NCBI RefSeq assembly: GCF_000764025.1
Contig: NZ_KN234757.1
Coordinates: 1 to 64,000, forward strand
Source of the DNA: Pseudohaliea rubra DSM 19751
GTDB lineage: Bacteria; Pseudomonadota; Gammaproteobacteria; Pseudomonadales; Halieaceae
Direction of reading: 5' to 3'
Length of the DNA stretch: 64,000 nucleotides
Made by a program: the position numbers and the translations under genes. This document shows positions 1 through 64,000 of this stretch, one piece after another. Numbering within the stretch: position 1 is the stretch's first letter; each line of letters starts with the position of its first letter. Below the pieces are notes generated by a model that did no database searches, was not told the origin of the DNA, and worked only from the letters and a program-made list of their open reading frames with translations.

Positions 1-1088
1 GGGCAGGGGCAGCCGCGGTGGCGCCGGCCGTCGCGGGGCCGGGCGCGGTCTCCAGCTTGCGCAGGGCCTTGCCATGGGCGGCGCTCAGGTTCCGCGGGCG
101 GTAGGTGGGCTCATCGCGCCAGCGGTCGCGAGCACTGGGGTGAATGGCGGCCCAGGGCACCTTGTGCTTCTTCAGGGAGCGGGCCTCGTCGGTGTAGAGC
201 AAACCGTGGGCGGCGTTGAAGTACACCGTGTGGTCACTGCGGGCGCGGTCGTGCAGGCGCTCGAGGTCTGTCGCCAGGGGCGCGCCGAGCGCCGCGGCGC
301 TGTGCAGCATCCAGGTGAGCGCCGCGTTCGAGAGGCCGCGCTTTTCCCAGGTGCCGCCGCCCACGGCGCCGTGGTCGCCGGGGAACCAGCACTCGCGCAG
401 GCGGGTGCGGGCGCCCGGGGCGCAGTGCATCAGGGTGGGCGCAAATTCCTTGCGGCGCTCATCGATAGCCACCGCGTGGGCCGCGCGGCGGATGTGGCGG
501 CCGAGGGTGGTGTCGTGGAACTGGTAGCGGGCGCGGGCCAGCCGGTCGAGGGTGAAGAGGGCGGTTTTGTCGGGGATGCCGAGGGCGCCCACCGTATCCC
601 AGCAGCCGAGAAAATCGACGGTGGCGTTGAGCGGCTTCACCCGCTTGCGAAAGGCCTGCTGCAGCGCCGCCTCGCCACTGCGGGCGCGGTAAACGGCCAT
701 GGCCTCGGGGATGTCCTTCAGCCACGAGCGCGGCACCACCCCCACGGCACCGAGCAGGCCGGCAACGCTGCGGGCGGTGTAGGCGCCGCGGCTGAAGCCG
801 AACAGGAAGAGCTCATCACCGGGCTGGTAGTTGAGGCAGATGAAGCGGTAAGCCTCGTACACGAGGTTGTCGAGCCCCTTGCCGATGCCACCCTCAAGCA
901 CGCGCCGGAAACCCTCGGCATCGGCGCCCACGCCATCATCGTAGTAGGCCACCTGCGGCAGCGGCACCGTACCCGTCTCATCCACCGGCAGCAGGCACTG
1001 CAGCAGCCGGCCAACGTTGGTGATGTACCGCATGCGCAGGTCGTTCCAGGTGCCGTCGCAGCAGACGATGATCCGTTTGTTGCTCATA
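1..1088 (-). CDS. DUF2235 alpha/beta-hydrolase, 3' end outside window, apparent frameshift at the start
   Basis: The minus strand is open from about 1083 to the left edge and encodes a DUF2235-type protein (T6SS Tle1-like alpha/beta hydrolase fold). Visible marks are RIIVCCDGTWN at the N terminus, the nucleophile elbow LFGFSRGAYTARSVAGL, the FLGCWDTVGALG block and ECWFPGDHGAVGGG, where the family's catalytic Asp/His region lies. The only sensible start, ATG at 1086-1088, is one base out of frame: the start reads ATGAGCAAACAAACGG, whereas in-frame joining would need one A fewer, and the in-frame codon just upstream is TGA. The next in-frame ATG (1031-1033) would remove the GTW motif. So the gene is either broken by a 1-nt insertion or carries a sequencing error. 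The substrate cannot be told; family members include phospholipases. Confidence 0.75.
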
Positions 1089-1327
1089 GCGATGCTCGCG
1101 CTGGTTATGAACGTCTAACTTGCCCGGCCCGCACCGGGTTCACGTACTGGGAAAACGTTTTCCGGGCGATTGATACGCCCGCCCTGCCGCGCCACCCCAT
1201 GCCGGAGCGCGGCTTAGCGGCATAGCCAGGCGCGATGACTCGGCGCCAGGCCGGGTATCCGTCCCGCCCGGGAACCGACTCACTCATCCAGCGGCACCGC
1301 CAGCAGACACGCCCCGGACAAGGATCA

Positions 1328-1926
1328 CTAAGCCGGCACCACCACCTTACTCCCCGGTACCGCCCCACGCAGGGCCTCGGCCAGCGCCGCCTTGGCGCCG
1401 GCCTCGCCGTGCACCAGGCGGATCTCCCGCGGGGGCACGGGAATGCCGCGCACGAAGTCGACGAGGTTCTGCTCGTCGGCGTGGGCGGAGTAGCCGCCGA
1501 GGGTGTGAACCTGCGCGTGGATCGGGTAGCGCTCGCCGTCGAGCGCCACATAGCCGCCGCGGGGGCCGTAGCGCTGGATGGCGCGGCCGGGGGTGCCGGC
1601 GGCCTGGTAGCCCACAAAGAGCACATCGTGGCGCGGGTCACCGAGCATGGCTTTGAGGTAATTGACCACGCGGCCGCCGGCGCACATGCCGCTGGCGGCA
1701 ATGACGATAGCCGGCTGGCGGCTCTCGGCCAGGTAGGTGACCATGCGCTGGTGGTCCTCATGGCTATCCACCGTCACCAGCTCCTCGAAGGCCAGCGGTC
1801 ATCGCCCTGAAAGAGCCCGATATCCACCAGCGCCGCGCGCCCATCGGCCAGCGTAAGCCGGTGGCAAGAGCCGGTGACGCCGCTGGTGGCGCCGTGGTGG
1901 GTGATTACGGGAGGCTGCTCTGGCAC
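1328..1926 (-). pseudogene. RNA-processing metallo-beta-lactamase (beta-CASP) exonuclease, internally deleted
   Basis: Two ends of one gene are present without the middle. The N terminus starts at a GTG (1924-1926) and reads ITHHGATSGVTGSCHRL then LVDIGLFQGDD, the first strands of a beta-CASP metallo-beta-lactamase. The C terminus (about 1328-1790) carries IVIAASGMCAGGR, the VGYQAAGTPGRAI region and LGGYSAHADEQNL, the C-terminal signature of YSH1/RNase J-like exonucleases. The halves meet near 1800 in different frames. About 200 residues remain against roughly 450 in full-length relatives, so the zinc-binding HxHxDH core is missing. A deletion with frameshift is the simplest reading, and no function is expected. 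Confidence 0.8.
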
Positions 1927-2096
1927 GGCAACGGGAGAAGTAAGAAACCTGGCAACCGCCGGGAAGCGGTATGCGCCATACCCTGGTTGATCTTGTTAGC
2001 GGTGACTCCCATCAATGTCGCTCAACATCGCCGCGGAGACGTTTTTCGCTTATAAACAGCGCCGCAAAAGATAGGGCTTGGATATAAAACCCCCGC

Positions 2097-2408
2097 TCAC
2101 GCCAGCCACGCCTGCAGCTGCGGTATCACCAGAACCACAACGAGGATTCCGAGCATCCAGGTGTGCAGAAGCATCGTTTTTTCCAGCTTGCCAAAGCGCC
2201 CCTCGAACTTCGCATCCTGGGCGGCGAAACGCGCGTCGAGCCTGGCTTCGAGCACCGCCTCGAAGTGATCCCGCGTCAGAATATTCTCCGCATAAAACCC
2301 AAACGCTTCCGCCATAAGCTCCGCCTGTGCATCAGCCTGCGGCTCCGGCACGCCAGCCTCCCGAAGACGACGGGCAAACCTGAGCGAATCAAATGCCACG
2401 GTGGTCAT
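2097..2408 (-). CDS. DUF1640/CCDC90-like coiled-coil membrane-anchored protein, copy 1
   Basis: This 103-residue protein has three parts: an N-terminal block with FDSLRFARRLREAGVPEPQA, a short coiled coil built from 11-residue units (AQDAKFEGRF-type), and one C-terminal transmembrane helix (LLHTWMLGILVVVLVIPQLQ). That layout is the DUF1640 family, distantly related to the eukaryotic MCU-regulator/CCDC90 proteins; the bacterial role is unknown. The start at 2408 is chosen because AGGAGAG sits just upstream, although the frame stays open further. It is the shortest of three paralogues here, with about one repeat unit. A short reading frame encoding a conserved WFCDAVIAG peptide ends on its start codon (ATGA overlap). 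Confidence 0.8.
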   Translation of the reverse strand: MTTVAFDSLRFARRLREAGVPEPQADAQAELMAEAFGFYAENILTRDHFEAVLEARLDARFAAQDAKFEGRFGKLEKTMLLHTWMLGILVVVLVIPQLQAWLA

Positions 2409-2447
2409 GATAGCTCTCCTGCGGCCAGCGGCAAGGGACGCCCCTTG

Positions 2448-2473
2448 CCGGCAATCACAGCATCGCAAAACCA
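2448..2473 (-). repeat. 26-bp dispersed motif, copy 1
   Basis: An identical 26-bp sequence containing TTTTGCGATGCTGTGATTGC (minus strand) occurs here and at 3110-3135 and 12766-12791, each time upstream of a DUF1640 gene. Copies 1 and 2 lie about 40 bp before the start codon. A second conserved block, AGTTTTGATGT or a one-base variant, lies about 20 bp further upstream in every copy. Confidence 0.85.
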
Positions 2474-2704
2474 GCGGAGCAGAGACACATCAAAACTGAC
2501 CAACCTGCCAGGGTAGCTACGGGTACGCTGATTCTTTCGCCAACCGGCTCATTGGGGGCCACAGCGCTGGATGGCGCAGCCGGACAGCTCCGGGTGATAA
2601 CGCCCCTCGACATTACCCATCAATGTCGCCCAACATCGCTGCGGAGACGCCTTTCGCTTATAAAAAGCGCCGCAATAGATAGGATTTGGATATAAAACCC
2701 CCGC

Positions 2705-3070
2705 TCACGCCAGCCAGGCCTGCAGCTGTGGTATCACCAGAACCACAACGAGGATCCCGAGCATCCAGGTGTGCAACAGCAGGGTACGGTCCAGCTTGGC
2801 AAAGCGGGCGTCGTGGGCGGCAAAGCGGGCTTCGAACTTCGCATCCTGAGCGGCAAAGCGAGCTTCGAACTTCGCATCCTGGGCGGCGAAACGCGCGTCG
2901 AGCCTGGCTTCGAGCACCGCCTCGAAGTGATCCCGCGTCAGAATATTCTCCGCATAAAACCCAAACGCTTCCGCCATAAGCTCCGCCTGTGCATCAGCCT
3001 GCGGCTCCGGCACGCCAGCCTCCCGAAGACGACGGGCAAACCTGAGCGAATCAAATGCCACGGTGGTCAT
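2705..3070 (-). CDS. DUF1640/CCDC90-like coiled-coil membrane-anchored protein, copy 2
   Basis: At 121 residues this is the tandem duplicate of the gene at 2097-2408. The first 60 or so residues are nearly identical and the C-terminal transmembrane helix (MLGILVVVLVIPQLQ) is the same. It differs in the coiled coil, which holds three consecutive 11-residue units of the form AQDAKFEARFA before the HDARFAKLD cap, against about one in copy 1. The start at 3070 has AGGAGAG upstream. The duplication looks recent, judging by near-identical flanks, and the change in repeat number suggests slippage of the 33-bp units. Confidence 0.8.
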   Translation of the reverse strand: MTTVAFDSLRFARRLREAGVPEPQADAQAELMAEAFGFYAENILTRDHFEAVLEARLDARFAAQDAKFEARFAAQDAKFEARFAAHDARFAKLDRTLLLHTWMLGILVVVLVIPQLQAWLA

Positions 3071-3109
3071 GATAGCTCTCCTGCGGCCAGCGGCAAGGGA
3101 AGCCCCTTG

Positions 3110-3135
3110 CCGGCAATCACAGCATCGCAAAACCA
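3110..3135 (-). repeat. 26-bp dispersed motif, copy 2
   Basis: Identical to the motifs at 2448-2473 and 12766-12791. It lies about 40 bp upstream of the second DUF1640 gene and close to the 3' end of fcl. Confidence 0.85.
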
Positions 3136-3197
3136 GCGGAACAGGGGTACATCAAAACCGACCAACCTGCCGCCGAGGCAGCATGGAGGCGGCCGGC

Positions 3198-4163
3198 CTA
3201 CAGCCGCACGCCGTCCGCTTGCTCCAGGAACCAGCGGTAAGTCCCCGCCAGTCCGTCCTCCAGCCCGATCGACGCCGCCCACCCCATGGCCGCGAGGCGC
3301 GACACATCGAGCAGCTTGCGCGGGGTGCCATCGGGCTTGCTGGTGTCAAAGGTGAGTTCGCCCTCAAAGCCGACCACGCGAGCGACCGTCTGCGCCAGTT
3401 CGGCAATGGTGCAATCCCGCCCGGTCCCCACATTGATGTGGCTGAGCATGGGCTGCGTGTTGGCGGCGTAGACGGCGTGGGCCAGCTCCATGACGAACAC
3501 AGACGCCGCCGCCATATCGTCCACGTGCAGGAACTCCCGCATCGGCTTGCCCGTGCCCCACACCACCACCTCGCTACTGCCCCGCTCTTTAGCCTCGTGA
3601 AAGCGCCGCAACATCGCCGGTATCACGTGGCTGTTCTCGGGATGGAAGTTGTCCCCTGGCCCGTAAAGGTTGGTAGGCATCACCGAGCGGTAGTCGCGCC
3701 CGTGCTGCCGGTTGTAGCTCTCGCAGAGCTTGATGCCGGCGATCTTGGCGATGGCGTAGGGCTCATTAGTGGCCTCAAGAGGCCCCGTGAGGAGCGCGTC
3801 CTCGCGCATGGGCTGCTCGGCCAGCCGGGGGTAGATGCAGGAGGACCCAAGAAACAGGAGTTTCTGGATGCCCGTCGCGTGTGCGCCGTGAATGAGGTTC
3901 GCCTCGATCACTAGGTTCTCGTAGATGAAATCTGCCGGATAGGTGTTATTGGCGTGAATACCGCCGACCTTGGCCGCCGCCAGGTAGACCTGGTCGATGG
4001 CCTGATCAGCGAGAAAGGCATGCACCGCCCGCTGATCCAGCAGATCCAGCTCCGCCCGACCGGCGGTCACCAGCTCAACATCACCGCGCCCAGCCAGCTG
4101 CCGGCACAATGCCGAGCCCACCATGCCCCGATGCCCTGCCACAAAGACCCGCTGCATCTTCAC
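3198..4163 (-). CDS. fcl: GDP-L-fucose synthase
   Basis: This 321-residue NADPH-dependent short-chain dehydrogenase performs the 3,5-epimerisation and 4-reduction of GDP-4-keto-6-deoxymannose to GDP-L-fucose in the cytoplasm. The N terminus has the Rossmann motif [10 protein letters not shown], followed by the FLGSSCIYP stretch and the [10 protein letters not shown] Tyr-x3-Lys catalytic pair. [17 protein letters not shown] and [16 protein letters not shown] are characteristic of Fcl/WcaG. Length matches the family. The start overlaps the gmd stop by 4 nt, implying translational coupling. With the upstream glycosyltransferase it forms a three-gene fucose cassette. Confidence 0.95.
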
Positions 4164-5302
4164 AGATCCTGCGGCATCGCCACGTCATGCCCATGGGCCC
4201 GCAGCAGTGCATTCCGCTCTGCCGCCTTCAAATCCTCCGCTACCATCTCCGCACACATCGCCCGCGCGGTAATCTCCGGCTCCCACCCCAACTGGGTCTT
4301 GGCCTTGGCCGGGTCCCCCAGCAGCGTCTCCACCTCCGCTGGCCGGAAGTAGCGCGGGTCCACCCGCACCACCACGTCGCCCACGCTCACCGCCGGCGCC
4401 ATCTCACCCTCAACCGCCGTAACCCGCGCCACCTCGCTCACCCCATCCCCCTCGAACTCAAGGGCAAGGCCCAGATCCGCCGCCGCCCAGCGGATGAACT
4501 CGCGGATCGAATACTGCTGCCCGGTCGCAATCACATAATCCTCAGCCGCCTCCTGCTGCAGCATCAACCACTGCATGCGCACATAGTCCTTCGCGTGCCC
4601 CCAGTCCCGCAGGGCATTCAGGTTGCCCATGTACAGGCAGTCCTCCAGGCCCTGGGCAATGTTGGCCAGCCCCCGGGTGATCTTGCGGGTCACAAACGTT
4701 TCGCCGCGGCGCGGCGACTCGTGGTTGAAGAGGATGCCGTTGCAGGCATACATCCCGTAGGACTCCCGGTAGTTCACGGTGATCCAGTAGGCATAGAGCT
4801 TGGCCACGCCGTAGGGCGAGCGCGGATAGAAGGGCGTGTTCTCCGTCTGCGGTGTCTCCTGCACCAGGCCGTAAAGCTCGGAGGTGGAAGCCTGGTAGAA
4901 GCGGGTCTTGTCCTGCAGGCCGAGGAGGCGGATGGCCTCTAAAAGCCGCAGGGAGCCGAGGGCGTCCACATCCGCCGTGTACTCCGGCGACTCAAAGCTC
5001 ACTGCCACGTGCGACTGCGCGCCGAGGTTGTAGATCTCATCCGGCTGCACCTCCTGCACCACCCGGATAAGGTTGGAGGCATCGGTGAGGTCACCGTAGT
5101 GGAGGATGAGACGCTTATCCTCCTCGTGCGGATCCTGGTAGAGGTGATCGATGCGCTCGGTGTTGAACAGCGAGGCGCGGCGCTTGATGCCGTGGACTTC
5201 GTAGCCCTTCTCGAGGAGGAACTCCGCGAGATAGGAGCCGTCCTGGCCCGTGATGCCCGTAATCAGTGCTTTCTTCAAACCCCTGTCCTTTTTGTTGCCC
5301 AC
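4160..5302 (-). CDS. gmd: GDP-mannose 4,6-dehydratase
   Basis: This 380-residue enzyme converts GDP-D-mannose to GDP-4-dehydro-6-deoxy-D-mannose, the substrate of the adjacent fcl product. Family marks are [19 protein letters not shown] at the N terminus (NADP binding), the [19 protein letters not shown] stretch, [19 protein letters not shown], and [20 protein letters not shown] with the catalytic Tyr/Lys. [17 protein letters not shown] is near invariant in Gmd. The gene starts 3 bp after the glycosyltransferase stop and overlaps fcl by 4 bp. Together they supply GDP-L-fucose for the surface polysaccharide. Confidence 0.96.
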
Positions 5303-5305
5303 TTC

Positions 5306-6055
5306 TTATCCGGCGCGGCGGAAAAACTGCCCGACCTTGCCCAAGTTCTTGAGTGCCAACGTGCCGGCACCTCCCACGCCTGTCTCGCGGAGCGCCCGGT
5401 AATCCTCCCGGGACTTCCGCACGATATTACGCAAAGACCGATTGCTGGCACCGCCCACACGCATGTTTACCAGCACTTCGGGCAAGTAAACCACCCGGAA
5501 CCCCGGCTCTGAGAACAACCGCAGGATGCTGTGATAATCCGCCGCGATGCGATACCCGATATCGAACCCACCGAGCCGCTCGTAGCAGGACCGGCGCAGG
5601 TACAGCGTTGGGTGCGGCGGCATCCAGCCGCGCGCCAGCTTTGCCCGGGAGAAGGCGCCCGCCTGCCAGTAGCGCACCACGCGAGACGTATCCTGTTGCT
5701 CGACGTAACACAGGTCGCCGTACACGCCCTGCACCGCCGGGTCTTCAAAGGCTTCGGCTACCCGCGCCAGCACGCGGTCGTGGGCGAACAGGTCATCGGC
5801 ATGGAGGAACCCTACCACCTCGCCGCGGGCCCCGGCGATGCCGCGGTTGAGGGCATCGTAGATGCCGTCGTCGGGCTCGCTTGAGAAGGTGCCGAACTCG
5901 CCCGCCCTGGCCGCGAGCCACTCGCGGGTGCCGTCGGTGCTCGCGCCGTCGATCACCACGTGGTCCACGGCGACCTCCCGCTGCGCCTGCACCGAGGCGA
6001 TGCAGTCCGCAATGGTGTGCCGGCAGTTCCAGGTGGCCGTCACCACGGAGATCAT
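5306..6055 (-). CDS. Family 2 glycosyltransferase (WcaE-like)
   Basis: The product (249 residues) is a GT-A fold glycosyltransferase. It opens with ISVVTATWNCRHTIADCIASV and has HVVIDGASTDGTREWL, SEPDDGIYDALNRGIAGA and FLHADDLFAHD, where ADD is the probable metal-binding DxD-type motif. IAADYHSILRLF matches the acceptor-side motif of colanic-acid WcaE-like enzymes. The start at 6055 is preferred because the product then begins directly with the first beta strand. Neighbouring gmd and fcl make fucosyl transfer plausible, but donor and acceptor cannot be read from sequence. Confidence 0.88.
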   Translation of the reverse strand: MISVVTATWNCRHTIADCIASVQAQREVAVDHVVIDGASTDGTREWLAARAGEFGTFSSEPDDGIYDALNRGIAGARGEVVGFLHADDLFAHDRVLARVAEAFEDPAVQGVYGDLCYVEQQDTSRVVRYWQAGAFSRAKLARGWMPPHPTLYLRRSCYERLGGFDIGYRIAADYHSILRLFSEPGFRVVYLPEVLVNMRVGGASNRSLRNIVRKSREDYRALRETGVGGAGTLALKNLGKVGQFFRRAG

Positions 6056-6197
6056 GGTCCTGTCCTCTGCTGCATGGTTTGCTACCCCGGACAACCGCCT
6101 GGCCGCTGTGGGCCTTGCCGCCACGCTGACTGAGCCGGTTGCTGCTTAAGGCGTGCGTCCAGCTGCAGGGTGCGGATGACCGGCATGCGTCGGAAAA

Positions 6198-7505
6198 CTA
6201 AGGTGAACGTGCAGTATCGGCCATGACTTTCAACCCGGCTGCATCGCCATCGAGGTCGTCAAAGGCATAGGGGTTGAGGAACTGGCGGCCCCACAGATAG
6301 GCTCGGTCGGTCTCGCTGAGACCGGCTTCGGCACAAACGGCGTCCCACTGACCAATAATGCAGGCGAGCTGGCGTTCCAGGATGGCCACAGCCTCCTCGC
6401 GGGACAGAAGAAAATGTCCGGCAGCGTTCAGACAGGACGATAGCCGGCTCATGCGATCCCCACCGGCAATCAACATGGCTTGAGAGGCTTCACGCCCCGT
6501 CCGGTTCTGCGGGCAGATGTCGTAGGCCGGCGTCAGGCGAAGCGTTTGCCCGTCCCAGAAGGCCGCATGGTTGCGCGCATGGTCGTCGGTATTACCGCAC
6601 AGGATATTGAAGACGAGCCGTGAGAACAGCTCCCTCAGCGTCGCCGAAGCATCGGCAAAACGATGCCGAATGATTTCTGCGAGCTCTTCATAGCTGGCAT
6701 AACGGGCCATCATCTCATCGAGCGCCAGCATGGTGAGCGCTGACACCATAAGCTTGCGCTGCCACCCGGCACGGGAACGCACGCGGTCGAAGCGTTCGAT
6801 CAGAAGCACATCTTTGTTCAGGGAGCTGGTGAGCGAGACACTCGCTACATTCAGCCCGCACAGGGAGGCGAGTCGCATGGCGATGAACTCGACCTTGACG
6901 ACATTGTAGAGATCGGTAGTCGAAGAAAACTTGGCGATGTACTTTCTATCGCCACCATCGATCTGCGCTTTGGGGCGGGCACCCCCGAGCGAGGTCCCAT
7001 GCTGTAAGGCCTGATCGAGCTCAGGGCTGAGCGGCATGCCCTGCTCGATGCGGTCAGCGGCTTGTACCAGCTGCTCGAGGGAAGCGGCCTCCGCCCCGCG
7101 CGGCACATACTCGGTGGCCGAGCGCTGAAAATCCAGCGCTCCAATCCGGTCCGAGCCGGACTCCAGCAGATAGGTCAGCTCGTCCAGCCGGGCCGGGTCA
7201 ACCCTGGCCCCGCCAATGCCGAGTTTCCGGTTGATGATGACGCGCCGCCCCCACGCATCCGGCGAGCCATCGCGGATACAGGCCGGCATGCCCAGGCCGG
7301 GCAAGGGCGGAATAAGCCCGGATTGCAACGGCAGCTCCGGGGCGTAAAGCGGAATGGCACTGTCGCGCGCAAGATAGCTCTGGCCGTAGTTGAACACCAG
7401 TTGCTCGCCATCCGCGGTCAGCTTGCCAGCGACGACTGGCTCGACGGCACCGGGCAGCCAGACCCAGACGAAGGCCTCGCTGTAAGACGCTTCAGAACGC
7501 ATCAT
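6198..7505 (-). CDS. hipA: HipA-family serine/threonine kinase toxin (module 1)
   Basis: This 435-residue protein has the HipA layout: an N-terminal subdomain with VWLPGAVEPVVAGKL and a C-terminal kinase core. Kinase marks are TSLGGARPKAQI (P-loop-like region), the KYIAKF lysine, DVLLIERFDR, the catalytic loop LCGNTDDHARNHAAFW and LTPAYDICP. HipA toxins phosphorylate translation-related targets such as aminoacyl-tRNA synthetases; the target here is unknown. The start (ATG ATG at 7500-7505) overlaps the hipB gene by 14 bp, so translation is probably coupled. The frame stays open upstream across hipB, but that part is a shadow. Confidence 0.88.
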   Translation of the reverse strand: MMRSEASYSEAFVWVWLPGAVEPVVAGKLTADGEQLVFNYGQSYLARDSAIPLYAPELPLQSGLIPPLPGLGMPACIRDGSPDAWGRRVIINRKLGIGGARVDPARLDELTYLLESGSDRIGALDFQRSATEYVPRGAEAASLEQLVQAADRIEQGMPLSPELDQALQHGTSLGGARPKAQIDGGDRKYIAKFSSTTDLYNVVKVEFIAMRLASLCGLNVASVSLTSSLNKDVLLIERFDRVRSRAGWQRKLMVSALTMLALDEMMARYASYEELAEIIRHRFADASATLRELFSRLVFNILCGNTDDHARNHAAFWDGQTLRLTPAYDICPQNRTGREASQAMLIAGGDRMSRLSSCLNAAGHFLLSREEAVAILERQLACIIGQWDAVCAEAGLSETDRAYLWGRQFLNPYAFDDLDGDAAGLKVMADTARSP

Positions 7506-7824
7506 CCACCGGCTTTTGGGGCTTGCGTACGGCACCCGGCAACAGGGCCAGCTTGTCGTCGGTGCGCGCGATCTGAGTCGCGAGCGAGCCGCGCTCCGCT
7601 TCGAAGAGGGCGACCCCGACAAGCGCCGCCACCTCGAACACGAGGCCGATGGCCACACGCAGGTCGCCCTTTTCGATCTTCTGGAGCGTAGCCCGCGAGA
7701 TACCGGCGCGATCGGCCAGATCGTGCTCGGTCCACTTTCGCTGCTTTCGCCCGAGCTGGATCTGTTTCGCCAGCAGCGTCGCGGCGTCGCGCGTGTACCG
7801 GGAATAGACTCTCTCTTTCGCCAT
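7492..7824 (-). CDS. hipB: HipB-like Xre antitoxin/repressor (module 1)
   Basis: The 110-residue product has an Xre helix-turn-helix around WTEHDLADRAGISRATLQKI, followed by EKGDLRVAIGLVFEVAALVG as in HipB and other DNA-binding antitoxins. It should bind HipA and repress the hipBA promoter, where an inverted repeat is visible just upstream. The C-terminal extension (DDKLALLPGAVRKPQKPVDDAF) ends inside the hipA start. The antitoxin-then-toxin order is typical. Confidence 0.88.
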   Translation of the reverse strand: MAKERVYSRYTRDAATLLAKQIQLGRKQRKWTEHDLADRAGISRATLQKIEKGDLRVAIGLVFEVAALVGVALFEAERGSLATQIARTDDKLALLPGAVRKPQKPVDDAF

Positions 7825-7851
7825 CCAACGCGCCCAAATTGACCAGCATAG

Positions 7852-7906
7852 TAGTCACAAAAACACTTTATGACTATCTTAACACCCAAAATCAACGCGA
7901 AGTCAA
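7852..7906 (-). promoter_or_regulatory. Probable hipBA-1 promoter with inverted-repeat operator
   Basis: On the minus strand a TTGACT (7901-7906) lies 18 bp before TTAAGA (7877-7882), a sigma70-like pair. Immediately downstream is the inverted repeat TAGTCA (7852-7857) and TGACTA (7871-7876), 13 bp apart, a suitable operator for the encoded HipB. The hipB start codon lies about 30 bp further on. Confidence 0.5.
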
Positions 7907-8020
7907 GAAAGTTTGAACGCTGAAACCGTCACGAAAGCCTTTAATGACGATGTCCAGAGATCAGCAGCCACCGGTTTTCCGCTAGGCCTGCCCGATAAAG
8001 CCCCGCGACAGCGCCGGCAA

Positions 8021-8090
8021 GCGGCCTGCGGCCGCGTCGCGGCGAGACGCCGCTCCCACAGCGTCGTCCCTGTGGGAGGCGCGCCCGTGC
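8021..8090. repeat. REP-like palindromic sequence in the hipB-integrase gap
   Basis: The 391-bp gap between hipB-1 and the recombinase holds a GC-rich block with the perfect inverted repeat CTCCCACA (8053-8060) and TGTGGGAG (8071-8078), followed and preceded by GCGGC/GCCGC runs. This resembles the GTGGGAGCGGC-type REP sequences common in gammaproteobacterial intergenic DNA; a lone half site is visible near 13894. Apart from the hipBA promoter I see no other feature in the gap. Confidence 0.5.
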
Positions 8091-8215
8091 GCCGACATGC
8101 ACGCGCTTGTTCCACCGATTGCGGGCAACCGCTTCAACCCGATCGCCATTCTGTTATTTGCTGTTGCACAGGATCCCTGAGCCGGTACCGGAGGCCGCCG
8201 ACCTGCGCATTCACC

Positions 8216-9079
8216 ATGAGCGACGACCTCTTCCGCGACCTTGACGGGGCGCTGGCCCCCAATACCCTGCGCGCCTACCGCTCGGACTTCCGGCGCTTTG
8301 AGCGCTGGTGCCTGCGCGCCGCTATCGACCCGCTCGCGGCCAGCGGCGACCAGGTTGCGGCCTTCATCGAGGACAGCATCGATCACCGCTCCGCCGCCAC
8401 CATCCGCCGCGGGGTGGCCAGCCTGTCCACCCTGTTCACCCTGAACGGCTACCCCGACCCGACCCGCACCCCGCCGGTGAAGCTGGCGCTCAAGCGCATG
8501 TACCGCCGCCTGGGGCGCGCGCAAAAACAGGCCTATCCGCTGACCCGGGACCTGCTCGAGCAGCTGCTCGCTGCCTGCCGGGACGATGTGCTCGGCGAGC
8601 GGGACCGGGTATTGCTCCTGCTCGGCTACGAGACCATGCGCCGGCGCGCCGAGCTGTGCGCCCTGCGCTTTGAAGATCTGGAGCAGCTGCCGAAAGGCAA
8701 GCGCGCCCTGCGCCTGCGCTTTTCCAAAACCGACCAGTACGGCAAGGGCCGCCTCCTGCCCGTGAGTGACCGGCTCTACCGGGCCCTGGCCACCTGGGGC
8801 GAACGGGTGGGTCACGCAGGCACCATCCTGCGCAGCGTAGACCGCTACGGCCATGTCCGCGGGCCGCTGCCGCCCTCGGCGATCAACCGCCGCCTGCGGG
8901 CGCTGCAGGCCACAGCGAAGCTCGACATCGACGGGCAGCTCAGCGGCCACTCCTTTCGCGTGGGTGCGGCGCTGGACCTGCTGGAAGCCGGCGAGCCGCT
9001 GGTCAAGATCATGCTGCGTGGCGGCTGGTCGAGCGAGACAACGGCCATCAAGTACCTGCGCGAATGGCAGGAAGTGTAA
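8216..9079 (+). CDS. Tyrosine recombinase/phage-type integrase
   Basis: The 287-residue product has an N-terminal SAM-like core-binding domain (ALAPNTLRAYRSDFRRFERW) and a C-terminal catalytic domain. Catalytic residues visible are the first Arg in ETMRRRAELCALRFEDL, the Lys in RFSKTDQYGKG, HSFRVGAALDLLEAG (His-x-x-Arg), the Trp in RGGWSSETT and the nucleophile Tyr in TAIKYLREW. The ATG at 8216 gives a product beginning right before the core-binding domain. It is one of three related recombinases here (also 32592-33575 and the fragment at 14210). It sits between two toxin-antitoxin modules, so it may be the remnant of an integrated element. Confidence 0.9.
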   Translation: MSDDLFRDLDGALAPNTLRAYRSDFRRFERWCLRAAIDPLAASGDQVAAFIEDSIDHRSAATIRRGVASLSTLFTLNGYPDPTRTPPVKLALKRMYRRLGRAQKQAYPLTRDLLEQLLAACRDDVLGERDRVLLLLGYETMRRRAELCALRFEDLEQLPKGKRALRLRFSKTDQYGKGRLLPVSDRLYRALATWGERVGHAGTILRSVDRYGHVRGPLPPSAINRRLRALQATAKLDIDGQLSGHSFRVGAALDLLEAGEPLVKIMLRGGWSSETTAIKYLREWQEV

Positions 9080-9193
9080 GCACGGGCGCGCTCCCGTCCC
9101 ACCTCGGGCCCCGATCGTTGCATACGCACTTATTGAGATCTATATTGTGCACGCGCAACTCATATTTTTTACGTCTTGATGAGAGAACGCCAA

Positions 9194-9553
9194 ATGGCCA
9201 CAGCCACCGCATCAACAACCGACAAAGCGCAGGTGCTTGCGAAGGCGGTGATCAATGCGGGCAAAGCACTTGGTATCAACCAGGCTGAGCTGGGCCGCAT
9301 CATCGGCCGGGACCGCTCTACCCTGCTGCGCTCCGGGGTTGACCCGGCGAGCCAGAGCGGAGAGCTCGCGCTCATCCTTGTACGCTGCTACCGAAGCCTG
9401 TACGCCCTGATGGGGGGTGACAGCGAGCACATGCACCACTGGCTGCATACCCACAACCGGCATACGGGCGGTGTGCCCGCAGAGCAACTGCATTCGATCA
9501 CGGGCCTCGTGCATGTGTGCGATTACCTCGACGCCATCCGCGGCAAGGCCTGA
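9194..9553 (+). CDS. Xre/MbcA/ParS-family antitoxin of a RES module
   Basis: This 119-residue protein has an N-terminal helix-turn-helix-like part (ALGINQAELGRIIGRDRSTL) and a C-terminal DUF2384 toxin-binding part (GGDSEHMHHWLHTHNRHTGG). MbcA/ParS antitoxins neutralise RES-domain toxins, and the RES gene follows 3 bp later. ATG at 9194 is chosen; an upstream ATG at 9176 in the same frame is also possible. Confidence 0.88.
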   Translation: MATATASTTDKAQVLAKAVINAGKALGINQAELGRIIGRDRSTLLRSGVDPASQSGELALILVRCYRSLYALMGGDSEHMHHWLHTHNRHTGGVPAEQLHSITGLVHVCDYLDAIRGKA

Positions 9554-9556
9554 TGC

Positions 9557-10315
9557 ATGGCAGACGAGGGCAGCTGGCGCGGGATAGCGATCGCTCAATG
9601 GCTCACGCCCATCCAGGGCATCGCCTACCGCATCGTTGAGAGCCAGGAGCAGGTTGCCACCCTCGACATCGTCGACACGCTGGCTGAGCAGAGCCTGCTG
9701 GAAGAGCTCCTTGAGCACAGCAAGCCGGCCATGCGGCCGGGCACCGGCGGCCTTCACTATCTTCTGATGACGCCCTTCCGGTACCCGCCACTCAGGCACG
9801 GATCGCGCTTTGGCAGGCGCCATGAGCCCTCGATCTTTTACGGGTCGCACTGCCCGAGTACCGCCCTGGCGGAGGCGGCTTATTACCGCCTGGTGTTCCG
9901 GGAGGGGATGGCCGCGCCACCGACGCGGCCCGTGCGCTCCGAGCACACGCTCTTCGGCGCGGCCTACGCAACACACCCTGGCTTGCAGCTGCAGCGTCCA
10001 CCGTTTGATGCTGAGCAGGCCGCCCTGACGGACCCGCAGCGCTACACAGAAACGCAGACGCTGGGTGCGGCCATGCGCAGCGAGGGGGTGCTCGCCTTTG
10101 AATTCACGTCAGCCCGTGATCCCGCTCGAGGAACCAACGCAGGCCTGTTCGAACCGACCGCCTTCGCATCCCCCGGGGTGCAGGACCAGCAGCAGTGGCT
10201 GTGCGAGGTGGATGGCGGCGGCGTCCGCTTCCTCAGCTTTGCGAGCCATGAGGTGGTGGACTACCCGCGCGATGGGTTCCTGGTCGACGGCCAGCTGCCC
10301 ATGCCGGCCTTGTAG
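9557..10315 (+). CDS. RES-domain toxin (NAD-targeting or ADP-ribosylating)
   Basis: The product (252 residues) is a RES-domain protein. Visible marks are AYRIVESQEQ with the conserved Arg, FRYPPLRHGSRFGRRHEPSI, FYGSHCPSTALAEAAYYRL with the conserved Glu, and the late GLFEPTAFASPGV stretch with a Ser. Characterised members (MbcT, ParT, Res) degrade NAD+ or ADP-ribosylate a target; which applies here is unknown. The gene follows its antitoxin by 3 bp. It is longer than minimal RES domains because of an N-terminal extension of about 60 residues. Confidence 0.88.
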   Translation: MADEGSWRGIAIAQWLTPIQGIAYRIVESQEQVATLDIVDTLAEQSLLEELLEHSKPAMRPGTGGLHYLLMTPFRYPPLRHGSRFGRRHEPSIFYGSHCPSTALAEAAYYRLVFREGMAAPPTRPVRSEHTLFGAAYATHPGLQLQRPPFDAEQAALTDPQRYTETQTLGAAMRSEGVLAFEFTSARDPARGTNAGLFEPTAFASPGVQDQQQWLCEVDGGGVRFLSFASHEVVDYPRDGFLVDGQLPMPAL

Positions 10316-10340
10316 GGCGAGACAACCCTTGCCCAGCGCA

Positions 10341-10398
10341 TGTCGCCATATTTTGACATTTCTCAACTCGACGCCTATTTTGTCAAAATATAGCGACA
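10341..10398 (+). promoter_or_regulatory. hipBA-2 promoter and operator palindrome
   Basis: Two 18-bp arms, TGTCGCCATATTTTGACA (10341-10358) and TGTCAAAATATAGCGACA (10381-10398), form an inverted repeat matching at 17 of 18 positions. A sigma70-like promoter lies within it: TTGACA (10353-10358), 17-bp spacer, TATTTT (10376-10381). The hipB start follows at 10415. This is the expected design of an autorepressed toxin-antitoxin operon. Confidence 0.75.
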
Positions 10399-10414
10399 CT
10401 TTAGGCGAAAGACG

Positions 10415-10681
10415 ATGTACCAGGATCCGTTGGCGCGAATCGGCAGCGCCTTGAAGGCCTTCAGGCGCAGCAGGGGCCTGACTCAGGCACAGGTTGGCGC
10501 CCTCACCGAAATAGACCGCCAAACCGTCTCTGACATTGAACGGGGGCAGTTCACCGGTTCGCTACGCACGCTCATGAGGTACCTGCGTTATGCGAACCTG
10601 GAATTGACCGCGACGCCCGCGCCGAGCCGCTTCCCGACCCTGGAGGAACTGGCGGACCGCTATGGACCCGACGATGATTGA
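10415..10681 (+). CDS. hipB: HipB-like Xre antitoxin/repressor (module 2)
   Basis: The 88-residue product has a canonical Xre helix-turn-helix: GLTQAQVGALTEIDRQTVSD followed by IERGQFTGSLRTLMRYLRYA. Its C-terminal tail (PAPSRFPTLEELADRYGPDDD) is shorter than in module 1. It should pair with the overlapping HipA and repress the palindromic promoter 17 bp upstream. Module 1 lies 3 kb away in the opposite orientation and its proteins are clearly different in sequence, so this is not a recent duplication. Confidence 0.88.
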   Translation: MYQDPLARIGSALKAFRRSRGLTQAQVGALTEIDRQTVSDIERGQFTGSLRTLMRYLRYANLELTATPAPSRFPTLEELADRYGPDDD

Positions 10682-11861
10682 ACTGCCGACGCGCATCGAC
10701 CGCGTCGACATCGACTGTTTCGGCTCACCTGCCGGCACCCTGACTCAGCCGGCCCACTACGAATTCGCCTATCGCCAGGACGCCGCCTTTCCCTGCTCAC
10801 TGACCATGCCCCTGCGCGCGGAGGCCTATCGCCACGGGGCTATGCACCCCGTTTTTGCCCAGAACCTGCCCGAGGGTTTTATCCGGCGATACATCAGCCA
10901 GCGCCTCGAGCGCTATGCCACGGTCAACGACATGTACCTGCTCGCCCTGCAGCAGGATTCAGCCATCGGTCACATCCGCGCGAACTCGTCCCTGGCGCCA
11001 CGTAGCTACGATCAGGTGTCTCTGGAAGACATCCTGCGCTGGCAGGGCCCGGAGCCGATTTTCGGCGAGTTGCTGGAGCGCTTCTACCTCCGCGGCATGT
11101 TGTCCGGCGTACAGCCCAAGACGCTGGTGCCGATTGCCACACGCTCGACCATTCCTCAGGAGGACCTGATCGTCAAAACCTTCGACCCGGAATTCGATCT
11201 GCTGACGGTCAACGAGTTTGTGTGCATGTCGGCTGCCGCGGCTTGCAACCTGGGCCCACCGACCTTCTGGCTGTCAGATGACCTACGGAGCTTCGTCATC
11301 GAACGTTTTGACCGTAAAGACGGCGAGCAACTGGCTTTCGAAGACTTCACGGTGCTGACGGGCCGCGAGAAGTACCGGGGCTCCTACGAGACACTGCTCC
11401 GGGCCGTTGGCGATTATACGCAGCAGCCCAGCGAGGTGGCCCGTGCCTACCGCCTCACAGTCTTTAATTGTCTTATCGGCAATGGCGATGCCCATCTGAA
11501 AAACTATGCCGTGCTCTACAACAAGTCCATGACGGTACCGCTGCTGGCACCCCCCTATGACATTACTCACACCCTGATCTATCCCACCATCGACAATCGC
11601 ATGGCGCTGAAAATCGACGGCGCGAGAGGCTTTCCGGATCGACGCGCCCTGGTGAAGCTCGGCCATGACGCCGGCATCAAGCGGCCAGAAGCCATTGTTG
11701 ATGAGCTGGCGGACCTGTTGGGGGCCTTTCTTGCAGCGTGCCCCCAGCTTGCTTTAATCCCGGGGTTCAGACAGTCGCTGACCGCCTCACTGGACCATGG
11801 CGCCCGGCGTGAACGGAAAGGGTTCCGTCGCGACAAGAACAGGAAGTATCCAACCCCGTAA
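10662..11861 (+). CDS. hipA: HipA-family serine/threonine kinase toxin (module 2)
   Basis: This 399-residue HipA protein has an N-terminal HipA_N-type region (FGSPAGTLTQ, PLRAEAYRHGAMHPVFAQNL) and a kinase core with GVQPKTLVPI (P-loop-like), DLIVKTFD, SFVIERFDRKDG, the catalytic loop CLIGNGDAHLKNYAVLY and APPYDITHTLIY. It overlaps hipB by 20 bp; an alternative start at 10674 would reduce that to 8 bp. It is presumed toxic unless bound by HipB. The two HipA proteins share only family motifs. Confidence 0.88.
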   Translation: MDPTMIELPTRIDRVDIDCFGSPAGTLTQPAHYEFAYRQDAAFPCSLTMPLRAEAYRHGAMHPVFAQNLPEGFIRRYISQRLERYATVNDMYLLALQQDSAIGHIRANSSLAPRSYDQVSLEDILRWQGPEPIFGELLERFYLRGMLSGVQPKTLVPIATRSTIPQEDLIVKTFDPEFDLLTVNEFVCMSAAAACNLGPPTFWLSDDLRSFVIERFDRKDGEQLAFEDFTVLTGREKYRGSYETLLRAVGDYTQQPSEVARAYRLTVFNCLIGNGDAHLKNYAVLYNKSMTVPLLAPPYDITHTLIYPTIDNRMALKIDGARGFPDRRALVKLGHDAGIKRPEAIVDELADLLGAFLAACPQLALIPGFRQSLTASLDHGARRERKGFRRDKNRKYPTP

Positions 11862-11945
11862 CCCAGGAGAACTCTGCTCCGGAAGAGGCTCGGTGCATCC
11901 GGCTCCCGGAGGCAATGTCAAACCGATCGAACCTGGCTATGCCCT

Positions 11946-12509
11946 TCAGGCAACCCAGGCCTGAAGCTGGGGTACCACCAGCACCAGCGTGATCAGGCCC
12001 AGCATCCAGGTGTGAAGCAACAACGTGCGGTCCAGTTTCACGAAGCGGGCATCGTGATCGGCGAGGCGTGCCTCGATAGCATCAAAACGTGACGCAGCTT
12101 TCTCATCGCTGCCCGCCAGGCGCGCAGTGAACTTTTCGTCCATCTCGGCAAAGCACCGGGTGAACTTCTCGTCCATCGCGGCACAGCGGGCATCAAACTT
12201 CTTGTCCTGCTCGGCAAAGCGAGCATCAAACTTCTCGTCCTGCTCGGCAAAGCGAGCATCAAACTTCTCATCCTGCTCGACAAAGCGCAGGTTCATCTTC
12301 TCAACGATGCGCTGTTCCAGTTCGGCCGATTGCTGATTGAGGCGCGCCTCAAGAACCTCACTGAAGTAGTCCTTGGTCACCAGTTTATCTGCAAAGGCGC
12401 TGAACGCTTCCGCCATGAGCTCCGCCTGCCTGTCAGCCTGCTGCTCCGGCACGCCCACCTCCCGCAGACCGCGCGAGAAGCGCAAGGTGTCGAAGACTGC
12501 TGTGCTCAT
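11946..12509 (-). CDS. DUF1640-like coiled-coil protein with expanded hendecad repeats, copy 3
   Basis: At 187 residues this is the longest DUF1640 paralogue. The N-terminal domain (FDTLRFSRGLREVGVPEQQA) and C-terminal transmembrane helix (LLHTWMLGLITLVLVVPQLQ) match copies 1 and 2. Between them lie about six consecutive 11-residue units of the form EQDEKFDARFA, the first three near perfect and the later ones degraded (AMDEKFTRCFA, EMDEKFTARLA). The start at 12509 follows GGGAGGGG. Hendecad repeats form parallel right-handed coiled coils, so repeat number should set stalk length. Function unknown. Confidence 0.8.
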   Translation of the reverse strand: MSTAVFDTLRFSRGLREVGVPEQQADRQAELMAEAFSAFADKLVTKDYFSEVLEARLNQQSAELEQRIVEKMNLRFVEQDEKFDARFAEQDEKFDARFAEQDKKFDARCAAMDEKFTRCFAEMDEKFTARLAGSDEKAASRFDAIEARLADHDARFVKLDRTLLLHTWMLGLITLVLVVPQLQAWVA

Positions 12510-12826
12510 GGTAGCCCCTCCCACCCACGGTGCAATAGAAAGCTTTTACCGGAGCGAGTATCGGCGGCATCACGCTAGCGGACAACGATCAAATCCGATA
12601 GCCCGGTGCCAGCGGGCGATAAATACCTTTATATAGTTCCAACTTTTTCGGCTAGGGGAACGATAAACGAACCGATACTGGCCAGGTCCTTGAGTGCCTG
12701 CATAGCCTTCTTAAGGCTAAGCTGTTTTAACCGACGCACTGTTCGGTGTTTCGTCATTTCCCGTGCCGGCAATCACAGCATCGCAAAACCACCCAAACAC
12801 CGGCACATCAAAACTGCCTAACGCGT
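12510..12826. other. Intergenic region between DUF1640 copy 3 and galE
   Basis: 317 bp. It holds the third copy of the 26-bp motif near its right end and no convincing gene. The minus strand can be read into a short frame with the WFCDAVIAG peptide seen at the other two motif copies. Confidence 0.6.
12766..12791 (-). repeat. 26-bp dispersed motif, copy 3
   Basis: Identical over 26 bp to 2448-2473 and 3110-3135, with the companion AGTTTTGATGT block about 20 bp further upstream on the minus strand. This copy is about 260 bp before the DUF1640 start and next to the galE stop. Confidence 0.85.
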
Positions 12827-13828
12827 TCAGGCCCGCCGAGTTAATCCCCCTGCCGCCGGCCGACCCTTCTGCTCCCACGCCCAGGCGCTCTCGACGATCG
12901 CCCGCAGTGAAGCACGACGAGGGGTCCAGCCCAGGCAATCCTGCGCCAACTCGGTGGCGGCGACGAGGACCGGCGGATCACCGGCTCTACGAGCACCGAT
13001 GCTGTGCGGGATTGGGCGCCCGACCACCTGCTCGCACACATCAAGGACCTGGCGCACCGAATAGCCGGCCCCACTGCCCAGGTTATAGGCCGCAAAGCCG
13101 CCACCAGCCGCGAGGTGGTCCATGGCGAGGAGGTGCGCATCGGCGAGGTCCTCAACATGAATGTAATCACGCAGACATGTGCCGTCCGGGGTGTCGTAAT
13201 CGTCACCGAAGACCGTGAGCGCCGGCGCGTTGCCGGAGGCCGCCCGCAGCGCATTCGGAATCAGGTGGGTTTCGGGCTCGTGCGCCTCTCCCAGGCTGGC
13301 ATCATCGGCCGCCCCTGCGGCATTGAAGTAGCGCAGGCTGCAAGCGGCTACCTTACCGGCACCGCTGACATCGCGAAGCAGGCGCTCCACAGCGAGCTTC
13401 GTCTCGCCGTAAACGTTGATAGGCTGCGTAGGGTGAGCCTCGGTGATGCGCGGTGTCTCAGGGTTACCGTAAACCGCTGCGGTGGAGGAGAAAACAACCC
13501 GTCCCCAGCCATTATCGTTCGCGACCTGCAGCAGATTGGCCGTGCCGGCCACGTTGTTCTGCCAGTACAGCAATGGCTGAGCCTGCGACTCGCCCACGAG
13601 CGATTTGGCCGCGAAGTGAAACACCCCATCAAAATGCCGCCCCGCAAGCGTCCGGCGCAGGCCGGCAAGGTCCCGCAAGTCCACCTCGATGACCTCGCGG
13701 CCCTGGATGGCCCAGCGGTGACCGGTGGAAAAGTCATCGACAATCGTAGCCTCGTCCTCACGGGCGAGGAGTGCCCGCACAAGGTGTGAGCCGATGTAGC
13801 CAGCGCCGCCGGTCACTAGGAAATGCAT
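12827..13828 (-). CDS. galE: UDP-glucose 4-epimerase
   Basis: The 333-residue extended short-chain dehydrogenase interconverts UDP-glucose and UDP-galactose (or the GlcNAc/GalNAc pair). It begins MHFLVTGGAGYIGSHLVRAL, the NAD-binding motif. VFHFAAKSLVGESQAQPL, SSTAAVYGNPETPRITE, NVYGETKLAVERLL with catalytic Tyr/Lys, LRYFNAAGA and TCLRDYIHVEDLADAHL are diagnostic for GalE. The start at 13828 gives the usual N terminus; the frame is open for 20 more codons upstream. It stands alone between the DUF1640 gene and the IS-disrupted recombinase fragment, and supplies galactosyl precursor for the polysaccharide cluster. Confidence 0.94.
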   Translation of the reverse strand: MHFLVTGGAGYIGSHLVRALLAREDEATIVDDFSTGHRWAIQGREVIEVDLRDLAGLRRTLAGRHFDGVFHFAAKSLVGESQAQPLLYWQNNVAGTANLLQVANDNGWGRVVFSSTAAVYGNPETPRITEAHPTQPINVYGETKLAVERLLRDVSGAGKVAACSLRYFNAAGAADDASLGEAHEPETHLIPNALRAASGNAPALTVFGDDYDTPDGTCLRDYIHVEDLADAHLLAMDHLAAGGGFAAYNLGSGAGYSVRQVLDVCEQVVGRPIPHSIGARRAGDPPVLVAATELAQDCLGWTPRRASLRAIVESAWAWEQKGRPAAGGLTRRA

Positions 13829-14209
13829 TGAGTAATCTCTCCAGCGTGCCACCAGCGCGAGAATAAGTTGCACAACAAGTAGGAGCAAGCGGAGTGGGAG
13901 CGGCCCCCTCTATAGGAACGGCGTTTAGCCACGACCGCTATAAAAATACAACGATTCTCAGTCGGCGCGAGGGCGAACGTGCCACAGTGACTGCCTCCCC
14001 AAACGCGCCGTGTTGGGCTTGGTAGTGGCCGTACCACTGCATGCAATCGGGGACGAGTGTGGGCGATTGAATTTATCAGGCTTGATCAGATCGGTAACGA
14101 TGAGACCCTCATAGCCTGCAACTCGCGCACTAATTTCGCCAGTTCCAGGATGGTGATACCCTCGTCGGTGCCCCCTCCAGGGTACCTATTGAACGGGCAA
14201 ATATCTTGA
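13829..14209. other. Intergenic region upstream of galE
   Basis: 381 bp without a supportable gene. It includes a GAGTGGGAGCGGC half site (near 13893) like the REP-type block at 8053-8078, and presumably the galE promoter. Confidence 0.4.
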
Positions 14210-14363
14210 CGCAGAGGGAAAGCGCGGAAGTTTGCCGGGCACTCGATGCGGGTGGGAGCCGCGCAGGATCTCCTGCGGCGCGGATTCGACACCGCAGCCA
14301 TCATGCGCGCAGGCGGCTGGAGTTCGATCAATGTGCTGTCGCGATACCTTGCCCATGCGGAGC
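14210..14363 (+). pseudogene. Tyrosine recombinase 3' fragment, split by the IS4-family insertion
   Basis: The frame opens after a TGA at 14207-14209 and reads KFAGHSMRVGAAQDLLRRGF then AAIMRAGGWSSINVLSRYLA: the C-terminal catalytic half of a tyrosine recombinase with His-x-x-Arg, the Trp position and the nucleophile Tyr. It is interrupted at 14364 by the IS element. Joining across the IS with one copy of the 9-bp duplication restores HAEHNVWE and a stop at 15659-15661. The N-terminal two thirds are missing, so the gene was dead before or independently of the IS. Confidence 0.8.
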
Positions 14364-15635
14364 CATTGCTGTCCCACAGTTTTCATGAGAATCGAAGCTC
14401 CGCTTGAGGCGATGCCTCTGGCGGGCCCGGCGGCTCTCCTTTTAATAGCGGAAGCAGCTCCCGTCGTTCAAACAGGTTGAGCTGTAGCAGACGGATCATT
14501 TGCTGAAGACTCTGGTCAATCCGGCTGTTGAACTTGATCCAGGCCAGCAGCAGGTAGGCGCACATTGCGATCCAGATTTGCGTCAGTACGGCGTTCCTTG
14601 ACGTGCCAACAAACGTCTTGATCTTGAGGTTCTGCTTGATGCATTTGAAGAATAACTCGATCTGCCAGCGGGCCTTGTAAATGTCAGCAATCGTCCGGGC
14701 GGCCAGTCGAAAGTTGTTGGTCAGGAACACGTAATGCTTTCCCGTCTCGGGATCGCGATAGCCGATACGGCGCAGAGCAACAGGGCATTTGCCGGCGTTG
14801 CTGCCGGTGATAACGATGGTCTGATCCGAGGTCAGCCCCTTGTCTTTCAAAACGTGGTGGCGTTCGACAACCCGATAAAGGGCATTGCGCTTTTGCCGGG
14901 TAACGAAAAATATTCCCTTGTCATTCAAGGCGTTAAACCAACTGTAGTCGTTGTAGGCACGATCCATGACGACGATGCTCTCGGCGGGCAGATCCAACGT
15001 CCGGCCGACAGTGACATCGTGGGTCTTGCCGTCGGTGACGGTGACAAAGCTGGGGAGAAAACCGTCATGATCGAGGCCGACGTGTACTTTCACCGCGCCC
15101 TTGGTGCTGCCGAACCGGGCCCAGGGAAAAACCGACAGGCACAGGTCAATGGTGGTGGCATCAAGGGAGTAGAGTTTGTTCTTGAATCGAAAGCCGTGCC
15201 GTGGCGCAAGTCCCTGGCAGCGTGATAACAGTTTATGGAACAGCGCCTCGTAAAGCGTGTAGGGCTGGCTCTCGTTGACCCGGGCGAGCGTGGTGCTCGT
15301 CACACTGGCGCTGCCCAGATGATACAGCTTCGCGGTCTGTGCCGAGAGATTGCTGACGATATCCCGCAGGCTGGCGCGTCCGGCGAGTTGTCCCAGACTC
15401 AGTGCCACGAATTGCGACCAGCGTGAAACCTTACGCAATTTCTGGCCCCGGTGGTGCTGGTTCGCGAGGGTCTCGAACTCATGTCTCGGGATAAATTTTA
15501 GCAATTGAGCGAAGACCGTATTACGATGAGCTAAGGCCTGAATCCTCCGAGTTTTACAGTGTTTTGTCGCAAATCCATTGTATCAACTCGTTGGGATTCA
15601 GGCCTTTTTGAATGCAAATTTATGGGACAGCAGTG
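14364..15635. mobile_element. IS4-family insertion sequence with 9-bp target duplication
   Basis: The element is 1272 bp. Its ends are imperfect inverted repeats: left CATTGCTGTCCCACAG, right end (reverse complement) CACTGCTGTCCCATAA. The 9-bp direct repeat ATGCGGAGC flanks it exactly (14355-14363 and 15636-15644). One transposase gene fills it. A second, internal inverted pair, GGCCTGAATCC (15535-15545) and GGATTCAGGCC (15594-15604), lies in the 5' non-coding part. Confidence 0.88.
14383..15504 (-). CDS. IS4-family DDE transposase
   Basis: This 373-residue transposase begins with a DUF4372-like N-terminal domain (FIPRHEFETLANQHHRGQKL) and continues into a DDE transposase domain. Visible catalytic features are YSLDATTIDLCLSVFPWARF (first Asp), VVMDRAYNDYSWF (second Asp) and the Y(2)R(3)E(6)K region at YKARWQIELFFKCIKQNLKI (Glu). 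The reading frame is complete and length normal, so the element may be active. Confidence 0.93.
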   Translation of the reverse strand: MLKFIPRHEFETLANQHHRGQKLRKVSRWSQFVALSLGQLAGRASLRDIVSNLSAQTAKLYHLGSASVTSTTLARVNESQPYTLYEALFHKLLSRCQGLAPRHGFRFKNKLYSLDATTIDLCLSVFPWARFGSTKGAVKVHVGLDHDGFLPSFVTVTDGKTHDVTVGRTLDLPAESIVVMDRAYNDYSWFNALNDKGIFFVTRQKRNALYRVVERHHVLKDKGLTSDQTIVITGSNAGKCPVALRRIGYRDPETGKHYVFLTNNFRLAARTIADIYKARWQIELFFKCIKQNLKIKTFVGTSRNAVLTQIWIAMCAYLLLAWIKFNSRIDQSLQQMIRLLQLNLFERRELLPLLKGEPPGPPEASPQAELRFS

Positions 15636-15664
15636 ATGCGGAGCATAACGTCTGGGAGTGACAC

Positions 15665-16615
15665 TCAGCTGTGCTGCGCCTCTTGGCGGCTGTTCTGTTC
15701 GTTGGTGTTGGCTGAGCTCTCCACATCGATCCCGAGCACATCGCGGATTGCTCTGCCCGCATCGACGTCGTTGCGCTGCATGTAAAGCCGCACTTCGTGA
15801 AGCTTGGCATCGACAAGGTAACGATACCAAAACCCCTGCAGAACATGAAAGGCGGTGCCCTCTTTCCCATCGAGAAACCCCAACCGGACCACGTACCGGT
15901 AGATGAAATACACGAACGCACGGAAACCACCTGGCAGCCGCGCATAGATCCGCTCCTTGAGCCAGCGCTTCACGCCTGCTTGCTGGCCACCGCTCAAATC
16001 TGCGACAGTTTCATGCGCCATGAAGCCATATTCCAGATTGAGCAGATCGACCACTTCTCGGGACGCGTAAGAATTATGCTTCTCGGTCCACCAGGTCAGT
16101 GAGTTCAGGTTGTCGTCGATGATTTCGCCCGAGAGATCAGCCGTGGCACCGTCGACAAGGATATGCTCGTCCATCCATCGATCCTCGCAGCGCCCTGCCC
16201 CATGTCGGAAGAGCCGCAAAACCCGGATCGGAAAGACGCCGCCCCGGCGAATCCGCCGCCCCAGGAAATGCATCCGTCTCGAGACGTAGACACCCTTTGC
16301 CTCTGGACCGAGCTTGTGCAGCGTCGCTTCGATTTCTCGTGCCAAGTCCGGGGTGACGATCTCGTCGGCATCGAGCCGGAGCACCCAATCGGTCTCCTCG
16401 GGCAGGTGGTCGAGGGCAAAGTTGAACTGGGTGGCGTAATTACGCCACGGATTGTGGATAACATCAGCGCCCAGGCGCTCAGAAATGGCGATAGTATCGT
16501 CGGTAGAGCCGGAATCAATCACGAGAATGCTGTCGGCTACCGTCGCGACACTATCGATCGCACGCTGGATATGGCGCGCCTCGTTCTTGGTTAATATGAT
16601 GACAGTCAGTGTCAC
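15665..16615 (-). CDS. Family 2 glycosyltransferase (WaaE/KdtX-like)
   Basis: The product (about 316 residues) is a GT-A glycosyltransferase beginning TLTVIILTKNEARHIQRAID. ILVIDSGSTDDTIAISERLG, WVLRLDADEIVTPDLAREIE (DAD metal-binding motif) and RVLRLFRHGAGRCEDRWMDE match WaaE-like LPS-core or polysaccharide transferases. The C terminus ends with YMQRNDVDAGRAI and a polar tail. GTG at 16615 is chosen because it yields the usual N terminus; an upstream GTG at 16648 would add a hydrophobic leader (AINWFFFTIG). It is the last gene of the cluster segment between the two IS elements. Confidence 0.85.
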   Translation of the reverse strand: MTLTVIILTKNEARHIQRAIDSVATVADSILVIDSGSTDDTIAISERLGADVIHNPWRNYATQFNFALDHLPEETDWVLRLDADEIVTPDLAREIEATLHKLGPEAKGVYVSRRMHFLGRRIRRGGVFPIRVLRLFRHGAGRCEDRWMDEHILVDGATADLSGEIIDDNLNSLTWWTEKHNSYASREVVDLLNLEYGFMAHETVADLSGGQQAGVKRWLKERIYARLPGGFRAFVYFIYRYVVRLGFLDGKEGTAFHVLQGFWYRYLVDAKLHEVRLYMQRNDVDAGRAIRDVLGIDVESSANTNEQNSRQEAQHS

Positions 16616-16710
16616 GCCTATCGTGAAAAAAAACCAATTGATTGCCACTGGGACAAAAAGGGGGCAACGCGATCCACCATGCTCAAACTAGGGAGTGTGG
16701 ACATTCAGGA

Positions 16711-17916
16711 TTATGTCCCGTTGACCGTTTGCTTCACGTGCACCGCTGCGTTCTGCTGAATTTGTGCCGAGCGGTATTCTTTGCCCAAGACTACAATGAG
16801 AAGGCCTAGAATTAGCGCAAATCCGAGATGCTTGTGCGCAGCTTGCCCCAAGCCAATATACAACAATGTCAACAGTTCGGGTAGATGAGCGGCGACCAGC
16901 ACTGGTTTTCGCAGAAAGTACTTCCCAATTTTTCGCCAAATCAGCACGAGGAACAGTGCTAATCCGAGCAGACCGTACTTCATGTAGAAGTAGGAGAAGA
17001 CATTGTGAGTGTAACCAACCTCTACTCCAGAGAAAATTGGGGACGGGAATTTTCCGCCGAAGCCCACGCCAAATAGCGATTCGAATAGCGTTCGATCGAG
17101 ACCGATGACGTGGAGCATCTCATCCAGTTTCCCGTTTGTCCCGACCTGTGCAGTCTTGTTTATAATCTTCTGGGAGACTTGTTCAAAAAACCCGAGCCGG
17201 ACCACGACATAGGCCGATCCGCCGGCCAGAAGCAATGCAAAAGCGCGGGCCCAGAGCCCCCCGCGCACGGCGCTATGCGCCGCGAAGAAAACGAACATCA
17301 AGGCCCAGACGACAATCGGGCCACGGTAGCCTGCGGCGAGCAAACCGGATGCAGCGAATGCCGACATCGTAAGAGCACCGAAACGCACCCAAACGCGCTC
17401 CTGTGAAAATGCCAATTGCAGAAAAAACAGGAGGCCAAACATGACCATGGGTTCTGAGGAAAGGTATTCTTGGTTTAAACGAAAACTGCTCGAAATGATC
17501 GACTCCAGGCCCCTTGGCGCGTCTGCGGCATAGCGCAGGCTGAACAACACCCCGGCAAAGGCAATCGCAAGCTTCAGCCTGGCGACCCGTGACAGATTGC
17601 CCAGCACAAAGCTCAAGACAATGATTGAAAACGGCAGGAAAACGAAGCTGATGATATCCCGGACAAGCTGGACGGGAGACGAGTTTTGGGGAAGCGAACC
17701 CAAAATGCCGACAAGGAGAATACCAACACAGATCGCCAGCTCCTCGCGCGCCGCCACAATTGCCCTTGCGCAGACCACGATAATTATCGATGCCAGTGCT
17801 ACAAATACAAACAGCGCCGGTTTTGCACTGTCCGGTGTCGGCTCGAAAGCGGATCCATATATCAGCAGAAAACTACTCAATAAAAAAAAGGCGAAACCTC
17901 TGCGGCTGAGTATCAT
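16711..17916 (-). CDS. O-antigen polymerase/ligase-like membrane protein (Wzy candidate)
   Basis: The 401-residue product is strongly hydrophobic with about ten predicted transmembrane segments, starting FAFFLLSSFLLIYGSAF and including ASIIIVVCARAIVAAREEL and FALILGLLIVVLGKEY. A longer periplasmic loop (about residues 255-300) contains MLHVIGLDRTLFESLFGVGF and VGYTHNVFSYFYMKYGLLGL, a pattern seen in Wzy/WaaL-type enzymes. These families are poorly conserved, so polymerase versus ligase cannot be decided. Its place among glycosyltransferases and a Wzx flippase favours Wzy. Confidence 0.72.
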   Translation of the reverse strand: MILSRRGFAFFLLSSFLLIYGSAFEPTPDSAKPALFVFVALASIIIVVCARAIVAAREELAICVGILLVGILGSLPQNSSPVQLVRDIISFVFLPFSIIVLSFVLGNLSRVARLKLAIAFAGVLFSLRYAADAPRGLESIISSSFRLNQEYLSSEPMVMFGLLFFLQLAFSQERVWVRFGALTMSAFAASGLLAAGYRGPIVVWALMFVFFAAHSAVRGGLWARAFALLLAGGSAYVVVRLGFFEQVSQKIINKTAQVGTNGKLDEMLHVIGLDRTLFESLFGVGFGGKFPSPIFSGVEVGYTHNVFSYFYMKYGLLGLALFLVLIWRKIGKYFLRKPVLVAAHLPELLTLLYIGLGQAAHKHLGFALILGLLIVVLGKEYRSAQIQQNAAVHVKQTVNGT

Positions 17917-17958
17917 CGGATTATACGACCCATACCAGGCGCCCTTTCTATGTACGTG

Positions 17959-18792
17959 CTATAGATCATACGAGTTACAAAGTTGGACAGGGTGGTCCGC
18001 CAAGTCAGTCTTAGCTCGCAACAGCAGAGACTGGTAATACGCCTCCTCCTTTGCTAGCGACGTTCTCACTGCGGCGAGTTCACTTGCGGGAATAGAAAGT
18101 GCCGGTTTCGTAGGACTATAGAGAAGCTTTTCGTAGACCCAGCTACCGCGAACACGCTCCGCGACGGTTCTTACCAACGCAATTCCTTTTAGCGCCCGCG
18201 CCTGTTTCACGACTCGACCGATTGCCGAGACCTGTTTCTGCGAACTGTTCAGCTGCATCAGGGGAAGGGCCGACTCGCTAGCGCAGGGAACTCCGGCCGC
18301 GGTAAATAAAACCCGCAAGTCAGTGACGAGTGCGTCATGAGGGAGCCAGACGATCGAAACCCCAGCGTCATGGGCAACTGCTGCGACCCTGCTGTAGGCG
18401 TAATACCCCGAAGCTTTCTGGAAAAAGGCCTCGAACCCGTCGTATGTCATGCCGTTACGAGTATTATAGCCGTAGGCGCTTTTGTACAGGTCGAGCGGTG
18501 GCCGGAGAATCCCGACGAAGCGGTCGATGCCGGGCGTGGCGAAAGCCTCGCGCAGCTGGTCGTCGGAGTGAAAGATCGATGGCTCAAAATCGACCCGAAT
18601 GTCGCGCGCAAAGTGTTTCGACAAGTAGTCGTCGTAGGACTGGTTGGACTTTCCGGCAAGTCGCCTGCCGAAGAAATAGTTCTCCTTGGTGCGGGCGACG
18701 CTGACTGTTTCGACACCTTTCAGCCCTTGCCACAACGCGGTCGTCGCCGTTCTGGTAGGGCCGATGACTAGGACCGTGATTTTCTTTTTCAT
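17959..18792 (-). CDS. Sulfotransferase-family protein
   Basis: The 277-residue product begins MKKKITVLVIGPTRTATTAL. GPTRTATTALW matches the 5'-phosphosulfate-binding loop of PAPS-dependent sulfotransferases. GILRPPLDLYKSAYGYNTRN resembles the 3'-phosphate-binding block (Arg then Ser). It would transfer sulfate from PAPS to a glycan. The start at 18792 overlaps the upstream glycosyltransferase stop (TGATG). The substrate is unknown; in this cluster the surface polysaccharide is the likely acceptor. A second sulfotransferase remnant lies just upstream in the same operon. Confidence 0.75.
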   Translation of the reverse strand: MKKKITVLVIGPTRTATTALWQGLKGVETVSVARTKENYFFGRRLAGKSNQSYDDYLSKHFARDIRVDFEPSIFHSDDQLREAFATPGIDRFVGILRPPLDLYKSAYGYNTRNGMTYDGFEAFFQKASGYYAYSRVAAVAHDAGVSIVWLPHDALVTDLRVLFTAAGVPCASESALPLMQLNSSQKQVSAIGRVVKQARALKGIALVRTVAERVRGSWVYEKLLYSPTKPALSIPASELAAVRTSLAKEEAYYQSLLLRAKTDLADHPVQLCNSYDL

Positions 18793-19586
18793 CAGAACAT
18801 CTTTCCAGCGACGGCGCGGAGTCGCCAATATAGTTTTGGTGAGAATGCCCGCATGTATTGGCCAAAAACCTGCATCAGATATACGCGCACCGCAAATCCG
18901 GTGTTCCCGAAGTGCCGTCTTCGCACCACAAATTGCTCCCGGCGGCCGACGTGGTGTTTGACCTGTGAGACACCCCCGGCAGAGAAATTGGCGATCACGC
19001 CGGGAAGGCGCACGATCCGGTTTGCCTGTTCCAGAAACCGAAGCGTGAAGTCGTAGTCAGCGGCAATGGGATACGCGAGATCGTAGCGCAGCCCCGTATC
19101 CGACACGATCGCCCTGCGGAAGATCATAGATTGGTGGTGTGTGAACATCCGGGCCGGTGCGCTTTTGTGGCTGTGTGCGATCTTGAACACTTCCTCTCCA
19201 TCAAGCTGACGTTCAAGGCTGTCGCCGTAGAGGAAGTCGGGCTGTTCGCTGGTGAGCACGGCGCCCAACTCAGACAGGACTTCCGGCCCGGCCAGCGTGT
19301 CACCGCTGTTGAGGTAGATTACATAGACACCGCGAGTGAGCCCGGTGCCGGTGTTCATCGCGTCGTAGAGTCCCTTGTCGCGGCCCTGGTGCAGCCGGGC
19401 GTTCGAGCCAAGTGCTTCTAGCAGGCCGGCGACGTCATAGTCGGAGACGCCATCGACGATGATATGCTCGTAGCTCGGTGCATCTGTTTGCGATTGCAGG
19501 CTTTGGACGGTGCGCTGGAGCCCGTCGCGGTCGTTGAGCGTGATCGAGATCACCGAAATCAGCGGTGTGGCGGTCGCGCTAGTCAT
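18792..19586 (-). CDS. Family 2 glycosyltransferase
   Basis: This 264-residue GT-A protein has PLISVISITLNDRDGLQRTV, the HIIVDGVSDYDVAGLLEAL region, LHQGRDKGLYDAMNTGTGLT and IYLNSGDTLAGPEVL. LAYPIAADYDFTLRFLEQ resembles the WcaE/WcaA acceptor-side motif. The start at 19586 overlaps the sulfotransferase pseudogene by 8 bp. It is translationally linked to the downstream sulfotransferase, suggesting addition of a sugar that is then sulfated. Confidence 0.85.
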   Translation of the reverse strand: MTSATATPLISVISITLNDRDGLQRTVQSLQSQTDAPSYEHIIVDGVSDYDVAGLLEALGSNARLHQGRDKGLYDAMNTGTGLTRGVYVIYLNSGDTLAGPEVLSELGAVLTSEQPDFLYGDSLERQLDGEEVFKIAHSHKSAPARMFTHHQSMIFRRAIVSDTGLRYDLAYPIAADYDFTLRFLEQANRIVRLPGVIANFSAGGVSQVKHHVGRREQFVVRRRHFGNTGFAVRVYLMQVFGQYMRAFSPKLYWRLRAVAGKMF

Positions 19587-19992
19587 CGGTGTACCCCCAT
19601 TTTTGACGGATTGGCCCGAGCGCGGCGTCGACCAAGGACAAGGTCTCGGGGTCAAGCTCCTCGGCCGCCGAGCCGATGCGCCCTTTTCGGAAAGTGTGCG
19701 ACTGCCCGTAAAGCCTGGCCTCCATCAGGTCTGGGTCAAAGGAGCGACCGGTCAACTTAAACAGCGTCTTAAGCACAGTCTATTCGCTTTCCAGGCTGCC
19801 GCCGTCCGCAGGACCGACGGTATCCTCGGACCGAATCACCTCGACCCCGGGGCGGCCGATCCAACGGTCAATTCGCTCCAGCATGGTCGCGAACGGGGCG
19901 ACATCGCGCCAGTCGAAACGTCTGCCGTCGGGGGTAAGGCGGGGCCGCGCGGCCAGGTCGGAGTCTCTCAAGGTAGTTGACCGATGATTCAT
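19579..19992 (-). pseudogene. Sulfotransferase C-terminal remnant with an in-frame stop
   Basis: One minus-strand frame reads FDWRDVAPFATMLERIDRWI, then VIRSEDTV, an in-frame TAG at about 19780, and then VLKTLFKLTGRSFDPDLMEA, HTFRKGRIGSAAEELDPETL and PIRQKWGY. The TFRKG..G..EEL block and the ...GPI..KWGY end are typical of the C terminus of PAPS sulfotransferases. The 5' part has been lost at the boundary with the IS3-type remnant (19989). Either half could be translated alone, but the catalytic N terminus is absent. Confidence 0.65.
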
Positions 19993-20417
19993 GCGGAATG
20001 TCGTTCCATGACTTCAGTCGGCGCTGTCGAGAAGACAGCGTCCCTTTCGGGGTTCAGCGTAACCTGCTCATGACGGTCCCGGTTTCCAATGCCACGCCCG
20101 TTCCAGCGGCTCGGGCAGCGAGCCATGGCTAGCGTGTAAACGGCTTTCCTGGCCTCAAGCACCGCGCGATCTCGACCACTGTGTCGCTCTGCCGGCGTGA
20201 CGTAGTGGATGCCGCTGTGGCGATGTTCATGGTTGTACCAGTGGACGAAGTCCGCCGCCCAGCGGCGCGCTTCCTCGAGATCGGCAAAGCCGCGCTTCGG
20301 GTATTCCGGGCGATACTTCGCTGTCTTGAACAAGGCCTCGGCGAAGGCATTGTCATCGCTCACGCGGGGGCGCGAGTACGATGGCTTGATGCCCAGCCAG
20401 TTGAGCATGCCGCACAC
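19989..20417 (-). pseudogene. IS3-type orfB, C-terminal part only
   Basis: The C-terminal portion of an IS3-group integrase-like transposase: SYSRPRVSDDNAFAEALFKT with the catalytic Glu, YRPEYPKRGFADLEEARRWA, HWYNHEHRHSGIHYVTPAER. The first two catalytic Asp residues are absent because about half the gene is deleted. A short piece of the orfB N terminus (EDRKVILASVAEAWANG) is joined directly before it, showing an internal deletion. Confidence 0.8.
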
Positions 20418-20864
20418 CGTTCGCCCATGCCTCCGCCACCGAAGCCAGGATCACCTTGCGATCTTCCAGGGGAGTCATTCGTCCCCGCTCTCGTGGAAGA
20501 TCGCCTCGAGCTTTTTTGAGAGCACCAGCAATGCGGCCGTCTCAGCCAGCGCCTTGTCCTTGCGCGCCAGATCCCGCTGCAGCTTGCGGATTTCCTGGCG
20601 GGACTGCCGCTCTGCCTTGCTCGATCCCGAGGCCGGTGACGGATCAGCCAACGACTCACTGGCCTGCGCCCGCCACCGGTCCAGCTCTGCCAGGTACACA
20701 CCGTTTTCACGGCACCAGGCGCTGCGAGCTTCCTCATCCAGGCTGGCGGTATGGATCACCGCCTCCAGGCGGGCAGGACCTGTCCACAGACGATCCTGGG
20801 AGTCGCTCAGCGCTTCCGCGCGCCAACGCGAGAGCGTGTCTGCGCGGACACCCATCTCCGCGGA
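19989..20864. mobile_element. Degraded IS3-type element
   Basis: The minus strand carries an orfA-like gene and the 3' part of an orfB. The N-terminal half of orfB is missing and orfA appears cut at its N terminus by the IS110 element at 20865. No clear terminal inverted repeats can be assigned because both ends are disturbed. It separates the sulfotransferase remnant from the IS110 element. Confidence 0.65.
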
Positions 20865-20873
20865 TATAGTCAC
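20475..20873 (-). CDS. IS3-type orfA-like protein, N terminus replaced at the IS110 junction
   Basis: The protein has a helix-turn-helix (SAEMGVRADTLSRWRAEAL), a second such region (ARSAWCRENGVYLAELDRWR) and a leucine-rich coiled coil (RDLARKDKALAETAALLVLS), as in the accessory OrfA of IS3 elements. The apparent GTG start at 20873 and the first few codons lie within the IS110 left end. Relatives usually have about 25 more residues before the first HTH, so this is probably non-functional. Confidence 0.65.
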   Translation of the reverse strand: MTISAEMGVRADTLSRWRAEALSDSQDRLWTGPARLEAVIHTASLDEEARSAWCRENGVYLAELDRWRAQASESLADPSPASGSSKAERQSRQEIRKLQRDLARKDKALAETAALLVLSKKLEAIFHESGDE

Positions 20874-20904
20874 TCAGTCCCGCCTTTTTGGTCTTTACTA
20901 GATT

Positions 20905-21095
20905 AACTGGCAGGTAGCTGCCAGGAAAGGCGGGACATGCACCCGCAGGCTACGAATGTCTCCGCGGAATCGCTAGACGATCAACGTTTCATTTTCGAAC
21001 CAGCGGGTGCGCTTGAGCTCAGTAACGAATACTCAGGGATTGCCGTCACACCGGCCCCTATATCACTTTCGCAGACTCAAGCATGCATGTCCCGA
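20905..21095 (+). ncRNA. Candidate IS110 bridge RNA
   Basis: Perfect complementary arms define a plausible fold: a 5' hairpin CTGGCAG(20907-20913)/CTGCCAG(20918-20924); a closing stem CGGGACAT(20931-20938)/ATGTCCCG(21087-21094); inside it helix 1 GCACCCGC(20939-20946)/GCGGGTGC(21003-21010) with a 56-nt loop, and directly abutting it helix 2 GCTTGAG(21011-21017)/CTCAAGC(21076-21082) with a 58-nt loop. Loop 1 holds TCTCCGCGGA (20959-20968), identical to the left flank 20855-20864, and TTTCATT (20987-20993), complementary to the right flank 22408-22414. Loop 2 holds CTCAGGGA (21032-21039), identical to the right end 22401-22408, and CTATATC (21058-21064), complementary to the left end 20863-20869. 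Order and strand match target- and donor-binding loops of IS110 bridge RNAs. Confidence 0.65.
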
Positions 21096-21128
21096 TATTC
21101 ACTTTAGCAGGTTGGGAGGATATTGCCG

Positions 21129-22382
21129 ATGAACGCGATCACCCAAGACTACTTCAAGGCCTATGTTGGTCTGGACTGGGCCGACAACAAGCACGATATC
21201 TGCATTCAGGCCGCTGACAGTTCACACCGTGAGTTCGACTGCATCCCGCACAGGGTCGATAAGATCGAGGAGTGGGCGCTGTCCCTCCACAGTCGTTTTG
21301 GTGGACCCATTGCCGTCACCCTGGAACTGACACGGGGGCCTGTTGTTTACGCGCTCCAGAAGTACGATTTTTTGGAGCTGGTGCCGGTGAATCCGAGTAC
21401 ATTGGCCCGGTATCGGAAGCTGCTGCACCCGAGCGGCGCCAAGGATGATCCTTCAGATGCTGAACTTGCCCTGGACCTGGTATTGCGCCATCCCGACAAG
21501 TTCCAGACGCTCGCCGCCCAGAGCGCAAGACTCAGGCAGCTCCAGTTGCTGGTGGAGCATCGCCGCCAATTAGTGGCAGATAAAGTCCGCCTGACCAACC
21601 GCCTGTGCGCGGCATTGAAGCAGTATTACCCCCAGTCGCTGGAGTGGTTCGAGAAGCTCGACACCATTCTGTTCTGTGAATTCATAAAACAGTGGCCAAC
21701 ATTGAGAAAGGCCCAGAGCGCTCGCTCCAGCACCTTGGTGAGGTTTTTTAACAAAAATCACATGTACAGGCAGAGTGTCCAACAGCGTCGCCTGGAAGGG
21801 ATCCGCAAAGCGACGCCGTTGACGTTGGATGAGGCGTTGATAGCGCCATTTTCTCTCAAGGCACGGCTCATCGCTGAGCAATTACGGCTGGTGCTGGCCG
21901 CCATACAGCAATATGAGCAGAAAATATTGGAGTTGGCATCTGAACACCCGGACTACGAGTTATTTGTAAGCCTGCCGGGAGCCGGGGCTTCACTTGCACC
22001 ACGCTTGCTCGTGGCATTCGGGGAGGAGCGAGAGCGGTTCCAGAGTGCGGGTGAGCTGCAGATGTATACCGGAATTGCGCCAGTCACAGAGCGCAGCGGC
22101 CAGAAATGCTGGGTGCACTGGCGAACCCAGTGCCCTCGCCTCCTCAGACAGACGATTGTCGAGTGGGCTGGTCACAGTATCCGCTATTCCTTCTGGGCGG
22201 AGGCGTTTTACCGGCAGCAGCGAAACAAGGGAAGCAACCATCAAGCCGCAGTACGTGCGCTGGCATTCAAATGGCTACGAATACTCTACCGGTGCTGGCA
22301 AACCAGGACGCTGTATGACGAGTCGAAGTACCTTAAGGCCCTTCAACAGCGTGGCTCGCCATTGGTGGCTGCTGCGGCATAA
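21129..22382 (+). CDS. IS110-family DEDD transposase/recombinase
   Basis: The 417-residue protein begins with a RuvC-like DEDD domain: YVGLDWADNKHDICIQ (first Asp), AVTLELTRGPVVYAL (Glu), and GAKDDPSDAELALDLVL (two Asp). A coiled-coil middle leads to the C-terminal Transposase_20 domain with FVSLPGAGASLAPRLLVAFG and FQSAGELQMYTGIAPVTERS, which contains the candidate catalytic Ser. ATG at 21129 follows GGGAGGA; a TTG at 21123 is in frame but less likely. The gene is intact. Confidence 0.94.
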   Translation: MNAITQDYFKAYVGLDWADNKHDICIQAADSSHREFDCIPHRVDKIEEWALSLHSRFGGPIAVTLELTRGPVVYALQKYDFLELVPVNPSTLARYRKLLHPSGAKDDPSDAELALDLVLRHPDKFQTLAAQSARLRQLQLLVEHRRQLVADKVRLTNRLCAALKQYYPQSLEWFEKLDTILFCEFIKQWPTLRKAQSARSSTLVRFFNKNHMYRQSVQQRRLEGIRKATPLTLDEALIAPFSLKARLIAEQLRLVLAAIQQYEQKILELASEHPDYELFVSLPGAGASLAPRLLVAFGEERERFQSAGELQMYTGIAPVTERSGQKCWVHWRTQCPRLLRQTIVEWAGHSIRYSFWAEAFYRQQRNKGSNHQAAVRALAFKWLRILYRCWQTRTLYDESKYLKALQQRGSPLVAAAA

Positions 22383-22539
22383 AACCATTGACTGAACACC
22401 TCAGGGAATGAAAGGTCTTCCAGCGTTGCGCTCAAGTCGATCCCGCTATCTTCGTCGCACATTCCGTGGCAATCTTCACAGTCCGTTTTGACAGAGTGTC
22501 GCTCTTCGGCGCGGCAAGAATAAACGCTCGGCACCAAAC

Positions 22540-23775
22540 TCACCCGATGACAGCCGAGTAAACATCCAGATACCCCCTCGCCACCACGTCATAGCTAAAC
22601 CGCTCCACCGCACCCGCCCGCGCCTGGTTACGCAGTTGCACCTCACCGCGCTGCCCTATGACCCACACAATACCCCTGGCGAGGTCTCCCGTATCAAAGG
22701 GCTGAGCGAGGTACCCGGTCTGCTCGTGCTCGACGATGTCTGGCAGGCCGCCGGTGTTGAAGGCGACCACCGGGGTAGCGCAGGCGTGGGCTTCGACGCC
22801 GGTGTTGGGCAGATTGTCCTGGCGCGAGGGGATCACCATGGCATCGGCGGCGCAGTAGAGCGCGCGCAGGCTGAGGTCATCATGCAGGTGGCCAGTGTAG
22901 TGGATGGGAAAGCCGAGGCTTGGCGGCGATTGCGGGGCGCGTTGGCCGAAGATGATCAGTTCCAAGCCCTGGGCGCGCGGGTTGTCGCGCAGCTGTTCGA
23001 GCGCCTGCAGCAGCAGGTCGAAGCCCTTGCGCGGATCGCGCCCGCCGCCCATGGCGCCAAAGAGCAGCAGCGGCACCTCGGCGGGCAGGCCGAGCAGCTC
23101 GCGCGCAAGCCCCTGTGGGAGTGGCTGCCAACGCTCAGTGTCGATCGGATTGGCGACCACGGAGACTGGCCAATCGCGCATCAGCGCACTGTCGCGCGCG
23201 CAGTCGGCGAGCCATTGGCTGGGGGTGACGATGTGCATCGGCCGCTGCCAGTGCTTGCGCTTGCGCCGCCAGGTCCAGCGGTTGAGATCGGAGCGGGCTT
23301 CGTGCGCCGGGCGATTATCGCGGTGATAGCCGTCACGGTAGCGGTGATCGTCGGTGTAATGCTCGGCGCCGCAGAAGGCCCACATGTCGTGCAAGGTCCA
23401 GACGATTGGCTTTTCGATGCGGCCGATGTCGGCGATGGAGAGCATCTCGCCCTGCACCCAATGCAGATGCACGATGTCGGCGTCGCTGGCGTTGAGGCGC
23501 TTTACCCACTGCGATGGCACTACCGCTGGGGAGTGGATGATGGGGTTGCCGGTCTTGAGCAGATGTCGCAGTTGTCCGTCGACATGGCCACGCAGGGCGG
23601 CGGTTAGCTTTTCCCATTTGCTCGACGGGCCTTGCACCGTCCAGTCACCTGCGCTTGCCTTGTTCACCCACATGCGGGAGTCGACACCGGCCTCGCGCAG
23701 ACAATGATGGATACGGTAGGCCGCACGGGCGGCACCGCCGTTGATGTCAGAGTGGTTGATGTGGATGACACGCAT
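22540..23775 (-). CDS. Family 4 glycosyltransferase
   Basis: This 411-residue GT-B protein begins MRVIHINHSDINGGAARAAY, the usual N terminus of colanic-acid WcaC-like GT4 enzymes, and has HLHWVQGEMLSIADIG, WTLHDMWAFCGAEHYTDDHR and VTPSQWLADCARDSALM. The C-terminal domain has LFGAMGGGRDPRKGFDLLLQ (donor side) and PSRQDNLPNTGVEAHACATP (E-x7-E region) then VVAFNTGGLPDIVEHEQTGY. The start overlaps the upstream methyltransferase stop by 1 nt. Confidence 0.92.
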   Translation of the reverse strand: MRVIHINHSDINGGAARAAYRIHHCLREAGVDSRMWVNKASAGDWTVQGPSSKWEKLTAALRGHVDGQLRHLLKTGNPIIHSPAVVPSQWVKRLNASDADIVHLHWVQGEMLSIADIGRIEKPIVWTLHDMWAFCGAEHYTDDHRYRDGYHRDNRPAHEARSDLNRWTWRRKRKHWQRPMHIVTPSQWLADCARDSALMRDWPVSVVANPIDTERWQPLPQGLARELLGLPAEVPLLLFGAMGGGRDPRKGFDLLLQALEQLRDNPRAQGLELIIFGQRAPQSPPSLGFPIHYTGHLHDDLSLRALYCAADAMVIPSRQDNLPNTGVEAHACATPVVAFNTGGLPDIVEHEQTGYLAQPFDTGDLARGIVWVIGQRGEVQLRNQARAGAVERFSYDVVARGYLDVYSAVIG

Positions 23776-24707
23776 CAGCTTGTCTGATATTCAAGCTCAA
23801 CAAGCAGTGTGTGCCCTGGGACATATTTTCTTAATTTGGTGCGCATTAGCCACTGTAGAGGCAAAGTGGAATAACGATTGACCAGTAAACGCGGCATCGT
23901 TTTTCCTAGTGGCGACAATAGATTCCTTAGATACCCATTGACAAACCAAGCAACATGGTGGTCGGCAAGCGGTTCAAGATGGACAGATTTAACTTTCACG
24001 GGCAATAACCCTTCAATGGAACGAAAAACCGCTTCATCCCAATGCCCCATGTGATGTGGCGGCTGGTTGAGCAAGCCCTTATTCTGGGGATCGATCTTTC
24101 GCATCACTGCGGCATTGGGCACAGATAGAATCATCTTCCCATTGGACTTTAGCAAACCGATCATGCCCTCAAGAAATTCTCGGGGTTTAGGAACATGCTC
24201 CAAGACCTGAAATGAACAAATCGCATCGTAGCGCTGATCAATCTCATGTTCCAGTTGGTCAAGCGTTTTCTCATAGATTTGGAAGCCGAGCAGGCGTGCA
24301 CGTTCAGCTCCTCTCGGGTTTAGCTCAACCCCCTGAACAGAATGACCACGCTCAGACGCTCTCTGCAAAAAGTGGCCTTCGCCGACACCAACCTCAAGAA
24401 CCGAACTACTGGTTTTAAGCAATTCGAACGCTTTGGTGAATTCCCATTTGTCTTCCATGTAATACCAGTCGAACTTCTCGAGTTGAGCATACAGCCCCCC
24501 TCCGCCCGCTGCTGCTTCTGGGGTATACCAGCGAAACTTTGTTTTAGGACACTCCCAATATTCAAGTGATCTCAGCTTCCGGAATTCATCACCGACATCG
24601 ATCGACATCGATGTGAGCCATTGTTCTGCAACCTCCCTAGGATTCATCGTCGCAAGGAGGACAGCGTCATCTTTTCCAGTCAGCGAAGAAATCAATTTTT
24701 TCTCCAA
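23775..24707 (-). CDS. Class I SAM-dependent methyltransferase
   Basis: The 310-residue protein contains a Methyltransf_11/23-type domain: SSVLEVGVGEGHFLQRASER (motif I), VQGVELNPRGAERARLLGF (motif II), YDAICSFQVLEHVPKPREFL (motif IV) and KMILSVPNAAVMRKI. An N-terminal region of about 60 residues contains WECPKTKFRWYTP. It would methylate a sugar or terminal group of the polysaccharide. It is AT-richer than the following genes, and its stop overlaps the glycosyltransferase start. Confidence 0.85.
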   Translation of the reverse strand: MEKKLISSLTGKDDAVLLATMNPREVAEQWLTSMSIDVGDEFRKLRSLEYWECPKTKFRWYTPEAAAGGGGLYAQLEKFDWYYMEDKWEFTKAFELLKTSSSVLEVGVGEGHFLQRASERGHSVQGVELNPRGAERARLLGFQIYEKTLDQLEHEIDQRYDAICSFQVLEHVPKPREFLEGMIGLLKSNGKMILSVPNAAVMRKIDPQNKGLLNQPPHHMGHWDEAVFRSIEGLLPVKVKSVHLEPLADHHVAWFVNGYLRNLLSPLGKTMPRLLVNRYSTLPLQWLMRTKLRKYVPGHTLLVELEYQTS

Positions 24708-24717
24708 TATTGATATA

Positions 24718-25545
24718 TCAGGCGAACATTCGCATCAATCGTTTTGCAACAGAAGACGGAATAGGTTTTAAGAAAAGCCATAACTTGACAGACTTACGTT
24801 CGACAATTCGCGCTGCATCAAGATGTAGCTCTGAAGGTTTATCAAAAACCTGACCATAAAGAACAGAACCCGAGAAATTAAGGCCCATGGCCTCCATTGC
24901 TTGGTCCCATGAATAACGAAAATGGAATGTACTTGGCAGATGGCATAGAACTGCCGGATAAAAGCAATTAGCGATCAGATAACGCCCGCCCGGTTTCAAC
25001 GCTGCTGCCGTTTCTGCCGCCAGCCCGAGTGGGTCCGGTACATGCTCAAAGACGTCAGTTGCGATCAGGATGTCGTACTCCCCATCCAGCGCAGGCCGAT
25101 AGCGCACATTCAGCGAGCGTCGCGCGCGTTCGATGGCCAGCGGATGCGGGTGCGGCTCGATCACCTCCACCTCTGCTGTCGGGCAGGCCGCGCCGATCAT
25201 CCGCGCCAGTCCGCCAAAGCCGCCGCCGTAATCCGCGACCCGTCGCGGTGACTGCGCCGCCACCCAATCGGTGAAGCCGCGACGATTGTCCAGGCTTTGT
25301 GCATGCTGCTCGATGAACAGGCCGTTGAGCAGCCAGACCGGGTGGGCATAGAAGGTTCCGATACGCGCATCCATCACCTCAGGGTCGCAGTTTAGCTCAC
25401 GCCAGGGCTCGTCCATCACCGCCCAGAGCTCCTCCAGACTGGGGTAGCCGCCAAAACGCTCGAAGATCCCGGCGAGCCAGCGCTGCTCGTCTGGGGTAAT
25501 CAGTGCCAGGTCGTCAGCGGGGAGCCAGTGTGTCAGGTCAGTCAT
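24718..25545 (-). CDS. Class I SAM-dependent methyltransferase
   Basis: The 275-residue protein has motif I at RVADYGGGFGGLARMIGAAC, an acidic end of strand 2 at VEVIEPHPHPLAIERARRSL, ILIATDVFEHVPDPLGLAAE and LKPGGRYLIANCFYPAVLCH. The N terminus includes a region with WLPADDLALITPDEQRWLAG. ATG at 25545 (MTDLTHWLP) is chosen; the frame is open 8 codons further. It lies 10 bp upstream of the next methyltransferase gene. The target is unknown. Confidence 0.85.
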   Translation of the reverse strand: MTDLTHWLPADDLALITPDEQRWLAGIFERFGGYPSLEELWAVMDEPWRELNCDPEVMDARIGTFYAHPVWLLNGLFIEQHAQSLDNRRGFTDWVAAQSPRRVADYGGGFGGLARMIGAACPTAEVEVIEPHPHPLAIERARRSLNVRYRPALDGEYDILIATDVFEHVPDPLGLAAETAAALKPGGRYLIANCFYPAVLCHLPSTFHFRYSWDQAMEAMGLNFSGSVLYGQVFDKPSELHLDAARIVERKSVKLWLFLKPIPSSVAKRLMRMFA

Positions 25546-25581
25546 TGCGCCCTCCCCATGTGGGCGCAACGACGAAGGCCG

Positions 25582-26435
25582 CTAGTCGGGCTTGCGCGCC
25601 TCCACATACATCGACTCGGTGCCCTTGCGTGGGCGACCATCGGCGTCGAGGTCGAGCGGATGGAAGGGGAAATCCGCGATTGCGCTGCTGTCGGCCGCAC
25701 GGCGTTGAACCAGCCGGAAGCCCGCCGCTTCGAGCGCTCGTTGCAGCTGGTGGAAGTCCCAGAGCCAGTGATGACGCTCGCCGACACCGGCCAGACTGAC
25801 GTTCTGCGCGCGGAAGGCGGCTGGCAATGCCGCCAACCAGGCGCGTATCCAGAGCCGCTGGAGCCGGTTGTGCAGCCGCCCAGGCAGTCGACCCAGGCGC
25901 GCGAGGGCTGAGGAATCCCCCCCCCCCCCGGATTTTTAGTCTGGCCGTTCATGCTGGTGATCAACGCCTCACCGGTCCGTTCGCGAACAAAGGCGATCAG
26001 CTCGGCCTGATCGGGATGCGGCTCGTTGCGCAGGCGACGATAAATGCGCCCAAGCTCGCCGCCGGACTCGCGGCGCACACATTGGTCGATGATCTCCAGC
26101 ACCAGAAAATCCGCCCGCTCATGGTCGCCCGCTTCGCGATAGTGGAGATAGCTCGTCGCCATTTCCTGCAGATCTGGCAGCACCAAGCGCAGCACCCCGC
26201 CGGGCTGCAGCACGCGATGACACTCGCGCAGAAAGGCGTCGATCTCGGACTTAGGGATGTGTTCGAGGAAGTGTGACGCGTAGACCAACCGCGCTTCGTC
26301 TGAAGGCAACGGCAGGCGCGCAAGCAGATTGGCGCGCCGCACACGGGGTGTGGCGGGCGTGAAATCCAGGTTGATCCAGTCGGGGCTGTCGACGAAGACG
26401 GGGCCGCAGCCGAGGTTGATGTTGGTCGCGGCCAT
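25582..26435 (-). pseudogene. SAM-dependent methyltransferase frameshifted at a 13-nt G tract
   Basis: The N-terminal frame (start 26435) reads MAATNINLGCGPVFVDSPDW, LVYASHFLEHIPKSEIDAFL and RVLQPGGVLRLVLPDLQEMA, a Methyltransf_11-type enzyme. At 25917-25929 the minus strand has 13 consecutive G (13 C on the plus strand). Beyond it the sequence continues in another frame as NVSLAGVGERHHWLWDFHQL, ALEAAGFRLVQRRAADSSA and ends SMYVEARKPD at 25582, typical methyltransferase C-terminal strands. A one-base change in the tract would give a product of about 284 residues. This is either a sequencing error or a phase-variable switch in the OFF state. Confidence 0.8.
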
Positions 26436-27379
26436 CAGGCAAAACTCCGTTTTAGGTGTCGATACAGATAGCCGCCGGTGCGGCGCGGCAGACGCAGCAA
26501 TGACCAAGGGAGGCGTTGCCACCGGCCGCCAAAGGTGTGGTCGAAGACATAGCGATCGGCGGCTTGATCCTGAGCGATGGCCTTTGGATGGATGAGATCG
26601 CCCAGTGCACCGGTTGCCATCGCAGCGTGAGGGCTATCAGCGGCTGCGGTGTGCATCGAATCCAGGCCGAAGCCGATGTTGCTGACCAGATTCACATTCG
26701 GCGTTGCAGTGAGGCCGCCGTGGTACCAGACACTTCCGGTCCAGGCGTAAGCCCAAGAGTCGATCTGGCCCGCCCGCACGCGCTTGAAGATCCCCTCCCA
26801 GTAACGTCGCTCAACCTTGTCTGGTGTGTACTGCGGCCAGGCATCAGACGCGCTCCATGCCGGCCAAAACGGCAGCTCGCCCTGATAATGCTTCCAAGCA
26901 CGTCGCCAAGTCGCCCAGCCCCAGCAGTGGTTGTACTTGGAAAAGTAATAAGACGCCTCACCGCGCCGGCGACCGTTCTGGAAGTTATTCCCGGTCACCA
27001 CCGCGACCCGCTCATCCTCGGCATAGCGCTCGAGCAGGGTTTCGCAGAAACGGAAGAAATCCACATGCGCGACGCAGTCGTCCTCCAGCACGATGGCCCG
27101 CTCCACCTGCTCGAATACCCAATCTAGGCCGCTGCTGACGCGCTGCTTCAGCCCCAGGTTGGATTCGGCATAGTTACGCTGCACTTCACAGGGCCAATCG
27201 ACCTGCTCGACGATGGCGCGCACTGCGGCGCAGCGCTCGGCGTCAGTGGGATGCCCCGGGCGCGGTCCGTCGGCGATGATGAAAAGCTGCGACGGGCGTT
27301 GCTCTCGCAGCACCTGGAAGGTCTGCTCGGTGTGCTGCGGGCGGTTGAAGACGATGTAGGCAATCGGGGTCGGGGTCAT
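26435..27379 (-). CDS. Glycosyltransferase-like protein (GT-A fold)
   Basis: The product (314 residues) begins IAYIVFNRPQHTEQTFQVLR and has LFIIADGPRPGHPTDAERC, NLGLKQRVSSGLDWVFEQVE, AIVLEDDCVAHVDFFRFCE (EDD as the metal-binding motif) and WGWATWRRAWKHYQGELPFW. This is the pattern of bacterial GT2-like nucleotide-diphospho-sugar transferases beside methyltransferases in polysaccharide clusters. Its stop overlaps the next start by 1 nt (TGATG). Donor unknown. Confidence 0.82.
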   Translation of the reverse strand: MTPTPIAYIVFNRPQHTEQTFQVLREQRPSQLFIIADGPRPGHPTDAERCAAVRAIVEQVDWPCEVQRNYAESNLGLKQRVSSGLDWVFEQVERAIVLEDDCVAHVDFFRFCETLLERYAEDERVAVVTGNNFQNGRRRGEASYYFSKYNHCWGWATWRRAWKHYQGELPFWPAWSASDAWPQYTPDKVERRYWEGIFKRVRAGQIDSWAYAWTGSVWYHGGLTATPNVNLVSNIGFGLDSMHTAAADSPHAAMATGALGDLIHPKAIAQDQAADRYVFDHTFGGRWQRLPWSLLRLPRRTGGYLYRHLKRSFA

Positions 27380-27387
27380 ACTGTGGC

Positions 27388-27882
27388 CTATTGCGTTGCG
27401 GGATGTGACGTAAGCCTCATTTCCAGCGCGCGATGCAGGTGCATCAAGTGGTCGAGATTGCCGAGACTGCCATCGAGATCTTGCCGGCACTGCAACACGC
27501 GGAGTCGGTGCCAGATCCGCTCGACCAAGATCACCTCATTGGTGATGCCCGCCGCCCATTGCTTGAACCGAGTATCTAAGCGCTCGCCCTCCGGGCCGGC
27601 CTCGAGCAGGTCCTTGGCCTCTGCTGCAAGCTCGTTCACGTCTAGGATCGAGCGTAGCGGAAGGTTGAGCGTACAGACGGCATCAAAGGCGTCGCTACTG
27701 ACCATGGCGGCGAAGGCGTGCGGACGCGGTTTCGACGCAGGTAGCTTCCAGAGTGCGAGGTTGAGTCTGACTTCACGCGCTGAGCGCTCGCGCAGGGTAT
27801 CGCGTAACAAGGCGCTTTCACTCGACTTGGCTTTGCCGTCGAGTCCTTTTTCGATGAGGACGGCGATGATGGTGTCGAGCAT
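27388..27882 (-). CDS. Hypothetical protein between glycosyltransferase and FkbM genes
   Basis: 164 residues, not recognised. It is predicted mostly helical, with no signal peptide or membrane segment. Features are LDTIIAVLIEKGLDGKAKSS at the start, RLNLALWKLPASKPRPHAFA in the middle and LERIWHRL/LQCRQDLDGSLGNLDHL near the end. It lies in the same direction as the cluster, 8 bp upstream of the glycosyltransferase, so it is likely co-transcribed. Confidence 0.6.
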   Translation of the reverse strand: MLDTIIAVLIEKGLDGKAKSSESALLRDTLRERSAREVRLNLALWKLPASKPRPHAFAAMVSSDAFDAVCTLNLPLRSILDVNELAAEAKDLLEAGPEGERLDTRFKQWAAGITNEVILVERIWHRLRVLQCRQDLDGSLGNLDHLMHLHRALEMRLTSHPATQ

Positions 27883-27917
27883 GGACGAGGTACCTTGTGC
27901 GATAAGCCGCGAGCGTC

Positions 27918-28631
27918 CTAAATGTCGATGGTTGTGTCTTTGAAAAAAACCGTGTTGACTTGTTTGGCGTAGAGCACGTAACTCTTGCTCTTCATAAATG
28001 CCGTAATCGGATGTGCATCAAGTTCATGAAGGCTGCTTTTTAGAACCTCCGCCAACACGACCTTTGGGCGATATTTCGTCCAGTCGTTGGATTTGAGCAC
28101 CTCAAGATCCAGACCTTCGACATCGATACTCATGAAGTCGATGTTTTTTCCGCCTAGGTGATGATTCAAAATTTCACTAAGCGGTGAAACCGCCACCTTG
28201 ATCACTTCCTTTACAAAATAAGGATTGCTTGCCTTCTCTCGCTCGTCAGCGAGGTCCGCGGAAAAGCCGTTGAGGGCTGGTTCGTTGAACGCATAATAGT
28301 CAAGCTCACCCGATGATTGCGCGACCCCCATTTCAATGTTGATATCTCGCGGGCGTGTTTTTTTGAAACTCGACATGCTACCAGGCATTGCATCGATATT
28401 GATTCCCGACCAGCCTCGCCGATAGAAGTGGTAGGTATTAGAGAAACGTTTTGGATGATGTGCTCCGACATCGACATAAAAACCGTCTTTTTGTCTTTCA
28501 AAGATTCTACGCAGAACCATATCCTCGCCTTCTTGCGACCAAGAGCGCTGAGCCCATTGATCCCAAGGTAAACAATCTAGCGCTCTTCTGAGCAAAGTCT
28601 TAACTGAGCGAGGGATATGGTTCTTGATCAT
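27918..28631 (-). CDS. FkbM-family methyltransferase
   Basis: The 237-residue protein has the FkbM/Methyltransf_21 layout: SQEGEDMVLRRIFERQKDGF, YVDVGAHHPKRFSNTYHFYR (motif I), GWSGINIDAMPGSMSSFKKT, a middle region with SSGELDYYAFNEPALNGFSA, and IDFMSIDVEGLDLEVLKSND (D-V-E-G motif). FkbM enzymes O-methylate sugars or polyketides. It lies 2 bp from the upstream methyltransferase stop. Start ATG at 28631. Confidence 0.88.
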   Translation of the reverse strand: MIKNHIPRSVKTLLRRALDCLPWDQWAQRSWSQEGEDMVLRRIFERQKDGFYVDVGAHHPKRFSNTYHFYRRGWSGINIDAMPGSMSSFKKTRPRDINIEMGVAQSSGELDYYAFNEPALNGFSADLADEREKASNPYFVKEVIKVAVSPLSEILNHHLGGKNIDFMSIDVEGLDLEVLKSNDWTKYRPKVVLAEVLKSSLHELDAHPITAFMKSKSYVLYAKQVNTVFFKDTTIDI

Positions 28632-28633
28632 TA

Positions 28634-29341
28634 TCAGTAGTCGCCATCTGCAACCTGAGCCAGTCCGCATTGTGACTTCAATGGCTGTTTATACGTCAAT
28701 TCTTTATGTCGTTCTGGATTGATAAAGACAGACGTTGTCCAAGTGTAATTGTTAATCGGGCCAAAACCATGGAAGTCGATTTGTGTCCATCCAAGATTTT
28801 GTTGAATAAAGTCTACTGTTTTTGGGTACCAGTCTGAATTATCAAGAATAAGCATTACCCCCCCCCTGCCACAATTTGCAACATGCTCGGCACATTCTCT
28901 TCTGTGCTTTCCGTCTATAATGAAAATATCAAAATCCTTGGTCGCTATTTTAGTGTACTTTTCCTTTTCTAATTCACAAATGTATGCAACATTCTTGAAA
29001 CTATTAGCGATTTTCGTTTTAATTTTCTTATACCAGTCGCCGTCATCTTCAACGGAGTTGACTTGCTTGGCTCGAGCGGCCCACCATAAAGTTGAATTAC
29101 CGCTGCCATACTCAAAGACATTGAATTGGGCTAATTCAAGATGCGATAAGAACTCCGTTGTTGGATAAGTGTACCAAGGAGTCGGTTTTTTATCTTTATC
29201 GACTGAATCCCAATCTCTTATCGTGACCCATTGCCCATAATCTTTAGCTAGAGAAATGAAATTTCTTGCTTGCTTTTTGCCTCTTTGAAACTGTTCTAGC
29301 ACTATTTTAGGTAACAATATACGCACAATTTTTTTAATCAT
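28634..29341 (-). CDS. Rossmann-fold methyltransferase-like protein with an in-frame 9-nt G tract
   Basis: 235 residues. FEYGSGNSTLWWAARAKQVN resembles SAM-binding motif I, followed by SVEDDGDWYKKIKTKI and FDIFIIDGKHRRECAEHV, then GGVMLILDNSDWYPKTVDFI. This fits a class I methyltransferase of the type found in polysaccharide clusters. The gene is clearly AT-richer than its neighbours (many K, N, I and Y codons), suggesting separate acquisition. A run of nine G (28858-28866 on the plus strand as C) lies in frame at GRGGV. It overlaps the flippase gene by 4 bp. Confidence 0.72.
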   Translation of the reverse strand: MIKKIVRILLPKIVLEQFQRGKKQARNFISLAKDYGQWVTIRDWDSVDKDKKPTPWYTYPTTEFLSHLELAQFNVFEYGSGNSTLWWAARAKQVNSVEDDGDWYKKIKTKIANSFKNVAYICELEKEKYTKIATKDFDIFIIDGKHRRECAEHVANCGRGGVMLILDNSDWYPKTVDFIQQNLGWTQIDFHGFGPINNYTWTTSVFINPERHKELTYKQPLKSQCGLAQVADGDY

Positions 29342-30669
29342 CTATTTCTTTCCAGTACCGCGATAATATTTAGGGCGCTTAGCTTCATCAGAAACATTTT
29401 TCTTGTCACACTTTGGAAAAGGTCTGCAAAAAGTGCAGCAACTGTATAAGAAATCACAGTAGCGATTGCAGCTCCGACTGGTCCGTAAAGAGGGATCAGC
29501 CAGAGATTTAAGCCGACATTTGTGATTGCGCCAAGCACTGTCCTCTGCAAACGCAGCATCTGCCGATTCTCAGTGAGGAACCATTTACTACTGGCGACAC
29601 CCAGAAAGACAAACACCGAGGCCCAGATGTGGATCGCCAGTACGGGGCCTGATTCACTATAGGACTCCCCGAATAGGAGCGTGACGATCGGGGTCGCGAG
29701 AAACGTCATCGGCACGGCAACGGAGACGCTGATGATGACCATCAAGTCATAGAGTCTCTGCAAGCGAGCGTAGTACTGCGTTTCGCTGCGCTTCTTGGCT
29801 TCCAGGATGGCGGGAAACACGGAGGCGACGATGGCCATCGGGATGAAGTACCAGACCTCGCTGATCCTGACCGCGGCGCTGTAGATGCCCACCGCCTCAT
29901 CGCCGATCATCTGGCCGAGCATGAGTTGGTCGATCTTCATGTACACCGTCACCGCGATCGCTGAGAGGATCAGCGGCCAACTGTCGCGCAGCAGGGTAAC
30001 GCCGCGCTCGACGCTAACGCGCAAGCTGCGCAGCGGCGGTCCGCGCCATCCCATGACGATGAGCAGGATCAGCGCTACCACAACCGCTTCGGCGAGCATC
30101 GCCCAGATGAAGGCGATCAGCGATGCCTGTTCCAGGATGAGGCCGACCTTGATCCCGGCGAAGACCAAGAAAACGCTGTTCTGCACCCAGACGGTGTATT
30201 TTGACTGCACCTGTGACTCGAACCAGTACACGGCGATCTCGCAGGCTTTCAACAGCATCATCGCGCCGAGGATGGCGACGATGCTGCGCGCCAGAGCGTC
30301 GGCCGGGCGAAGGTAAGCGATTGCGCCGAGGATCAGCAGGTAAGACAGCAGTCCGCCGATGAGCTGCAGTGCGGCCGCGGTGCCAAGGGTGAGGCGGGCG
30401 GACTCGGGATCGCGCACGATGTCGCGCACCACGATGCCTGGCAGGCCGAGCGTAGCGATGGCGCCAAAGAGGCCGGTGAAAGCGAGGGCGAAGTTCAACA
30501 GGCCAAACTGTTCCGGACCGAGATAACGGGCCACCCAAACGCCAATGAACAGCCCAACGCCCATGCGCAGGAGCTTGTCGATGAACAGCCAACCGATGTT
30601 ATCGGCGATCTTGACCAGACCAGGCCGATGCGCGATGCGGCGGTGCAGGAAGGCGGGGAGCAGAGACAT
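29338..30669 (-). CDS. wzx: Polysaccharide flippase (Wzx/MATE-like)
   Basis: The 443-residue protein has about 12-14 hydrophobic segments and the Polysacc_synt domain start: KIADNIGWLFIDKLLRMGVG and LFIGVWVARYLGPEQFGLLN. Other typical parts are FALAFTGLFGAIATLGLPGI, the MKIDQLMLGQMIGDEAVGIY block and IPLYGPVGAAIATVISYTVA. It would flip undecaprenyl-linked repeat units across the inner membrane. It is the first gene of the long minus-strand polysaccharide operon, so the operon promoter should lie at 30670-30830. Confidence 0.9.
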   Translation of the reverse strand: MSLLPAFLHRRIAHRPGLVKIADNIGWLFIDKLLRMGVGLFIGVWVARYLGPEQFGLLNFALAFTGLFGAIATLGLPGIVVRDIVRDPESARLTLGTAAALQLIGGLLSYLLILGAIAYLRPADALARSIVAILGAMMLLKACEIAVYWFESQVQSKYTVWVQNSVFLVFAGIKVGLILEQASLIAFIWAMLAEAVVVALILLIVMGWRGPPLRSLRVSVERGVTLLRDSWPLILSAIAVTVYMKIDQLMLGQMIGDEAVGIYSAAVRISEVWYFIPMAIVASVFPAILEAKKRSETQYYARLQRLYDLMVIISVSVAVPMTFLATPIVTLLFGESYSESGPVLAIHIWASVFVFLGVASSKWFLTENRQMLRLQRTVLGAITNVGLNLWLIPLYGPVGAAIATVISYTVAALFADLFQSVTRKMFLMKLSALNIIAVLERNR

Positions 30670-30830
30670 TACACGGTGGTTCTAGTCGGTTACGGCGAGC
30701 CGGTGACGGCTTCGGACCTCAGATTCAAGTTTCATCCAGCCCGAGTCAAATGAATACTGTAGTCGCTGGGCGGCGCAGACAGTCTTCAATCCCGGTCCTG
30801 GGCTGCGCCGTCACAAGCCCACCCGAGCAC

Positions 30831-31175
30831 TCATTGCGACCCAGTGTCCGCACCCGCCGCCTCAGCTCGCAACCGCTCGATCTCTTCCTTGAGCGCTTCG
30901 TACTCCGCCAGCTTGCGGCGCAGGAAGTGATTGGTGAGCCGCGCCTTGCCGGCCATGCCTTTGGGCGTGAGCAGATAGGCGTAGCGGAGCTTGCGGTCTG
31001 ACTTGGAGAAGTTCTCCATCTTGATCCAGCCCTTCTCCACCAGGGCCTTCAAGCAGTAGTTCAGGCCGCCCAGGCTGATGCCCAGCTCCCGGGCCAGGTC
31101 GCGCTGCGTCATGCGCGGGTTGGCCTCGAGCAGGCGCATGACCTTTAAGTGGTTTTCTGCTTGTGGATCAGGCAC
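30831..31175 (-). CDS. MarR-type EPS-associated transcriptional regulator
   Basis: The product (about 114 residues) is a winged-helix protein: LEANPRMTQRDLARELGISL (helix-turn-helix), GGLNYCLKALVEKGWIKMEN, YLLTPKGMAGKARLTNHFLR and a C-terminal helix KLAEYEALKEEIERLRAEAA. It matches MarR-like regulators found at the edge of exopolysaccharide loci. The start is uncertain; GTG at 31175 is chosen, ATG at 31139 or an upstream ATG at 31241 are possible. It lies upstream of the wzx operon and is its likely regulator. A 5'-truncated copy lies at 35247-35540. Confidence 0.85.
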   Translation of the reverse strand: MPDPQAENHLKVMRLLEANPRMTQRDLARELGISLGGLNYCLKALVEKGWIKMENFSKSDRKLRYAYLLTPKGMAGKARLTNHFLRRKLAEYEALKEEIERLRAEAAGADTGSQ

Positions 31176-31429
31176 TTGGAGTAGTTTTTTGGGGGGATCG
31201 GGCAGGCTACCGCAGGGTTTGCATGGCTGTCGGCAGCGCATGGAAACCCTTGTTCATTAGGCGAACATGCTAGCAGGTGGGTTGTGGTCAGGGCAAGCGC
31301 CCAGGCATGGATGGCGGGCAGTGTGAGACGCGAAGGAGGGTTTTGTGCGAAAGGCGGCGCGATCATCCAACACGGATGAGCTCCCGCTCGATGTAGGGGC
31401 GCAGTCTACGAAGCGGCGGGGTCAGGATC

Positions 31430-31804
31430 CTATGCTTCAGCATGCACTGTCGTTGGTTTAATCAGTGACTCAGCGGGTATGCCCAGACCTTCATGCAGCT
31501 TCCAGATCATTTTGAGTGTCAGGGAGCGCCGGCGGTTGAGGATTTCATAAACGCGGTTGCTCTTACCAATCAAGGGCTCGAGGTCTTTTACCGTCAGGCC
31601 ACGGCGCTCCATCTCGAACTTGATAGCCTCGACCGGGTCAGGCAAGTCAAGAGGAAAGTGCTTTGCTTCATAGGCTTCCAGCAGCGTAACCAGCACATCA
31701 AGCTTCTCACCCTCGGGCGTGTCAGCACCCGCCATCATGAGGCTCTCGATTTCCTTAAGTGCCGCCCGATAGTCGGCGTCAGTTTTGATCGGTTTGATAT
31801 CCAT
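31430..31804 (-). CDS. higA: HigA-like antitoxin without an adjacent toxin
   Basis: The 124-residue product starts MDIKPIKTDADYRAALKEIE and has EKLDVLVTLLEAYEAKHFPL and a helix-turn-helix with RRGLTVKDLEPLIGKSNRVY then EILNRRRSLTLKMIWKLHEG, as in HigA antitoxins of the HigBA family. A toxin gene is expected directly upstream, but the 31805-31950 stretch encodes none. A broken paralogue beside a HigB remnant lies at 34505-34880. This copy is intact and therefore solitary. Confidence 0.85.
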   Translation of the reverse strand: MDIKPIKTDADYRAALKEIESLMMAGADTPEGEKLDVLVTLLEAYEAKHFPLDLPDPVEAIKFEMERRGLTVKDLEPLIGKSNRVYEILNRRRSLTLKMIWKLHEGLGIPAESLIKPTTVHAEA

Positions 31805-31952
31805 CTGCTGTATCTCTCGTCGCTACCTGCCCTAATGCGGGAATTAAAGGGCGCAGCGCGGGCCGAAAGCTCCGCGCTGCTGCGCACCTGTCAAGCGAGG
31901 GCCGCCAGCTGCGGGTAATCGGCCAGACGCACAGCGCAGGGGACACAATCAT

Positions 31953-32228
31953 CTAGCTCTTCACCTCCTTCAGGCGCCCCTCAACGTATTTGTGCAGAAT
32001 GCTCGCCACCAGCGTCTGGTACGGAATGCCCTCCGCCAGTGCCAGGCTTTGCAGCCCCTGGAGGTCCCGGCTGGATAGCCGGATATTGATACGCGCATCT
32101 TTGCGCAGCAGCGCCTCGGCATACGCCCTGTGCGTGGCAACACGCGCCTGAAAGTCTCCCGATGGCTCCAACTGCCCTGCTTGAAAAGCCTCCAGAATCT
32201 CTTGCTCTTCCTGGTCCAGCTTTCCCAT
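31953..32228 (-). CDS. CopG/ribbon-helix-helix-like antitoxin
   Basis: The 91-residue product has an acidic N-terminal part (EEQEILEAFQAGQLEPSGDF) and a C-terminal ribbon-helix-helix-like segment (ARINIRLSSRDLQGLQSLAL) followed by EGIPYQTLVASILHKYVEGR. It begins 2 bp after the stop of the upstream BrnT-like gene. Toxin-first order and this domain match CopG-family antitoxins of RelE/BrnT-type pairs. Confidence 0.8.
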   Translation of the reverse strand: MGKLDQEEQEILEAFQAGQLEPSGDFQARVATHRAYAEALLRKDARINIRLSSRDLQGLQSLALAEGIPYQTLVASILHKYVEGRLKEVKS

Positions 32229-32230
32229 CG

Positions 32231-32503
32231 CTACCTCCCGAGGTAATCCCTGGTGGCCTTGCGGCTGGGGATAACCGTCTTCAAAAAAATGCCGGATTCT
32301 GTTTCAACAAACGGCACGAGATAGACATAGCCCTTGATATCCAGCAAATGAATCTTCTGGCCAGGATACTTTTCCTGATTTGGGTGGTCTACGGTATCCA
32401 GCACCGCTGCTTGAGCCAACCGGATGACAACATCTTCAAAACAGACACCACGCTCTTCACGCAGCAGCCTGTTTTTCTCTCTGTCCCAGTCGACGATCTT
32501 CAC
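32231..32503 (-). CDS. BrnT-like/RelE-superfamily toxin
   Basis: The 90-residue product begins DWDREKNRLLREERGVCFED, close to the F-x-W-D-x-x-K-N-x-x-N/H-G-V-x-F pattern of BrnT toxins, and has HPNQEKYPGQKIHLLDIKGY, LVPFVETESGIFLKTVIPSR and KATRDYL. It should be a small ribonuclease of the RelE/BrnT fold neutralised by the following antitoxin. Intact. Confidence 0.78.
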   Translation of the reverse strand: MKIVDWDREKNRLLREERGVCFEDVVIRLAQAAVLDTVDHPNQEKYPGQKIHLLDIKGYVYLVPFVETESGIFLKTVIPSRKATRDYLGR

Positions 32504-32591
32504 TGGCTAATAGTATGCCAACGTATGCCTTATGTCATCAGCGGTACCAGAGAAGAAGGAATTAAGCTGGCCGACAAGCGCCAGCCATCGG

Positions 32592-33575
32592 TTACCAATC
32601 CGGGGCGCGGCGAAATCTCCGGGCCTTGGGCGCCGTCAGCTCCTCCTCCGTCGCCACCTCCACGGTGTGCGTCTCGAAGTCCTGCGCGAGCTGCCACTGC
32701 TTCAAGTAGAGCATGGCGCTGGAACTGGAGCGCCAGCCGCCGCGGAGCATGATCTGCTCGAGGGGTACGCCGTCGTTCAGGAGGTCAATGGCCGCGCCGA
32801 TGCGGAAGGAGTGGGACGTGAGCAGCCGCGGCAGCTGGATGCCGGCGCGGGCCTGCAGGTGCTGGAGCACACGGCCCACGGCCTGGGCCGTCATCGGCGC
32901 GTTGCCGATGCGCCCGTTGCGCACCGGCCGCAGGATCCAGCGCTCGTCGCCGACGGTCTCCTGCCAGCGGCAGAGCGCCCGGTAAACGCTCTCCGGCAGG
33001 GGCACCCGGCGCCCGTGGCCTTCCTGGTCCGTCTTGGAGAATGCGAGGTGAATCGCGTAGCGCCCGCCGGGCAGGGGCTCCAGGTCTGCAAAGGTAAAGC
33101 GGCAAAGCTCGGTGCCCCGGCACAGGCTGTAATAGCCGAGAAGGAGCAGCGCCCGGTCCCGCTGCCCGCGCACATCGTTGCCGCAGGTCGCAAGCAGCGC
33201 GCGCAGCACGACCCGCGTCAGGGGCACGGCCTGCTGGGCGGCCAGCCCTTTGGCGCGCGCGAGGCGGCGCCAGGCGAGCTTCACCTCCGGCCCGTCCGTA
33301 AAGTCCTCAGCGCCGCCGAGGCGCAGCACCGCCCCGATGCCCGTCAGCGCCAGCTTCACGGTCTTGGGCGCTACCGCCTCGCCGTACTCGGTGATGTAAC
33401 GGGCGAGGTCCTCGTCGGCAAGCGAAAGCGCCGGCAGCCCCTCCCGCTCACACCAGTTAACCAGTCGCAGGAAGGCCGCCTCGTAGCCGTTGATGGTGGA
33501 GGTGGCGTAGGCGCCCTCCATCAGCGTGCGCACCCGCTTTACAAACGCCCGGGGCGCCTCTTCGTTGCGCGCCAT
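32592..33575 (-). CDS. Tyrosine recombinase/integrase
   Basis: This 327-residue recombinase has a core-binding domain (YATSTINGYEAAFLRLVNWC) and a catalytic domain with LGYYSLCRGTELCRFTFADL (first Arg), HLAFSKTDQEGHGRRVPLPE (Lys), SHSFRIGAAIDLLNDGVPLE (His-x-x-Arg), LRGGWRSSSSAML and the nucleophile Tyr in MLYLKQW. It is clearly homologous to the one at 8216-9079 (shared L-x-G-Y/RRxEL, SKTDQ, HSFR-GAA-DLL, LRGGW). It has an extra C-terminal tail of about 35 residues. ATG at 33575 gives the normal N terminus. Confidence 0.9.
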   Translation of the reverse strand: MARNEEAPRAFVKRVRTLMEGAYATSTINGYEAAFLRLVNWCEREGLPALSLADEDLARYITEYGEAVAPKTVKLALTGIGAVLRLGGAEDFTDGPEVKLAWRRLARAKGLAAQQAVPLTRVVLRALLATCGNDVRGQRDRALLLLGYYSLCRGTELCRFTFADLEPLPGGRYAIHLAFSKTDQEGHGRRVPLPESVYRALCRWQETVGDERWILRPVRNGRIGNAPMTAQAVGRVLQHLQARAGIQLPRLLTSHSFRIGAAIDLLNDGVPLEQIMLRGGWRSSSSAMLYLKQWQLAQDFETHTVEVATEEELTAPKARRFRRAPDW

Positions 33576-33805
33576 CGCGTGCTCCCCTCTGCCATGGGGC
33601 ACTACTTTGCGCGCGATCATGGGGGCAGGGAACATCATCGGCAGTAAATGGCTGAAAAACGGTCCCCTGAGCACGGCAAGGCTGCTCAGGAACACGTGAG
33701 CAGCGTCTGTCGCCCCTGCCAGCACTCGATGAAGCCGTCGTCCTGGGTGGCAGGCACCAGCAGCGTATGAACACAAGGCAGGATGTTGTGCGAGAGGCGG
33801 TGCAC

Positions 33806-34183
33806 TCATCCCCGCGCCGTATTTTCCCGCAGCCACGCCTCGAGGTTCTCGAAAGTGAAAGCCCCTGCGTCGTACAGGTTGAGAATAAAGCGCTCTGCTT
33901 CGGCATTGGTGGCCGTTAGCGCCGCCCCATTGATCTCCAGGAAGACATAGCAGGCGGCAAAGGCGGCCCGCTTGTTACCGTCACCAAAAGGGTGAGTCTG
34001 AGAAAGACTCTCCCAGAGGGCGGCGGCTTCGGCGATTACATCCGGGTAATATCCTGTCTGCGGCCGAAAGATTGCCGCCTCCAGCAACCCTGGATCGCGC
34101 ACACCCTTAGAGCCGCCAAAGCGTTCTATCAGGTCACTGTGCATGAACAGGATGTCTTCGAGCGTCAGATAGTCCGAGCTCAT
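33806..34183 (-). CDS. doc: Doc-family (Fic fold) toxin
   Basis: The 125-residue product is a Doc protein: YLTLEDILFMHSDLIERFGG at the start and the Fic signature HPFGDGNKR at residues 64-72, with catalytic His64. Doc kinases inactivate EF-Tu by phosphorylation. It starts within the stop of the upstream antitoxin gene (4-bp ATGA overlap). Length and motifs are complete. Confidence 0.92.
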   Translation of the reverse strand: MSSDYLTLEDILFMHSDLIERFGGSKGVRDPGLLEAAIFRPQTGYYPDVIAEAAALWESLSQTHPFGDGNKRAAFAACYVFLEINGAALTATNAEAERFILNLYDAGAFTFENLEAWLRENTARG

Positions 34184-34413
34184 TTCGATAACTTGTCATA
34201 CAGGCCCGCGTAGCGGTTTGTGCTCTTGAGATAGGCAGCCATCACATGCTCTCTGCCCTGTGGGCCCGTACGATCTCTGCCGGCCAAGTGCGCCTTCAGT
34301 GCCTCCTCAACAATCGCCTGGATCTGCCGCCCCTCGGCTTTAGCGACTGACCGGAGCGTGGCCAGGAGTTCTGCGTCAATCTGCGTTGCGAACTTTTCTT
34401 TGTCGGCTCCCAT
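34180..34413 (-). CDS. Ribbon-helix-helix antitoxin of the Doc pair
   Basis: 77 residues: KEKFATQIDAELLATLRSVA, KAEGRQIQAIVEEALKAHLA and a C-terminal toxin-binding tail with REHVMAAYLKSTNRYAGLYD. It differs from classical Phd (YefM fold) and looks like an RHH/CopG-type protein, as seen with some Doc toxins. ATG at 34413 is chosen; the frame is open for 35 more codons upstream. Overlaps doc by 4 bp. Confidence 0.85.
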   Translation of the reverse strand: MGADKEKFATQIDAELLATLRSVAKAEGRQIQAIVEEALKAHLAGRDRTGPQGREHVMAAYLKSTNRYAGLYDKLSK

Positions 34414-34504
34414 GGGGCACCTCCATATCATGATGCGCCTAGTTTTTTTATGATACATCAAGCTCAGAGGGTGGCAAAAGCATGGAACGCGTGTAGGCTC
34501 AGGC

Positions 34505-34708
34505 CTGTGCATCAGCATGCACTGTCGTTGGTTTAATCAGTCAGGCAAAGTCAAGATAAAAGTGCTTCGCTTCGTAGGCTTCCAGCAGCGTAACCAGCAC
34601 ATCAAGTTTTTCACCCTCGGGCGTGTAAGCACCCGCCATCATGAGGCTGTCGATTTCCTTCAGTGCCGCCCGATAGTCGGCATCAGTTTTGATCGGTTTG
34701 ATATCCAT
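34505..34708 (-). pseudogene. Broken higA copy with internal deletion
   Basis: The frame starts MDIKPIKTDADYRAALKEID and is nearly identical to the higA at 31430-31804 through EAYEAKHF, then ends after YLDFA at a TGA (34541-34543). Immediately downstream the last codons of the intact gene (LIKPTTVHA) reappear in another frame. About 190 bp, including the helix-turn-helix, are deleted. Confidence 0.85.
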
Positions 34709-34747
34709 CTGCTGTATCTCTCGTCGCTACCTGCCCTAATGCGGGAA

Positions 34748-34880
34748 TTAGATGGTTTGCGCGTTTATCCTGTCGTATTGAGCATGAGTGCCAATGCATC
34801 GAATATAGACGACGCGGTAGGCGTGTGATCCAGACGAACAACCGGTACTTGTTACCCGCCATTGCTTGGCAAGGCAACGA
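34748..34880 (-). pseudogene. HigB-like toxin remnant
   Basis: Two frames together give the C-terminal half of a HigB (RelE fold) toxin: GNKYRLFVWIT, then after a one-base slip HAYRVVYIRCIGTHAQYDRI and NAQTI with TAA at 34748-34750. It lies about 40 bp upstream of the broken higA copy, in the correct toxin-antitoxin order. The N-terminal half is missing. Confidence 0.7.
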
Positions 34881-34941
34881 AACCGGAATCATATCGGTCA
34901 GGCGCTCTCGTAAACGCGAGGTACAACTGTATGAAAGCTAA
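34873..34941 (+). pseudogene. BrnT-like toxin 3' remnant
   Basis: The plus strand reads GNETGIISVRRSRKREVQLY then ES and a TAA (34939-34941), the C terminus of BrnT toxins (R-I-I-S-x-R-x-A/S-x-x-x-E...YE). It overlaps the start of the brnA-like gene, as in intact brnTA operons. The rest of the toxin has been replaced by the convergent HigB remnant. Confidence 0.7.
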
Positions 34942-35164
34942 AGACTTTGGCGAAAAGTTCGACGAGGGCAAGGAAGACATCATCGATGATCTGGATCTTT
35001 CCGGCCTCAAGCGGCCCAATCAGACACCCCGGCGGGTCAATGTAGACTTCCCGGAGTGGATGGTGGCGTCCCTGGACCGGGAGGCCGCCCGGCTTGGCAT
35101 TACTCGCCAGTCGATTATCAAGGTGTGGCTGGCGGAGCGGCTTGAGCAAAGCTCTCACAAATAG
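34931..35164 (+). CDS. BrnA-like CopG-family antitoxin, orphan
   Basis: The 77-residue product has an acidic, toxin-contacting N terminus (KAKDFGEKFDEGKEDIIDDL) and a ribbon-helix-helix C terminus (RRVNVDFPEWMVASLDREAA, RLGITRQSIIKVWLAERLEQ), matching BrnA-type antitoxins. Only the last 22 codons of its toxin remain upstream. The reading frame is complete. It lies between a dead toxin and a truncated regulator copy. Confidence 0.82.
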   Translation: MKAKDFGEKFDEGKEDIIDDLDLSGLKRPNQTPRRVNVDFPEWMVASLDREAARLGITRQSIIKVWLAERLEQSSHK

Positions 35165-35246
35165 AGCACTGCGAGCGCCTATCGCGCCTCGTTTTCCTGA
35201 AAGCTTGAGAGGGGCCTGACCCGGCCTTGAAGTCTCAGGCGGCCAC

Positions 35247-35540
35247 TCACCGTGCACAGTCATCCACACCCGCCGCCTCAGCCCGCAACCGCTCGATCTC
35301 TTCCTTGAGCGCCTCGTACTCCGCCAGCTTGCGGCGCAGGAAGTGGTTGGTCAGCCGCGCCTTGCCGGCCATGCCTTTGGGTGTGAGCAGGTAGGCGTAG
35401 CGGAGCTTGCGGTCAGACTTCGAGAAGTTCTCCATCTTGATCCAGCCCTTCTCGACCAGGGCCTTGAGGCAGTAGTTCAGGCCGCCCAGGCTGATGCCCA
35501 ACTCCCGGGCCAGGTCGCGCTGGGTCAGGCTTACCTGCAA
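35247..35540 (-). pseudogene. 5'-truncated copy of the EPS-associated regulator
   Basis: 97 residues almost identical from TQRDLARELGISLGGLNYCL onwards to the regulator at 30831-31175, with the same C-terminal helix up to RAEAAG and then a different tail (VDDCAR). The first 30 or so residues, including the leading helix of the winged-helix domain, are replaced by unrelated sequence. It is probably inactive, though it could still be translated from an in-frame start. Confidence 0.75.
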
Positions 35541-35706
35541 AGGCGCAGGACTCGAGAGATTCGGCCCCTCCAGCGCTTACAACCGGCCGTTTTGTCTATA
35601 GAGAAGCAGTAGCCGGGGGCGTACTGCAGGCTCCTACTGTCGTAACATGACATATTCTCACCGCAGCAGGAAGTTCAAGCACAGACGCGGTGGTAGCTGC
35701 CATTTT

Positions 35707-35991
35707 CTATTGGCTTAACCAGTCCTCCCGATTATGCCGCACGCGAAGAATCAAAACGTCATCGGCGCGAATCGTATAAAGCACGATGTGCGACCCGGCC
35801 GGGTGGACGCGAACCGCTGGGCGCAGTTCCGGCCGCAGCGGAGCGGCGTATGGATTCGCCGCAAGAAATTCAAAAGTGTGCTGCAGGTTTTGGTGGTAAC
35901 GCCGCGCTTTGCCAACCCCGAAATTCTGGGCGCCGGCAACAAAGAGGTCTATGAGATCCTGCTCAGCCAGGGCAGTAAGGACATACCTCAC
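35707..35991 (-). CDS. parE: ParE-family toxin
   Basis: The 94-residue product is a ParE/RelE-superfamily toxin: YVLTALAEQDLIDLFVAGAQ, GVGKARRYHQNLQHTFEFLA, NPYAAPLRPELRPAVRVHPA and GSHIVLYTIRADDVLILRVR then HNREDW. ParE toxins poison DNA gyrase. It overlaps the parD stop by 4 bp. Confidence 0.92.
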   Translation of the reverse strand: MRYVLTALAEQDLIDLFVAGAQNFGVGKARRYHQNLQHTFEFLAANPYAAPLRPELRPAVRVHPAGSHIVLYTIRADDVLILRVRHNREDWLSQ

Positions 35992-36233
35992 TTGTCCCGC
36001 GCAAGCCTCGCAGTAGCTTCTGCCTGCAGCGAATCCATCGTTCTGACACCGTCTCCGCCAGCAAGCGCCTCGTCAATCAGCCCCTGAAGTTCAGCGATCC
36101 TGCCAGCGCGCTCCTGATCTCTTCGGATCAGGTCGCGAACATAGTCGCTGGCATTGCTATACCGGCCAGAACGGGAACATTCGTCGACCCAGGCTTTCAT
36201 CGCATCCGGCAGGGAAACGTTCATAGTTGCCAT
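35988..36233 (-). CDS. parD: ParD-family antitoxin
   Basis: The 81-residue product has the ParD ribbon-helix-helix: MATMNVSLPDAMKAWVDECS and GRYSNASDYVRDLIRRDQER, followed by the toxin-binding helix AGRIAELQGLIDEALAGGDG. ATG at 36233 is preferred over one at 36272. The pair is complete. Confidence 0.92.
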   Translation of the reverse strand: MATMNVSLPDAMKAWVDECSRSGRYSNASDYVRDLIRRDQERAGRIAELQGLIDEALAGGDGVRTMDSLQAEATARLARDK

Positions 36234-36509
36234 CTGAGCACCTCCGCCCACAATCTTGGCAAGGTTTGCCAAAAACTGTCAACCGGCAACTCTTAGTTCG
36301 CCTGCTGCGCCGCCGCCTCCGTCTGCAATACGAGGAGCGCCACGCACTCTCACCATATCCGTCGATATGTCCATCCCACTCCCGGGCCAACAGATCAGCA
36401 CGCGCGTGAAGATGGCGCTTGAGGCATAATGCGACTAATGCGCCGAGCCGCGCGCCTCATCGGCCGCCGACAGGGCGACCGAAACGAGTAATGAGACAAA
36501 CGGATCCTG

Positions 36510-37574
36510 ATGTCGTTTAAACTCCTGCAGCTTCTGGTCGCTTTCGGCGTCACCCTGGCCTTGCTTAGGCTGTTCGCCTCTATTGCCCCGCGCCTCAGCA
36601 TCGTCGACCCGCCGAACCATCGAAAGCTGCATCAAGGCGAGGTACCTCTCGTTGGCGGGCTGGCTGTTTTCGGCGCCTTGCTGCTGGGTGCGCTGCTATG
36701 GGGAGATACCGAGGGCAATAGCCTCTCGGGCTATGGCAAGCCTCTCGCGGTGTTCTTCCTCGCTGGCGGCATACTGATTGTCGCCGGGCTCATCGACGAC
36801 ATGCGCCCGGTCAGCGTTTTCTCGCGGATACTGGTCGAGGTAGCTGTGGCCCTGCTGCTCATCGAAGGCCTCGAGCTGAGGCCCACAAACCTCGGTGATC
36901 TGTTTGGCACCGGCGATGTCCGCCTGACACCCTGGGTGGCCTACCCGTTTACGGTGATCTGCGTCTTCGGCGTCATTAATGCCTACAACATGCTCGACGG
37001 CATGGACGGCGTGGTGGCCGTCATAACGCTGATAACCCTCGCGGGCTTTCATCTGTTTTGTAATACACATCCGGGACTGATTACCATCTTCCTCAGCGGC
37101 GCGCTGTTCGCGTTCCTGGTCTCCAACCTGGACCTCTCGCCCCGGATACCCAAGACCTTCCTCGGTGACGCGGGCAGCAAACTCATGGGGCTGATTGTCG
37201 TGACGCTGCTATTGGCAGCCGCCGACGCCAACGTGACCGGCGTCAAATATATCGAGCCGGTCACGGCGCTATACCTGGTGGGCCTGCCCCTCTACGACAT
37301 GACCTTTGTAACCCTGCGCCGCGTCGCCCGTGGCCGATCCCCAATCGCGCCGGATCGCACCCATATTCACCACCTCATGCAGACGGCAGGCATCAATGAC
37401 CGTCGGGCGCTGATTCTGATCGCCACGCTTGGAGCCACCTTCCCCACCCTTGGCTTCGCCCTCGCCAGTGCAGGGGCTGCTACTCACTACCAATTCTGGA
37501 TTTTTCTTGGCTTTTTTATCCTCTATTGCCTGTTCATGCGCGAGGCATGGCGCGGGGTAAGCCGCTCGGAGTAA
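36510..37574 (+). CDS. WecA/MraY-family undecaprenyl-phosphate sugar-1-phosphate transferase
   Basis: The 354-residue, about 11-helix membrane protein belongs to the glycosyltransferase 4 (WecA/TagO/MraY) family. Marks are DPPNHRKLHQGEVPLVGGLA, AGLIDDMRPVSVFSRI (first Asp pair), NAYNMLDGMDGVVAVITL (NxxNxxDGxDG), TFLGDAGSKLMGLIV and RTHIHHLMQTAGINDRRALI (HIHH). It initiates repeat-unit assembly by transferring GlcNAc-1-P or a similar sugar phosphate to undecaprenyl phosphate. It is followed 6 bp later by the Wzz-like gene. Confidence 0.92.
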   Translation: MSFKLLQLLVAFGVTLALLRLFASIAPRLSIVDPPNHRKLHQGEVPLVGGLAVFGALLLGALLWGDTEGNSLSGYGKPLAVFFLAGGILIVAGLIDDMRPVSVFSRILVEVAVALLLIEGLELRPTNLGDLFGTGDVRLTPWVAYPFTVICVFGVINAYNMLDGMDGVVAVITLITLAGFHLFCNTHPGLITIFLSGALFAFLVSNLDLSPRIPKTFLGDAGSKLMGLIVVTLLLAAADANVTGVKYIEPVTALYLVGLPLYDMTFVTLRRVARGRSPIAPDRTHIHHLMQTAGINDRRALILIATLGATFPTLGFALASAGAATHYQFWIFLGFFILYCLFMREAWRGVSRSE

Positions 37575-37580
37575 CAAACC

Positions 37581-38741
37581 ATGAACGAACCGAAAGTCCC
37601 TCAACCCACTGCGGCGCCACCCGGCTACTACCCGGTAACTTTTGCCGAGGATGAGATAGACCTGTTTGAACTTGCCCTCACGCTCTGGCGGCAACGGTTG
37701 CTGGTGCTGGCAATCACCTTGGCAGCACCGCTACTGGCGGCGGGCTACCTCCTCCTCATCGCGGAACCCGTCTATGAAAGCGAGGCTCGCCTGCTGCCGC
37801 CGGCCGCGGGCAGTCTGGAGAAAATCGTCATCCCTCGGGATTCCTTGAACAGTTCCCCTGCAGGTGAAACCCGGCTGACGGTCACCGCTGAAGAGCCCGA
37901 CGATGGGCTCACCATTGACTACCTCTCGGCACCGCCGATAGACGACATTTTCCAGCGTGTTGCTGAACAGCTGTTTGCTCAGGAGACCCGTCGGGCGGCC
38001 CTCCTGGCAATCAGCCCCCCCGAGGGCACGGGCCCCGGCCAGCATGCGGCTGGGTCATTCACCGTAGCCATGGAAAAGCCGGACCGCGGGAGTGAGCTCG
38101 GTGAAAGCTTGAGCGTGCGTTTCCGCGCGCCGGACCCGCAATTGGCCGCAGCAGCCGTAGCGGCGCTGGTGGCAGAAGCTCAAACGCGGGCAACGCAAGA
38201 ACTCCTCGCCGGGCGCAGCGCGGTACTTGAGCGTCGCATCGAAATGCTCCAAGGCATGCTCGCCGCCAGCGTGGAGACCGCCCGACTCGCAGCTTCTCAT
38301 CGCGCCACCCGGCTGCGAGCGGCAATCGAAACGGCCTCCTCCCTGGGCCTCGAGGACCCGGCACCTCTGGCCTCGCTATCCCTGCAGCCGGGCACCGACG
38401 ATGCACTCTATCTGCGCGGCGCTCGCCTGCTGCGCGCCGAACTGAATGCCCTTGAAGCCCGGTCCGGCGACAGTAAAGGGGACGCTTTCCTGCCCTTCGC
38501 GCCGGATGCGGCCACTCTCGAAGCACAGATCGCCCATCTCCAGACCATCGTCACACAGCCCGTCGACGGCATTGAAGTGGCGCGGTTGGACCAGCCAGCA
38601 ACGGTGCCGGCAGCCGCCGCTTCGCCCCGTCCTCGCATGGTGCTGGCCCTCGCCGCGGTCCTGGGGCTATTCGCCGGCATCGGCACGGCCCTTGTGCGCT
38701 CGGCCATCGGCAAGCGCCTGGAGCAGGAACGCCAGGGCTAG
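37581..38741 (+). CDS. Wzz-like polysaccharide chain-length determinant
   Basis: The product (386 residues) has the topology of Wzz/PCP proteins: a cytoplasmic N terminus with DEIDLFELALTLWRQRLLVL, a first transmembrane helix (LVLAITLAAPLLAAGYLLLI), a large periplasmic helical domain beginning PVYESEARLLPPAAG, and a C-terminal transmembrane helix (MVLALAAVLGLFAGIGTALV). There is no fused tyrosine kinase domain. It should set chain length with the Wzy polymerase. Operon with the WecA-like gene. Confidence 0.87.
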   Translation: MNEPKVPQPTAAPPGYYPVTFAEDEIDLFELALTLWRQRLLVLAITLAAPLLAAGYLLLIAEPVYESEARLLPPAAGSLEKIVIPRDSLNSSPAGETRLTVTAEEPDDGLTIDYLSAPPIDDIFQRVAEQLFAQETRRAALLAISPPEGTGPGQHAAGSFTVAMEKPDRGSELGESLSVRFRAPDPQLAAAAVAALVAEAQTRATQELLAGRSAVLERRIEMLQGMLAASVETARLAASHRATRLRAAIETASSLGLEDPAPLASLSLQPGTDDALYLRGARLLRAELNALEARSGDSKGDAFLPFAPDAATLEAQIAHLQTIVTQPVDGIEVARLDQPATVPAAAASPRPRMVLALAAVLGLFAGIGTALVRSAIGKRLEQERQG

Positions 38742-38744
38742 CGA

Positions 38745-39470
38745 CTAATCGGTCGCACCCGCGCCGTAGGCACCCAGCACGTCGCCCGCCGCACCGTGAG
38801 CGCGGATCCGCCCCCCGTCAATCCACGCAGCCGTATCACACAACGCCGCCACCTGGTCCTCCTGGTGGGAAACGAGAACGACAGTCTGATCGCCGGTCAG
38901 CCGATCCTCCATCACGGCCCGGGCCTTTTTGCGGAAAGCCGCATCGCCCACACTGAGCACCTCGTCGATGAGCAGGATATCCACCCGCGTCATGATCGCC
39001 GTACTGAAGCCGAGGCGCGAGCGCATGCCGGCGGAGTAGGTGGCGACCGGCTCCTCAAAGGAGGGGCCCAGCTCGGAGAAGTCGCGGATCTCCCCGAGGA
39101 AGGCCTGCGCCTGGCGCCGCGTCGCGCCCTGGAGCATGGCGGAGAGCAGCGCGTTGTCGCGCCCGGAAAGCTGGGGCTGGAAGCCGAGGCCGAGGGTCAG
39201 CAGGCTGCAGCTGGCGCCGGGACGGCGCCACACAGTACCGGCGCGGGGCGCCAGCACCCCGGCGAGGAGCCGGAGCAGCGTGGTCTTGCCGGCGCCGTTG
39301 CGGCCGAGGATGCCCAGGGTCTCGCCGCGGTGGATACGCAGGGAAACATCGTCGAGCACCCGGTGCAGGCCGCGCTCGAAGTTGGCGCGGCGGGCGTGAT
39401 AGCTGTGCGACACGCCCTGGAGTTCGAGCATCGGCTCAGCCGCCGCGCCAGCAAAGGCCGGGCGGCTCAT
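38745..39470 (-). CDS. Polysaccharide ABC transporter ATP-binding protein (Wzt-type, no glycan-binding domain)
   Basis: 241 residues: Walker A at GILGRNGAGKTTLLRLL, the Wzt/TagH-type GLGFQPQLSGRDNALLSAML, signature YSAGMRSRLGFSTA, Walker B VDILLIDEVLSVGD, and the H-loop VVLVSHQEDQVAALC. It ends without the C-terminal carbohydrate-binding module found in long Wzt proteins, resembling capsule KpsT-type proteins. It converges on the Wzz-like gene and is coupled to the permease gene by a 4-bp overlap. Confidence 0.92.
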   Translation of the reverse strand: MSRPAFAGAAAEPMLELQGVSHSYHARRANFERGLHRVLDDVSLRIHRGETLGILGRNGAGKTTLLRLLAGVLAPRAGTVWRRPGASCSLLTLGLGFQPQLSGRDNALLSAMLQGATRRQAQAFLGEIRDFSELGPSFEEPVATYSAGMRSRLGFSTAIMTRVDILLIDEVLSVGDAAFRKKARAVMEDRLTGDQTVVLVSHQEDQVAALCDTAAWIDGGRIRAHGAAGDVLGAYGAGATD

Positions 39471-40243
39471 GCGGTGATCGCCTTCAGGGCCAAAAACCGG
39501 CTCGTGCGCCGCAGGAGCAGCACCCCCGCCGCAACGAGAGCGGCAGCCCCGGCAGCTACCGCCGCAAGGTGAGCGAGGTCCGGCGCGGCGCCTTCCATGA
39601 GGACCTGCCGGTAGGCATCAATGATGAAGGCCACCGGGTTCAGCACCAGCACCGCCTCGGTCATGGCCGGGTCCGCCAGGCCGCGCACGTCCCAGAAGAT
39701 GCCCGAGGTAAAGAGCAGAAAGATCATGCCCAGGGAGATAAGCATGCTGAAGTCGAAGGCGAGGCAGACGAGAAAGGCGCCGAAGAGCGAGAGCCCGACG
39801 ATCATCAGGTAATTCACAAGCACCACCGGGATCAACCAGGCCCAGCCGGGGCTGACCCCGTACCCCTTGAACCAGAGGACAATGAACAGCAGCAGGAACA
39901 CCGACGCCTGCTTGTAGAGCCCCTCCTGGATCGTCGCCAGGGGAAACAGGCTCTTCGGTACGTCGACCTTGCCAATCAGCCCCTTGCTGGCGACGATGCT
40001 GCGCGAAGCCTGGTTCACGGATTTGGAGAACCAGATGAAGGTGAGCTTGCCGCACATAAGGAAGACCAGGAAATCAGGGCGCTTGTTGCCCAGCACCACC
40101 TCGAAAACCACATAGAACACCGCAACGTAGAGCAGGGGCTCCAGTACCCACCACAGGTAGCCGAAAAAGAAGCGGGCAGCGTCGGCCTTCAGCGCCATGC
40201 GCGCCATGGTATCGACGAGGGTGAAATAGTGCCTGAAGGTCAT
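39467..40243 (-). CDS. Polysaccharide ABC transporter permease (Wzm/KpsM-type)
   Basis: The 258-residue ABC2-type permease has six hydrophobic segments: FFGYLWWVLEPLLYVAVFYV near the N terminus, LFPLATIQEGLYKQASVFLL, WAWLIPVVLVNYLMIVGLSL, FSMLISLGMIFLLFTSGIFW and NPVAFIIDAYRQVLMEG. Start ATG at 40243 gives the normal N terminus (MTFRHYFTLVDTMARMALK); the frame stays open much further upstream across antisense rsmA, which is not coding. With the ATPase it exports a lipid-linked glycan. Confidence 0.9.
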   Translation of the reverse strand: MTFRHYFTLVDTMARMALKADAARFFFGYLWWVLEPLLYVAVFYVVFEVVLGNKRPDFLVFLMCGKLTFIWFSKSVNQASRSIVASKGLIGKVDVPKSLFPLATIQEGLYKQASVFLLLFIVLWFKGYGVSPGWAWLIPVVLVNYLMIVGLSLFGAFLVCLAFDFSMLISLGMIFLLFTSGIFWDVRGLADPAMTEAVLVLNPVAFIIDAYRQVLMEGAAPDLAHLAAVAAGAAALVAAGVLLLRRTSRFLALKAITA

Positions 40244-40306
40244 CGGTGGGCCGGTCTCTCGCGAGGGCGCTATGTTACCAACTTGCCACGCGCTAACATA
40301 CGGCCC

Positions 40307-41140
40307 ATGCCCCCACGTACTCCCAGCCCATCGCCGGCGCGCAAGCGCTTCGGCCAGAACTTCCTCCAGGACGATATGGTCATCCACCGTATCGAGAGCG
40401 CCGTCGCACCCCGGGAGAACAACCACCTGGTGGAAATCGGCCCCGGGCGCGGAGCGCTCACGGAGGCCCTGGTGAGCACCGGCTGCCGCTTCGATGCCAT
40501 CGAGCTGGACCGGGACCTCGCCGCGGGGCTGCTGGCGGCCTTCAGCATCTATCCACGCTTTCGGCTGCACAAGGCCGATGCGCTCAAGTTCGACTTCGCC
40601 GCGCTGCGCGAAGGCCCCGGGGCGCCGCGGCTGCGGGTGGTGGGCAACCTGCCCTATAACATCTCCACGCCGTTGATCTTCCGGCTTCTGGACCAGGCAG
40701 AGCTGGTGGAGGACATGCACTTCATGCTCCAGCGCGAAGTGGTGGAGCGCCTGGCAGCGAGCCCAGGCAGCGGGCAGTGGGGGCGCCTCGGCATCATGGC
40801 CCAGTACCGCTGCCAGGTAGAGGCGCTTTTCGACGTGCCGCCGGAGGCCTTCCACCCGCAACCGAAGGTGCAATCCGCGGTGGTGCGGCTGGTGCCCTGG
40901 CGGGAATCGCCCTGGCCCGCCTGCGATGTCGCGGCGCTGCGGGCGACGGTGCAGGCAGCTTTTGCCCAGCGCCGCAAGACCTTGCGCAATAACCTCAAAG
41001 CCCTTACAACGGACGACGTTCTCGCTGACCTCGGCATCGACCCCGGGGCCCGCGCGGAAACCCTCGAACTCCCGGATTTCATCAGGCTGACGAACGCCCT
41101 CTCGGGCAGTGACACCGGCAACGAGACAGGCGACGACTAA
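40307..41140 (+). CDS. rsmA: 16S rRNA dimethyladenosine transferase
   Basis: The 277-residue enzyme dimethylates two adjacent adenines near the 3' end of 16S rRNA. Marks: RKRFGQNFLQDDMVIHRI, LVEIGPGRGALTEALVSTGC (SAM motif I), AIELDRDLAAGLLAAF, VVGNLPYNISTPLIFRLLDQ (catalytic NLPY), MLQREVVERLAASPGSGQWG and FAQRRKTLRNNLKAL. The start at 40307 is chosen; the frame is open upstream but into antisense wzm. It is the first gene of the rsmA-apaG-apaH-cca run, divergent from wzm. Confidence 0.95.
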   Translation: MPPRTPSPSPARKRFGQNFLQDDMVIHRIESAVAPRENNHLVEIGPGRGALTEALVSTGCRFDAIELDRDLAAGLLAAFSIYPRFRLHKADALKFDFAALREGPGAPRLRVVGNLPYNISTPLIFRLLDQAELVEDMHFMLQREVVERLAASPGSGQWGRLGIMAQYRCQVEALFDVPPEAFHPQPKVQSAVVRLVPWRESPWPACDVAALRATVQAAFAQRRKTLRNNLKALTTDDVLADLGIDPGARAETLELPDFIRLTNALSGSDTGNETGDD

Positions 41141-41144
41141 GGCA

Positions 41145-41552
41145 ATGAGCGAATCAGGCCCGGACCAGGTCCACATCGACGTACAGACCACCTACCTCCC
41201 CTCCCATTCCAACCCGGAGGAGGCGCAGTACACCTTTGCCTACACCATCTCGATCAGCAATCTCGGTGACGGGCCGGTGCAGCTGCTGTCCCGGCACTGG
41301 CAGATCACCGATGGCAATGGCGAGGTGCAGGAGGTGCGGGGTGCCGGCGTGGTCGGCGAGCAGCCGGTGATCGAGCCCGGGCGCTACTTCCGCTACACCA
41401 GCGGGGCAACGCTGCCCACCCCCGTGGGCTATATGCAGGGGGAGTACACCATGGTGCCGGCGGGCGAAACGGCCGTCGATCCGGCGGCGCAGCCTGCCTT
41501 CGAGGTGCCGATCCCGGCCTTCACCCTGCACACCCCCACCGCGCTCAACTGA
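41145..41552 (+). CDS. apaG: ApaG protein
   Basis: 135 residues: VDVQTTYLPSHSNPEEAQYT-like start (IDVQTTYLPSHSNPEE), FAYTISISNLGDGPVQLLSR, HWQITDGNGEVQEVRGAGVV, GEQPVIEPGRYFRYTSGATL and GYMQGEYTMV. The family has a fibronectin III-like fold; its exact function is not settled. It starts 4 bp after rsmA at an ATG preceded by TAAGG, and precedes apaH, the usual order. Confidence 0.95.
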   Translation: MSESGPDQVHIDVQTTYLPSHSNPEEAQYTFAYTISISNLGDGPVQLLSRHWQITDGNGEVQEVRGAGVVGEQPVIEPGRYFRYTSGATLPTPVGYMQGEYTMVPAGETAVDPAAQPAFEVPIPAFTLHTPTALN

Positions 41553-41608
41553 CGCCCGTACCCGCGACGGTGGCTGATTCTCATGGCGAACCTGCATGAC
41601 TGACCTGC

Positions 41609-42421
41609 ATGACTGATTACGTCGTCGGGGATATCCAGGGCTGCCTGCCGCCCCTCGAGCGCCTGCTGGCCCGGGTGCACTTCTCGCCGGACCGGGACCT
41701 ACTCTGGTCCGTGGGCGACATCGTCAACCGTGGCCCCGCCTGCCTCGACACCCTGCGCTTTCTCTACGAGCGCCGCGACAACCTGCGCCTCGTGCTCGGC
41801 AACCACGACCTGCATCTCCTCGCGGCCCGCACCGGCGCGCGCAAGCTGTCGCCGTCGGACACGCTCGAGCCGATTCTCCGCGCCCGGGACAGCGACCGGC
41901 TCCTGGACTGGCTGCAGGAGCAGCCGCTGCTGCGCCGGGCGGGGGATGACCTGTTTGTTCACGCCGGTATTCCGCCGCAGTGGGACAGCACCACGGCCGA
42001 AGACCGGGCCCGGGAAGTGGCAGCGGCACTCACGGGGCCCGATTGCGATCGCTTCTTCGGCCACATGTACGGTAACAGGCCCGCGACCTGGGCCGACGAC
42101 CTCACCGACTGGCCGCGGCTGCGCCTGATCACCAACTTTTTAACCCGCATGCGCTACTGCGCCGCCGACGGCACCCTGGACCTCGAGAACAAGGGCCCGC
42201 CGGACGCTGACAGCGAGGACGCGCCCTTCCGGCCCTGGTTCCGCCACCCGCACCGCCTCGCCGCCGGCGAGCGGGTGATCTTCGGGCACTGGGCGGCCCT
42301 TGGCGGCGACACCGGCGACGAACGCTTTGTCGGCCTCGATACCGGTTGCGTCTGGGGCGGCGAGCTCACCTTCTTCAACCTCGACAGCGGCGAGCGCCTC
42401 GGCGAACGCTGCGGCGACTGA
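41609..42421 (+). CDS. apaH: Symmetrical bis(5'-nucleosyl)-tetraphosphatase
   Basis: The 270-residue metallophosphatase hydrolyses Ap4A to ADP. Motifs: YVVGDIQGCLPPLERLL (GD), LWSVGDIVNRGPACLDTLRF (GD..NRG), LVLGNHDLHLLAARTG (GNHD), FVHAGIPPQWD and VIFGHWAALGG. The active-site pattern is complete. It follows apaG by 56 bp. Confidence 0.96.
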   Translation: MTDYVVGDIQGCLPPLERLLARVHFSPDRDLLWSVGDIVNRGPACLDTLRFLYERRDNLRLVLGNHDLHLLAARTGARKLSPSDTLEPILRARDSDRLLDWLQEQPLLRRAGDDLFVHAGIPPQWDSTTAEDRAREVAAALTGPDCDRFFGHMYGNRPATWADDLTDWPRLRLITNFLTRMRYCAADGTLDLENKGPPDADSEDAPFRPWFRHPHRLAAGERVIFGHWAALGGDTGDERFVGLDTGCVWGGELTFFNLDSGERLGERCGD

Positions 42422-42452
42422 CCGCGGCTCCTCTGCGGGCTACACTGGCCCT

Positions 42453-43559
42453 ATGGAAACTTACCTGGTCGGCGGCGCCGTGCGCGACGAACTCCTCGGG
42501 CACCCCTTCACGGAGAAGGACTGGGTGGTGGTCGGTGCCCGCCCCGAGGATCTGCTCGAGCAAGGCTATACCCCCGTGGGCAAGGATTTCCCGGTGTTCC
42601 TGCACCCGGAGTCGAAGGAGGAGTTCGCCCTGGCCCGCACGGAACGCAAGCAGGGCCACGGCTACACCGGCTTCGCGGTGCACGCGGCCCCCGAGGTCTC
42701 CCTGGAAGAGGACCTGCGTCGCCGGGACCTGACCGTCAACGCCATGGCACGGGATCCGGATGGGCACCTCATCGACCCCTACGGCGGGCAGCGGGATCTC
42801 GAAGCCCGGGTGCTCCGCCATGTCTCGCCGGCCTTCGTCGAGGACCCGCTGCGGGTGCTGCGCACGGCCCGCTTCGCCGCCCGCTATCACCACCTGGGCT
42901 TCCACATTGCCCCGGAAACGCTGGCGCTCATGGGCGAGATCGTCACCCAGGGGGAGCTCGAACACCTGCCCGCGGAGCGGGTCTGGACGGAGACGGAGAA
43001 GGCCCTGCACGAGGCCGATCCGGCGGTCTACATCGCGGTGCTGAAGGCCTGCGGCGCCCTCGCGGCGCTGGCCCCGGAACTGGACCGGCGCAGCGACGCG
43101 GCCCTGGCGCAGCTGACAGCGGCGGCAGCGCACAGCGACGACAGCGCGCTGCGCTTCGCGGCCCTGGTTCACGGCCTGGAACCCCCGGCTCTCGAGCGGC
43201 TCTGCGAGCGGCTGAAGGTGCCGCGGCGGCACCGGGAGCTGGCCCTGCTGCTGGCGGCCCAGGCCGGGCGAGCCGCCCGGGCGAGGACCCTCAGCAGCGA
43301 GGAGCTGCTGGTGCTGCTGGAGGCCGCGGGGGCGCTGCGCGACAACGGCCGCTTCGAGGCATTCATCGAGGGCGCCGCAGCCCTGGCCGGCGACGACTTC
43401 CCGGCGGACTACCTGCGCCGGGCCCGCGACCTGGCGCGTGACGTCTCCGCCGCATCCTTTGTCGCCGAAGGCCTCACAGGCAAGGCCATCGGCCAGGCCA
43501 TGGAGGCCGAGCGCATCCGCCGGCTCAACGCTCTCGCCGTCAGTCCAGCCGGGGAGTGA
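42453..43559 (+). CDS. cca: tRNA CCA-adding nucleotidyltransferase
   Basis: The 368-residue class II nucleotidyltransferase adds or repairs the 3' CCA of tRNAs. Motifs: ETYLVGGAVRDELLGHPFTE (GGxxRD), KDWVVVGARPEDLLEQGY (metal-binding DxD variant region), DLRRRDLTVNAMARDPDG (RRDxxxN), DPYGGQRDLEARVLRHV, EDPLRVLRTARFAARYHHLG (ERxxxE-type head). ATG at 42453 is chosen. The C terminus is the short form lacking an obvious HD phosphohydrolase domain. Confidence 0.94.
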   Translation: METYLVGGAVRDELLGHPFTEKDWVVVGARPEDLLEQGYTPVGKDFPVFLHPESKEEFALARTERKQGHGYTGFAVHAAPEVSLEEDLRRRDLTVNAMARDPDGHLIDPYGGQRDLEARVLRHVSPAFVEDPLRVLRTARFAARYHHLGFHIAPETLALMGEIVTQGELEHLPAERVWTETEKALHEADPAVYIAVLKACGALAALAPELDRRSDAALAQLTAAAAHSDDSALRFAALVHGLEPPALERLCERLKVPRRHRELALLLAAQAGRAARARTLSSEELLVLLEAAGALRDNGRFEAFIEGAAALAGDDFPADYLRRARDLARDVSAASFVAEGLTGKAIGQAMEAERIRRLNALAVSPAGE

Positions 43560-44058
43560 GCTCGACGCCGCGCCAGGAGAAAGCGACGGCGCGGATCGGC
43601 TGCGCGGCCTGGTCGAAACGCGCCCAGAGCTCCGCATAGGTCTCGCCGCAGGCCGGATGTCGCTCCTCGGGAGCAAGCGCCGCCAGCGGGCGCAGGACGA
43701 AAGCGCTGGTGAGAATCTCCCCCCGCGGCAGCTCGACGCCCTCCCCGGTGCCCACCCGGTCACCGTAGGTCAGGATATCGATATCCAGGCGCCGCGGACT
43801 GTTGCGGGTCGCCTGCGGCGGACGCCCGTGCGCACGCTCGAGGGCCCGCAGCTCGTCGGCCAGGGCGCGCAGCGGCAGGTCGCCGTCGACGCCGACAACG
43901 AGATTGAGGAAAGGATCGCCTGCAAAGCCCAGGGCCGGCGCCTCATAGACCGGCGAGATGGCCAGCTGGCCGAAGCGCGCCGCCAGGGCGTCTAGGGCGA
44001 TAGCCACGTGACGCTCGCGCTCGATATTACTGCCAATGCCCAGGTAAATACGGGGCAT
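43540..44058 (-). CDS. folK: 2-amino-4-hydroxy-6-hydroxymethyldihydropteridine pyrophosphokinase
   Basis: 172 residues. It transfers pyrophosphate from ATP to 6-hydroxymethyl-7,8-dihydropterin in folate synthesis. Marks: YLGIGSNIERERHVAIALDA, FAGDPFLNLVVGVDGDL, and the catalytic block RRLDIDILTYGD preceded by LERAHGRPPQATRNSPR; LPRGEILTSAFVLRPLAALA follows. Its start meets the folB stop at 44058. The 3' end overlaps the convergent cca by 20 bp. Confidence 0.94.
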   Translation of the reverse strand: MPRIYLGIGSNIERERHVAIALDALAARFGQLAISPVYEAPALGFAGDPFLNLVVGVDGDLPLRALADELRALERAHGRPPQATRNSPRRLDIDILTYGDRVGTGEGVELPRGEILTSAFVLRPLAALAPEERHPACGETYAELWARFDQAAQPIRAVAFSWRGVELTPRLD

Positions 44059-44417
44059 CAGGGGCGGGCACCGCGCTCGATGAGGACCCCCACATCCTCC
44101 ACCTCCGCGACAGCGCCGGGTTTGGCGAGGCGCAGGCGCAGCCAGGGCACGGCGAACTCCTCCCGCAGGAGCGTGGCTACACCCTCGGCAAAAGTCTCCA
44201 CCAGCTGCCACTGGTTCTCGGCGCCGTAGCGGCGCAGGCGCTGGCACACAGCATCGTAGTCGAGGGCACCGGCCACGTCGTCCGTCGCCGCCGGGCCGGC
44301 GATATCCGCCGCCAGCTCGAGATCCAGCACGAGCGTCTGGCGCACCGTGCGCTCCCAGCCATAGACGCCGATGACCGTATCCACGCGCAGGCCGCGGATG
44401 AAGACGCGATCACTCAT
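44058..44417 (-). CDS. folB: Dihydroneopterin aldolase
   Basis: 119 residues: [80 protein letters not shown] and [18 protein letters not shown]. The Glu in VIGVYGWE and the Lys in LAKPGAV are the conserved catalytic positions. It overlaps tsaD by 4 bp and folK by 1 bp, forming tsaD-folB-folK. Confidence 0.94.
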
Positions 44418-45466
44418 GGGGCCGCAGCCCCTGCCGGAGCGGCAATGGCGGTGAGCTCGTCCATGGGCCAGCGCGGCCGGACGCGGGCGTCCGGGCCGTC
44501 CACCTCGCCGGCGGCGAGGCGACAGGCACCGGCATAGGCGATCATCGCGCCGTTGTCGGTGCAGAACGCCGGCGCCGGGTAGAAAACCTGTGCCTCCCGG
44601 GCGCTCAGGCTGTCTGCCAGCCGCGCCCGCAGGCGCCGGTTGGCACTCACGCCACCGGCCATGACCAGGGTGGACAGCCCCTCCTGCTCCAGGGCCCGCC
44701 GGCACTTGATGACCAGCGTATCCACTACGGCCTCCTCGAAGGCCCGGGCGATATCGGCCTTATCCCGCTGCGAGAGTTCCTCGTCACCGGCGCATTCACG
44801 CAGGGTGACCAGCGTATGCGTTTTCAAACCGCTGAAGCTGAAATCGAGGCCCGGCCGGTTGACCATGGGCCGGGGGAAGGTGAAGCGCTGCGGATCGCCG
44901 TCCGCCGCCAGGGCGGCCACCTGCGGCCCCCCGGGGTAGGGCAGGCCGAGCATCTTGGCCACCTTGTCGAAGGCCTCGCCTGCGGCATCATCCACCGATT
45001 CGCCGAGGAGCCGGTAGGCGCCGATGCTATCGACCCGGACCAGCTGCGTGTGCCCGCCGGAAACCAGCAGCGCCACAAAGGGGAACCCGGGGGCCACGTC
45101 CTCCAGCATGGGAGCCAGCAGATGGCCTTCCATGTGATGTACGCCGAGGGCCGGCACGCCCCAGCCGGCGGCAAGGCCGCGGGCCAGGGTCGCTCCCACG
45201 AGCAGAGCGCCGACCAGCCCGGGCCCGCCGGTATAGGCCACCGCATCGATGTCTGCCGGCACGCTGCGGGCATCCGCCAGCACCTGCTTAAGCAGCGGGA
45301 CGACGCGCCGCACGTGGTCCCGGGAGGCAAGCTCCGGCACCACGCCGCCATAACGCGCGTGCATGGCTACCTGGCTGTGCAGAGCATGCGCCAGCAGACC
45401 GCTGTCTGTATCGTAGACCGCGACGCCGGTTTCGTCGCAGGATGTCTCCAGGCCCAGAACCCGCAT
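44414..45466 (-). CDS. tsaD: tRNA N6-threonylcarbamoyladenosine synthase subunit TsaD
   Basis: The 350-residue ASKHA-fold enzyme transfers threonylcarbamoyl to A37 of ANN-decoding tRNAs. Marks: [72 protein letters not shown] (metal-binding His pair), [29 protein letters not shown] and [16 protein letters not shown] at 45466 gives the usual N terminus. It is divergent from rpsU, as in most gammaproteobacteria. Confidence 0.96.
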
Positions 45467-45534
45467 GTGCCTTCCCCGGGTCGAAAAGAGGGCGCATGAT
45501 ACCGCCCGCGGGCCGAGAACACACCGTCGCAGGC

Positions 45535-45562
45535 TTTGCATTACACACACCTTCTGTATAAA
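45535..45562 (+). promoter_or_regulatory. Probable rpsU promoter
   Basis: TTTGCA (45535-45540), a 16-bp spacer and TATAAA (45557-45562) lie about 80 bp before rpsU in the divergent tsaD-rpsU gap. This is the expected site of the macromolecular-synthesis operon promoter. Confidence 0.5.
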
Positions 45563-45639
45563 ATGCGCGCCCTTTACTGTACTGCAGGTGCAGGGCCACC
45601 CGGGGTCTGCACGAACGATGAACAAACAGGTGAGGTTAT

Positions 45640-45855
45640 ATGCCGCACATCAAGGTTAAAGAAAACGAGCCCTTTGACGTGGCCCTGCGCCGCTTCAAGC
45701 GCTCCTGTGAAAAGGCCGGTGTACTGTCCGAAGTGCGTCGCCGCGAGCACTACGAAAAGCCCACCACGGTGCGCAAGCGCGCCCAGGCGGCTGCCGTCAA
45801 GCGCCACCTGAAGAAGCTCTCCCGCGAAAACCGCAAGCGCACCCGCCTCTATTGA
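45640..45855 (+). CDS. rpsU: 30S ribosomal protein S21
   Basis: 71 residues beginning [20 protein letters not shown], with [20 protein letters not shown] and a basic C terminus ([17 protein letters not shown]). Length and sequence are typical. A purine-rich GGTGAGG precedes the ATG. First gene of the rpsU-yqeY-dnaG-rpoD operon. Confidence 0.98.
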
Positions 45856-45880
45856 GGCGGCGTCCGACAGGACCGACACG

Positions 45881-46336
45881 GTGAGCGACGGCAGCATTCC
45901 CGAGCAGGTCAGGGCCGCCATGAAGGCGGCAATGAAGGCCCGCGAGAAGGAGCGCCTCGCCGCCATCCGCCTGATTCAGGCGGAATTCAAGCGCATAGAA
46001 GTCGATGAGCGCATCGACATCGATGACGCCCGGGCGCTATCCATCCTCGACAAAATGGTCAAGCAGCGCCGCGATTCCCAGGCCCAGTACGAAGAGGCCG
46101 GACGTGCCGAACTGGCTGCGCAGGAAGCAGCGGAGATTGATGTCATCGCCGAGTTCCTGCCCACGCCCCTGACGGACGCGGAGCTCGAACAGCTGGTGGA
46201 CGCGGCCATCGCGGCCCAGGGCGCCGCCGGCATGCAGGCCATGGGCGCCGTCATGGGTGAACTCAAGCCGAAGCTCGCCGGCCGTGCCGACATGGGCGCC
46301 GTGAGCAAGCTGGTCAAGGCTCGCCTCTCCGGCTAG
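45881..46336 (+). CDS. yqeY: GatB/YqeY domain protein
   Basis: 151 residues with a GTG start at 45881. Marks: IPEQVRAAMKAAMKAREKER, LAAIRLIQAEFKRIEVDERI, DDARALSILDKMVKQRRDSQ, EFLPTPLTDAELEQLVDAAI, AMGAVMGELKPKLAGRADMG then VSKLVKARL. The domain resembles the tail of GatB and may bind tRNA; its precise role is unknown. Its position between rpsU and dnaG is conserved. Confidence 0.94.
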   Translation: MSDGSIPEQVRAAMKAAMKAREKERLAAIRLIQAEFKRIEVDERIDIDDARALSILDKMVKQRRDSQAQYEEAGRAELAAQEAAEIDVIAEFLPTPLTDAELEQLVDAAIAAQGAAGMQAMGAVMGELKPKLAGRADMGAVSKLVKARLSG

Positions 46337-46391
46337 CGGCAGTGCAATCTTACCCGGCCCGGCCCTGCGCCGATTCCCAGGAGCGCTGACC

Positions 46392-48248
46392 ATGGCCGGC
46401 CGCATCCCGCAGAACTTCCTCGACGACCTCCTTGAGCGGGTCGATATCGTCGATGTTGTCGACCGGCGCGTAAAGCTGCGCAAGACCGGCAAGAACTACA
46501 GCGCCCGCTGTCCCTTTCACGACGAAAAGACCCCCTCCTTCACCGTGAACCCGGAGAAGCAGTTCTACTACTGCTTCGGCTGCGGCGCCGGCGGCAATGC
46601 CCTCGGCTTTCTCATGGACTACGACAACGTCGACTTCCCGCAGGCCGTGGAGAACCTCGCCGGCACCGTCGGCCTCGAGGTGCCCCGGGAGGCCGGGACC
46701 CGCGGCAGCAGCGGCGGGGGCAGCGAAGACCGGCACAAGCCCCTGTTCAGTCTCCTTGAGGAGGCCGCCACCTTTTATCAGAGAGCCCTGCGGACTGACC
46801 CGGCCGCCGAACGCGCCGTGGGCTATCTGCGCGGCCGCGGCCTGACCGGGGAAATCGCCCGGGACTTCGGCCTCGGCTTCGCACCGCCGGGCTGGGATAA
46901 CCTGCTCGAGGCCCTGGGCACAGACGAGGCCCGGCGGGACCGGCTGCTGGTTACCGGCATGCTCGTGCGCAACGATAGCGGACGGATTTACGACCGCTTC
47001 CGCGATCGGGTGGTGTTCCCGATCCGCGACCAGCGTGGCCGGGTGGTGGCCTTCGGCGGCCGGGTGCTGGGGGACGACAAACCGAAATACCTGAACTCAC
47101 CGGAAACACCGGTATTCCACAAGGGCCGGGAGCTCTACGGCCTTTACGAAGCCCGCCAGCACAACCGCAAACTGGAACGGCTGCTCGTCGTGGAGGGCTA
47201 CATGGATGTAATCGCCCTGGCACAGCACGGCATCCGCAACGCTGTGGCCACCCTGGGCACGGCCACCAGCCAGACTCACCTCGAGCGCATCTTCCGCCTC
47301 TGCCCGGAGGTCGTGTTCTGCTTCGACGGCGACGAGGCGGGGCGCAAGGCCGCCTTTCGTGCGCTGGAGGCCACGCTACCGGCCATGACTGACGGCCGCC
47401 AGGCGCGTTTCCTGTTCCTGTCGGAGGGCGAGGATCCGGACACGCTGGTGCGCGCCCGGGGGTCGGAGCACCTCCGCGGGCTCACCGACAGCGCCGCTCC
47501 CCTGGAGACGTTCCTTTTCGAGGCCTGCGCCGAAGGCATCGATCGCGACACCCTCGAGGGACGAGCGCGCTATGCGCGGGCGGTCCTGCCGCACCTGCGC
47601 ACGCTCCCCCAGGGGGTCTACCGGGAGCTCATGTTCCGCGAACTCGCCGAGCGCACGGGGCTCGAGCTTGCCAGCCTCATGGCCCTGGAGGCACCGCCGC
47701 CGCCCCGGGAAACGGCGCCAGCGGGGCCAGGGAAGGACGCCGCGGAGGCCGCCCGGCCGACCCCGGCGCCGCGACGGCGCTCACCGCTCACAGTGCGGCG
47801 CAGCGGCCACGCCAACCTGCTGCAAAGTGCCATCGCCCTGCTCCTGCACCAGCCTGCGGCCGCGCGCCATGCAGACCCCACGGCGCTGGCGGGCCTCCAG
47901 GGCGAGGAAGCGGCCCTGCTCCATGCCATGGTGACGCTGCTCCAGCGCCACCCTGAATCCAGTACCGCCATGCTTCTCGGGCACTGGCATGGCACCCCGG
48001 AAGGGGAGCTCCTGGGCCACCTGGCGGGCCAGGAGCGGTTGATTCCCGCCGATGGCATCGAGGCCCAGTTCCGCGCCACCATCCACCGCCTGCTCGCCCA
48101 GCCGGAGCGAGAGCGCATCGTGGCCCGGGTCGACAAATTAAGAAGCACCGACTACGCTCAGATGGGCGCAGAGCAAAAACAAGAATTGAGGGAGCTGCTA
48201 CATCAGCTGCAGCAACTGGACAGGCAGTCTCGCAACGACCGCCGCTAG
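46392..48248 (+). CDS. dnaG: DNA primase
   Basis: 618 residues. It synthesises RNA primers at the replication fork. The N-terminal CHC2 zinc finger is visible at CPFHDEKTPSFTVNPEKQFY then YCFGCGAGGNALGFLMDYDN. RNA polymerase core: FGGRVLGDDKPKYLNSPETP, FHKGRELYGLYEARQHNRKL. TOPRIM: LLVVEGYMDVIALAQHGIRN and VVFCFDGDEAGRKAAFRAL. The C-terminal helicase-binding domain follows a Pro/Ala-rich linker (about residues 435-465). Confidence 0.97.
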   Translation: MAGRIPQNFLDDLLERVDIVDVVDRRVKLRKTGKNYSARCPFHDEKTPSFTVNPEKQFYYCFGCGAGGNALGFLMDYDNVDFPQAVENLAGTVGLEVPREAGTRGSSGGGSEDRHKPLFSLLEEAATFYQRALRTDPAAERAVGYLRGRGLTGEIARDFGLGFAPPGWDNLLEALGTDEARRDRLLVTGMLVRNDSGRIYDRFRDRVVFPIRDQRGRVVAFGGRVLGDDKPKYLNSPETPVFHKGRELYGLYEARQHNRKLERLLVVEGYMDVIALAQHGIRNAVATLGTATSQTHLERIFRLCPEVVFCFDGDEAGRKAAFRALEATLPAMTDGRQARFLFLSEGEDPDTLVRARGSEHLRGLTDSAAPLETFLFEACAEGIDRDTLEGRARYARAVLPHLRTLPQGVYRELMFRELAERTGLELASLMALEAPPPPRETAPAGPGKDAAEAARPTPAPRRRSPLTVRRSGHANLLQSAIALLLHQPAAARHADPTALAGLQGEEAALLHAMVTLLQRHPESSTAMLLGHWHGTPEGELLGHLAGQERLIPADGIEAQFRATIHRLLAQPERERIVARVDKLRSTDYAQMGAEQKQELRELLHQLQQLDRQSRNDRR

Positions 48249-48367
48249 CGCGATTATCAACCGCCTCGCCCAGGACAAGCGGCCGCCACAAGCGGCCCGG
48301 ATAACGGCCAGATATATTAGACGACATTTTCCCGGACATTTTGTGGGCAAATACCCGCAACACCCGC

Positions 48368-48373
48368 TATAAT
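48368..48373 (+). promoter_or_regulatory. Possible -10 box upstream of rpoD
   Basis: A consensus TATAAT lies 50 bp before the rpoD start in the dnaG-rpoD gap. No good -35 is found at standard spacing (TTGTGG at 48341 is 21 bp away), so this may be weak or need an activator or alternative sigma factor. Confidence 0.35.
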
Positions 48374-48423
48374 GGCCGGCTCTATTTCTTCTCTTTATCG
48401 CTGATTTGCAAAGGTTTTCCTGA

Positions 48424-50223
<1,800 letters not shown>

Positions 50224-50231
50224 CGCCCGGT

Positions 50232-50260
50232 GGCGCCCGCCGCTGGGCCGGGCGGGCGCC
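50232..50260 (+). terminator. Stem-loop after rpoD
   Basis: GGCGCCCGCC (50232-50241) and GGCGGGCGCC (50251-50260) form a perfect 10-bp stem with a 9-nt loop just after the rpoD stop. There is no T tract, so intrinsic termination is uncertain. Confidence 0.4.
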
Positions 50261-50284
50261 ATGGCCTATACTCCGCGCCTGTAC

Positions 50285-50361
50285 GGGCCCATAGCTCAGT
50301 TGGTTAGAGCAGTCGACTCATAATCGATTGGTCGCAGGTTCGAGCCCTGCTGGGCCCACCA
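50285..50361 (+). tRNA. tRNA with CAU anticodon, probably tRNA-Ile2 (lysidine-modified)
   Basis: A complete 77-nt cloverleaf with encoded CCA: acceptor GGGCCCA/TGGGCCC, D arm with AGCTCAGTTGGTTAGAGC, anticodon CAT at 50319-50321, T arm GCAGGTTCGAGCCCTGC. The anticodon-arm and variable sequence GACTCATAATC and TTGGTCGC resemble E. coli ileX (Ile2, AUA-reading after lysidine modification by TilS), and a position next to rpoD is shared with E. coli. Elongator Met is the alternative. Confidence 0.85.
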
Positions 50362-50376
50362 TGTCCTTCCGGTCCT

Positions 50377-50424
50377 TTCCGGGCACATAGGTGACACTTT
50401 ATTCCGAGCACATAGGCGAGACTT
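50377..50424. repeat. Two 23-bp direct repeats downstream of the tRNA
   Basis: TTCCGGGCACATAGGTGACACTT-type units at 50377-50399 and 50402-50424 differ at only a few positions and recur with a 25-bp period. The sequence resembles an end of an IS481/IS21-like element. No transposase is present nearby. Confidence 0.5.
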
Positions 50425-50845
50425 CCGGAGCGAAGCCAGCCGTTGTCGGACCTGGCGCCCGAAATGGCGAACTTCATAGCAAGTAGTTGGAAGTCGGCTT
50501 TACGCTCGGAGGGATACACCTCTGATGAGCTGCAAGACTACGCGCACGCGTTTCAGCACGAGGAGAGCAACCGCGCCTTGGCAATTTGACTATGCTGGCA
50601 GGCAGCGGCTTGTAATCAGAAAACCTGCGGTTCTGCTCCAGGCCGCGGCCGGACCCGTATCCCTGACGAGACCGTCCCTGCCGGCAATGCAGCGCTTCCG
50701 GCGACACCCCGGGGCCCGGCTGCGTCAGTACCTAGCCTTGCTCGACAGCGTGAGTGCCGCGCACTGGAGTGATCTCGGCGGCACCCTGGGCGGCTCGACA
50801 CTGCGTCGGGCGGGGACGTGTTCGTGGCCGGGCACGGGCAGGAAA
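50425..50845. other. Intergenic region between tRNA and GAF gene
   Basis: No convincing gene. A 41-codon frame at 50464-50589 (starts MANFIASSWKSALRS) lacks a clear ribosome binding site and recognisable family. The rest looks like remnants of inserted DNA. Confidence 0.4.
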
Positions 50846-51370
50846 TCAGTCCTGCAGTGACTGATAGATTTCGTGCTCTACCATTCTCGCCATCGATACG
50901 AGCGCATTCCGGTCTCGTAGCGTCATTGACCTGGGCTGCGGGTCAAAGATACACAGCGTGCCCAGGGGCAGACCTGTGGGATCGCGGAGAACAGCACCGG
51001 CATAAAAACGGATGTAAGGGTCCGAGGTGACAAGGGGATTGTCCTTGAATCTGGGATCCTCGCTGGCATCTTCGACGACCAGGTACTGGTCTTCATGGAT
51101 TGAATGAGCACAGAAGGCGATGTCCCTCGACGTCTCGTCAGCGTCGAGACCGCACTTGGAGAGAAACCATTGCCGATCGGCATCAACCAGAGAAATGACA
51201 GCCGTGGCAACGTCAAAGACGGTCTGCGCAAGCTCCGTGAACCGATCGAAGCGTGCTTCCGGTTGGGCATCCAGGAGCCCCGTCGCCCGCAGAGACGCAA
51301 GCCTCTCGGATTCCCGATCGTGCGGCAAGGGACGGGAACCGACCCGCTTCGCACTGCCATACTCCGTCAT
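50846..51370 (-). CDS. GAF-domain protein
   Basis: The 174-residue, single-domain protein has RESERLASLRATGLLDAQPE, DRFTELAQTVFDVATAVISL, VDADRQWFLSKCGLDADETS, RDIAFCAHSIHEDQYLVVED and GAVLRDPTGLPLGTLCIFDP. This is the stand-alone GAF module common at the N terminus of diguanylate cyclases and histidine kinases. Here no output domain follows. The conserved Cys residues (KCG, FCAHSI) occur widely in this subfamily. Ligand unknown. Confidence 0.88.
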   Translation of the reverse strand: MTEYGSAKRVGSRPLPHDRESERLASLRATGLLDAQPEARFDRFTELAQTVFDVATAVISLVDADRQWFLSKCGLDADETSRDIAFCAHSIHEDQYLVVEDASEDPRFKDNPLVTSDPYIRFYAGAVLRDPTGLPLGTLCIFDPQPRSMTLRDRNALVSMARMVEHEIYQSLQD

Positions 51371-51749
51371 GAGCTAGCACCTGTTACCACCATGCTCTAC
51401 AGACTAAGGTTTTTCATTTTGCAACACAACCCGGCTCGACCCATGGAGACTCAACCCGCCCCCGCGCAGGTATCATAGGCTTCTAAGGCGTATAGAGCTC
51501 ATCAGTAGCCCGCCGCGAGCGTCCGCCGGTGATCGCTGACCGCAGCCGACTGGCGGAGCTGTCACAACGGCTGGTCTGCGCGATCCGGCAAAAGGCGACG
51601 GCAATAAGAGCTGTGAGTTGAGCGGCATCTATAGCTATCATGGGCGTGAAAGGCTCCTGCGAAACGCCGCAAGAGATCAGCTGGCCTAAGGACGCGCAAG
51701 AGCCGGCTGCCGCTGCATATCACTTATCTGCTGCCAGGAAGTTCGCACC
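51371..51749. other. Intergenic region upstream of the glycosyltransferase pair
   Basis: 379 bp with no gene or strong repeat visible. AGGAAG lies shortly before the next start codon; the promoter of the glycosyltransferase pair is expected here. Confidence 0.4.
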
Positions 51750-52634
51750 ATGAAGAAAAAATTCTTCGCAATGGCAAGCATCAAAAGCTCCGCGGCCTAC
51801 ACTTACGCGGCACTGGAGAGCTTCTTCAAGAATACACAGCTGGCACCGCGTGACAGCTTCATGCTGATCGATAATGACGGCAGCCTGGATCGTCAAAAAC
51901 TGCAACCCTATGAAGGCATTGAGTATCGGCGGAATAACTGGCCACGAAGTTTCGCGGCCAACCTCAACCAAGCGATGGAGAGCGCCTCGGAGAAAGGCGC
52001 CGATCTCTACTTCCTGAACAATGACCTCATTTTCAGTCAGGAATGGCTAACAGCCGTCGAGCACGCTGGCGACACCGTAGCAATACCTGCCTCTAACGCC
52101 CAATTTACTTACCGGGCCGGACCGTTTCAGCTACATCCGTTCATGGATCTGGACGACTATCTGGGAAAGGAATCATATTTTGAAGCGATTGCCGCCGCAC
52201 ACCGCAGAGAGAACCGCGGCTTTCGGCCCTGTTATCGGGCGCCTTATTTCTGCGTCAAAATACCGCAGGCGGTCTACGATCGCGTCGGGCAACTGGATGA
52301 GCGCTTCGGAGCCGGAGGCGGCGAAGACATGGATTACTCAATCAGGCTGCTTCAACACGGTTTTCAACTGGGGCACGTGCTTGATTCGTTCGTACTGCAC
52401 TTCCAAGGGAAATCAACCTGGCGTGGCAATGAGACTCTGCAGGAAACAAGGCACCGGAACGCAGCTTATCTGGCAGCCTTCGAGCACAAGTGGGGACACG
52501 TCCTGACAGGGCTGTTCCTCCTTGGCGACAAAACCGCGCTCACCGCCCATCCAGAGGCTGCATTTGACCTTTCAAAAGGCGCATATCGCCAAGCGATCGA
52601 GCGCCTAATGCCCAAACATCAACAGGCAACCTGA
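51750..52634 (+). CDS. Family 2-like glycosyltransferase
   Basis: The 294-residue protein has a GT-A layout: MASIKSSAAYTYAALESFFK, DSFMLIDNDGSLDRQKLQPY, NWPRSFAANLNQAMESASEK, LYFLNNDLIFSQEWLTAVEH (NND as DxD-type motif), CVKIPQAVYDRVGQLDERFG and GGGEDMDYSIRLLQHGFQLG, the GGxEDxDxxxR motif of GT2 enzymes. Paired with the GT4 gene 9 bp downstream. Confidence 0.87.
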   Translation: MKKKFFAMASIKSSAAYTYAALESFFKNTQLAPRDSFMLIDNDGSLDRQKLQPYEGIEYRRNNWPRSFAANLNQAMESASEKGADLYFLNNDLIFSQEWLTAVEHAGDTVAIPASNAQFTYRAGPFQLHPFMDLDDYLGKESYFEAIAAAHRRENRGFRPCYRAPYFCVKIPQAVYDRVGQLDERFGAGGGEDMDYSIRLLQHGFQLGHVLDSFVLHFQGKSTWRGNETLQETRHRNAAYLAAFEHKWGHVLTGLFLLGDKTALTAHPEAAFDLSKGAYRQAIERLMPKHQQAT

Positions 52635-52643
52635 ACTCGCACC

Positions 52644-53912
52644 ATGAAAATAGCCTTGCTCCTCAACTCCACTTTCGACGGCGACGCCCTGGAGCAAAGG
52701 CCGCTTGGCGGAACAGAAACCGCCGCGCTTGGTATGTCCAGGGCCCTGGCAGCACTGCATGACGTCGAGGTGACACTATTCTCCAGGACAGAGCGCCCAG
52801 GGCGCTACAGTGGCGTAGAGCACCTCCCGTCACATCAACTGGCCGCATGGTCCACACGGAACCAGCCTGACATCTTTCTTGTAATCCGCAGCTGGCTCCC
52901 CCTCTGGCTCCCCATATATGCACGCTGCCGAGTATTTCTTTCACCGGACGCCCACGATCAACCGAGCATGCAATCTGCGCTGACAGCGACCATCAGGGTT
53001 GGCGGAGAGGTCAAGGACGTCACGGTGCTTGATCCGAAGTTGATCTACCCTGACATCGACCAGTTCTTCTGCGTCAGCGAATGGCAGGCACGCACGTTCA
53101 TACAAGCTCATTCCATACCCAGAGAACGGATCTTTATAACGGGGAACGGAATATTCCCCGATAACTTTGCGGATATGCCGCTGCCTGAGAGAGCCCCGCG
53201 GCTTGTTTACAGCGCCACACCATTCCGCGGGCTGGAATACATGCCCGAATACTTCAGTGCTCTTAGGCGAGAGCATCCGGAGCTGGGCTTCGATGTCTGC
53301 AGCGGGATGGCCTTGTACGGTCACACGCGGGAGGAAGACGAGAAAGCTTACGGGGCCCTCTACAAGGAATTACAGGCGTCAGGAGCAGAGGTGCACGGGC
53401 CGCTAAAGCAGAAAAAACTGGCTGAAATCATGTGTAAGGCACGCATTTACACCTACCCCAACATCTTCGAGGAAACATTCTGCATATCGGTACTTGAAGC
53501 ACAAGCCGCCGGCTTGGCGGTTGTGACGAGCAAGAAGGCAGCGTTGGCCGAGCGTATCGAACACGGTGTCGATGGCTTCCTGATCGAGGGCCACCCGTCA
53601 GAACGATCATACCGGGACGCATTTCTATCGACGGTAGATAGGCTGCTGACAGATCAGGACCTCTGGGCGACGGTCAGCGCACGGGCCCGGGATACAGCGA
53701 TGCGTCAGAGCTATCGCCAACTGGCCGAGTCGTGGATGGGCTGCTTCAACGAGCTTCTCAAACTGCAGAAAAAACCACGCCTGCCCGATATTCCACGCAT
53801 TCCGGCGGTGGACATCGGAGAGGCCAGGTCTGGTAAAGCTGCGTTAACGATTCCGGGAGATAAGATTGCAGACTATCTGCCGCAGACTTTCCGCGAATAT
53901 GGCTTCGAATAG
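52644..53912 (+). CDS. Family 4-like glycosyltransferase
   Basis: The 422-residue GT-B protein has an N-terminal GGTETAALGMSRAL motif, then IFLVIRSWLPLWLPIYARCR, FFCVSEWQARTFIQAHSIPR, RLVYSATPFRGLEYMPEYFS, YTYPNIFEETFCISVLEAQA (E-x7-E) and AAGLAVVTSKKAALAERIEH. The GGTE motif is common in GT4 enzymes acting on large glycans or glycopeptides. It may glycosylate the same acceptor as the upstream enzyme. Confidence 0.88.
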   Translation: MKIALLLNSTFDGDALEQRPLGGTETAALGMSRALAALHDVEVTLFSRTERPGRYSGVEHLPSHQLAAWSTRNQPDIFLVIRSWLPLWLPIYARCRVFLSPDAHDQPSMQSALTATIRVGGEVKDVTVLDPKLIYPDIDQFFCVSEWQARTFIQAHSIPRERIFITGNGIFPDNFADMPLPERAPRLVYSATPFRGLEYMPEYFSALRREHPELGFDVCSGMALYGHTREEDEKAYGALYKELQASGAEVHGPLKQKKLAEIMCKARIYTYPNIFEETFCISVLEAQAAGLAVVTSKKAALAERIEHGVDGFLIEGHPSERSYRDAFLSTVDRLLTDQDLWATVSARARDTAMRQSYRQLAESWMGCFNELLKLQKKPRLPDIPRIPAVDIGEARSGKAALTIPGDKIADYLPQTFREYGFE

Positions 53913-54043
53913 CCCCCCGGCGAAGCCGGGCGACGATTTGTCTTAAAAACGCGACCTCGCGGAGACGCGTCGAGATGCACGGTGCATCAAGCCTGCGCCG
54001 CGCAGTTAAATACAGGCGTATACGATGCAATAAGGAGCGCGCA

Positions 54044-54871
54044 ATGGAATCAGTTTGCGGCACTTCGACTGAAGCCTGCCTGAAGTTCCTGGCCGACCTG
54101 TCACAACCATTAGTTTACGTCCCGTCAAAAGGCGGTGGCGATCAAACAGAACACCAGGGGAATTTCCGCACGCACGCGGTCACGGTTCGCGATGCCCGAC
54201 AGGTGCTGCCTGCCACAGACCTCGACAGGGAAGGGTTCACGCTTCTTCAGCACCGCAGCGCCGTGGACAACTTTTACGACGATGAAGCTCTGAGCAACAC
54301 CTATCATGGCGAGCTGATCGATCTGCTCACGACCCGTACCGGCGCGCGCCGGGTCGAGGTGTTCGACGACACACGCCGGAGCGCCTCCCTCGCCCGGCAG
54401 CGGGAACGGGGCATCCGTGAGCCGGCGAACATCGTGCACAATGACTACACGGCGGCGTCCGGCCCGCGCCGTCTCGACGATTTCTTCGCTGACACGCCGG
54501 AAGAAGCTGCGGTGCTCCGCCAGCGACGCTTCGCCATCATCAATGCCTGGCGCCCGATCCGGGGACCGGTGCTCGACCAGCCGCTGGTGCTCTGCGATGC
54601 AAGCACCGTGGAGGAAGGCGACCTCGTCGCCATGGAGCGGCGGGGCGAGGTACGCACCGGCAAGCTGCAGGTGGCATGCCACAACCCAGCGCAGCGCTGG
54701 TACTACTATCCCCGCATGCAGCCCGACGAGGTGCTGCTGTTCAAGACCTACGACTCGGCAGAGGATGGACGGGCACGTTTTACCCTCCATTCGTCCTTTG
54801 CAGATCCCGCAGCACCCGCGGCTGCACCACCGCGGGAAAGCCTCGAGACCCGCTGCCTGGTGTTCTTCTGA
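54044..54871 (+). CDS. CmcJ/NvfI (AsaB)-type oxidoreductase
   Basis: The 275-residue protein matches the CmcJ/NvfI family of putative non-haem iron, 2OG-type oxygenases. Marks: VHNDYTAASGPRRLDDFF (HxD), RFAIINAWRPIRGPVLDQPL, LVLCDASTVEEGDLVAMERR, HNPAQRWYYYPRMQPDEVLL and FKTYDSAEDGRARFTLHSSF (distal His). The ATG at 54044 follows AAGGAG at good spacing. Members are best known from fungal and bacterial natural-product pathways; the substrate here is unknown. No biosynthetic core enzyme lies nearby. Confidence 0.85.
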   Translation: MESVCGTSTEACLKFLADLSQPLVYVPSKGGGDQTEHQGNFRTHAVTVRDARQVLPATDLDREGFTLLQHRSAVDNFYDDEALSNTYHGELIDLLTTRTGARRVEVFDDTRRSASLARQRERGIREPANIVHNDYTAASGPRRLDDFFADTPEEAAVLRQRRFAIINAWRPIRGPVLDQPLVLCDASTVEEGDLVAMERRGEVRTGKLQVACHNPAQRWYYYPRMQPDEVLLFKTYDSAEDGRARFTLHSSFADPAAPAAAPPRESLETRCLVFF

Positions 54872-55015
54872 CGGCGGTACTACATCACTCTGGCTGACCG
54901 CAGTCGCAGAGACGGGTGACTTCTCCGTGGCGGCGGCCTACCCTTCAATGCTGAAGGTCGGCCGCGGGGGCCGAAGACGCGATCGATCGTGTCCAGCAAA
55001 ACGAGGAGAATAACC

Positions 55016-55480
55016 ATGGACGTTTTCACGAAGGCCGTCGCTATCGCGAGCCTCACCGTTCTGACCGCACTGCCGGCAAGCGCAGACGAGCTGGTGCACA
55101 TGGCACCGCCCGGTGCCCTGGCCGACCTGCCCTTTTCCGAGGCGGTCATCTACGACGACTTCATCTTCCTGAGCGGCCAGCTCGGTGTCGACCCGGCGAC
55201 GGGCAAGCTGGTTGACGGCGGCGTCGGCCCGGAAACCCGGCAGACCATGGAAAACATCCAGGCCACGCTCGCCCGCGCCGGCGCGACCATGAATGATGTG
55301 CTCAAGTGCACTGTTTTCATGGCCGACATCGACGAATGGGCCGCCATGAACGCCGAGTACATCAAGTTCTTCGACAAGAAGCCGGCGCGCAGTGCCCTGG
55401 GTACCGCCGGCGGCATCGCCCTCGATGCCCGCACGGAGATCGAGTGCCTGGCGGCAGCGCCGGATACCGACGAAGACTAA
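55016..55480 (+). CDS. RidA/YjgF-family protein with signal peptide
   Basis: 154 residues. The first 24 form a signal peptide (KAVAIASLTVLTALPASA cleavage region), so the protein should be periplasmic. The mature part is a RidA domain: LPFSEAVIYDDFIFLSGQLG, VDPATGKLVDGGVGPETRQT, MENIQATLARAGATMNDVLK, CTVFMADIDEWAAMNAEYIK and KPARSALGTAGGIALDARTE. The usual Arg of the R-x-A motif is present (KPARSA). Cytosolic RidA deaminates enamines; exported versions are usually linked to transporters or hydrolases. It precedes the M20 remnant and the BCCT gene. Confidence 0.9.
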   Translation: MDVFTKAVAIASLTVLTALPASADELVHMAPPGALADLPFSEAVIYDDFIFLSGQLGVDPATGKLVDGGVGPETRQTMENIQATLARAGATMNDVLKCTVFMADIDEWAAMNAEYIKFFDKKPARSALGTAGGIALDARTEIECLAAAPDTDED

Positions 55481-55560
55481 CGCCCGGACAACCCCTCGCC
55501 ATGCCCCGGGAGCGTCCGGGGTGCTCAGCCATTGACCGTATACCGTATCAAGGAATAACC

Positions 55561-55737
55561 ATGCCCGGCCTTCCCGCCCTCACCGTGATGACGGCCTGCC
55601 TTTTTGCGCCGCTGACCGGCGCCACCGGCAACAATTCGCTCAAAACGGAGGTTATCGCCTCCGTCGATGCTCCGGTAGACGCCCTGGCCAAACGCAGTGA
55701 GGAGCTCTGGGGCTACGCCGGGGCCGCCGCCGCTTGA
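55561..55737 (+). pseudogene. 5' remnant of an exported M20-family amidohydrolase (AbgB-like)
   Basis: 58 codons, with AAGGA before the ATG. A signal peptide (LPALTVMTACLFAPLTGATG) is followed by LKTEVIASVDAPVDALAKRS and EELWGYAG, the N-terminal stretch of M20 peptidases/aminobenzoyl-glutamate hydrolases. The frame then runs into AAAA and a stop at 55735-55737, where a full enzyme would have some 400 more residues. So the gene was cut, leaving a short exported peptide. The loss directly abuts the BCCT start. Confidence 0.6.
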
Positions 55738-55760
55738 CTTGGAACAGTGAGCCAGACCCA

Positions 55761-57317
55761 GTGAGTAACCCGGAGCCCGGCGAACGGCCCGGCGGTGCGG
55801 GCGGCGGTGCTCTAAATTGGCCCCTGTTCGCGCTGACGGCCGGCTTCATCGCCGCGTTCTGCGGCCTCGCCGTCTTCAGCGCCGGAACCCTGAATCAGCT
55901 GGTCGATGCCAGCTTCGCCTGGTCGGCCCGCTTTTTTGGCCTCTACTGGCAGCTGCTGTTGCTGGCGACCTTCTTTGTGGGCCTGCTCATAGCCCTCCTG
56001 CCCGGCGGCCGCAGCGTTCTCGGCGGCCTGGCAGTGCCGGAGTTCAACCTGTTCCAGTGGGGCTCGATGATCATGTGCACGCTGCTCGCCGGCGGTGGTG
56101 TGTTCTGGGCCGCGGGGGAACCCCTGGCGCACTTTGTCGAGGTACCGCCGGCCTTTCCGGGCGTGGAGGCGACCACCCGGGAGGCCGTGCCCTATGCCCT
56201 GGCACAGTCCTTCCTGCACTGGGGCTTCCTCGCCTGGGCCATTCTCGGCAGCCTGACCGCGGTCATGCTCATGCACTATCACTACGACGAGGGGCTGCCG
56301 CTGGCGCCGCGGACCCTGCTCTACCCGGTGTTCGGCCGGCACGCCATCGACGGGCCGATCGGCGACCTGGCCGATGCGGTCTGCATCATCGCGGTAGTCG
56401 CGGGCACCGTCGGGCCCATCGGGTTCCTTGGCCTGCAGGTGAGCTACGGCCTTGAGGCGCTGTTCGGCATCCCGGACCGCTTTCTCACCCAGGCATTGGT
56501 AATCGGCGCACTGATGGTGGTCTACCTGGCATCGGCGATCAGCGGCATCGGCCGCGGTATCCAGTTCCTGAGCCGGGTGAACATGGTGCTGGGCGGCCTG
56601 CTGCTGGTGTTCATCCTGGTGGCGGGGCCTTCCCGCTTTATCTTCAGCAGCTTTTTCTCCGGGCTGGGAACACACCTCACCAACTTTTTCGACCTGGCTC
56701 TGTACCGGGGCGACGCCGAGGTCTTCGGCCCCGCCGGCTGGCTCGGGTGGTGGACGGTGTTCTTCTGGGGCTGGTTCATCGGCTACGGACCGCTCATGGC
56801 GATCTTCATCGCCCGGATCAGCCGGGGCCGGTCGATCCGCGCCATTGTGATCATGCTGTCGCTCGCCGCGCCGCTGATCACCATGGGCTGGTTCACGATC
56901 CTCGGCGGCGCGGGGCTTGGGCTGGAGCTGGCGGACCCGGGGGTCATTTCCGGGCCCATGGCCGGGCTCAACCTGCCGGCAGCACTGCTGGCGGTCACCC
57001 AGGCCATGCCGCTCGGCTTCATCGTCTCGCTGCTGTTCCTGCTGCTGACTACCATCTTCGTCGCCACCACCGGCGACTCCATGACCTACAGCCTGGCTGT
57101 TTCCCTGTCGCCGGGCGGCCACCCGTCGACGGCGATGCGTGTCTTCTGGGGCGCCGCCATGGGCGCCATGGCGCTGGTGCTTGTGTCTCTCGGCACCGGC
57201 GGTATCGGCAAGCTGCAGAGCTTTATCGTGGTCACCGCCGTGCCCGTGTCGCTGGTGCTCCTGCCCTCGCTCTGGGATGCGGTGCGCATCACCCTGGCCC
57301 GGAGCCCGGCGCGCTGA
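55761..57317 (+). CDS. BCCT-family transporter
   Basis: The 518-residue, about 12-helix transporter belongs to the betaine/choline/carnitine family. Marks: GGGVFWAAGEPLAHFVEVPP, FLHWGFLAWAILGSLTAVML, AGTVGPIGFLGLQVSYGLEA (unwound helix), and WWTVFFWGWFIGYGPLMAIF then IARISRGRSIRAIVIMLSLA. The family's W-x-x-W-W segment reads FFWGWFIGYGP here, differing from the YWGWWIAWAP of classical members, so substrate may differ. The GTG at 55761 is chosen; a TTG at 55734 overlaps the upstream stop. Compatible-solute uptake is plausible. No long C-terminal osmosensor is seen. Confidence 0.9.
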   Translation: MSNPEPGERPGGAGGGALNWPLFALTAGFIAAFCGLAVFSAGTLNQLVDASFAWSARFFGLYWQLLLLATFFVGLLIALLPGGRSVLGGLAVPEFNLFQWGSMIMCTLLAGGGVFWAAGEPLAHFVEVPPAFPGVEATTREAVPYALAQSFLHWGFLAWAILGSLTAVMLMHYHYDEGLPLAPRTLLYPVFGRHAIDGPIGDLADAVCIIAVVAGTVGPIGFLGLQVSYGLEALFGIPDRFLTQALVIGALMVVYLASAISGIGRGIQFLSRVNMVLGGLLLVFILVAGPSRFIFSSFFSGLGTHLTNFFDLALYRGDAEVFGPAGWLGWWTVFFWGWFIGYGPLMAIFIARISRGRSIRAIVIMLSLAAPLITMGWFTILGGAGLGLELADPGVISGPMAGLNLPAALLAVTQAMPLGFIVSLLFLLLTTIFVATTGDSMTYSLAVSLSPGGHPSTAMRVFWGAAMGAMALVLVSLGTGGIGKLQSFIVVTAVPVSLVLLPSLWDAVRITLARSPAR

Positions 57318-57329
57318 ACACCGGGGCGG

Positions 57330-57431
57330 TCAGAGCCTGGGAGCGAGCCACTGCGCATAGGCAAAGACCAGCAGCCCGAGCCCGAGCCATAAGCTGACGG
57401 CGAGGAAGGCGGCCACCAGCCAGCGCCTCAC
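57330..57431 (-). CDS. Small single-span membrane protein
   Basis: 33 codons from a GTG at 57431, with GAGGA upstream. The product is RRWLVAAFLAVSLWLGLGLL then VFAYAQWLAPRL: one transmembrane helix with a positive N terminus. It is convergent with the BCCT gene, ending 13 bp from its stop. Small membrane proteins of this kind often accompany transporters, but no family is recognised. Confidence 0.5.
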   Translation of the reverse strand: MRRWLVAAFLAVSLWLGLGLLVFAYAQWLAPRL

Positions 57432-57550
57432 GGGTTTTCGTCCTCAACGGCGCTGCGCCAGGACGCTCCGGCGGTGATCTGCATCAAGCACCCGAGGCGC
57501 TGTTGGCGGCAGAATAGGTGTTTTCCAGACTGTTTACCGGGACCCGACTC

Positions 57551-58066
57551 ATGGCAACCACGACGCAGCGAACGGCCATTACGATAGTGACTCGCGACGG
57601 CACTGTCGACCGGCAGAACCGCGCCAGCCGGCAGCTCCTTGGCGACTGCAGCGGGCAGCGCTGTTGTGATGCCATGGCCTCGCTGCACGGCAGCGGCGGG
57701 CTGCCCTGCCATGCCGATTGCGCCCCGCAGCTGCTGGCTGCAGGCCTTGAGCGGACGGCCGCCGCCAGCTTCCGCCGGGGGGGCCGGCAGCATCTGCTCA
57801 CCTGTGTGCCCACGGATGACCGGGTGGTCTGCTCCCTCACGGCGAGCGGTACAGTCCAGCCGGCGGCCTGGCAGGCGCTGACCCGGCGCGAGCTTTCGGT
57901 GCTGGAACTCCTTGCCGAGGGTGAAACGGCCAGCAGCGCTGCCGTACGCCTTGGGCTCAGCACGTCCACGGTGCGCACGCACGTGGAAAAGCTCCGCCTC
58001 AAGCTCGGTGCCAGTACCCAGGCAGCCGTGGTGGCCCGCGGCTACCAGCTCGGCTATCTCACCTAG
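57551..58066 (+). CDS. LuxR-type regulator with Cys-rich PAS-like sensor
   Basis: 171 residues. The C-terminal GerE/LuxR HTH is clear: ALTRRELSVLELLAEGETAS, AVRLGLSTSTVRTHVEKLRL and KLGASTQAAVVARGYQLGYL. The N-terminal part begins like a small PAS domain (ITIVTRDGTVDRQNRASRQL) and contains five Cys at residues 33, 38, 39, 53 and 57 (DCSGQRCCD, LPCHADC). There is no receiver domain. The Cys spacing suggests a redox or metal/FeS sensor. It lies just upstream of the glycosyltransferase-like/oxygenase cluster in the same direction, with a gap of about 155 bp. Confidence 0.82.
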   Translation: MATTTQRTAITIVTRDGTVDRQNRASRQLLGDCSGQRCCDAMASLHGSGGLPCHADCAPQLLAAGLERTAAASFRRGGRQHLLTCVPTDDRVVCSLTASGTVQPAAWQALTRRELSVLELLAEGETASSAAVRLGLSTSTVRTHVEKLRLKLGASTQAAVVARGYQLGYLT

Positions 58067-58221
58067 CCTCACCCTGCCGGAAAGTTCCCCCCGCCGGCGG
58101 GGAAAAATACCGCCGGCACCTCCGCCAATCGGCCGATGGCAATGGGCCGGCCCGCCGCTAGGGTGGCCTCAGCCTGGCGGGGCGCCCCGGCGGCCGGCCG
58201 CAGATACCGAGAGAGGCAAGC

Positions 58222-59151
58222 ATGAGCAGCGAACAGACGCCGGCGCAGGCAACGGCGCCAAAGCCCAAGGTTTTTATTCACGTTAATCACAAGCAGATCC
58301 TCGGCGCTATTGTCGGAAAGTACTCGCTGGAGAAGCACTCGGCACACGCCGACCGGTTTGCCGTGGAGTTCATCGAAGTGCGCAACCAGCCCTTCCTGCA
58401 CGCCAAGGAGGGTGAGCTGTATCTGCGCCACGGTGACAAGCGCAGCTGGCTGAACGATGACCTGCAGTCTTTCACGCCGCTGCGCTTCATGCCGCCGGAG
58501 CTCATGGGCTACCAGGGGCGTGCGGTGGTGATCGACCCGGACGTGTTTGCCGTGGGCGACGTGTGGGAGCTGCTCTCCCGGGACATGGACGGCATGGCGC
58601 TTATGTGCCGGCCGAAGTCGGGCAACAAGGGCAAGCACGGCGCGCTGGCTTCCAGCGTGATGCTGCTGGACTGTGCGCAGCTCACGCACTGGCGGGTGGA
58701 GGAGCAGTTCAACGAGATGTTCGCCTTCAAGCACGACTACATGGACTGGATCAGCCTCAAGCTCGAGGATCGCAGCCGCATCGGCCTGTTCGAGGACGAG
58801 TGGAACGATTTTGACCGCCTGACGCCGCGAACGAAGCTGCTGCACACGACCAAGCGCCGGCACCAGCCCTGGAAGACGGGCCTGCCCATCGACTTCCGCC
58901 CGGCGGACAAGTTCCGCCTGTTCCCGCCCAAGCACTGGCTGCGCCGCGCGCGCCGGGCAGTGTTCGGGGACTATGCGCTGGCCGGCACCTACAAGCGCCA
59001 CCCGGACCCGGCCCAGGAAGCGTTCTTCTTCCGCCTCGTCAGCGAATGCCTGGACGAGGGGATCATCAGCGAGCAGGACGTCCGCCACGAGATGGCCCAC
59101 AACCACGTGCGCCACGATGCGCTGGAGCTGGTGCGGCAGCAGGCCGCCTGA
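58222..59151 (+). CDS. Glycosyltransferase-like (GT-A/GT8-like) protein, paralogue 1
   Basis: 309 residues, no signal peptide or membrane helix. KVFIHVNHKQILGAIVGKYS at the N terminus, DLQSFTPLRFMPPELMGYQG, then GRAVVIDPDVFAVGDVWELL, where DPD sits after a beta strand like the DxD of GT8 enzymes, and ASSVMLLDCAQLTHWRVEEQ. The C-terminal part has QPWKTGLPIDFRPADKF. The gene at 59879-60880 encodes a paralogue with the same blocks. I read it as a soluble glycosyltransferase; the family is not certain and no substrate can be named. Confidence 0.7.
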   Translation: MSSEQTPAQATAPKPKVFIHVNHKQILGAIVGKYSLEKHSAHADRFAVEFIEVRNQPFLHAKEGELYLRHGDKRSWLNDDLQSFTPLRFMPPELMGYQGRAVVIDPDVFAVGDVWELLSRDMDGMALMCRPKSGNKGKHGALASSVMLLDCAQLTHWRVEEQFNEMFAFKHDYMDWISLKLEDRSRIGLFEDEWNDFDRLTPRTKLLHTTKRRHQPWKTGLPIDFRPADKFRLFPPKHWLRRARRAVFGDYALAGTYKRHPDPAQEAFFFRLVSECLDEGIISEQDVRHEMAHNHVRHDALELVRQQAA

Positions 59152-59198
59152 GCCGCTCTTCCACAACGAGCCCCATGCACGCCAAGAGAGGATACACC

Positions 59199-59828
59199 GT
59201 GACCCTGATCGACCTGTCGGCCCTCGAGGCCTGCGAGCTGCACAACGACCCCTTCGACTACATCGTGGTGCCGGATTTCCTGCCGCCGGAGGCCCTGGCC
59301 CGCGTGAACGCGGACTACCCGGCCATCGACACGGCCACCAATCACGATCTCGCCGACCTGCGCTACGGCGCGCAGTTCTCGACGTTTCTCGGTGAGCTTC
59401 AGACCAGCGCCTTCCGCCAGGCCCTGGGCGACAAGTTCGGCGTGGACCTGACGCACTGCCCCACTACGATCACCGTGCGCAAGTACTGCGAGCAGAGCGA
59501 CGGCAACATCCACACGGACCACTGGAGCAAGGTGATCACCGTGCTGGTCTATTTCAATGAAAGCTGGGAGCACGAGGGCGGTCGCCTGCGCATGCTGCGG
59601 TCGGAGCACGACCTCGAGGACTACACGGCCGAGGTGAAGCCCCTGGGCGGCCAGCTGCTGGCCTTCCGCCGCACGGATCACTCCTGGCACGGCCACAAAC
59701 CCTTCGTCGGTGAGCGGCGCATGCTGCAGTACAACTTTCTGTCCTCGAGCAAGCTTGCCCGGGTCAGCCAGAAGGTGAACCGCTTCGGCACCCACTTCGG
59801 CAAGCGCGTGCTCGGGATCGGCCAGTGA
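59199..59828 (+). CDS. 2OG-Fe(II) oxygenase (prolyl-hydroxylase-like)
   Basis: 209 residues from a GTG at 59199, chosen because AGAGAGGA lies at the right distance. The double-stranded beta-helix core shows GNIHTDHWSKVITVLVYFN with H105 and D107 of the HxD motif, GGRLRMLRSEHDLEDYTAEV, and DHSWHGHKPFVGERRMLQYN with the distal His164 and the 2OG-binding Arg173. It should hydroxylate a protein, sugar or lipid. It lies between the two glycosyltransferase-like paralogues, with short gaps, so all belong to one transcription unit. Confidence 0.85.
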   Translation: MTLIDLSALEACELHNDPFDYIVVPDFLPPEALARVNADYPAIDTATNHDLADLRYGAQFSTFLGELQTSAFRQALGDKFGVDLTHCPTTITVRKYCEQSDGNIHTDHWSKVITVLVYFNESWEHEGGRLRMLRSEHDLEDYTAEVKPLGGQLLAFRRTDHSWHGHKPFVGERRMLQYNFLSSSKLARVSQKVNRFGTHFGKRVLGIGQ

Positions 59829-59878
59829 GCCACGGCGCTCAGACAGAGCACAGAACCCCGGTGCCAGGAGAGACAGCA

Positions 59879-60880
59879 ATGACAGAAACGGCGATGAATG
59901 AGACAGCCATAAGCGCGACGACGAGCACCTCAGCCACAGAGGCCGAGCCGAAGCCCTGCGTCTTCATCCACGTGAACCACAAGCAGATCCTCGGCGCGCA
60001 CGTGGGCGCGAAGTCCCTGCGCTATTTTTCTAAGCACAATGACAAGTTCGACGTGCGCTTTATCGAGACCCGGGACCACCCCTTCCTGCGCGCCCGGGAA
60101 GACCAGCCGTTCCTGCGTAACGGCGTCTGGCGCAAGTGGCGCATCAACGATCTGCAGTCGTTCACGCCGCTGCGCTTCATGCCGCCGGAGCTTATGGGCT
60201 ACCGCGGCCGCGCCGTCGTGATCGACCCGGACGTCTTTGCCGTGGGTGATGTCTGGGATCTGCTCTCCCGCGATATGGGGGGCAAGGCCATCCTCTGCCG
60301 GCCGCGCAACAAGAAAAACCCGGACATCAACGGCCCCCTCGCCTCGAGCGTGATGCTCCTGGACTGCGCGAAACTGACCCACTGGCGGGCCGAGGAACAG
60401 TTCAGCGAGTTGTTCACCGGCGAGCGCGACTACAAGCAGTGGATCACGTTGATGTACGAAGACCGCGCCACCATCGGCCTGCTCGAGAACAGCTGGAATG
60501 ATCTGGACGTGCTCAACCGGGAAACGCGCCTGCTGCACACCACCCGGCGCTGGACCCAGCCCTGGAAGGCCGGCCTGCCCATCGACTTCGTGCCGGCAGA
60601 CAAGTTCGACGCCTTCCCGCCCCTGGGCTGGCTCATGTACCTGCGGCGCAAGCTGTTCGGCGATTACGCCTTTCTGGGCCACTATCGCGCCCATCCGGAC
60701 AAGAACCAGGAGGATCTGTTCTTCGCGCTGCTGCGCGAGTGTGTGGACGACGGCACCGTGACCGAGGACATGATCCGGCGGGAGATGGACGCCAACCACG
60801 TGCGCAAGGATGCGCCGCTGGTGCTGCGCAAGGCGCCGAGGCTCGAGCAGGTGATCGCCTCGCTCCCGGCTGCGGCCTGA
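59879..60880 (+). CDS. Glycosyltransferase-like (GT-A/GT8-like) protein, paralogue 2
   Basis: 333 residues; ATG at 59879 preceded by AGGAGAG. It shares with the gene at 58222-59151 the blocks CVFIHVNHKQILGAHVGAKS, INDLQSFTPLRFMPPELMGY, RAVVIDPDVFAVGDVWDLLS, LASSVMLLDCAKLTHWRAEE, QPWKAGLPIDFVPADKF, FGDYAFLGHYRAHPDKNQED and NHVRKDAP. A Thr/Ala-rich N-terminal extension of about 30 residues differs. Divergence suggests the two act on different substrates or as a pair. Confidence 0.7.
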   Translation: MTETAMNETAISATTSTSATEAEPKPCVFIHVNHKQILGAHVGAKSLRYFSKHNDKFDVRFIETRDHPFLRAREDQPFLRNGVWRKWRINDLQSFTPLRFMPPELMGYRGRAVVIDPDVFAVGDVWDLLSRDMGGKAILCRPRNKKNPDINGPLASSVMLLDCAKLTHWRAEEQFSELFTGERDYKQWITLMYEDRATIGLLENSWNDLDVLNRETRLLHTTRRWTQPWKAGLPIDFVPADKFDAFPPLGWLMYLRRKLFGDYAFLGHYRAHPDKNQEDLFFALLRECVDDGTVTEDMIRREMDANHVRKDAPLVLRKAPRLEQVIASLPAAA

Positions 60881-60899
60881 GCGGCCGGGCGCCGGGAGC

Positions 60900-61637
60900 A
60901 TGGGCCTGTTCCGCACTACCGCCGCCTACGACGAGGCGCTGGCTAACTGGCAGGGCATCGCCGACCGGCCGGCGCCGGCGAACCTCGCGCGCAGGGACGG
61001 CATCCGGGTGCTCGAGAACGACCTCCTCGAGCGCTGGCTCACCAGCGCGCACTGGACGCTCCCGGGCCTCTGGGCGCTGCCGCTGACGGCCTTCTGCCTG
61101 CACCGCGCGCTGGTAGTGGAAGAGCGCACAGCGGCTGCCGTGGCCGGACTCTTCCTGGCCGGCATGCTGGGCTGGACCTTTGCCGAGTACTGGCTGCACC
61201 GCTGGCTGTTCCACCTGCCGCCGGCGAAGAACCGCACGCTGCGGGCGATCCAGTTCGGACTCCACGGCTACCACCACGAGTTCCCGGAGGACCCGCGCCG
61301 GCTGGTGGCCCCGCCCATCCTCGCCGTGCCCATCGCCTCCGCGCTGGCCGCCCTGGTCGTCCTGCTCTTCCCCGGGCACTGGCCACCGCTGCTGGCCGGC
61401 ACCTTCTTCGGCTACCTCTGCTACGACTGGGTGCACTACTTCACGCACCACGGCCGGCCGCGCACGGCGGCGGGTCGCTTCCTGCGGCGCTTTCACAAGA
61501 CCCACCATTACCGCTGCGCCTGCACCCGCTACGGCCTGAGTTCACCGCTCTGGGACCTCGTTTTCGGCACCGCCGGGGAGCGGCCGCCCGGCGCTGCCGG
61601 TGAAACGACCGAAAAGCCTACCGCCGGCCAGCGCTGA
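60900..61637 (+). CDS. Fatty-acid hydroxylase-superfamily membrane enzyme
   Basis: 245 residues with about four transmembrane segments and the eight-His di-iron pattern of the fatty acid hydroxylase/sterol desaturase superfamily: HRWLFHLP, FGLHGYHHEFPEDP, WVHYFTHHGRP and FHKTHHYRCACTRYG. The LHGYHHEFPEDPRRLV stretch is closest to fatty acid 2-hydroxylases (FA2H/Scs7-like) that act on sphingolipids or similar lipids. It begins 19 bp after paralogue 2. It implies a hydroxylated lipid as product or anchor of this cluster. Confidence 0.88.
   Translation: MGLFRTTAAYDEALANWQGIADRPAPANLARRDGIRVLENDLLERWLTSAHWTLPGLWALPLTAFCLHRALVVEERTAAAVAGLFLAGMLGWTFAEYWLHRWLFHLPPAKNRTLRAIQFGLHGYHHEFPEDPRRLVAPPILAVPIASALAALVVLLFPGHWPPLLAGTFFGYLCYDWVHYFTHHGRPRTAAGRFLRRFHKTHHYRCACTRYGLSSPLWDLVFGTAGERPPGAAGETTEKPTAGQR

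Positions 61638-64000
<2,363 letters not shown>

Follow-up and report, generated by a model that had tools for sequence, protein, structure and literature searches.

A putative satellite operon for tailoring a ceramide-based outer-membrane lipid in Pseudohaliea rubra

The five genes collected in Table 1, found in the window (the whole stretch of 64,000 nucleotides from Pseudohaliea rubra DSM 19751 that was analyzed), probably constitute a regulated satellite operon whose enzymes tailor a lipid of the outer membrane that is based on ceramide and takes the role of lipopolysaccharide (LPS); we put the probability of this reading at roughly three in four. The link of the operon to sphingolipids is well supported, and its substrates, sugars and order of reactions are given below as we infer them. 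LPS is regarded as near-universal in the outer membranes of Gram-negative bacteria, the well-known sphingolipid-based exception being Sphingomonas and its relatives; P. rubra may possess an outer membrane built on sphingolipids instead of LPS.

Table 1. Genes of the operon, with positions in the window
Gene	Position	Strand	Characteristics
LuxR-type regulator	57551..58066	+	Cys-rich N-terminal part (7 Cys), GerE helix-turn-helix (Pfam GerE, E-value 2e-12)
GTa, GT8-like glycosyltransferase	58222..59151	+	Predicted from motifs, model, tree and neighbors; clade paired with a 2OG oxygenase gene
Fe(II)/2-oxoglutarate (2OG) oxygenase, soluble	59199..59828	+	Pfam 2OG-FeII_Oxy_3, E-value 2.9e-10
GTb, GT8-like glycosyltransferase	59879..60880	+	Adjoins FA_hydroxylase; clade separate from that of GTa; 61% identical to GTa
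Membrane FA_hydroxylase (FAH), Scs7/FA2H-like	60900..61637	+	Pfam PF04116, E-value 1.1e-18; 245 aa

Gene order and predicted enzymes

An earlier note on this DNA had described a tight cluster of four genes on one strand, encoding two glycosyltransferase-like paralogues, a 2OG oxygenase and a fatty-acid 2-hydroxylase-like enzyme, with a Cys-rich LuxR-type regulator upstream. The open reading frames, the Pfam matches and the conserved gene order bear out this description, and the regulator is counted here as the fifth gene. Start codons were refined from ribosome-binding sites and the N-termini of homologues, which placed the start of the 2OG oxygenase at a GTG at position 59199 (replacing 59046 of the mechanical ORF) and that of GTb at 59879 (replacing 59825). 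The intergenic gaps, from the regulator to FAH, are 155, 47, 50 and 19 bases, and a scan of the upstream region for consensus promoters gave no candidate site in the forward direction. The order regulator-GT-2OG-GT-FAH is kept in locus L031 and spans split contigs of two further assemblies (L029/L098 and L030/L084), with a shortened variant (regulator-GTb-FAH) in L106; therefore, the arrangement is not due to chance. Homologues of the Cys-rich regulator adjoin GT genes in L029, L030, L031 and L106, and also in Thiogranum-type loci.

The paralogy of GTa and GTb is evident from the alignment of their sequences (61% identity over 306 residues, E-value 2e-138). In the phylogenetic tree GTa clusters with one copy from the ceramide cluster described below, and GTb has its own orthologues in L031, L084, L098 and L106. 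A recent tandem duplication was ruled out as the source of the pair, as they belong to separate clades, each with its own orthologues. The earlier note could not assign the sequence blocks shared by the two proteins to a named family, and no family cut-off is passed by either of them: GTa scores 13 bits against Pfam Glyco_transf_8 (cut-off 24.3), GTb has no match there, and NCBIfam and PHROGs reported no GT match. Searches of solved structures by sequence, with a single GT sequence and then with a 49-row profile, returned nothing useful. Nonetheless, the pair can be placed by structure. The model of GTa (pLDDT 89) is closest to LgtC (Z 17.8, rmsd 3.1-3.2, 213-220 residues), and glycogenin (Z about 16) and one Skp1 galactosyltransferase are also among the structural matches. 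The motifs DPD, WNDxD and H208 are invariant, and D105 and D107 of the DxD metal site are unchanged in 49 sequences. LgtC and other GT8 enzymes have in common with GTa the GT-A fold, the DxD and a C-terminal His/KPW-like motif, however with just 10-12% identity across the aligned core. On the basis of the model, GTa and GTb are predicted to possess the GT-A fold, with GT8 enzymes as the nearest structures, i.e. a glycosyltransferase fold and not an unrelated one; since the Pfam cut-off is not reached, we label them "GT8-like" and not GT8.

The soluble gene product is a complete Fe(II)/2OG oxygenase, with the iron triad H106-x-D108...H165 and the 2OG-binding R175 invariant in 14 sequences (residue numbering from 59196). 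The nearest solved folds to its model are PasI and PolD from nucleoside antibiotic pathways, which are also the top sequence matches among solved structures; they exhibit the same fold at an identity of about 20%, but the genomic setting of the protein studied here is one of lipid and envelope genes. FAH could be aligned with yeast SCS7 over 188 residues (phmmer E-value 2.6e-28), including the catalytic membrane domain and the His boxes, and all of HxxxxH, HxxHH, HxxxHH and HxxHH are found in it. The catalytic membrane domain is thus common to FAH and Scs7/FA2H, whereas the cytochrome b5 domain fused to it in the yeast enzyme has no Pfam match in FAH. Scs7 is the 2-hydroxylase of the amide-linked acyl chain of ceramide, and among the genomes sampled FAH occurs only in those that have both the GT family and serine palmitoyltransferase (SPT).

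The ceramide cluster and the missing lipid A genes

A ceramide cluster of ~30 kb (C7) is located in the same genome, on a contig other than that of the operon. It contains the genes for SPT (NF047599, 588 bits versus a cut-off of 500; match to SPT in the PDB, 8e-116), for an ACP, an acyl-AMP ligase and an NAD-dependent reductase (identified near spt by Pfam/NCBIfam), for a lipid kinase, MsbA and the genome's sole LptF/LptG pair, as well as a cytidylyltransferase-like gene, ELM1 and sulfotransferase genes. A 410-aa protein encoded at the position expected for the bacterial ceramide synthase CerS has no match in Pfam or NCBIfam. C7 also carries paralogues of the operon enzymes (two GTs 67% and 61% identical to GTa, a 2OG oxygenase with 60% and an FAH with 42% identity). 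A MurA-like gene next to spt might have pointed to PolD/PasI-type chemistry, but we discarded this idea, an ordinary murA being more likely. The operon itself has no ceramide-synthesis gene.

Family searches for two lipid A genes, those of LpxC and LpxB, found neither in the P. rubra genome, which is 98.8% complete. The gene families do occur together elsewhere, as the earlier note had proposed to check: every GT-bearing genome sampled has SPT (9/9 genomes of the order and 3/3 of the phylum, 11 different genomes), and LpxC and LpxB are both missing from 10 of these 11, P. rubra included, versus both present in 10/11 comparison genomes; the GT-bearing genomes are related to each other, and these counts are not independent. 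The exception, G040, has GT and SPT together with LpxC and LpxB. Culturable marine strains that bear the GT include Roseovarius mucosus DSM 17069 and Oceanibacterium hippocampi CECT 7691. The GT family is often found among genes for ceramide synthesis, LptF/G/MsbA, ELM1 and sulfotransferases: 48 of the 79 GT loci fetched contain one or more markers of lipid export, ELM1, sulfotransferase or ceramide, and a ceramide or phosphosphingolipid marker proper is present in 22, several loci being without a recognized sphingolipid marker partly because their contigs are short. The view of the earlier note was confined to the window, and both the ceramide cluster and the missing lipid A genes lie beyond it.

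Proposed pathway, alternatives and known systems

By analogy to Scs7, FAH would act in the inner membrane and 2-hydroxylate the acyl chain that is amide-linked in ceramide. GTa and GTb may each add one sugar, taken from a nucleotide sugar, to the head group of the lipid on the cytoplasmic side, like LgtC acting on lipooligosaccharide (LOS), and the 2OG oxygenase, which goes with GTa-type GTs, could hydroxylate the sugar or lipid handled by GTa. MsbA- and LptFG-like proteins would carry the product to the outer membrane to replace LPS there, and this additional decoration would be turned on by the Cys-rich LuxR protein upon some signal. The basis of the proposed steps is genes throughout.

We consider it unlikely that the operon serves a purpose unrelated to the outer-membrane sphingolipid, making instead a distinct polysaccharide (secreted or capsular) or a LuxR-controlled hydroxylated signalling lipid. 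Its location away from the ceramide cluster and behind its own regulator, polysaccharide-type genes elsewhere in the window (a flippase-like protein and others) and the extension of the 2OG family to genomes without SPT agree with such a role, but each of the three enzyme types has a paralogue in C7, GTa falls together with one C7 copy in the tree, and 2OG genes of the same subfamily adjoin GTa-clade GTs in sphingolipid clusters too. It is very unlikely that the GTs and oxygenases modify the core of an ordinary lipid A-based LPS/LOS, the sphingolipid genes being merely co-located envelope genes: LgtC is known as a LOS enzyme, and neighbors such as LptF/G, MsbA, LpxL-like, ELM1 and O-antigen-ligase-like genes are typical of LPS, yet LpxC and LpxB are missing from nearly all GT-bearing genomes sampled, P. 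rubra among them, GT presence tracks SPT, and the Scs7-like FAH points to ceramide.

The earlier note had left open a hydroxylated glycolipid or a hydroxylated, glycosylated protein as the product; the glycolipid direction stands, with the lipid class specified as sphingolipid by the co-occurrence with SPT, and the protein alternative found no support. The latter would combine a prolyl-hydroxylase-like oxygenase with glycogenin- or Skp1-like glycosyltransferases, and the 2OG model does resemble prolyl hydroxylases, just as glycogenin and the Skp1 enzyme match GTa. However, the entry titles of PasI and PolD, the closest in structure, do not name protein hydroxylases, and the PasI structure includes a sugar-nucleoside acid; moreover, a protein product would leave unexplained the Scs7-like FAH, the co-occurrence with SPT and the Lpt, MsbA, LpxL and sulfotransferase neighbors, and we regard it as highly improbable.

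Tailoring of a ceramide-based lipid has parallels in known systems. The Sphingomonas-type envelope, in which a glycosphingolipid replaces LPS, resembles P. rubra in combining sphingolipid genes with the absence of lipid A genes (in P. rubra, those of LpxC and LpxB), but the lineages differ, and the GTs here are GT8-like and not Sgt-type (as far as described), accompanied by sulfotransferases, ELM1 and 2OG oxygenases. Caulobacter sphingolipids are known to involve glycosylated ceramide, hydroxylated acyl chains and a second copy each of LptF and LptG (PMC6445935, PMC11324152). The ceramide/CPG2 cluster CC_1152-CC_1168 of Caulobacter crescentus is similar to C7 in SPT, ACP, acyl ligase, reductase, lipid kinase and cytidylyltransferase-like genes, and in a dedicated LptF2/LptG2 and flippase (PMC11324152). 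Unlike for the GT-bearing clusters analyzed here, we came across no report of a GT8-like, ELM1 or 2OG gene in it, and the text on this cluster mentions neither a glycosyltransferase nor a sulfotransferase (PMC11324152). Acyl hydroxylation in Caulobacter is credited to the DesA-type enzyme CC_0202 (PMC11324152), whereas FAH belongs to the FA_hydroxylase family; also, LpxC of Caulobacter was detected (as the control in the LpxC search), unlike in P. rubra. Sgt1 and Sgt2, two successive ceramide glycosyltransferases whose genes lie apart from spt and are induced under phosphate starvation (PMC6445935), are like GTa and GTb in the role proposed for the latter, a likeness of described function alone. 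In the literature searched, with subscription journals only partly covered, we found no description of the GT family, nor of ELM1, sulfotransferase or 2OG partners in sphingolipid clusters.

We tentatively speculate, as a distinct possibility, that an undescribed outer-membrane glycolipid equivalent to LOS, anchored by ceramide and bearing several sugars, hydroxyl groups and probably sulfate, took the place of lipid A in more than one proteobacterial lineage, with the GT8-like family as its genomic signature and the operon as a switchable module that varies this glycolipid. If so, several more proteobacterial lineages would have lost lipid A while retaining an Lpt-type exporter to transport a sphingolipid, and both the cargo of bacterial Lpt proteins without LPS and the enzymes building complex bacterial glycosphingolipids would become testable. 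Annotated plasmids carry GT, ELM1 and SPT jointly, and relatives of the GTs are found on Roseomonas mucosa plasmids and on one conjugative IncP plasmid, which suggests that the pathway can move between bacteria and reaches bacteria of the human skin.

Operon genes and the GT8-like family

The operon comprises a LuxR-type regulator, two paralogous glycosyltransferase-like proteins (GTa and GTb, 61% identical), a soluble Fe(II)/2-oxoglutarate (2OG) oxygenase and a membrane FA_hydroxylase (FAH), with successive gaps of 155, 47, 50 and 19 bases. Every sequence motif reported in the earlier note was found in the window.

Genes of the window operon and of the C7 cluster around the two further GT copies (window starts predicted from ribosome-binding sites and homologue N-termini)
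Feature	Position	Strand	Content
LuxR-type regulator	57551-58066	+	
GTa	58222-59151	+	
2OG oxygenase	59199-59828	+	
GTb	59879-60880	+	
FA_hydroxylase	60900-61637	+	
C7 lipid-synthesis-type	about 70-102 kb		FA_hydroxylase, LpxL-like acyltransferases, NAD epimerase, fatty acyl-AMP ligase, serine palmitoyltransferase, ACP
C7 export	about 70-102 kb		MsbA, LptG, LptF
C7 tailoring-type	about 70-102 kb		three sulfotransferases, three ELM1, O-antigen-ligase-like protein
C7 other	about 70-102 kb		MobA-like nucleotidyltransferase, metallophosphoesterase, Tam41-like protein, DAGK-type lipid kinase

GTa matched Pfam GT8 only below threshold (E 0.077) and GTb gave no Pfam match. The AlphaFold model of GTa (pLDDT 89, pTM 0.86) adopts a GT-A fold, with LgtC as the nearest structure (Z 17.8); next come a GT8 protein, glycogenin and GlyE. 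An alignment of 49 family members revealed invariant D105-P-D107, W194-N-D-x-D198 and H208, the last followed by QPWKxG. By predicted fold and motifs the family is GT8-like, yet it lies under the Pfam GT8 cut-off. A scan of species genomes yielded 132 encoding stretches (loci kept: 58-93% identity to GTa).

In the soluble oxygenase the iron triad is complete and the Arg that binds 2OG is present; its nearest folds are PasI and PolD, then prolyl hydroxylases. FAH aligns over 188 residues, His boxes included, with yeast Scs7, a ceramide very-long-chain fatty acid hydroxylase; its paralogue on contig C7 (42% identical) matches Scs7 as well.

Upstream of the operon lie a CmcJ/NvfI-family oxidoreductase gene (53975-54871; NCBIfam E 1.4e-87) and, after it, genes for a RidA-family protein and a BCCT transporter. 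A low-GC stretch at 27900-30700 (46% vs about 62%) contains ORFs resembling a flippase and an FkbM methyltransferase and is probably part of a polysaccharide locus.

A ceramide cluster and the missing lipid A genes

The genome assembly (3.2 Mb in 86 contigs; completeness 98.8%, contamination 0.09%) has two further GT copies on C7, in a cluster that also includes a 2OG oxygenase relative (60% to the window copy). The identity of its serine palmitoyltransferase (SPT) is firm: it scores 588 bits against the NCBIfam model (cut-off 500) and matches SPT in the PDB at 8e-116, the next enzyme at 4e-65. A 410-aa protein without a Pfam match is, judged by position, the likely candidate for the ceramide synthase. 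In outline the cluster resembles the one for ceramide/CPG2 in Caulobacter, where a dedicated LptF2/LptG2 pair and a flippase are likewise encoded (PMC11324152); the counterparts of cpgA-D and cerS among the C7 genes are putative.

Full-length GT genes occur in 9/244 order genomes, wholly within the 11/244 with SPT (hypergeometric 8e-15, relatedness ignored). In the phylum sample GT is present in 3/398 genomes, all three among the 36/398 with SPT. The window's genome belongs to both samples, and the distinct GT-positive genomes number 11. FA_hydroxylase (E<1e-20) was found in seven genomes, all positive for GT and SPT; the 2OG family is broader (24 genomes), its 60%-identical form being restricted to such genomes. 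Among the 79 fetched GT loci, 42 contain ELM1, 32 a sulfotransferase and 13-15 LptF, LptG or MsbA.

LpxC and LpxB are both absent from 10 of the 11 GT-positive genomes, including the window's. The comparison set shows the opposite: 10 of its 11 genomes carry both, among them every one of the seven members of the taxonomic family that lack GT and SPT (Fisher 3e-4, relatedness ignored). The window's genome has a single LptF/LptG pair, and it sits in the C7 cluster. Drawn from two markers and largely from draft assemblies, this pattern suggests that a sphingolipid-based lipid has taken the place of LPS. The exceptions, one GT-positive genome with SPT, LpxC and LpxB (G040) and one with SPT that lacks GT, LpxC and LpxB (G334), are informative as to the order of gene gain and loss.

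GT genes annotated as hypothetical also occur on plasmids, in Roseomonas mucosa, a skin bacterium, and in Diaphorobacter, with genes for SPT, ACP, acyl-AMP ligase and ELM1 nearby. The Roseomonas gene belongs to a sphingolipid-type cluster (L135, 12001-12951); the Diaphorobacter gene (L136, 9001-9846), on pDCB2, a conjugative plasmid of the IncP group in Diaphorobacter sp. JS3051, adjoins a Tn3 transposase in a compact cluster that adds a P450 and an NRPS.

Proposed pathway and pairing of the genes

In a 130-sequence tree GTa groups with one C7 copy and GTb falls into a different, well-supported clade. A 2OG gene lies within 6 kb of the GT gene in 14/19 fetched GTa-clade members, and an FAH gene adjoins it in four GTb-clade members; so the 2OG gene goes with GTa and FAH with GTb, much as though two decoration steps had been brought together in the operon. 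FAH would hydroxylate the ceramide acyl chain, GTa and GTb would glycosylate the head group, the soluble oxygenase would hydroxylate whatever GTa handles, and MsbA/LptFG-like proteins would export the finished lipid. Support is strongest for the FAH assignment and the export route; which sugars are added, in what order, and what the 2OG enzyme acts on are inferred. The ELM1 proteins may contribute additional core glycosyltransferases; in A. baumannii the LOS core depends on an ELM1-like gene (PMC10936431). Among known systems are the bacterial ceramide glycosyltransferases Sgt1/Sgt2 (PMC6445935) and the CPG pathway (PMC11324152); the literature searched yielded no description of the GT8-like family or of its ELM1, sulfotransferase and 2OG extension.

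Relatives of the window regulator also adjoin GT genes in Thiogranum-type loci. At nine loci of Thiogranum/Thiohalobacter-type genomes (L047, L055, L057, L067, L070, L071, L079, L086, L103), CtaB, SCO1- and SURF1-like genes, which we read as cytochrome-oxidase assembly genes, lie just upstream of GT, in most cases with the Cys-rich regulator in between, a hint of some connection with oxygen or redox state. A second 2OG-oxygenase-like family adjoins GT genes of other clades (L110, 16643-17353; L113, 8484-9209 and 11293-12039), suggesting that 2OG enzymes were recruited to such clusters repeatedly.
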